DNA of 24,393 nucleotides from positions 1 through 24,393 of the IMG/VR virus record IMGVR_UViG_3300010157_000241. One strand, given 5' to 3'. The DNA comes from a virus. The position numbers and the translations under genes are program-made. The notes under the pieces are model-generated. The model ran no database searches, had not been told where the DNA came from, and saw only the letters and a list, made by a program, of their open reading frames with translations. Positions 1-24,393 of the stretch are shown in pieces (within the stretch, counting starts at the first letter, position 1; each line of letters begins with the position of its first letter).

Positions 1-4
1 ACTC

Positions 5-27
5 ACTAAATATATTAAGTATTTAGT
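5..27. repeat. Inverted repeat upstream of the gp26-like gene
   Basis: The arms ACTAAATA (5-12) and TATTTAGT (20-27) are perfect reverse complements separated by 7 bases. The repeat lies 40 bases before the first gene. It could be an operator, a weak mRNA hairpin, or part of the end of the preceding transcript. The stem is A+T-only apart from one pair, so a stable terminator is unlikely. CTAAATA also resembles late-promoter cores of T4-like phages, but the match is too weak to call. Confidence 0.3.
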
Positions 28-66
28 TATCAAATATATACTCACATTTTACACAAGGATCATAGT

Positions 67-888
67 ATGAGCGAAAATCCCCTTAAGCAGTATTTTAGAA
101 GACCTGCCATTTATTTAAAATTACCCAGTAATGGTCAAGGTTATCCGCCGGGAGTAATAGACATGCCTGAATCAGGTGATCTACCAATTTATCCAATGAC
201 TGCTATTGACGAGATTACTGCCAGAACACCAGATGCTCTGTTTAACGGCACAGCAGTTGTTGAAATCATTAAAAGTTGTATTCCTAATATCAAAGATCCG
301 TGGACTATGTTTAGTACAGATTTAGATGCTGCCTTAATAGCTGTCAAAGCTGCATCTAACGGAAATGATTTAGAGATGGAAAGCGAATGCCCTGAGTGTA
401 AAGAAACAGGCAAATACGGCATTAACCTAGCTGGCATGTTAACTAAGTTAACTTCGGGTGATTATACTGTCGAACTAAATGTAAACGATTTATACTTTAA
501 GTTTAGACCTTTATATTATAAAGAGATGAACGACATCAATCTTAGACAGTTTGAAGTTCAAAAAAATATGGTTGTAACCGAAAATGATTCAGATGAAGTA
601 AAAGCAAAGAAAAATCAAGAGACTCTTAGACTTTTTACCGATATAACAATAGATGTAATATCAAAAACGATAGAATACATAAAGACCCCGGTTGGTATTG
701 TTAGAGATACGGCGCATATTGCAGACTTCTTAAGAAACTGCGACAGACTTACTTTTAATAAGTTAAGAGATTACTCTATTGAACTTAAGGATAAAACAGA
801 AATGCCCCCGTTAGACATTTCATGTGTAAATTGCAGTCACCCATATAGCACAAAATTCACATTAAACGTCACTGATTTTTTCGGCTAA
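67..888 (+). CDS. 26: gp26-like baseplate hub assembly protein
   Basis: This 273-residue protein resembles the T4 gp26 baseplate hub family, whose members help assemble the central hub of the baseplate. T4 gp26 is about 208 residues, so this one is longer. An N-terminal segment (residues 10-65) begins RRPAIYLKLPSNGQGYPPG, typical of this family in T4-like phages. Two CxxC pairs, C108/C111 (CPEC) and C253/C256 (CVNC), could bind one zinc ion. The ATG at 67 has a Shine-Dalgarno sequence AAGGA at 55-59, seven bases upstream. The last codons GAT TTT TTC run into a slippery heptamer just before the stop, and the next gene lies in the -1 frame, so a 348-residue fusion may also be made. Family assignment is by sequence pattern; the frameshift is inference. 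Confidence 0.8.
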   Translation: MSENPLKQYFRRPAIYLKLPSNGQGYPPGVIDMPESGDLPIYPMTAIDEITARTPDALFNGTAVVEIIKSCIPNIKDPWTMFSTDLDAALIAVKAASNGNDLEMESECPECKETGKYGINLAGMLTKLTSGDYTVELNVNDLYFKFRPLYYKEMNDINLRQFEVQKNMVVTENDSDEVKAKKNQETLRLFTDITIDVISKTIEYIKTPVGIVRDTAHIADFLRNCDRLTFNKLRDYSIELKDKTEMPPLDISCVNCSHPYSTKFTLNVTDFFG

Positions 889-925
889 AGCTTCTTAATA
901 TGGAGCCTTCTGCCATTAAGAAGCT
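876..925 (+). promoter_or_regulatory. Candidate programmed -1 ribosomal frameshift signal
   Basis: Directly visible: a heptamer T TTT TTC at 876-882 in the correct X XXY YYZ phase for the upstream frame; a 6-base spacer 883-888 that contains the zero-frame TAA stop; and a perfect 11-bp stem, AGCTTCTTAAT (889-899) with ATTAAGAAGCT (915-925), closing a 15-base loop. After slippage the -1 frame reads R-L-K-L-L-N and enters the next gene at its ATG (900) without a stop. The parts and spacing are those of known -1 frameshift sites, including the lambda G/GT tail-chaperone type. The stem could instead hide or expose the downstream start codon, which is the first base of the loop. Confidence 0.65.
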
Positions 926-1112
926 GCTAGATGGCTACGAAAAGGAATGTGAAGATATCAAACGTAACGTCCTTACCATGTCTTGGTATATGAGAGGAGG
1001 GGTTACGTATGAAGATATTTTAAATATGTCTGCATTTGAAAGAGAAGCCATTAATAAAATCATTGAAAATAATTTAGAAACAACGAAAAAAAGTCAGATG
1101 CCTTTCTTCTAA
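900..1112 (+). CDS. Small tail/baseplate assembly partner (gp51-like or chaperone extension)
   Basis: A 70-residue reading frame, mostly helical and charged, with the core SWYMRGGVTYEDILNMS and the end MPFF. Short proteins of this look follow the gp26-like gene in T4-like phages and are sometimes labelled gp51 or hub assembly chaperone. I recognise the pattern but cannot prove homology to T4 gp51, which is much longer. No Shine-Dalgarno sequence precedes the ATG at 900, and that ATG opens the loop of an 11-bp hairpin. The frame is -1 relative to the gp26-like gene and is open back to the slippery site. It may therefore be made mainly as the C-terminal part of a frameshift fusion (272 + 6 + 70 residues), as in lambda gpGT. 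A terminator follows at 1141, so this pair ends its transcript. Confidence 0.6.
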   Translation: MEPSAIKKLLDGYEKECEDIKRNVLTMSWYMRGGVTYEDILNMSAFEREAINKIIENNLETTKKSQMPFF

Positions 1113-1140
1113 TATTAGAAAAATCATTAGTATTAAGTTT

Positions 1141-1167
1141 AAAAACGGGATTCATTTCCCGTTTTTT
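1141..1167 (+). terminator. Rho-independent terminator after the gp26-like pair
   Basis: The stem AAAAACGGGA (1141-1150) pairs with TCCCGTTTTT (1157-1166) around the 6-base loop TTCATT, and the T run continues to 1167. It lies 29 bases after the stop of the 70-residue gene. The A run on the left arm would give a T run on the other strand, so it might also stop transcripts arriving from the minus strand. Confidence 0.85.
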
Positions 1168-1195
1168 GTTATTAACATATCAAAGTTCGTATTAA

Positions 1196-1624
1196 AGTTG
1201 TACTTCGTACAACTGATTCCTTCGCTCACGCAGTTCGCTCGGCATCATTCTTTTTATTATATGGTCTTTGGGTTGCTCTTTACTATTGCTGCTTTGAGCC
1301 ATGGTAGTGCTATTCAGCACTACCAATGGAAAGGTTTTTGCTCGCCCGTCGCAGATGTTTATCCCCCGTATAACTAGCCAGCCTATGCTGTTATACGCCA
1401 CCGGTTGCTCTGTAAGGTTTTTATTGGGATTGTGTAGTTGAGACGGTGTCTCAGCAACGCACATTCTATAACATCAAAACATCTAGTTATAGACTTGTTC
1501 AGGGTTCGCTAATCGAGGGCCCTGTCGGTGTTCCGTGTTAATATTAACATTAACACGTTTACTCCAGAATCTGCAGGCAACTGGCTACCCAGGCTTGCTC
1601 AAGGAGGATCAGGCAACCCTGATC
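1196..1624 (-). ncRNA. Hairpin-rich G+C island, possible structured RNA (orientation uncertain)
   Basis: No convincing protein gene lies at 1168-1644. I counted about 46% G+C over 1201-1620, well above the neighbouring genes. Perfect stems follow one another: 1196-1203/1207-1214, 1303-1311/1316-1324 (AGCACTACC), 1368-1374/1390-1396, 1439-1444/1448-1453, 1465-1472/1486-1493, 1534-1542/1549-1557, 1581-1584/1589-1592 and 1607-1613/1618-1624. The minus strand is favoured because one stem closes there on a C-GAA-G triloop, and because the minus-strand operon runs into it. A 90-codon minus-strand frame (1192-1464) overlaps the stems; it has no Shine-Dalgarno sequence and no known domain. Candidates include a large phage or mobile-element RNA, an intron remnant, or a short inserted element. 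The identity is not established. Confidence 0.35.
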
Positions 1625-1644
1625 AGACTAATTGTGGTGCTTTA

Positions 1645-2229
1645 TTAGAGAGATGTATGACTTGGTGTCTGTGAAGCTGTGTTGACGGTTAAATATTTAG
1701 AGCTGTTTAGAGATGTAGTATTGGCACCGGAATATGCGGCAAAAATGTCTTTGTTGTGTTTAAAAAAGTTATCAAATTCTAAAATAATCCAATCTTTTTG
1801 ATTAGTACTAGTGTAATACAAGAAGTGATCTGTGACCCACGTATATTTACTTTGTACCGCAATAAAACGACCTTTTCTGTTAAACTTCATAAAAAGCACA
1901 TTAAGATCATCGGGTTCTGCTACCTCCATCATTTGATCTAGCCAACCGTCAAGAACTTTACATTCTCCGGCTAAAACTAAATTAAATGGGAAGTCTGCAT
2001 AAAATTTACATTCTGCATTTAGTTTAGAGAAACTTTCTCCGGGAACAATGTCTCCTTTAAAACTGCGAATTTGACCTTCATGCAATACTTGAGTACGAGA
2101 TTGATTTTTTCCGCCAATATAAGCACCTGATCCCGGAGCCCTAATAAAAGACTCTCCGTATAAATCAGATAGGAACTTAGCGACTTCGCGCTCAAAACCC
2201 GACCCCTTTGCTTTTTGTGGATTAGACAT
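1645..2229 (-). CDS. PD-(D/E)XK nuclease, Holliday junction resolvase-like
   Basis: A 194-residue protein with the layout of the Hjc/RecU-type PD-(D/E)XK nuclease fold. It has an N-terminal helix with acidic residues (GSGFEREVAKFL, E13/E15), the conserved RAPGSGA segment (30-36), the catalytic aspartate in KGDIV (D60), and the ECK motif (E73-C-K75) on the next strand. Such enzymes cut branched DNA. T4 uses an unrelated enzyme, endonuclease VII (gp49), for debranching before packaging, so this could be a functional replacement; that is inference. It is the last gene of the minus-strand 55-47-46 block, starting 37 bases after the gp46 stop. No clear Shine-Dalgarno sequence is seen. The C-terminal 25 residues are Ser/Thr-rich and look disordered. 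Confidence 0.7.
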   Translation of the reverse strand: MSNPQKAKGSGFEREVAKFLSDLYGESFIRAPGSGAYIGGKNQSRTQVLHEGQIRSFKGDIVPGESFSKLNAECKFYADFPFNLVLAGECKVLDGWLDQMMEVAEPDDLNVLFMKFNRKGRFIAVQSKYTWVTDHFLYYTSTNQKDWIILEFDNFFKHNKDIFAAYSGANTTSLNSSKYLTVNTASQTPSHTSL

Positions 2230-2266
2230 GATATTAGTTATGTTAAATTTCTATGTACAAAAAATT

Positions 2267-4033
2267 TTATGACATTTCCCTAGACGAACTGTACGTAGTG
2301 AATCCGCCCTCTTTAACTACTTTCAATATGTTATCAACACGACTAGATAGTTCCTCTCTATGCGAAACTAACCAAATAGATTTATTGCGGCGTCGAGTCA
2401 TATCTTTAAGAATGGACATTGCATTTTCAACGCCAATTGTGTCTAATCCGGAATCGATTAATTCGTCAATGAATATAGTATTGATTGGCGAATATAAATT
2501 TTCCCACACATCTCTAAAAGCAAACGAAAGAGAAAGTATGAGCCTATTCATTTCTCCGCGGCTAAGGTTATAGAAATCAAGTTCCCTACCTAATTCTGTA
2601 ATCTCGACATTTAGATCATTTTGAAACACTACTTGATGCGGCAACCCAATACGATCTAGATAATGAGTCAATCTAGCGTTAAGATATGACAAATTCTGAT
2701 CTATGATCTTTTTACGAACGAAACTATCTTTGTTGGTTAATAGATTTAAAATTAGAGTTTGATGTTCTAATATCTTAGTCAACTGATTAATCGTATCAAA
2801 ACTGACTACCTGCAATGCTTGATTTTCCATTTCGACGATTTGTTCTGCATATGGATCAGTCTCATTGCCTTTATTTTCAATTTGATTTAAAATATTGGTA
2901 ATCTGACTAGAATGCTTAACAGCTTCAGCTTCAGTATCATAATGAGTTTTTGGTGATCGGCCCAATTTACTTAATGCATTTAGTGCAGCAGTGTGTTGAA
3001 CAACTTGTGAATTAAAAGCTAATTCTTGCAATACGGATTCCTGCAGTGCTTTTTCTTTATCGGTTAGAACAGTTAGGTGCTTGTCATCATGAAACTCTTG
3101 ACCACAAGCATAGCATGTATGATTTTTTAAATCTTCAATTTCTTTTTTTAGTTTCGCTATTATCTTATGTTCTTTGGTCTCGTCTGCTTCAGCGCGGGTA
3201 ATAAGTTTTTTTAAGTCATCAATTTGTTTGCGTTTTTCATTGTATACGGTTAAATCTTTGTGTGCTTGCAACTCAAGGTCAATATCAATCTTTGTCAAAT
3301 CATCATACGCTAGCGCCAACTTAGCCAAATCTTCATCGTGTTTAGTTTGCCAAAGCTTTTGTCTACGTTTAGTAGAATCTATTTGTTCTTTAACACGCTT
3401 ATTAGCTTCTTCAATAGCCTTAATATTAAATTCTTCTTGTTGTATAGAATCTTTAGATTCTTTTACTTTTTCTTTAAGCACATCAGCTTTTTCTGAAAGC
3501 AAAGTAATGCCAAGTAACTGCTCGATAACATTTCGCTGGTCATTAGCTTTCATAGCTAAGAATGGTTCACTATAGGTATTAAGAGCAACAGTATGCTTAA
3601 ACATATCCGGCGTCATACCAATAGCTTTTTCTATATGTTCTTGCGTTTCTTTATTTTCACCCTGAGCATCGTCAGTTATTTCTTGCAAATTACTATTAAC
3701 ATAGAACTTTAGAGTGTTTGGTCTACGACCACGCTCAATCTTATATTCAATCCCATTAGCACTGAAATCTAAGGTAACCATCATACCTTTACCGTTAGTA
3801 CGATTGATTAGATTATCTTTTCTAATACTATTAATTGGTGTGCCAAATAACGCATAACTCAACCCTTGAATAAGAGTTGTTTTACCAGTACCATTTCTAG
3901 CACCGTCACCACCTAAGTCTAGATTTTCACCTAAAATTAATGTAAGTTCATGGCTGTCAAAGTTTACTGCTTGTGTAACTTGTCCGATAGACAAGAAATT
4001 ACGTAAAGTTATATTTCTAAGTACGATACTCAT
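2267..4033 (-). CDS. 46: gp46 recombination endonuclease subunit (Rad50/SbcC-type ATPase)
   Basis: A 588-residue SMC-like ATPase, close to T4 gp46 in length (about 560). Walker A is ARNGTGKTT at 45-53. Long coiled-coil arms run from about 175 to 430 and are interrupted by a zinc hook CYAC (C307, C310). The ABC signature is LSRGEMNRLILSLS, Walker B is IFIDEL (D523, E524), and the switch histidine lies in WLVSHREE. With gp47 it forms the nuclease complex that resects DNA ends for recombination-dependent replication and host DNA breakdown. Its ATG overlaps the gp47 stop by four bases (ATGA), so the two subunits are translationally coupled and probably made in balanced amounts. All catalytic motifs are intact. 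Confidence 0.95.
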   Translation of the reverse strand: MSIVLRNITLRNFLSIGQVTQAVNFDSHELTLILGENLDLGGDGARNGTGKTTLIQGLSYALFGTPINSIRKDNLINRTNGKGMMVTLDFSANGIEYKIERGRRPNTLKFYVNSNLQEITDDAQGENKETQEHIEKAIGMTPDMFKHTVALNTYSEPFLAMKANDQRNVIEQLLGITLLSEKADVLKEKVKESKDSIQQEEFNIKAIEEANKRVKEQIDSTKRRQKLWQTKHDEDLAKLALAYDDLTKIDIDLELQAHKDLTVYNEKRKQIDDLKKLITRAEADETKEHKIIAKLKKEIEDLKNHTCYACGQEFHDDKHLTVLTDKEKALQESVLQELAFNSQVVQHTAALNALSKLGRSPKTHYDTEAEAVKHSSQITNILNQIENKGNETDPYAEQIVEMENQALQVVSFDTINQLTKILEHQTLILNLLTNKDSFVRKKIIDQNLSYLNARLTHYLDRIGLPHQVVFQNDLNVEITELGRELDFYNLSRGEMNRLILSLSFAFRDVWENLYSPINTIFIDELIDSGLDTIGVENAMSILKDMTRRRNKSIWLVSHREELSSRVDNILKVVKEGGFTTYSSSREMS

Positions 4034-5046
4034 AAATTCTGATAAATTTCCATAAGCAACTTAACATCAAATTCTTTACTTTCAATGTTGCTAATTTGAT
4101 CTAGTATTATCTTATCTACGCTTTCAAATTTCAACTCTCCCGGGGCTAAATCTTGTGCGTGTTGGTCTGATTTAATTGGGATCAATGACATTTCGCGCAA
4201 TTGATGTTCTGGAATAAATTTCTCTCGCAAGAAATTTGCTTCTTCATAAGTAATTTCATAATCTAAGTGTACTCTGACACTAGAGCGGGGTAGCAATAAT
4301 CCATCTGGGTTATCCAATATATCACTTAACTTGTAGACTCTAAACACTGGTTGATTAGGCCAGGAATGGAACTCAGGCTCACTACCCCACTCTAGTATCA
4401 TCATACCTCTTTGATCGTCACCGGCATCTGCATAATTGTGCGGAAATGCATTACCCATATACCAAATATTCTTTCTACTTTGTCTCTTGTGAAAATGTCC
4501 TGAAAACACACGATCAAAACTTTGTAGATGATCTGCATTTATCTCACCGTGATCGGGCATCTCTACCATAGCATTCATGTAGAAATGCGGTAATTCAAAA
4601 TGCCCAAACAAATACTTGTTTTTTAACTTTTTTAACTTTTTGTAATCTTCCCCAACTAACCACGGGGCAATAGTTACATCACCCTCATCAAAAAACTCAT
4701 TGACAATAGTAATATTTGGTAAATGCTTAGCCCATTCAACACTATGTACATCGCGTTTGTCTCTATAATAGAGATCATGATTGCCCGGAATGAAATAAAC
4801 ATGATCAAAACTGTCACTTAGTTTTTCTAGAGCCCGTAATCCATATTGTAATGTTTGTATATTAATACTAGCACGATGATGGTTCCAATCACCCAAGAAA
4901 AAACAAGTTTCACAACCTTCACTCTTAGCTTTGGAAATAAACCAATCAACAAAATCAGCACAATCGTTATTGTGCTGTATTGAATTGCTCTTGAGACCAA
5001 AGTGGATATCGGTAAAAAATGCTGCTTTCTTAAATAAATTCGCCAT
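4030..5046 (-). CDS. 47: gp47 recombination endonuclease subunit (Mre11/SbcD-type)
   Basis: A 338-residue metallophosphoesterase, essentially the length of T4 gp47 (339). The metal-binding motifs are in order: D13-I-H15, GDWNHH (52-57), GNHD (88-91), and two later histidine motifs GHFELPH and SGHFHKRQ. It is the nuclease partner of gp46 in DNA end resection. The stop overlaps the gp46 start by four bases. There is no usable Shine-Dalgarno sequence before the ATG at 5046: the nearest AAGG is about 15 bases away. A sigma70-like promoter ends close to the start, so the message may be leaderless. The order sigma factor gp55, gp47, gp46 is the same as in T4. Confidence 0.95.
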   Translation of the reverse strand: MANLFKKAAFFTDIHFGLKSNSIQHNNDCADFVDWFISKAKSEGCETCFFLGDWNHHRASINIQTLQYGLRALEKLSDSFDHVYFIPGNHDLYYRDKRDVHSVEWAKHLPNITIVNEFFDEGDVTIAPWLVGEDYKKLKKLKNKYLFGHFELPHFYMNAMVEMPDHGEINADHLQSFDRVFSGHFHKRQSRKNIWYMGNAFPHNYADAGDDQRGMMILEWGSEPEFHSWPNQPVFRVYKLSDILDNPDGLLLPRSSVRVHLDYEITYEEANFLREKFIPEHQLREMSLIPIKSDQHAQDLAPGELKFESVDKIILDQISNIESKEFDVKLLMEIYQNL

Positions 5047-5052
5047 CTGAGA

Positions 5053-5082
5053 AGTATACTACCTTTAGTTAGTTACAATCAA
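5053..5082 (-). promoter_or_regulatory. Candidate sigma70 promoter for gp47-gp46-nuclease
   Basis: On the minus strand TTGATT (5077-5082) and TATACT (5053-5058) are separated by 18 bases, a fair match to host -35 and -10 elements. It lies in the 45-base gap between the gp55-like gene and gp47. The expected start point falls at or next to the A of the gp47 ATG (5046), which would give a leaderless transcript. Other transcripts could read through from the gp55-like gene. Confidence 0.45.
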
Positions 5083-5091
5083 GTATTAAGG

Positions 5092-5982
5092 TTATACATC
5101 ATCGGTCATTTTCATATCGCGCATTTGTCTAGTGAAACTTGGAGTTAAGTTATTCATTTCAAGAATGTCATCACGAATATTTTGATTGCGCTTTTCTGTA
5201 TTCAATACTCGACAAAAGGAATTTGTAATTGCCGCCGTATAATATGCGAATGGATTAGCCGACTTTGCCTCGTTGAAACGCAAACCAACATAAGTTAATT
5301 GTAGGATAGCAGAATTACGCATTTCATCGTTATACGTGTAACCTCTCCAATTGAACTTCATAGCATACTTTTCACAAAGCATGATGTACATGCGGGCTAG
5401 CTTATCGGTCAAATTACCGTGATCTTTAGAAAATTCACCGGTTTTTACACCGCCCTTCCAATGTGACTTTCCAACGCAGTATGGATCCCCGTTTTCATCA
5501 ATCTTAAAATGCTGAAAAGGAGGGAAATTTACCTTGACATGAACCATATCATCTACCGCATCTTTGGTGCTCTCATCTTCTAAATCAGCAAACAGATTTT
5601 CTTCGCCATCGTCAAACTCTATGATATCTTTGGCTGTTTTCTTTTTAATGACTTTTCTGGGCTGTTTGGCAGAAACGGGAATATGATCCCAAGTCATGAC
5701 TCTAAATACTAACTCAGTAGTTGGTATATCTTTGTAAGTCAATTTTTCATCTTTACCAATGGAAAGTCTAATAGCTCTAAGTTCTTTAGCTTCTTTAATC
5801 CTAGCCGGCTTACATATATATTTTAAAGCAGATACTAGATCAGTTTGTGGAGTATCTATAATCATATCATAGACGTTATATTCTTGTTTGGTAAACGAGC
5901 AATATGATGTTTTGCTAGCGTGAATTTCTTTTAAAATGTCTTTATTGTTTAGATAATTGACAGGTTTTTTTGCTATAGACAT
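5092..5982 (-). CDS. 55: gp55-like sigma factor for late transcription
   Basis: A 296-residue protein whose C-terminal half (about 155-296) matches the T4 gp55 type. Key pieces are NWRGYTYNDEM (from residue 211), the NPFAYYTAAITNSF segment (from 243), and the EKRNQNIRDD tail; these correspond to the sigma region-2-like core that binds polymerase and melts late promoters. T4 gp55 is about 185 residues, so the first 150 residues here are an extension of unknown role, including an acidic stretch (DDGEENLFADLEDE). The start is the ATG at 5982: AAGGAA lies just upstream, and the upstream TTG at 6009 falls inside the -10 element and so cannot be transcribed. Candidate target sites GATAAATA occur upstream of late genes in this window. 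Confidence 0.85.
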   Translation of the reverse strand: MSIAKKPVNYLNNKDILKEIHASKTSYCSFTKQEYNVYDMIIDTPQTDLVSALKYICKPARIKEAKELRAIRLSIGKDEKLTYKDIPTTELVFRVMTWDHIPVSAKQPRKVIKKKTAKDIIEFDDGEENLFADLEDESTKDAVDDMVHVKVNFPPFQHFKIDENGDPYCVGKSHWKGGVKTGEFSKDHGNLTDKLARMYIMLCEKYAMKFNWRGYTYNDEMRNSAILQLTYVGLRFNEAKSANPFAYYTAAITNSFCRVLNTEKRNQNIRDDILEMNNLTPSFTRQMRDMKMTDDV

Positions 5983-5992
5983 AAGTTCCTTG

Positions 5993-6047
5993 TTATTGTG
6001 ATAAAACAATAATACACGACCTATTAACTAATGTCAATAAGTTATTG
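5993..6047. promoter_or_regulatory. Paired palindromes, candidate operators on the gp55-like promoter
   Basis: Two inverted repeats share the half-site TTATTG. The first is TTATTGT (5993-5999), 6 bases, ACAATAA (6006-6012), overlapping the -10 element and the start point. The second is CAATAA (6035-6040), one base, TTATTG (6042-6047), overlapping the -35 element. Four copies of one half-site around a single promoter suggest binding by a dimeric regulator. A+T-rich sequence makes chance palindromes more likely, and no regulator gene is visible in the window. Confidence 0.45.
6009..6037 (-). promoter_or_regulatory. Strong sigma70 promoter for the gp55-like gene
   Basis: On the minus strand TTGACA (6032-6037) is a perfect -35 element, followed by a 17-base spacer and TATTAT (6009-6014), five of six matches to the -10 consensus. 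The expected start lies near 6002, about 20 bases before the ATG at 5982, which leaves room for the AAGGAA ribosome site. This is the best host-type promoter in the window and implies early expression by unmodified host polymerase. Confidence 0.85.
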
Positions 6048-6070
6048 ATTAAATTGGTGATTTTTTTAAC

Positions 6071-6078
6071 GATAAATA
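6071..6078 (+). promoter_or_regulatory. Late-type promoter box GATAAATA before the baseplate operon
   Basis: GATAAATA matches seven of eight bases of the T4 late box TATAAATA, and fits the looser NATAAATA form reported for T4-like cyanophages as I recall it. It lies 45 bases before the ATG at 6123, at the head of the long plus-strand structural operon, opposite the sigma-factor gene whose product would recognise it. Confidence 0.6.
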
Positions 6079-6122
6079 CACAGAGACAGTATATTTATGT
6101 CTGGGAAAAAGAGAAATAAAAT

Positions 6123-7535
6123 ATGGCTTCGACTAAACAATCGGTAACTATAAGTACACCCCAAGATGGAGTATCAACATATAAAGTAACATATTCATAT
6201 TCGGGAGGAACATATTATGTCGTTGTTACCGGAACAAATCCGTGGGTATCCGTCGATACCAGCGGGGCAACTGCTGATGAGGCGATTGCCGCTGCATCAC
6301 GCCTGTTGGACAATTGGGGCTTACCGGGTTACGCGCAAAACGACGCAGGAAAACAGCTAAGTCAAAATGTTAGTGAAAACGGGCAAGCCGCCTTTGCAAC
6401 CATCTCGCCTACTGTTCCACCGGCATCCGATCCTGTAGCCGCAGACGCCCAAGCAGCCGCAGATGCCACCTCCGGAGCAAACGCTACACCAACCGAAGGC
6501 ACGGCAGCTCCCGATGTCCCCTCAACAGACCCCGCAGCTGCCCAAGCAAATGATTCAGGAGCCGCCGCTACACCAGCCGAAGGCACGACGCCTCAAGACA
6601 TACCTCCAGACCCCCAAGGAACCGACTTTGTGGGGCCCGATGTAGTAATTCCTGATGACGGGCAAGACACCGATTCATTTTTGGGAGATACCACTGCCGG
6701 CGCCCAAGGCGAGGAAAACAACGCACGCCAGCAGGCTACATTACAGGACGCCACTAACTTTGCCTTAGGTCAAGATTGGAGAGTAAGATTAGCATTGGCG
6801 CCCGGTGCTAGTTATTTGTATAAAGTTGCACCGGGCGAAGCTGGTATACTCAATCCCTTGCAAGCAACTGACGGAGTTATATTCCCATACACGCCTGATA
6901 TTCAAATATCATATATAGGTAATTATGAACCACTTGCGCTAACACATAGTAACTACAAAATATTTCAATATCAAAGCAGTTCAGTAGATCAGGTAACAAT
7001 TAATTGTCCATTTACCGCACAAGATACTACCGAAGCCGCGTATATGCTGGCAGTTATTCATTTTTTTAGATCAGCTACAAAAATGTTTTATGGGCAGGAT
7101 CAAGCACCTATTGCAGGTATTCCTCCCCCTTTGTGTTATCTATTTGGATTAGGAGCTTTCCAGTTTGATAATCATCCGTTAGTAATCAGCAGTTTTACTT
7201 ATTCACTACCCACAGACGTAGACTATATAAGAGTATCTACTGCAACTGTACAACCCGGAGTTGGTAGTGCTAACGGAAACAGTGATGGCTTTAATCCAAA
7301 TCCTGCGCAGCAAGCTGCATTAGCAAGACTTGGCGGGACAATAAAGCCGGGCGGACAACCCCCTGCTGCAAATATGGGTCCGCCACCAGTTGGGACGGTA
7401 GCACCTACGTATGTACCAACTATGATGAATATGTCAATCACCTGCTACCCGATTGTCAGCAGAAACGATATTAGTAACAATTTTAGTCTGAAAGATTATG
7501 CAACTGGTCAACTAATAACTAGAGGAATTTGGTAA
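6123..7535 (+). CDS. Tail tube/baseplate structural protein (gp48/gp54-like role possible)
   Basis: A 470-residue protein in three parts. Residues 1-85 form a small beta-rich domain followed by a helix. Residues 85-195 are an Ala/Pro/Thr-rich linker with two imperfect repeats built on ATPxEGT. The core is residues 205-380 (DWRVRLALAPG, FPYTPDIQISYIGNYEP, FFRSATKMFYGQD, PPPLCYLFGLG, LPTDVDYIRV). A Pro/Gly-rich linker and a short C-terminal strand region follow. The core pattern is one I associate with baseplate-proximal tube proteins of T4-like and jumbo phages; gp48 or gp54 is the likeliest counterpart, but this is not proven. It is the first gene of the late operon, and its TAA overlaps the ATG of gp53 by one base. 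Confidence 0.6.
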   Translation: MASTKQSVTISTPQDGVSTYKVTYSYSGGTYYVVVTGTNPWVSVDTSGATADEAIAAASRLLDNWGLPGYAQNDAGKQLSQNVSENGQAAFATISPTVPPASDPVAADAQAAADATSGANATPTEGTAAPDVPSTDPAAAQANDSGAAATPAEGTTPQDIPPDPQGTDFVGPDVVIPDDGQDTDSFLGDTTAGAQGEENNARQQATLQDATNFALGQDWRVRLALAPGASYLYKVAPGEAGILNPLQATDGVIFPYTPDIQISYIGNYEPLALTHSNYKIFQYQSSSVDQVTINCPFTAQDTTEAAYMLAVIHFFRSATKMFYGQDQAPIAGIPPPLCYLFGLGAFQFDNHPLVISSFTYSLPTDVDYIRVSTATVQPGVGSANGNSDGFNPNPAQQAALARLGGTIKPGGQPPAANMGPPPVGTVAPTYVPTMMNMSITCYPIVSRNDISNNFSLKDYATGQLITRGIW

Positions 7536-7849
7536 TGGCTAATCAAACAATTTATCCTGCTACTAGCAGCTACTATAGCACTGAAGTATTTAATAATAAA
7601 TTTTTAGATGTAATGAACTATCGCCCAATACCAAGCTTGAATTCCGATATTTATTATATTATACCCCCTGTATATCAATATAGACCAGATATGCTGGCGT
7701 ATGACTTATATCAAGATTCTAGATTATGGTGGATATTTGCACAAAGAAATCCAAACAGGTTAGGGTCAGATCCTTATTTTAATTTTGTAGCCGGTTTGGG
7801 AATATATGTACCAAAGTCATCAACACTAAAGCAAAGTTTGGGAATTTAA
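7535..7849 (+). CDS. 53: gp53 baseplate wedge protein
   Basis: A 104-residue protein with the gp53-type C-terminal block LAYDLYQDSRLWWIFAQRNP followed by FVAGLGIYVPKSSTL, which resembles a LysM-type fold. In T4, gp53 joins neighbouring wedges around the hub. T4 gp53 is about 196 residues, so this is a short form. The start is taken as the ATG at 7535, which has AGAGG at 7521-7525 nine bases upstream and overlaps the previous stop as TAATG. A TTG two codons earlier (7529) is in frame but less likely. The location ahead of the hub and gp5-like genes fits the T4 order 53-5. Confidence 0.85.
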   Translation: MANQTIYPATSSYYSTEVFNNKFLDVMNYRPIPSLNSDIYYIIPPVYQYRPDMLAYDLYQDSRLWWIFAQRNPNRLGSDPYFNFVAGLGIYVPKSSTLKQSLGI

Positions 7850-7852
7850 TAA

Positions 7853-10800
7853 GTGGCTACTATTACCAATCCTATGACAACGAGTATACCGGTTTCTAAC
7901 GGTGCACCCATTACGGTTACAACCTCACTTGATACGGCTACTGGTAAGTATACTACGACAGCATCGTATCCTGCTTTAAACATTAATTTTACTGGCACTC
8001 CACAGCAAGTAACCGACCAGTTAAATAATTTAGTAAATAGCGGTGCTATTACCGATGAAAACACAGCCTATAGCATTGAGAGCGCAACAAACGTAATATT
8101 CAGTCAACAAAGCAATATAGGAAGTTTGACAAATGCTCCAAATCAAGATTCGGCCACACCCCCTGTTAGTACCTCAACTACAACTGCGGAGACAGTAGGT
8201 AATACAAATTCTACGACTACTACAACTACAACTACGGATACCGGCGGCGGGTCTGTTACTAGGAAATTAAATGATGACGGCACCGTAACCACAACGGTAA
8301 ACCCTGGCGCAAACAGCACTGTAGTAGAAACAACGACAGCACAAGCTAATCCAGATATAGGACCACAACCTAATCCTGCAATCAATACGCCAGTACAGCA
8401 GGTCACTCCCGGAATTCAAACAACACAAAATAATACGCCGCAACTTACTGGAGCTGCCGACGGTGATTCTAATTCACAAAATAACCCTGCATCAAACCAA
8501 CAGTCAGCGACCATGGTCAACACCACTGGTAATAACCCCACTGCATCAGTGGGCAATGCAACGTCACCACAAAGTGCAAGTGCGGCGCCGCAATCACCGT
8601 CACCAAGCGGAGCAGCCGGGGGGCAAGGAGCACCAGGTGCAAGAATGGATAACCCGCTGGGTAGCTTAGCTAGTTACAACTATGTAATCAGTCTATACAC
8701 AATGACTCCTAGTGCCCATGATGCTTGGATAAAATCTGGTAGAAAAGATATTTCAGCACTTGCCGGCGCCCAATTAGGGCAAGCTGCTAATGGTGTATAT
8801 TTGTTGTGTCAAAGCGGTGGCATTAATTCAGAGACTAGCCAGCGTGCACCAGGATTTAAGTATGACTACTACATTGACAATTTAAAATGTACCAGTCTTA
8901 TTGCAGCCAAAGCATCAGGTGGAGATTTTTTTAACGTAGAATTTTCTTTTAATATAACAGAACCGTATGGATTTTCTTTTATAAAAAATCTAAGGGCAGC
9001 ACAGTCTGTCTTGTATCAAGGGTCAGAAACTCCTGCATCTGGTACAAGTTCTGCAACCGCTACTGGACCGGTTGCTAATCCCCTTAGGGGAATGTATGTA
9101 TTAGGTATTAAGTTTGTAGGATGGAATTTAGATGGTACGCCATCTGATGGTCAATCAACTTTTGGCAGCGGAGTCCTAGACTCAGCTGGATCGCCAAGTG
9201 GCCTATTTCAAAATTTTTATGATATCCAAATAACTTCTTGCACGTTTAAATTAGATGGTAAACCAGTGGTGTATAATATTACCGCAGTACCGCTTAATGT
9301 AGGAGCAGGATTGGGATCTAAAAGAGCTACACTAGATACTCAACTCAGTATTGAAGGTGGAACAGTAGATAATGCACTAAATGGTCGTTCGGGCGTGATA
9401 ACTCAAATGAATAAAATGGAAGCAAACTTAAAGAAAAATAATAAAGTAGATTATGCGAATACTTACAAATTGACTTATCTTGGACCAGATGTGGATCTTA
9501 TAAAAAAGGCTACTATAGTATCACCCGCAGACGTAGATAAGATAAAATGGGCTAATGCAAATGTGAAAAAACCCAGTGACTCTAATGCGGCTACCGCAGA
9601 AAAAGCTCCGCCTAACAATACTTCAAGAACCCTATCAATCCCTCCTGGCACAAACGTATCTGCCGCTATAGGAGATATTATAAAGCAAAGTTCGTATTTA
9701 ACTAGCGCATTAAATACAATATACACAACGAGTCCTGAACCAACTAAGCAAGGTAGTCCACCGGCGCAAACTAATGCAAATCCAAAAAACATTGCTTGGT
9801 ATAACTTGTCAGTAGAAACTACCAATCCAAGATGGGATAATAAAAGGGGAGATTGGGTATATGATATAAATTATGTCATAACAACCTACGACACTCCTGC
9901 TATTCAAACACCGTATGCAAGTTCTGCTGCCCCTTATCCCGGACCATACAAAAGATATGATTATTGGTTTACTGGGCAGAACAAAGAAGTAATGGGACTG
10001 ACCTTTCAATACGATTGTTCTTACTTTTTAGGTGCAATGGATACCTCTAACGATCCCAATAATTCAGCTTCTAATAATAACAATGCTCCGATTGCCCCTA
10101 ACAAGCAACCCGGAGGAACTACTAATTCAAAAATAGGTTCAGGTATGGTTGCACAAAATTCTTACACAACTTATTTGTATGATCCTGCAGCATATCAAAA
10201 TGTAAATATGAAAATAATAGGCGATCCAGACTGGATAATGACTATTGCGCCCCCACCTGCTGCTAATAACGCTGCCGAAGTTTACAACAAATATTATGGA
10301 CCAAACGGCACTTCAGTAAATCCAAACAGCGGTATGTGTTTTGTTGAGGTTAATTTTTTAGAAGCAGTTGATTATGATAACAATCTTGGATATTTGACAT
10401 TAAATGATCAAATATACTTTGGATTAGGTTCACCAAGCTCTGGTCCTAAGCCACAAGGAATTATATTTCAAGTAATTCAAGTAGACAGTGACTTTGTTAA
10501 TGGAAAATTCACACAAACAATGACTATGAATGGAACGCCGTGGCCTAATGCAGGAAAAGAATCTGGTGCAGACAGACCTGATTCTGCACAAACTACCTCT
10601 AATAGCGCCGCTAATTCTGGACCAACTCCAAGCGATAATAATGCTACATCACAAGCTACAGGTTTTACATCTGCAAAAGAACAGCAAAATGCAGCAGCAA
10701 GTGATGCACAAGTCAAATCAGAATATCAAGAGTATTTGGCTAACGGAAAGAATCTGCAAGCACTGCGAGCTAATACTCCCGCGCCAAAGACAACTCCAAC

Positions 10801-10966
10801 TGGACCACAAGGTAAGCCCGTAGCAGACGGAGATGCAAGCCCTCCAATTGTATCTAATAAGCTTGGCTCGGCAACCGGACAAAATAGAACTGATTACTTC
10901 AGTAATACACCAGCTGTTAGCCCTATTACCGGAAGCCCTGCGCCGTCCCAGTTAACGAGAACGTAA
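7853..10966 (+). CDS. Large baseplate hub-like protein (gp27 counterpart?)
   Basis: A 1037-residue protein that starts at a GTG three bases after the gp53 stop, with only a weak ribosome site. Residues 1-85 form a small beta-rich domain; 85-265 are Thr/Asn/Ser/Pro-rich low-complexity sequence, including a run of eight Thr. The first structured core (about 266-555) begins NPLGSLASYNYVISLYTMTP. The second (about 588-905) contains SIPPGTNVSAAIGDIIKQSS, a WDNKRGDWVYDINYVI strand pair and YDYWFTGQNKEVMGLTF. The YxYxFTGxN segment and IPxG start recall hub proteins of the gp27/gpD type. Residues 905-1037 are again low complexity. It directly precedes the gp5-like spike, as a hub gene should. Family assignment is inference; residues at the hub-spike interface were not checked. 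Confidence 0.55.
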   Translation: MATITNPMTTSIPVSNGAPITVTTSLDTATGKYTTTASYPALNINFTGTPQQVTDQLNNLVNSGAITDENTAYSIESATNVIFSQQSNIGSLTNAPNQDSATPPVSTSTTTAETVGNTNSTTTTTTTTDTGGGSVTRKLNDDGTVTTTVNPGANSTVVETTTAQANPDIGPQPNPAINTPVQQVTPGIQTTQNNTPQLTGAADGDSNSQNNPASNQQSATMVNTTGNNPTASVGNATSPQSASAAPQSPSPSGAAGGQGAPGARMDNPLGSLASYNYVISLYTMTPSAHDAWIKSGRKDISALAGAQLGQAANGVYLLCQSGGINSETSQRAPGFKYDYYIDNLKCTSLIAAKASGGDFFNVEFSFNITEPYGFSFIKNLRAAQSVLYQGSETPASGTSSATATGPVANPLRGMYVLGIKFVGWNLDGTPSDGQSTFGSGVLDSAGSPSGLFQNFYDIQITSCTFKLDGKPVVYNITAVPLNVGAGLGSKRATLDTQLSIEGGTVDNALNGRSGVITQMNKMEANLKKNNKVDYANTYKLTYLGPDVDLIKKATIVSPADVDKIKWANANVKKPSDSNAATAEKAPPNNTSRTLSIPPGTNVSAAIGDIIKQSSYLTSALNTIYTTSPEPTKQGSPPAQTNANPKNIAWYNLSVETTNPRWDNKRGDWVYDINYVITTYDTPAIQTPYASSAAPYPGPYKRYDYWFTGQNKEVMGLTFQYDCSYFLGAMDTSNDPNNSASNNNNAPIAPNKQPGGTTNSKIGSGMVAQNSYTTYLYDPAAYQNVNMKIIGDPDWIMTIAPPPAANNAAEVYNKYYGPNGTSVNPNSGMCFVEVNFLEAVDYDNNLGYLTLNDQIYFGLGSPSSGPKPQGIIFQVIQVDSDFVNGKFTQTMTMNGTPWPNAGKESGADRPDSAQTTSNSAANSGPTPSDNNATSQATGFTSAKEQQNAAASDAQVKSEYQEYLANGKNLQALRANTPAPKTTPTGPQGKPVADGDASPPIVSNKLGSATGQNRTDYFSNTPAVSPITGSPAPSQLTRT

Positions 10967-10967
10967 T

Positions 10968-12479
10968 ATGCCTATAGACAATACATCTAGACCTAGAACA
11001 GTAGCCAAAATAAACAGAGTGAATGCCGGCGGCGGCTCTATGCCTGTACCCGTATTTGGTACAGTAAAGGATAATATAGATCCTACTAGATCGGGAAGAA
11101 TACGAGTTTATATTTCAGGTGTCAATACTAACCCTCCGGAAGATCCCAACAGTTGGACAACGGTATCTTTCTTAAATCCATACTTTGGTTCGGTACAAGG
11201 AGAAGCAGGTAATACAGGATATGGCACGTTTAAAAGTAATCCTAGTTCTTATGGGCAATGGCAATCACCCCCCGACATAGGTTCAATAGTACTATGTATA
11301 TTTGCTAACGGTGATCCTAATTATGGATTTTATGTAGGATCGGTAGCAGACCCAACTACATTACAAATGGTGCCTGCAATCGGTGCGGTAGATAATGTTG
11401 TACCTAATTCAGGTGAAGCTCAAAGTTATGGTGGAGCAACCAGACTCCCTATATCAAATATGAATACGAATAACACAAACATAGCAGATAGTCCACAATA
11501 TTTAGGTTATTCAAAACCAATACAAAGCTATGTAGCAGCAACTATGTTTCAGCAAGGAATTCTCAGAGATCCTATTAGAGGTCCTATATCTTCTAGTGCT
11601 GTAAGAGAAACTCCTAGTAGAGTTGGTTGGGGAGTCAGCACACCAGGTAGACCAATCTATAGCGGTGGATATGATGATACTACTATTGCAAGTAATTTAA
11701 AAGATAGCCAAGGCGCGCAACTGCAAGTTGTGTCGCGTAGAGGTGGGCATACTATAGTAATGGACGATGGTGATATTATTGGCAGAGATCAATTAATTAG
11801 AATAAGAACTGCATTAGGGCATCAAATCACAATGAGTGATGATGGTCAAACCTTAATGATTTTGCACGCTAACGGACAATCATACATTGAATTAGGTAAA
11901 GAAGGTACAGTAGACATTTATTCTACCAATTCATTTAATGTAAGAACGCAAGGTGATTTAAATTTACATGCAGATAATAATATTAATATCAATGCTGGAA
12001 AAACACTGAACATTCAAGCAAATGCAATGAATATTAATTCAGAAACTACATTTAATCAGCGAGTTGGTACTGACTACGCACTTAGTGCTGGTGGAAAATT
12101 TACGGTATTAGCTGGTGGCGCATTGAGTTTAGGGTCAGGTGGGGATGCATCAGTAGCAGCCGGCGGCATCACATACATCAACGGTAGCAAAGTAAATTTA
12201 AATACCGGTCAATCAGGAACTCAACCACAAGCAGTAAACAGAATTACAATGATAGCGCAAACAGATACACTATTTGATAAGACCAAGGGTTTTATAGCAG
12301 CGCCCGCTAATTTACTAACTGTAGCTTCACGCGCACCTGCACACTGCCCATGGGCAAATGCAGGCCAAGGGGTTGATGTAAAGGTAAATCTAAATTCTTC
12401 AAGTAGCTTACCATCTTCGCCATCTACCGCAGTAAATAATGTAAATCAAACTGCCGCTTCCAACGGTACAGGAGGATAG
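10968..12479 (+). CDS. 5: gp5-like central spike protein (OB fold plus beta-helix)
   Basis: A 503-residue spike of the gp5/VgrG type. Residues about 28-125 form the OB domain (VFGTVKDNIDPTRSGRIRVYI, PPDIGSIVLCIFANGDPNYGFYVG). The middle (about 150-260) is Gly/Ser-rich. From about 310 to 420 short strands repeat (LNLHADNNININAG, LNIQANAMNIN), the sequence look of the intertwined beta-helix needle. A late APAHCPW segment near 455-462 resembles a motif found after the needle in many myophage spikes. I see no T4-lysozyme-like domain between OB and needle, unlike T4 gp5 (575 residues). It starts one base after the hub stop; its own TAG lies just after a perfect AGGAGG that serves the next gene. 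Confidence 0.85.
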   Translation: MPIDNTSRPRTVAKINRVNAGGGSMPVPVFGTVKDNIDPTRSGRIRVYISGVNTNPPEDPNSWTTVSFLNPYFGSVQGEAGNTGYGTFKSNPSSYGQWQSPPDIGSIVLCIFANGDPNYGFYVGSVADPTTLQMVPAIGAVDNVVPNSGEAQSYGGATRLPISNMNTNNTNIADSPQYLGYSKPIQSYVAATMFQQGILRDPIRGPISSSAVRETPSRVGWGVSTPGRPIYSGGYDDTTIASNLKDSQGAQLQVVSRRGGHTIVMDDGDIIGRDQLIRIRTALGHQITMSDDGQTLMILHANGQSYIELGKEGTVDIYSTNSFNVRTQGDLNLHADNNININAGKTLNIQANAMNINSETTFNQRVGTDYALSAGGKFTVLAGGALSLGSGGDASVAAGGITYINGSKVNLNTGQSGTQPQAVNRITMIAQTDTLFDKTKGFIAAPANLLTVASRAPAHCPWANAGQGVDVKVNLNSSSSLPSSPSTAVNNVNQTAASNGTGG

Positions 12480-12481
12480 CA

Positions 12482-14899
12482 ATGTCAAGAAATAATAGAT
12501 CAATCCACTCATATCTACTATCCGCAACGCTAACACCCGAAGCAATATGTTCTCAACCGGCTACTATGCCAACCAGCAATTCTATCAATGGAACCGCAAC
12601 TGCTGCGCTATTGGCAACCATGCAGCAAACAACCGCATCGAATATTGATACAGCCGCTGCTGCATCCACTGGTTTTGCGATAGTTAATGGTGACTGTTGC
12701 TCGCCAACCATTAGTCCAAATAGCGTACCGCAAGTTGTTATAGGGCAGTATGGCATGAATCCCAAACAACTAGAAACTGCTGGGTTAATAAAACCCGGAT
12801 CTTCGACTATGGTAAATTCGGTTATTGCAGGTGGCACATGCGATCCTGCAACAGCCATGCCTCCAAATATTTGGACTGGTAAAAATGGAATAAACAGTTT
12901 AGATGATTATATAAACAGTACTCCTGCTCAAGCAAGTGCAGCAGTTGCAATGTTGCAGCAATCTCAAACACAATTGACTAAAGCCGGGGTTATTACTGGA
13001 CAGGAAGATTCTTCACAAATATCAGGTTTGATATTATCCGGAGCAACAATAGGAGTAGCGCAAACAATTAATACTATAAATTCTGTTAATAGCCTAAACA
13101 CAAACGCTACTACTATCATTAGCCCGTCATCAAGCTCAACTGGAGGCGCAATTGGTGCAATTAATAGTGCCAACGGTCCGGCTAACTGCGATACTGCTGG
13201 ATTAACTAACGTTACTAATACCTTGCAAGGCGTATTAAATGGAGCTGCTAAAGTAGCTGTAGGTACAGCCCTAATATCAGGCGCTACTAGCAGCATAATG
13301 TCTGCTATTAATAAAGGAAATTTTGCAGCTAGTTTATCATCAATATCTGCGGGATCGATTGCTGGCTTAAGTTTATCGCTCAGCGCATTAGCTAAGATAC
13401 CAAGTTTATCTAGTCTAACATCTGCAACTAGAGGAGCATCTGCCGCTGCGTTTTATGCTATAGCATCTAGCTTTAAGCCAATGACAGCGGGTATTCCTCA
13501 AAACTTAACAATGTTAGCTAGGGAGGCAGCGGCAGTTACTGCCACTGCCGCTAGCATAGGTGCTTCGCTAAACAGTGTGGCAGGCTGCACCCCTTTGCTA
13601 GCTTTGCCAAGCACCGGGTTGACTGGACTAGCAGCCATAGCTGGAGCCGCATCAAACGTATTAGGTGCTGCGTCGGGCGTATTAGGTGCTGCGTCGGGCG
13701 TATTAGGCGCGGCGTCAGGTGCAATATCAGGCGCATTGGGGGCGGTTAGCGGAGCAGTTGCCGGAGCAGCGGCAGGTGTACTTAATGCTGTTGACAACGC
13801 AATTGGCACCGCGCTAGGAGCAGCCAACACATCTCTTATCGGGTCACTTGGCTGTGAAGCCGCTCCTGTCTCGGCTGCGTTAGGAAGCGTTGCCGGATCG
13901 CTTACAAACTCAGTAAACCGAGCAGCAGTGACAACCGTCAACAACGGATTACGCAGCGTAGCCGGCCCAATTTTATCAGTTACTGGGTCCATAAGCGCGG
14001 CGAGTGGTTCGTTAAGTGCAATTAGCGGCTCACTAAGCAGCATAAGCGGTTCTCTAGGGGGAATTGAGGCACAATCGTCGTTGTCAACATTAGGAGCTTC
14101 TAGTTCATCTATTGGTTTTGCAAGTTCGGAAACCGCAGTAGGGGGATTTGCAAGCACAGGCTCATTGCTCAATAGTAGCGCATCCGGACTGCAACAAGCA
14201 GCAATCTCAGTAAGTTCTGGATCATTGCAGGCTTCAGTATCGGCAACGGCTAGCGGAATTGATAACTTACCCGGCGGATCAGGGGCTATCTCTTCTATTA
14301 TAAGCAATTCTCCTATTTCCCCAACAACAATTGCCGGATTGGGAGCTATCTCGGCATTAGCGGGCCCTTGCTCTACTATTGGCGCCGCCGCAGGAGCAGC
14401 AGCTTTGGCTGCAAGTGCTATTGATGCGGTTTCAGGGGACTTACTAGCACTAGCATCTGCGGGATTATCTGCAAGTGCATCTGCGAAATTACAAACAGCC
14501 ATAGCGTCGATTGGATCCGGCGGCCCTTCACCAATAAAAATGCCTACTGTAGCAGTGAATACCGTAGACCGCGCTACAGTTACTGCTACCGTTAACTCAT
14601 TATTAGGAGATCCGAATATACCTGCACCCAATTATTTAGGTGAGGTTTCGGCTTCGGCTGTTACTGCATTAGAGCAAGTACAACAACAAGCAGATGCAGC
14701 AGTAGAATCAGTAGTTCAAATAGATGCTTATGATGCTCAACTACAGGCCGCTTATGAGGCATATGATCAAGCAACTCAAAGTTACCCTCAAGGAGATCCT
14801 CGCATTCAACAAACATACCAAACTTACCAATCTTTATCAACTTCGCCGCAATTAACACAATTATATAGCCAAGCTGATATTAATACCTATCAGGTTTAA
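12482..14899 (+). CDS. Large Ala/Ser/Gly-rich baseplate-operon protein of unknown function
   Basis: An 805-residue protein lying between spike and gp25. It has the best ribosome site in the operon, AGGAGG at 12470-12475, six bases before the ATG. Residues about 90-170 (QYGMNPKQLETAGLIKPGSS, NIWTGKNGINSLDDYI) look like a small globular helical unit seen in other phage tail proteins; I cannot name it. Residues about 230-660 are dominated by Ala, Ser, Gly and Leu/Ile/Val in seven-residue steps (VLGAASG three times in succession, later SGSLSAI-type steps), which could form amphipathic or membrane-inserting helices. The last 100 residues (from LGEVSASAVTALEQVQQQ) are helical, Gln/Ala/Tyr-rich and coiled-coil-like. 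Single Cys residues recur through the chain. Possible roles include a spike tip, envelope-penetrating or peptidoglycan-contacting protein; none is demonstrated. Confidence 0.7.
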   Translation: MSRNNRSIHSYLLSATLTPEAICSQPATMPTSNSINGTATAALLATMQQTTASNIDTAAAASTGFAIVNGDCCSPTISPNSVPQVVIGQYGMNPKQLETAGLIKPGSSTMVNSVIAGGTCDPATAMPPNIWTGKNGINSLDDYINSTPAQASAAVAMLQQSQTQLTKAGVITGQEDSSQISGLILSGATIGVAQTINTINSVNSLNTNATTIISPSSSSTGGAIGAINSANGPANCDTAGLTNVTNTLQGVLNGAAKVAVGTALISGATSSIMSAINKGNFAASLSSISAGSIAGLSLSLSALAKIPSLSSLTSATRGASAAAFYAIASSFKPMTAGIPQNLTMLAREAAAVTATAASIGASLNSVAGCTPLLALPSTGLTGLAAIAGAASNVLGAASGVLGAASGVLGAASGAISGALGAVSGAVAGAAAGVLNAVDNAIGTALGAANTSLIGSLGCEAAPVSAALGSVAGSLTNSVNRAAVTTVNNGLRSVAGPILSVTGSISAASGSLSAISGSLSSISGSLGGIEAQSSLSTLGASSSSIGFASSETAVGGFASTGSLLNSSASGLQQAAISVSSGSLQASVSATASGIDNLPGGSGAISSIISNSPISPTTIAGLGAISALAGPCSTIGAAAGAAALAASAIDAVSGDLLALASAGLSASASAKLQTAIASIGSGGPSPIKMPTVAVNTVDRATVTATVNSLLGDPNIPAPNYLGEVSASAVTALEQVQQQADAAVESVVQIDAYDAQLQAAYEAYDQATQSYPQGDPRIQQTYQTYQSLSTSPQLTQLYSQADINTYQV
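13658..13720 (+). repeat. Three tandem 21-bp units within the Ala/Gly-rich gene
   Basis: Units at 13658-13678, 13679-13699 and 13700-13720 each encode V-L-G-A-A-S-G. The first two are identical; the third differs at a few third-codon positions. Degenerate copies continue downstream (AISGALGAVSGAVAG), which suggests that the hydrophobic part of the protein grew by slippage of a seven-codon unit. Confidence 0.85.
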
Positions 14900-14905
14900 T
14901 AAATA
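14898..14905 (+). promoter_or_regulatory. Possible late box AATAAATA before gp25
   Basis: AATAAATA matches seven of eight bases of the T4 late box. It is only five bases from the gp25 ATG at 14911, so a transcript starting there would be leaderless or begin inside the gene. The surrounding AATAATAAT sequence makes a chance match likely. Confidence 0.25.
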
Positions 14906-14910
14906 ATAAT

Positions 14911-15360
14911 ATGTCTACATATATCGGATTTTCAACTATTTTAGCCAACGAACCCAGAAGTACTAATGCCAAGATTGGTAATCAAAACGGTCCGGGAAGT
15001 TTAGTAAAACCTCTTTCTTATGGTAATAAATTTAAGTTAGTCGATCATCAACTAGTATTAAGGGACTTTTTAAATGCCCTTAACATACCACTTGGACAAA
15101 AAGTAGGACAACCACAGTATGGAACAACGCTTTGGTCATTTGTATTTGAGCCAAACACAGCAGATGTTCAGTTTCAATTAGAAAATGAAATTAAAAGAAT
15201 AGCAGGTTTGGATCCTAGAATCCAATTAGGCTATGTAAAAGCTTTCCCACAACTCAATGGAATACTTTTAGAAGTACAAATGGCTGTAAATCCATTCAAC
15301 GACCCCGCAATATTAAGTATTTTCTTTAATCCTGCCAATAACTCAGCAGTATTGCAGTAA
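14911..15360 (+). CDS. 25: gp25 baseplate wedge protein
   Basis: A 149-residue member of the GPW/gp25 family (T4 gp25 is 132 residues). The family core is clear: LVLRDFLNALNIPLGQKVGQPQYGT, then LWSFVFEPNT and a helix with LENEIKRIAGLDPRI, then strands ending in VNPFNDPAILSIFF. It sits in the inner wedge ring with gp6 and gp53 and helps start sheath assembly. No Shine-Dalgarno sequence is visible; the sequence before the ATG is AATAATAAT, so initiation may rely on an unstructured A/T-rich leader. It ends 52 bases before gp6, the largest gap in the operon, which holds a late-type promoter box. Confidence 0.95.
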   Translation: MSTYIGFSTILANEPRSTNAKIGNQNGPGSLVKPLSYGNKFKLVDHQLVLRDFLNALNIPLGQKVGQPQYGTTLWSFVFEPNTADVQFQLENEIKRIAGLDPRIQLGYVKAFPQLNGILLEVQMAVNPFNDPAILSIFFNPANNSAVLQ

Positions 15361-15378
15361 TCTTTAAAAGTCGTATTT

Positions 15379-15410
15379 TTTGTACTGATAAATAATAAAA
15401 ACGGTACAAA
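15379..15410 (+). promoter_or_regulatory. Late-type promoter box within an inverted repeat, before gp6
   Basis: GATAAATA at 15387-15394, the same octamer as at 6071-6078, lies 18 bases before the gp6 ATG. It is enclosed by perfect arms TTTGTAC (15379-15385) and GTACAAA (15404-15410). The box would allow gp6 and the gp7-like gene extra late expression. The arms could form a hairpin at the 5' end of the message or a protein-binding site. Confidence 0.55.
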
Positions 15411-15412
15411 TT

Positions 15413-18400
15413 ATGGCTGTAGCAAGTAATAGACAATCTAATCTTTTTGGTATTAATCACTGGCAACAGATATACCAAACCTATGCTGGTGCGGATTTTA
15501 CCAGTTATAATTATGAAACATTGCGAAAGAGTTTCATAGATTACCTACAGATTTATTATCCAGAAACGTTCAATGACTACATTGAAAGTTCTGAATTTAT
15601 TGCATTGCTCGATGTTATGGCGTTTATGGGTCAAGGGTTGGCATTTAGAAATGACTTAAATGCCCGTGAAAACTTTATTGACACCGCAGAGCGTAGAGAT
15701 TCGGTTGTTAAATTAGCAAACTTAGTTAGCTATACTGCTCAACGTAATCTAGCCGGTCAAGGCTTCTTGAAGGTAGTTACAATACAGACAACACAAAATA
15801 TCACAGATATCAACGGGATAAATTTAAGTAATATTCCTATATTATGGAATGATCCAGCTAATCCAAGTTGGCAAGATCAGTTCAACACGATTATCAATGC
15901 AACATTAGTAAACGCGCAGTTTGTAGGTCGTCCCGGCAATTCTAAAGATATTTTAGGGATAACAACTAGTGAATATGCTATTAGCATTCCACCTACAAGT
16001 TTGCCAATCGTCCCGTTCAACGCCACAGTAGATGGTAACACGACTAATTTTGAATTAACTAGTATGACTAGCGTAGGAGAAGACTACCTGTATGAAATCC
16101 CCCCTGCACCATCTGGACAGTTCAATATACTATATCGCAATGATCAATTGGGGTATGGTAGTCCGAATACAGGATGGTTCTTTTACTTTAAGCAAGGGTC
16201 GTTACAGAATTACACATTCAATTTAGCTCAACAAATTGCCAATCAAGTGATCAACATTGGAAATATTCAGGGTGTAAACAACACAGATACTTGGTTATAT
16301 CAGCTAAGCACAAATAATGGTACACCTTCGCTTTGGACCCAAGTACAAAATGTGTACGCTAATGCTTATTTACAAGCAGTAGCCGAAGGCTCGCAGCGAG
16401 CGATCTTTTCTGTTAATTCTGGGTTCAACGACATAGTAAGCTACGTGTTTGGCGACGGTGTGTTTTCAGAAATACCAGTTGGTAACTTCTTAGCTTATGT
16501 GCGCGCCGGCAATGCATTGACTTATACAATTTACCCTAGCGATATGCAAGGCGTTAACATAGCATTTTCTTATGTTACTCGTTTAGGTACATTAGAAACA
16601 TTAACAGTTGGACTAGAACTACAAGAAACTGTTTCTAATGCACAGACTAGAGAAACGATTGGCGACATTAAGCAGCGTGCTCCAGCTGGGTATTATACAC
16701 AAAATAGAATGGTAAACGGACAAGATTATAATAACTTCCCGTACTCTTATTATAGTTCTATTATAAAATCTCAGGCTATTAATCGAAGTTCTATTGGTAT
16801 TTCAAAGAATATAGACTTACTAGATTCTACTGGCAAGTACTCAAGCACTAATTCATTTGGTAGTGACGGTGCGCTGTATCAAGATGCAGCTCTTGGCTTT
16901 CTAACACTAACTATTAATTCTAATAGTGATATTATAGTATTCTTGACATCAACCCTGGCAGCGGCGCTAGCTGATAACAGAGCCAATCAATATTATGTAC
17001 AATATTATCCTAGATATGCAATTAATGCAAATACTACACCAGGAACAATCATTTGGCAAACAAGTTCAGTTGATGCTAGTAGTGAATCAGGCTATTTTTA
17101 TTACACTACCGGAGATCAAAATACACCTGTACAATTGGGCGTGTACTCAACTAATAATTTACAATATATAACAAAGGGCGCACTGTTATATTTTACTGCA
17201 CCTTCTGGTTACTATTTTGATTCTAATAACAGATTAGTAGCAGGAATTGCCGGACCAAATAATATTACTGGGTTTTGGACAACAGTTCTTAATGTAGTAG
17301 GTGATGGTAATAATAACGGTTTAGGTAGTTTTAGTAACGGAACAGGACCTGTCACATTAAACGGCTACGTGCCAACGGGTGCAATACTATCTAATAACAC
17401 TATACCAACAGTGATTCCTGTATTTGATAATGCATTACCAGCGGATATAATACAAGAAATTACTATCAAATTACAATTACAGTTAAGCTTTAGTTTAGTA
17501 TTCAATAATGCTATTCCTATAAATCAAGTTCGTTGGTCACTTAGTTATTATGGTGATCCTACGGCTTTTATAAATTTTGCAGCATCGGGAAATGGGCCTG
17601 TAAACAATTACACAGTGACATATCAGCAATTAACTTACTATTTTGGCAGTGTAGCAGATACTCGCTTTGCTCCACCAAGTGGTACGGTTATTTATGATCC
17701 CTTTTCTGGAAAAATTCTGCAAGACTTTATTAATATATTGCCAATCAACACCTTGCCTGGATCTTCGTATCCGTTAAGTACTCCTGTCATAGTCAACATA
17801 GTAGGACAACCAACTGAACCTGACGGCTATACAGATGATTTTCAAGTCGAAGTTTCAGCTACAGATACAAATAATAGTCAACTCATTTTAAATCCTGACT
17901 TCTTTAATTTCGTTACTGGATATCAGCAACAAGGACAAAATTTTGGTGTTTATGTATTCTTTCAACAGATTGTAGATGCAACTAACTTAGCAAGATATCG
18001 AATTATACCAACGTCTAAGGTAGTATACCAATATGCGACTAACGCTCAAATAGAGATAGTAAAATACGATTATCCACTTGGGCAATTATTCTTTGCATAC
18101 GGTGAGACAAATGTTTCAGGTAGAATTGGTAATTTTTATACTACTGTACAAAATCCTAGTGTAACTACTCCCGACTTCATACTAATTATTCAACCACAAT
18201 ACTCAGTAGACACCGGGAGACAGGGTTTAGACTTTCAATACAGACACAATTCTAACAACACAACACGAATTGATCCAACTACAACAAATATTATTGATTT
18301 GTATATTGTAACACAATCCTACTATACACAATATCAAAATTATATTCAAGATACTACCGGTACAATACCTAAACCTAACATGCCTACAATTGATGAATTA

Positions 18401-18844
18401 AATCAAGACTACGGTAAACTACAAGATTTTAAGATGGTTAGTGATAGTTTAATACCTAACAGCGTGGTGTTCAAACCATTGTTTGGACCTAAAGCAGATC
18501 CTGCGCTACAAGCTACTATCAAGGTAGTTCCAGTTGCCGGCACAAACGCAAGCAATAGTGAAATTATTAGCTCAGTACTCACAGCAATGAATAATTATTT
18601 TAATATAAATAATTGGAATTTTGGTGATACTTTCTATTTCTCCGAGTTAGCAGCGTACTTACATAATAATGTTGGTCAATATGTAAGCTCTGCGATATTG
18701 GTTGCAAATAATCCAAATCAATCGTTTGGTTCATTATATGAGATTCAATGCGCTCCTTATGAGATATTCGTTAATGCAGCCACCGCAAATAGTATTGTGG
18801 TGATACCGTCATTGACAGCAGCAGAACTACAAATAGCGTTATAG
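15413..18844 (+). CDS. 6: gp6 baseplate wedge protein (large form)
   Basis: A 1143-residue gp6-type wedge protein. The N-terminus is diagnostic: NLFGINHWQQIYQTY, YETLRKSFIDYLQIYYPETFNDYIESSEFIALLDVMAFMGQGLAFRND in successive segments, then RENFIDTAERRDSVVKLANLVSY. The C-terminal part (from about 1030) carries KVVPVAGTNASNSEIISSVLTAMNNYF and FYFSELAAYLHNNVG blocks, typical of baseplate J/gp6-like proteins. T4 gp6 has 660 residues and forms the ring of dimers that links the wedges; here about 480 extra residues of beta-rich sequence lie between the two conserved ends. The ATG at 15413 lacks a good Shine-Dalgarno sequence. It is followed after 11 bases by the gp7-like gene, matching the T4 order 6-7. 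Confidence 0.9.
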   Translation: MAVASNRQSNLFGINHWQQIYQTYAGADFTSYNYETLRKSFIDYLQIYYPETFNDYIESSEFIALLDVMAFMGQGLAFRNDLNARENFIDTAERRDSVVKLANLVSYTAQRNLAGQGFLKVVTIQTTQNITDINGINLSNIPILWNDPANPSWQDQFNTIINATLVNAQFVGRPGNSKDILGITTSEYAISIPPTSLPIVPFNATVDGNTTNFELTSMTSVGEDYLYEIPPAPSGQFNILYRNDQLGYGSPNTGWFFYFKQGSLQNYTFNLAQQIANQVINIGNIQGVNNTDTWLYQLSTNNGTPSLWTQVQNVYANAYLQAVAEGSQRAIFSVNSGFNDIVSYVFGDGVFSEIPVGNFLAYVRAGNALTYTIYPSDMQGVNIAFSYVTRLGTLETLTVGLELQETVSNAQTRETIGDIKQRAPAGYYTQNRMVNGQDYNNFPYSYYSSIIKSQAINRSSIGISKNIDLLDSTGKYSSTNSFGSDGALYQDAALGFLTLTINSNSDIIVFLTSTLAAALADNRANQYYVQYYPRYAINANTTPGTIIWQTSSVDASSESGYFYYTTGDQNTPVQLGVYSTNNLQYITKGALLYFTAPSGYYFDSNNRLVAGIAGPNNITGFWTTVLNVVGDGNNNGLGSFSNGTGPVTLNGYVPTGAILSNNTIPTVIPVFDNALPADIIQEITIKLQLQLSFSLVFNNAIPINQVRWSLSYYGDPTAFINFAASGNGPVNNYTVTYQQLTYYFGSVADTRFAPPSGTVIYDPFSGKILQDFINILPINTLPGSSYPLSTPVIVNIVGQPTEPDGYTDDFQVEVSATDTNNSQLILNPDFFNFVTGYQQQGQNFGVYVFFQQIVDATNLARYRIIPTSKVVYQYATNAQIEIVKYDYPLGQLFFAYGETNVSGRIGNFYTTVQNPSVTTPDFILIIQPQYSVDTGRQGLDFQYRHNSNNTTRIDPTTTNIIDLYIVTQSYYTQYQNYIQDTTGTIPKPNMPTIDELNQDYGKLQDFKMVSDSLIPNSVVFKPLFGPKADPALQATIKVVPVAGTNASNSEIISSVLTAMNNYFNINNWNFGDTFYFSELAAYLHNNVGQYVSSAILVANNPNQSFGSLYEIQCAPYEIFVNAATANSIVVIPSLTAAELQIAL

Positions 18845-18855
18845 GTTTAAAATAA

Positions 18856-21800
18856 ATGGCAACAGTAATTAGAACATTGGACTTCTTACCCGAGATATTT
18901 CAAACACCCACAAACCAACAGTTTTTGAGTGCAACATTAGATCAATTGGTAAATCCACCAAACCTACAACAGATTCAAGGTTATGTAGGTAATAGATTTG
19001 GATATGGGGTAAATGCTAACGATCATTATGTAACTGAGCCAGACGCCACACGAACAAACTATCAATTAGATCCGGGTGTAGTATTCATTGCTTCGGCAGA
19101 TTCAATTAACCCGCCTGCAGGAACTGCCACAGATTTTATCAGTTATCCCGGAATGCTAAACGCTATTACTACAGCAGGTGGATTAGCTAATAACAATAGT
19201 AGATTGTTTAACTCTCAATTTTATTCTTGGGATTCTTTCACAAACTTAGATCCATTAATTAACTTTAATCAATACTACTGGGCACCACAAGGCTTGCCTG
19301 CTGTTACAGTAGCAGCAGCAACAGTATATGATGCGGCAAGCTATATTGTGACTCCTGAAGCAGACGGCTATAAAATTTCTGTAGCAGGTACAGGTTTTGG
19401 TAGCATTAATCCTACTCTTACCTTTATTAGAGGTGGCACCTATACGTTTTATGTTAATCAATCTACTCAATTTTGGATTCAAGGAGAGCCCGGTGTATTA
19501 GTTGCTAACCCATCAAATCCTAGTCAAAATGTTCGGCAGATATATGGTGTAGAAAATAACGGTGCTAAAAACGGAACTGTAACATTTACAGTACCCGCTG
19601 CTGATGCACAAAGTCAATATAGTTCTTTACAGGGAAATAATTTAGTAAGTGTAGTTAGTAATGTGCCGTATCAGGCTATCAATGGTCAGCTAGTATCATC
19701 TTTGCGTGGTATCGACGGAGTAACATCGTTAAATGGCTTGACATTAATGTTCTATAATACTGGTATACCAAATGAAGAAGGATTTACTGGTAGTTTCTTT
19801 GACAACGGTCAAAATGGACAAGCATACGATACTAACGACAATACGCTTACAACCCCGCAATCAATTAACATTACTGCAACAGCAACATCTGGCAATTTGA
19901 TAACCTGTAGTTCAACAGCGAACTTAGTAGTAAATCAAGCAGTAACATTTACTGGAACTGCATTTGGTACTTTAATTCCTTCTACATCAAATAATGATGT
20001 CTTGTATTTTGTTTCTAGCATTACTTCTCCTACACAATTTACAGTAGCTCTACAATTGAATGGATCTGAAGTAGTAATGCAAGATGCTGCAGGATCTATG
20101 ACTTGCAATATTAATCAAGGGCTATATCAACAAGGATATATTAGCCAAGTAAATTTCAATTTCTATAAGATTACCTATATAGGAGACCCATCTAATCCTA
20201 TTATTAGTCTAAGCGTCGCCAGCGCAATACCGGTCAATCAAATTATTTCCGCAGTTTATGGTAACACCTATGGTGGCGCACGCTTCTTCTTAGATCAATA
20301 TGGCAACATAGAAGAAATACCGTATATTTCAGCACCACTGAATACCCTTTATTATCAAGATGGTAGTAATCCAAATGCGGTAGGTGTTATAAATCTTATC
20401 GAAGCTAATATTTCTAATCAATTGAACGTAGATACTCAAATATTAGGTAAACCAAATTTTACATCAAGCAATGGTGTGGCATTTACTAACGGATTAAAAG
20501 TACAGTTTAATGGGGATGTAATCCCCACAAGTTACTTAAGTGGGCAGTATTATGTGCAGGGTGTTGGAATAGCAATCCAACTACTTCCAGTAACGGACTT
20601 TTCAGTTCCTGAACCATTCACCGGTAGTATTTATAACCTATGGGACTCTGCTCATTGGGATATTGATAATTTTGATGACACCCTTTATATTCCTACAGTT
20701 CCCGACTATATCACAATTGCTAGAGAGGCATTGAATAGAAACCCATGGTCACGCAGTAATCGCTGGTTTCATATTGATGTGATCAAGGCCACCGCACAGT
20801 ATAACAATAATCCAGCGATTGTTACATCTTACGCTACTCAAGAAAATAAAGCGGCTAGACCAATTATAGAATTTTATCCAAACTTAGAACTGTTTAATTA
20901 TGGAACAGTGGGCGTAGGCGCAATTGACTTTATAGACTTTAGAACTACTGATTGTTTGAATCTAGTAGCAGGTCAACCTGTGTATTATCCAGATGTTGAT
21001 GTGTATACAAATTATAATGCAACTATTAATAATCCCTTTACAACTACTGCTATATTTACTACGCCTACTAATATAAATGGTAGTACTTCGTATGCACGAA
21101 TGTTTGCAGTTACTGTTAACTCAGCTGGATTGTTTGTAGCGGTTGGGTATGATAGTAACTATTATCCATTATATGCGACATCACTAGATGGTAGCACTTG
21201 GACTACTCCTGCACTAATGAATGGCAGTACCTCTGTTGCACGAATGACTTCAGTTACAGTTAATTCTGATGGCTTGTTTGTAGCAGTTGGATATGGTGGC
21301 AGTAACTATCCAATCTACGCCACATCTAGTGATGGTAGCACTTGGACTACTCCAGCAGTAATTAACGGTAGCACTACTAGTGCAACAATGACCTCAGTTG
21401 CAGTTAACTCAGCCGGACTATTCGTAGCGATCGGGTATGATAGTAACTCTTATCCATTATATGCCACATCACTAGATGGTAGCACTTGGACTACTCCTGT
21501 TTATATGAATGGTAGCACCGCTGCTGCACAACTATATTCAGTAGCAGTCAATGCTGCTGGCTTGTTTGTAGCGGTCGGGTACGATAACAACTATTATCCA
21601 TTATACGCCACATCACTAGATGGTAGCACTTGGACTACTCCTGCACTAATGAATGGCAGTACTGTCCCTGTATACATGCAGGCTATAACGGTTAATTCAT
21701 TTGGGTTATTTGTAGCAGTTGGTTCTGATCAATCAACACGTTTACCTAAATATGCTACATCAACTGATGGTAGAACTTGGACCACACCCGCTAACATGAA

Positions 21801-24393
21801 TAGCAGTAATCCCGCTGCTAACATAAATGCAGTCACCGTAAGCAGTGATGGATTGTTTGTAGTAGTTGGAAGTTATCTTAGTGGTTCTGGTAATGCTTTA
21901 TATACAACATCAGTAGATGGAAGCACTTGGACAGCTTTTACAACAATGGGCGGCAGTGCTACTACGCAAACTCCGTTTGGGGTCGCAGTTAACTCTGATG
22001 GACTAATTGTAGCAGTAGGCTTCAATGCCAGCGATACCCCTATCTACGCTGATGCAATAATAACACGAATTGCTGATACCACCACTACTGTAATTGTACC
22101 GGCAAACGCAGTAACTGGCACCTTTGTAGTGGGCATGTACATTAATGATTCATTAAATATATTGCCACCAAATACTCAAATTACTAACATTGAGGGCACC
22201 ACAACATTAACTCTTACAGTATCATGGTTGAATCCTGCAATAATCGTAGGTGAATCAAAGATTTCTATTGTAGCTGATCCTAAAAGTAACACTAATTACG
22301 CACTATTTTCAGGAGCCAGAGTTCTATTTGCAGCCGATCCAAAAGAAAATACAAAAATATATGTTGTAAGTTTCTCTACAATATCAGAAGGGTCTACTCC
22401 GGTTATAACTCTTTCAGAAGCTCCAAATGGTAATCTTTTAGAAAATAATGTACTAGCAGTAATTAGAGGGTATAATTATCAAGGTTATAGTTTTTGGTAT
22501 AACGGATTAAAATGGATAAAAGCACAACAAAAAATTACTGATAATCAAGCTCCTCTATTCGATGTGTTTGATTCTAGTGGAATAAGTTTCGGTGACCGTG
22601 CATATTATGTAGGCACCTCATTTAAAGGCTCAAAATTATTTGATTATGCGGTTGGCACCGGACCAGATGACCCAGTGTTGGGATTCCCGTTAAGTTATAG
22701 TTCGGTCAACAATATAGGCGATATAAGTTTTGATGTAACGTTCAATTCTGATACTTTTACATACGTGAACAGTGCTGTTCCCGTTACTAAAAATATTAAT
22801 ACAGGATTTGTTTACAATACTATTGGATTGCATGACCACACTAGGCTATTAGGTTGGCAAACAGCAGTAGGTCCTAGTGTACAATATCAAATTTTTGAAT
22901 TTAATTATGTACGAAATTATGTAACGCCAAATAATACTTTTCAATTAGATGTTGCACCAATAGCAATAGGTGTAGAACCTTGGCCAACATTAGAAGTTTA
23001 TGTAAACAATATTTTACAACCATCTACTAATTACACTGTTACGACTACAAGTACCACTACCACTGTAGTAATTAATATTCCTAACAGCATAACACACACA
23101 CTAGTTCAAGTTTTAATATTAAGTGACCAAGTGAGTAATACTGCATTCTATACAATACCCATCAACTTAAGTAATAACCCGTTCAATACTGATATTACAA
23201 CTACAAATGTTGGTGATATCAGAAGGCAATATGCTAGTATCTTCAATAATTGTCCAAATACTACTGGTCAACTACTAGGTCCTAACAACTACAGAGATTT
23301 AGGCAATCTAGTACCATATGGCAATGCTATTATACAAAATAGTGCATCATTAGTATTGCCGGCAATATTCCTGCGTAATTTAAATTACAATATATTTGAT
23401 TCTTTGGCTTATAATAGCAAGAAATATGTTGAATACAAAAACTTAATTGTTTACACAGTTAATAATTATCCGTTCGATCAGCGGTATGATCCTGCCTATG
23501 TGTTGAATACTGCAATAGACCTCATAACCGCAACTAAAGATAATTCTCAATCATTCTTTTGGTCTGACATGATTCCTGCTAAAGCACCGTATGCATCTAA
23601 TACATACACCTTTAATAGTAATCTACAACAAACAATTTATCCTTTAACACAGACTTATAATTTTGAAACAGCAAATTACAATGGCGTATTAGTGTATGTA
23701 GCTAGAACAATTAGAGGATTGACAACTACTAAACAGCTAGTTATGAATCAAGAATATACCGTAAGTACAACAGCACCGTCATTAAGAATCACCATTGATT
23801 TAATCCCCGGTGATGTTGTAACAATTAATGAGTATAATCAAACTTATGGTAGCTATGTACCAAATACTCCTACTAAATTAGGGCTATATCCTGCATTTAT
23901 TCCCGAAGTTGTATTAGATAATGGTTACCAACAGCCAACGTATTTTATTAAAGGACACGATGGTTCATATAATAAATTGTATGGTGATTATATTGCTGCT
24001 ACCGATACTCTAGTAGACTTTAGAGATCAGGCACTATTAGAATTTGAAAAGCGTGTTTATAACAATCTTAAGTTAAGTAATACAATTCCAGTTCAAGCAT
24101 ACGAAGTGACTCCGGGTTTCTTTAGAAACACTGGCTACTCGTATGATGAATGGTTAGAAATCTATACGCCTGGATTCTTAAATTGGGTAGGACAAAATAG
24201 GTTAAACTACCAGCAACAATTCTATGATGCCAATAATCAGTTTACTTGGAATTATAAAAATACTACCAATAAAGTAGATAACACATTAATATCTCCTGGA
24301 TACTGGAGAGGAGTGTATAGTTACTTTTATGATACAACAACACCTGAATCTACACCATGGGAAATGCTAGGCTACGTTAATGAACCAATTTGG
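18856..24393 (+). CDS. Giant gp7-like baseplate wedge protein, partial (runs off window)
   Basis: An open frame of 1846 codons from the ATG at 18856 to the window end, with no stop. The N-terminus (RTLDFLPEIFQTPTNQQFLS, NRFGYGVNANDHYVTEPDA, YQLDPGVVF, FYSWDSFTNLDPLINFNQYY) is typical of the very large structural proteins that follow gp6 in T4-like phages; by position it is the gp7 counterpart. T4 gp7 is 1032 residues, so this is much larger. A cupredoxin-like strand segment (about 177-225, LTFIRGGTYTFYV) and a small beta domain (about 336-425) follow. Residues about 731-1067 are a seven-unit Asp-box propeller. The conserved chain then resumes (GMYINDSLNILPPNTQI, GARVLFAADPKENTKIYVV, NQAPLFDVFDSSGISFGD). 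The gp7 label rests on gene order and pattern, not on demonstrated homology. Confidence 0.75.
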   Translation, partial: MATVIRTLDFLPEIFQTPTNQQFLSATLDQLVNPPNLQQIQGYVGNRFGYGVNANDHYVTEPDATRTNYQLDPGVVFIASADSINPPAGTATDFISYPGMLNAITTAGGLANNNSRLFNSQFYSWDSFTNLDPLINFNQYYWAPQGLPAVTVAAATVYDAASYIVTPEADGYKISVAGTGFGSINPTLTFIRGGTYTFYVNQSTQFWIQGEPGVLVANPSNPSQNVRQIYGVENNGAKNGTVTFTVPAADAQSQYSSLQGNNLVSVVSNVPYQAINGQLVSSLRGIDGVTSLNGLTLMFYNTGIPNEEGFTGSFFDNGQNGQAYDTNDNTLTTPQSINITATATSGNLITCSSTANLVVNQAVTFTGTAFGTLIPSTSNNDVLYFVSSITSPTQFTVALQLNGSEVVMQDAAGSMTCNINQGLYQQGYISQVNFNFYKITYIGDPSNPIISLSVASAIPVNQIISAVYGNTYGGARFFLDQYGNIEEIPYISAPLNTLYYQDGSNPNAVGVINLIEANISNQLNVDTQILGKPNFTSSNGVAFTNGLKVQFNGDVIPTSYLSGQYYVQGVGIAIQLLPVTDFSVPEPFTGSIYNLWDSAHWDIDNFDDTLYIPTVPDYITIAREALNRNPWSRSNRWFHIDVIKATAQYNNNPAIVTSYATQENKAARPIIEFYPNLELFNYGTVGVGAIDFIDFRTTDCLNLVAGQPVYYPDVDVYTNYNATINNPFTTTAIFTTPTNINGSTSYARMFAVTVNSAGLFVAVGYDSNYYPLYATSLDGSTWTTPALMNGSTSVARMTSVTVNSDGLFVAVGYGGSNYPIYATSSDGSTWTTPAVINGSTTSATMTSVAVNSAGLFVAIGYDSNSYPLYATSLDGSTWTTPVYMNGSTAAAQLYSVAVNAAGLFVAVGYDNNYYPLYATSLDGSTWTTPALMNGSTVPVYMQAITVNSFGLFVAVGSDQSTRLPKYATSTDGRTWTTPANMNSSNPAANINAVTVSSDGLFVVVGSYLSGSGNALYTTSVDGSTWTAFTTMGGSATTQTPFGVAVNSDGLIVAVGFNASDTPIYADAIITRIADTTTTVIVPANAVTGTFVVGMYINDSLNILPPNTQITNIEGTTTLTLTVSWLNPAIIVGESKISIVADPKSNTNYALFSGARVLFAADPKENTKIYVVSFSTISEGSTPVITLSEAPNGNLLENNVLAVIRGYNYQGYSFWYNGLKWIKAQQKITDNQAPLFDVFDSSGISFGDRAYYVGTSFKGSKLFDYAVGTGPDDPVLGFPLSYSSVNNIGDISFDVTFNSDTFTYVNSAVPVTKNINTGFVYNTIGLHDHTRLLGWQTAVGPSVQYQIFEFNYVRNYVTPNNTFQLDVAPIAIGVEPWPTLEVYVNNILQPSTNYTVTTTSTTTTVVINIPNSITHTLVQVLILSDQVSNTAFYTIPINLSNNPFNTDITTTNVGDIRRQYASIFNNCPNTTGQLLGPNNYRDLGNLVPYGNAIIQNSASLVLPAIFLRNLNYNIFDSLAYNSKKYVEYKNLIVYTVNNYPFDQRYDPAYVLNTAIDLITATKDNSQSFFWSDMIPAKAPYASNTYTFNSNLQQTIYPLTQTYNFETANYNGVLVYVARTIRGLTTTKQLVMNQEYTVSTTAPSLRITIDLIPGDVVTINEYNQTYGSYVPNTPTKLGLYPAFIPEVVLDNGYQQPTYFIKGHDGSYNKLYGDYIAATDTLVDFRDQALLEFEKRVYNNLKLSNTIPVQAYEVTPGFFRNTGYSYDEWLEIYTPGFLNWVGQNRLNYQQQFYDANNQFTWNYKNTTNKVDNTLISPGYWRGVYSYFYDTTTPESTPWEMLGYVNEPIW
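21046..22056 (+). repeat. Seven tandem ~144-bp units encoding Asp-box beta-propeller blades
   Basis: Seven units carry the strand VxVNSxGLFVAVG, with the GLF/GLI codon at 21127, 21271, 21415, 21559, 21703, 21850 and 22000, so the period is 144 bases (48 residues), rising to 147 and 150. Six units end in an Asp-box SxDGSTW, with the Ser codon at 21181, 21325, 21469, 21613, 21760 and 21910. The seventh lacks its Asp-box, while a TTPTNINGS half-unit precedes the first, as expected for ring closure between first and last blade. DNA copies are very similar: 21159-21230 and 21591-21662 differ at 2 of 72 bases. Asp-box repeats are known in sialidases and other propellers; no sialidase catalytic arginine triad is evident. 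Confidence 0.85.

Follow-up and report, generated by a model that had tools for sequence, protein, structure and literature searches.

A putative programmed -1 frameshift cassette in gp26-type genes of T4-like phages

Programmed -1 frameshifting of lambda-type tail chaperones is classic. The lambda G/GT pair yields a short and a long product and the tape measure gene lies downstream. In chaperones of this kind an RNA structure past the shift site is frequent though not universal, and a tape measure gene nearby is usual without being a defining feature. Phage T4 has been named the exception to this rule for tail chaperones (2016 review, PMC5009743). The T4 chaperones, gp26 and gp51, were identified by Vladimirov, Gautam and Davidson (2022), and as that work is cited in PMC10274946 and PMC12846349, the chaperone genes of T4-like phages use a mechanism other than frameshifting. 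The latter paper, from 2025, also cites it for poly-T shift signals in T4-like TAC-N genes. In T4 the two genes are separate and divergent, with no frameshift. For cyanophages, Sullivan et al. (2010; PMC3037559) described a gp51 in which the first ~200 residues are missing. The TAC locus of phage Adele (Vandenendeviridae/Andersonviridae, PMC12846349) displays a conserved poly-T -1 site and an open -1 extension, however the motif is GTTTTT and the family is a different one; its likeness to the locus described here is in the poly-T site and the open -1 frame. In phage 0305phi8-36 (PMC2147016), duplicated short and long genes, gp143/gp144, stand in place of a frameshift as they appear to do in T4, although the lineage is unrelated.

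The window analyzed here is the whole of a 24,393 nt viral DNA fragment (IMG/VR record IMGVR_UViG_3300010157_000241, positions 1 to 24,393). PHROGs matches in this 24-kb fragment include recombination subunits 46/47, a late sigma factor and baseplate genes; its source is a T4-like contractile-tailed phage. An 805 amino acid protein rich in Ala, Ser and Gly is encoded at positions 12482–14899. It displays internal repeats (GVLGAASGVLGAASG...) and has only a weak match to a hub/lysozyme family.

ORF A, at positions 67–888 of the plus strand, encodes a predicted 273 amino acid gp26-like protein, the short product (TAC-N) of the unshifted frame. Its last codons are GAT TTT TTC GGC TAA (874–888). 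The slippery heptamer T TTT TTC is at positions 876–882, and its phase fits the X XXY YYZ pattern for tandem -1 slippage. A 6 nt spacer follows (883–888), which ends in the TAA stop codon of ORF A (886–888), so that 13 nt separate the start of the heptamer from the end of the stop. A putative stimulatory hairpin begins immediately thereafter, 6 nt past the heptamer, at positions 889–925. Its arms, AGCTTCTTAAT (889–899) and ATTAAGAAGCT (915–925), are perfect reverse complements and form an 11 bp stem with a 15 nt loop (900–914).

The -1 frame extension (TAC-C) is at positions 882–1112 and consists of 76 codons, counted from the Arg codon read after the slip, plus a stop codon at 1110–1112. It is open throughout and begins with RLKLLN-MEPSAIKK.... 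The predicted fusion product has 348 residues with the junction peptide ...NVTDFFRLKLLNMEPSAIK. Within the extension, an ATG at position 900 gives a callable open reading frame of 70 residues (900–1112), with no Shine-Dalgarno-like sequence upstream; ORF A is preceded by AAGGA. A sequence-only reading of this DNA had described these elements, namely a heptamer in the correct phase with the stop close behind it, a perfect 11 bp stem six bases downstream and an open second frame at -1 without a Shine-Dalgarno sequence of its own, and direct reading of the nucleotides bears out each of them. An intrinsic-terminator-like hairpin with a T-run at positions 1141–1166, also on the plus strand, closes the two-frame transcript. 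Between this terminator and a convergent resolvase-like gene there are about 480 nt (1167–1644) without a convincing gene.

The ORF A sequence matches the T4_baseplate family PF12322 (E-value = 6e-14, 52.7 bits compared with a gathering cut-off of 24.5) and the baseplate hub family phrog_150 (E-value = 1e-14). A BFVD search with its predicted structure (pLDDT 90) finds T4-like baseplate hub assembly proteins (E-value = 8e-24); a search against solved structures gave no match above noise. The extension is predicted to have an all-helical fold (pLDDT 91) and has a weak match to phrog_18291. A Pfam search with the extension gave no match, and in BFVD there are only weak hits, among them the “tape measure chaperone” of phage Moogle at an E-value of 1.2, which is not significant. 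Neither ORF A nor the extension displays detectable sequence similarity to lambda gpG/gpT in Pfam or PHROGs.

Both gp26 and gp51 of T4 are PF12322 proteins. The C-terminal end of T4 gp51 carries about 45 extra residues, VFKLLVNPDEI..., which resemble the frameshift junction FF-R..LL..(E)PEEI.... The family phrog_634 matches T4 gp51 at residues 147–246 (E-value = 1e-23) and also matches the cyanophage and rhizobial -1 peptides (E-values of 9e-30 to 5e-8), thus the C-terminal extension of T4 gp51 and the cyanophage frameshift products have a family in common. With the jumbo-type fusion as profile, the alignment to the cyanophage/rhizobial fusion spans both from end to end, through the FF junction (E-value = 5e-18), however this profile gives no reliable direct match to single T4 gp26 or gp51 sequences. 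The extension in the window is therefore tied to the end of T4 gp51 indirectly, by this fusion-to-fusion alignment and the weak phrog_18291 match. Judged by these similarities, T4 gp51 appears to be a gp26-type paralogue of full length that carries the extension as an in-frame fusion. It would correspond to the long, fused product, and gp26 to the short one.

IMG/VR was scanned twice, which yielded 84 loci, some of which share contigs. Both parts are encoded in 82 of them, in every case with the second part at -1 relative to the first, and an in-phase TTTTTTC is present in nearly all of the 82; one locus (L025) has AAATTTT. When named phages are included, a T-run slip site is present in 72 nonredundant loci; the heptamer is TTTTTTC in 71 of these and TTTTTTG in one (phiM9), and it is always in phase. 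It is retained down to about 31% protein identity. The base that precedes TTTTTC is always T, although it fills the third position of codons that specify six residues (D, N, T, S, H or R). Phe codons elsewhere in these genes are mixed (436 TTT to 232 TTC). The sequence-only reading had proposed a comparison of the junction in relatives and had allowed that the two genes might there prove to be in unrelated phases without a heptamer; the phase and the heptamer are instead conserved.

The motif and the -1 phase are found in seven of seven jumbo-phage records (RaK2, PA5oct, Atu_ph07, Phosso, BF, CBB and Munch). The motif is also present in OLIVR6, Aeromonas phage 65.2, the cyanophages S-RIM8 and P-RSM6, Marzo, the Vibrio phages D480 and R11Z, ACP17 and Citrobacter phage Ci1. 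The TTTTTTG variant is found in phiM9 and RHph_I46, and phiM7 has a run of seven T. The “gp26 + short gp51” pairs of cyanophages and rhizobial phages show the identical gene order, the -1 phase and TTTTTTC or TTTTTTG at the junction, but are annotated as two genes. The downstream partner is of the kind that carries the gp51 annotation in distant T4-like phages, cyanophages included, as the sequence-only reading had supposed. The canonical heptamer is absent from the Ackermannviridae-like phages Det7, VAP7, K448 and Cygsa01, where the -1 phase is kept. The junctions of Det7 (L104), Vibrio phage K448 (L106), VAP7 (L107) and Cygsa01 (L098) display the sequences ATTTTC, CTTTTC and GTTTTTC, often with TAATG. 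Either a non-canonical shift or reinitiation may operate at the Ackermannviridae-like junctions.

Taken alone, the hairpin in the window has a modest folding energy (-15.5 kcal/mol, z = -1.8). As this is only moderately unusual, the case rests on comparison. Across the 72 loci the sequence downstream of the heptamer folds more stably than its shuffled versions (mean z = -1.83), and the stem usually begins at +6 or +7. Analysis codon by codon places the clearest excess of synonymous identity in the outer arms of the stem, AGG CTT and AAG AAG; the remaining codons of the extension show on average no excess. When 52 sequences are aligned without gaps, pairing is seen in 69% of cells, compared with 41%–56% for slid partners, and changes on both sides of the stem number 50 against 28.5 ± 5.2 in shuffled data (0/500). 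RNAalifold found no single hairpin common to the family; the probable reason is that the inner pairs are not the same in every lineage. In a few relatives no hairpin is convincing. Rfam gave no credible match, and a loop-downstream pseudoknot examined over 32 loci shows no signal (median p = 0.38). The stem is supported but variable: the constrained arms and paired changes uphold it in relatives, and no single consensus form covers the family.

The open reading frames of the window contain 51 in-phase heptamers. Only that at positions 876–882 combines a nearby stop codon, a -1 open reading frame of 76 codons and a hairpin score of 25. The next-best hairpin score among these heptamers is 16, and random windows reach 25 at a frequency of about 0.1%. 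A chance heptamer is rejected both by this uniqueness (1 of 51) and by the conservation across relatives. The cassette is far beyond chance, and conservation is decisive.

The most probable reading is that a programmed -1 ribosomal frameshift makes the short (TAC-N) and long (TAC-NC) tail-assembly chaperones, to which the sequence comparisons lead us to assign a probability of about 0.92. The 70-residue open reading frame could instead be a separate gene whose translation, coupled or reinitiated after the upstream stop, starts at ATG 900, the heptamer being incidental. Its ATG is situated 11 nt past the upstream stop codon, some annotators give the extension its own gene in relatives, and TAATG or TGATG overlaps are present in several distant phages. 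However an ATG at this position is found only in close relatives of the window, and no ATG, GTG or TTG is present in the first 18 codons of the extension in 37 of 72 loci, nor in any of the 73 codons of the PA5oct extension. A second gene with a start of its own is thereby excluded in PA5oct and improbable in the other loci. In addition conservation of the -1 peptide begins at residue 1, with R1 and L4 invariant in 39 sequences, and the conserved R-x-x-L-L is encoded ahead of ATG 900. The ATG also abuts the hairpin, with no ribosome-binding sequence of its own, and a separate gene leaves the invariant in-phase T6C unexplained. Since start codons are absent in relatives, the independent small gene is rejected, with only a slight chance left to it; the 70-residue neighbour gene of the sequence-only reading, whose ATG is not conserved as a start, is most likely a part of the extension.

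Slippage of RNA polymerase on the T6 run would also give an in-frame fusion. The site is a homopolymer run, and the seven T of phiM7 are in keeping with such slippage, but six T is short for transcriptional slippage, and both the length of the run and the C after it hardly vary. The constrained arms and a hairpin at ribosome spacing are features needed by ribosomal slippage only. The polymerase is very unlikely to be the source of the fusion. The existence of a single fused gp51 in Straboviridae such as T4, JSE and KP15 could suggest that a once fused gp51-like gene was broken in the window by sequencing error or a recent frameshift mutation. This is refuted by recurrence, as over 80 contigs and also finished phage genomes have the identical phase and heptamer, and its probability is negligible.

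In the proposed programmed frameshift, ribosomes on the gp26-like gene would meet U UUU UUC and would be slowed by the hairpin 6 nt downstream. In a minority of them both tRNAs (Phe-Phe) would pair again one base further back; these ribosomes would pass the UAA, two codons on, without stopping and read 76 further codons. A single mRNA would thereby yield much TAC-N (273 aa) and little TAC-NC (348 aa). Like lambda gpG/gpGT, both forms may act together as chaperones while the tail tube or hub is assembled on the tape measure protein. We infer the slippage itself, its rate and the chaperone role from the sequence. As in lambda the shift would be to the -1 frame, however the window has T TTT TTC and not the lambda site.

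A large divergent open reading frame of 615 to more than 1300 aa begins 21–130 nt upstream of ORF A in nearly all IMG/VR loci with enough flanking sequence. The window itself starts 66 nt upstream of ORF A, and this neighbour is seen in the relatives alone. Its length varies by lineage; examples are at positions 1–3096 of L029 and 1–3900 of L005, both on the minus strand. In the L029 protein the composition is Gly/Ala-rich and resembles that of tape measure proteins, and an M15 peptidase domain is present at the C-terminal end. The neighbour in RaK2 is annotated as similar to tape measure protein, and in S-RIM8 and OLIVR6 a large gene with weak matches to tape measure families is located downstream. 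On the basis of size, composition and these weak matches, the large divergent open reading frame is probably the tape measure protein gene, transcribed away from the chaperone gene, unlike lambda where it is downstream. A tape-measure-like neighbour together with the gp26/gp51 homology fits a tail assembly chaperone with short and long forms of the gpG/gpGT kind.

Genes 26 and 51 are on opposite strands in T4 and in JSE, thus T4 itself cannot frameshift between them. The proposal of a G/GT-like cassette in a gp26-type gene therefore holds for the window and its relatives but does not carry over to T4. In KP15 the two genes are in tandem and gp51 is already fused. Positions 2501–3795 of the Klebsiella phage KP15 sequence (L110) show gp51 and gp26 on one strand, with an overlap of a few bases, just before gene 25. 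This tandem is possibly a picture of the original duplication before the T4 rearrangement. In a maximum-likelihood tree, midpoint-rooted and with long branches, gp26 and gp51 of T4, JSE and KP15, six sequences in all, cluster in a single group (98/96), which is placed with frameshifting Straboviridae (65.2, Ci1 and the Vibrio phages); this deeper placement is weak (77/83). As gp26 and gp51 of T4 group together among frameshifting relatives, the T4 arrangement looks like a derived duplication. It is fairly likely that the frameshift is ancestral across T4-like phages, here meaning the jumbo RaK2/PA5oct types, cyanophages, rhizobial phages and the Vibrio and Aeromonas Straboviridae, and that T4 and its close kin hard-wired both forms by gene duplication. 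After the duplication one copy would have stayed short (gp26), and the other would have fused the shifted extension in frame (gp51). An ancestral frameshift followed by duplication in T4 would account for the T4 exception to G-T frameshifting, and also for the cyanophage gp51 that appears to lack its N-terminal residues.

The sequence-only reading had suggested that the frameshift in a gp26/gp51-type pair, and with it the link of these proteins to long-tail chaperones, might be new. Since the chaperone role (Vladimirov et al. 2022, as cited in later papers) and poly-T signals in T4-like TAC-N genes (as cited in PMC12846349) are already published, the suggestion of novelty falls. What is added here is the breadth of conservation and the constraint on the hairpin; the kind of system is already known.

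The conserved site would mean that the relatives of T4 obey the frameshift rule for tail chaperones. The long frameshift product would have its T4 counterpart in gp51, an essential hub protein whose function has long been unclear. For many “gp26 + short gp51” pairs, and for unannotated gaps, the annotation would be corrected. The T4-like phages may also offer a natural experiment in which frameshifting has been replaced by gene duplication.

Follow-up and report, generated by a model that had tools for sequence, protein, structure and literature searches.

We show here that the gap between two convergent gene clusters of a virus contig encodes, on its minus strand, a conserved structured RNA (positions 1196-1625) and is not spacer DNA. 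In our judgement this element is likely to be a stand-alone folded RNA that would be made as a discrete transcript and act in trans during infection, and that would share its ancestry with RNAs of the Rak2-like jumbo phages and of the Polynucleobacter-1 group. The source record is a virus contig of 24,393 bases, the whole of which is called the window below. Four lines of evidence speak for the original prediction of an unrecognised structured phage RNA: covariation, strand bias, a lack of coding and conservation across a wide range of phages.

Genomic setting

On one side the RNA faces a T4-type baseplate hub gene (67-888, plus strand; PF12322, PHROG 150) and a small ORF of 70 aa (900-1112, plus strand) located between hub gene and RNA. 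On the other side, codirectional with the RNA and upstream of it, is a PDDEXK nuclease gene (1645-2229, minus strand; Pfam PF24608, PHROG 244), beyond which lies a gp46/SbcC-like gene (2267-4033, minus strand); with gp47/SbcD and a late sigma factor these form the minus-strand operon next to the RNA. The order of the slot is baseplate hub, small ORF, gap with RNA, nuclease and gp46, and on the RNA's own strand no ORF follows in the window before the convergent hub genes. The site had been likened to that of gene 45 downstream of gene 46 in T4; the downstream neighbour of the gp46-like gene is the PDDEXK nuclease instead. Elsewhere in the window, an open-ended ORF of 1846 aa (18856-24393) contains a repeat, in several copies, of the form 'NGSTS.ARM.SVTVNS.GLFVAVGYDS..YP.YATSLDGSTWTTP', which looks propeller-like by eye.

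An inverted-repeat search found 15 pairs within 1100-1720, among them perfect stems of 10 bp (1302-1311/1316-1325, loop 4), 8 bp (1196-1203/1207-1214, loop 3) and 7 bp (1607-1613/1618-1624), and 12-nt arms at 1534-1545/1546-1557 with a 92% match. The predicted hairpin-dense island is borne out by these pairs, and its proposed edges, 1196 and 1624, coincide with the first and last conserved helices. The G+C content is indeed raised, at 44-45.5% in 200-base windows between 1201 and 1700, and the flanking genes, put at a third or less, lie mostly at 30-40%, so that part of the claim was slightly too low. Folding z-scores were -4.85 on the plus and -2.96 on the minus strand, and none of 100 shuffles was as stable as the native sequence on either strand; the stems exceed chance, in line with what had been proposed, and conservation and covariation settle the point.

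Conservation within one jumbo-phage clade

Protein-guided searches with nuclease and hub gene queries gathered 107 IMG/VR loci; with the window record counted in, nhmmer with 1121-1660 matched 93 of 108 loci, and a scan with an RNA pattern found at least 120 stretches. At E<1e-5 the profile matched 212 of 230 fetched loci, from which 28 truncated matches were dropped to leave 184 of full length, 130 of them unique and 89 at less than 93% identity, with a pairwise mean of 0.66. In every one of 11 contigs (155-524 kb, picked because they contain the RNA) there was one strong match, all further matches having E>=0.19. The window RNA pattern had zero matches in a genome set of 84,980 species, and blastn with the window RNA and relatives of lineages 1 and 3 had zero matches in 50,697 phage records. 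One clade of jumbo myoviruses keeps the window RNA as a single-copy gene at a fixed place.

Covariation, strand and coding

Conservation in nhmmer and blastn comparisons, covariation and the balance of G-U over A-C pairs together define the RNA at 1196-1625, with its 5' end near 1625-1637. Against a null built from a GTR tree and 20 simulated alignments of the 89 sequences, 19 column pairs exceeded every simulated value. Seventeen of these fall on helices, including three pseudoknot pairs, and the other two are offset by one from helix pairs; the covariation analysis of related contigs that had been suggested thus came out positive. When 48 of the 89 homologs were aligned, 38 of 53 named pairs showed two-sided change, in 435 cells; shuffles gave 138 such cells and slid controls 40-75. 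Helix 9 is misregistered in this alignment (25.9% paired). Over 1366-1531, RNAalifold gave 29 of 39 pairs with two-sided change.

The strand is minus, because in the helices G-U outnumbers A-C on the minus sense (66 versus 21 in the core). A plus-strand RNA, despite its better z-score, was rejected: in the helices common to both strand predictions, that strand has 148 A-C and 63 G-U. A protein gene was rejected as well. The 90-codon frame at 1192-1464, protein-level selection on which had been named as grounds for refutation, is open in one of the 89 homologs, and substitutions relative to four relatives are even across its codon positions, in keeping with the initial view that no gene is supported here.

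Anatomy of the RNA

Read 5' to 3' on the minus strand, the RNA begins with a terminal hairpin (1607-1625; 1607-1613 with 1618-1624/5), followed by a helix (1562-1606) in which 1562-1569 pairs with 1599-1606. This helix holds the sense sequence CCUCCUUGAG (1597-1606), found in 62 of the 89 homologs and complementary to a Shine-Dalgarno sequence; a role as anti-Shine-Dalgarno mimic was set aside, and the match is recorded as an observation only. After a variable hairpin (1534-1557) comes the junction, closed by a helix of 1400-1403 with 1526-1529 (RNAalifold, helix 1 of the 48-homolog alignment), which bounds three arms (1400-1529). Arm B (1500-1524) is a hairpin of 1500-1508 with 1514-1524, 100% paired in 48 homologs; arm A (1461-1498) shows two-sided change in 11 of 11 pairs, and its loop forms pseudoknot 1; arm C (1404-1458) is formed by 1404-1409 with 1453-1458 (GUUGC...GCAAC) and has the 5' strand of pseudoknot 2 inside it.

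Downstream of the junction, arm D (1367-1397; 1367-1378 with 1387-1397) has two-sided change in seven of seven outer pairs and is followed by the 3' strands of the two pseudoknots. The 5' strand of pseudoknot 2 (1426-1430, sense AUCCC) pairs with approximately 1361-1365, directly before the 3' strand of pseudoknot 1. Its pair 1429-1363 is significant and is off by one base in register in the window itself, and 68.7% of the cells of this pseudoknot are paired in the 48-homolog alignment. In pseudoknot 1, the 5' strand (1477-1484, sense AGAUGUUU) pairs with 1353-1360 (sense AAACAUCU), with covariation that is significant for 1482-1355 and 1480-1357, the pair 1478-1359 coming next at E 0.1. The 3' domain consists of a near-invariant hairpin, GGUAGUGC...GCACUACC (1300-1328), a penultimate hairpin (1215-1246) with a loop of the GAACGAAGUGA type in relatives, and a last conserved hairpin of 8 bp with the triloop GAA (1196-1214), which has three significant covarying pairs.

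The transcript probably runs on to a 10-bp terminator-like hairpin at 1141-1166, which lies between the convergent transcripts, has its T-run on the plus strand and may act in both directions. A GATAAATGAATAnTTACGG-like motif is conserved in many homologs of the window family, some 25-60 nt past the last hairpin. Ahead of the 5' hairpin, homologs carry a position-fixed A/T motif, (T)AAAAATTnGTT (1627-1637, minus strand), which is weak in the window itself; TATAAAAA stands at exactly -14 in 13 of the 89 homologs, against zero in the downstream control stretches. The motif may be a promoter element similar to a late-type one, ATAAATA, reported for phage CBB. The window gave no sigma-70 promoter match.

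Related RNAs in Rak2-like phages

The cultured jumbo phages 121Q, CBB, GAP32, XbC2 and SNUABM_44 share the slot order and have an unannotated gap at the hub slot; Munch has an extra annotated gene between gap and nuclease, and in Kaldavass small hypothetical ORFs are annotated inside the gap. The element is present in all eight Rak2-like genomes searched, in four places (121Q) or five, each place being a set of pieces grouped by us. These paralogous structured RNAs, four to five per genome, are unannotated (loci L230, L239 and L248-L253, with copies L240-L283). In a core alignment of 23 sequences under 97% identity, drawn from 31 unique ones, pseudoknot 1 is paired in 99.4% of cells with two-sided change in six of seven pairs, pseudoknot 2 in 100% with two-sided change in four of five, and arm C in 100%.

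A TATAAT lies upstream of each of the 31 unique copies, its shared context reading by eye as TG(G/A)(G/A)AC...TGnTATAAT-like. In 121Q the nuclease beside the hub copy is transcribed away from the RNA, which therefore needs its own promoter there, and no same-strand gene comes after the RNA. The non-hub copies of 121Q, three of its four copies in total, directly precede ORFs, as by eye do others of the Rak2-like non-hub copies. The nuclease itself differs between lineages, being PDDEXK in the lineage of the window (1645-2229) and an annotated endonuclease VII in the opposite orientation in 121Q (L239:3143-3634) and CBB. This difference is a nuclease swap at a fixed locus.

A freshwater lineage and the Polynucleobacter-1 motif

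A core motif derived from three freshwater loci (L097, L099 and L101) was found on at least 120 viral stretches or contigs, and defines a third lineage. The motif also occurs on L418 (CAINOI010000056.1), a contig of 4.5 kb placed in a Bacteroidetes MAG by binning, which is perhaps a mis-binned phage contig. The alignment of this lineage went from 113 matches with full flanks through 108 unique to 86 sequences kept below 92% identity. Of the 587 cells of pseudoknot 1, 565 are paired, and exchanges there include GC to AU (22) and CG to UA (9); in pseudoknot 2, four of five pairs are formed in 86/86 sequences and the fifth in 62/86, one pair occurring as CG 37, GC 34, UA 8 and AU 4 times.

The 5' part of the lineage-3 RNAs is matched by the Rfam model of Polynucleobacter-1, RF01718 (121, 120 and 82 bits in L290, L294 and L299), which also scores above cut-off in L097, L098, L099 and L101 and below it in L096. 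The model has zero matches in the window record and in seven cultured genomes searched, and none in three Rak2-like genomes searched. In L097, L098, L099 and L101 the matches fall within the gap beside the hub gene and run antisense to that gene, the slot and strand being identical to those of the window RNA; the use of this slot as a criterion for Polynucleobacter-1 is our own observation and has not been published. In the loci that it matches, Polynucleobacter-1 forms the 5' domain of a longer RNA, the likely owners of which are jumbo phages.

In Weinberg et al. 2010 (PMC2864571), the entry for Polynucleobacter-1 gives it as a probable RNA of Burkholderiales and fresh water, with a probable cis-regulatory role (marked 'cis-reg? 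y'), and that entry names no phage. Among the matches listed in a literature search, only this paper names the motif; further literature searches showed, among the matches listed, no paper on the window RNA, a result that does not establish its absence from print.

Common descent

A double-pseudoknot layout, in which the loop of arm A pairs 3' of arm C and a strand of arm C pairs just 5' of that site, is backed by separate covariation in three lineages: that of the window, the Rak2-like phages and freshwater lineage 3. The window and Rak2-like RNAs also have in common a short CGUUGC...ACAGnGCAACC. Covariance models of one lineage gave no match to the core of another. A generic descriptor of the four-helix layout, scored as the number of shuffles out of 100 that were at least as good, gave 0 for the window and L098, 5 for Munch, 6 for L106, 20 for L097, 21 for L096, 22 for L102, 31 for 121Q, 32 for L107, 51 for L101 and 58 for L099; stretches from PA5oct, Phosso, Atu_ph07 and SCTP-2 scored 0 to 23, the plus strand of the window 5 and four control stretches 14, 56, 80 and 100, and the descriptor fails to separate most single sequences from shuffles.

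Because the covariance models do not cross lineages and the descriptor is weak, common descent is a matter of inference rather than of statistics. Layout, slot and strand, together with the short motif in the window and Rak2-like RNAs, suggest that the RNAs of the window, the Rak2-like phages and the Polynucleobacter-1 group share one ancestor. We lean towards the broader view that several jumbo-phage lineages have retained one ancient two-pseudoknot RNA at their hub-gp46 junction, that it was amplified to four to five promoter-bearing copies in Rak2-like phages and that it had been seen earlier only as the Polynucleobacter-1 fragment. If this is true, jumbo phages would have in it a core functional RNA on a par with a conserved morphogenesis or replication gene.

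At more distant hub loci (L096-L103 and L107) the corresponding region holds gaps of 385-798 nt, and a marine pair, L102 and L107 (six contigs), appears by eye to have the same layout. The gaps of PA5oct (L227:6470-7132) and Phosso (L226:6987-8000) in the same region fold very strongly, the z-score for PA5oct being -9.1; in PA5oct, Phosso, Atu_ph07 and SCTP-2 the core was not recognised.

Discussion

We propose that 1196-1625 is the minus-strand gene of a stand-alone folded RNA, some 430-490 nt long. Two pseudoknots tie its three-arm junction into a compact core: arm A pairs through its loop with a strand downstream of arm D, and the inner strand of arm C pairs immediately ahead of that site. 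Such an RNA would be a discrete transcript that acts in trans during infection and not on a neighbouring gene, probably with a protein partner, as a ribonucleoprotein or an RNA assembly. Counted against this reading are the better folding z-score of the plus strand, the missing sigma-70 promoter match in the window and the non-hub Rak2-like copies located just upstream of ORFs.

The arrangement in the window, where the RNA is directly downstream of the codirectional PDDEXK gene and ahead of the terminator-like hairpin, would also suit the view that the nuclease-gp46-gp47-sigma operon ends in a structured 3' UTR, protecting or regulating the mRNA in cis and either processed free or not. We regard this as unlikely: the Rak2-like nuclease next to the RNA is oriented the opposite way, further copies lie at unrelated places, and two pseudoknots and a junction would exceed the needs of stabilising a 3' end. 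A cis-acting riboswitch-like leader, the role suggested by the discoverers of Polynucleobacter-1 with their 'cis-reg? y' (Weinberg et al. 2010, PMC2864571), is very unlikely for the window RNA. A leader lies 5' of a same-strand gene. In the window, the hub gene and the small ORF run towards the RNA, and here, as in the hub slot of those Rak2-like records that were inspected, the RNA faces a convergent operon, with no same-strand ORF after it. The close spacing of non-hub Rak2-like copies to the ORFs they precede speaks for a leader, and that position would also suit such a role there.

Dense hairpins adjoining recombination genes could in principle mark a self-splicing intron remnant, a transposon guide RNA or a DNA-level element of replication or recombination, all of which we consider most improbable. 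Rfam returned no intron, HEARO or related match, and a scan of the seven neighbouring frames showed neither an interrupted gene nor an IscB/TnpB-type nuclease, which leaves the suggested intron remnant and guide RNA without backing. DNA cruciforms are opposed by the one-strand bias of G-U over A-C and by pseudoknot covariation, which point to RNA. In the hub slot a 5' leader is disfavoured because of the convergent operon ahead of the RNA. A 3' UTR may apply to the window, but the 121Q nuclease points away and leaves no place for one there; a stand-alone trans-acting RNA is therefore the most likely explanation.

Phages of 155-524 kb have long retained a large folded RNA, which implies that their infection cycle includes an RNA-based step, one left unassigned by the searches made here. 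Since look-alike RNAs lie unannotated in E. coli and Salmonella phages, deletion, expression and structure work is directly possible. The orphan motif Polynucleobacter-1, for its part, gains a likely owner, the jumbo phages, and a larger context.

Comparison with known RNAs

No Rfam family matches the window at gathering, which set aside a known Rfam RNA, and GOLLD, ROOL, HEARO and group I and II introns, all put forward as candidates, are absent even at E<=5; GOLLD, ROOL and OLE also have no match in 14 related loci. A tRNA or tmRNA, the latter likewise put forward, was rejected, ARAGORN finding 0 genes in the window. A short stretch of the Rak2-like core bears what we take by eye to be a resemblance to bacterial RNase P RNA. 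This likeness was dismissed as coincidence: the RNase P models gave no match in the window region at E<=5, nor in eight related loci at E<=10.

The closest likenesses are with other phage RNAs. Those of 121Q, CBB, GAP32, Munch, XbC2 and SNUABM_44 have the same slot and strand as the window RNA, arm A with pseudoknot 1, the GUUGC...ACAGnGCAAC arm and pseudoknot 2 directly 5' of pseudoknot 1, but differ in having four to five copies per genome, a length of about 600-700 nt and different 5' and 3' domains. The 141-nt Polynucleobacter-1 model stops before the pseudoknotted core, and it is the core downstream of the motif in the lineage-3 RNAs that has the double-pseudoknot layout of the window RNA. 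In size and layout, GOLLD, ROOL and OLE differ from the window RNA. They nevertheless share its general character as large, elaborate non-coding RNAs, and some of them are linked to phages (cf. PMC12286853).
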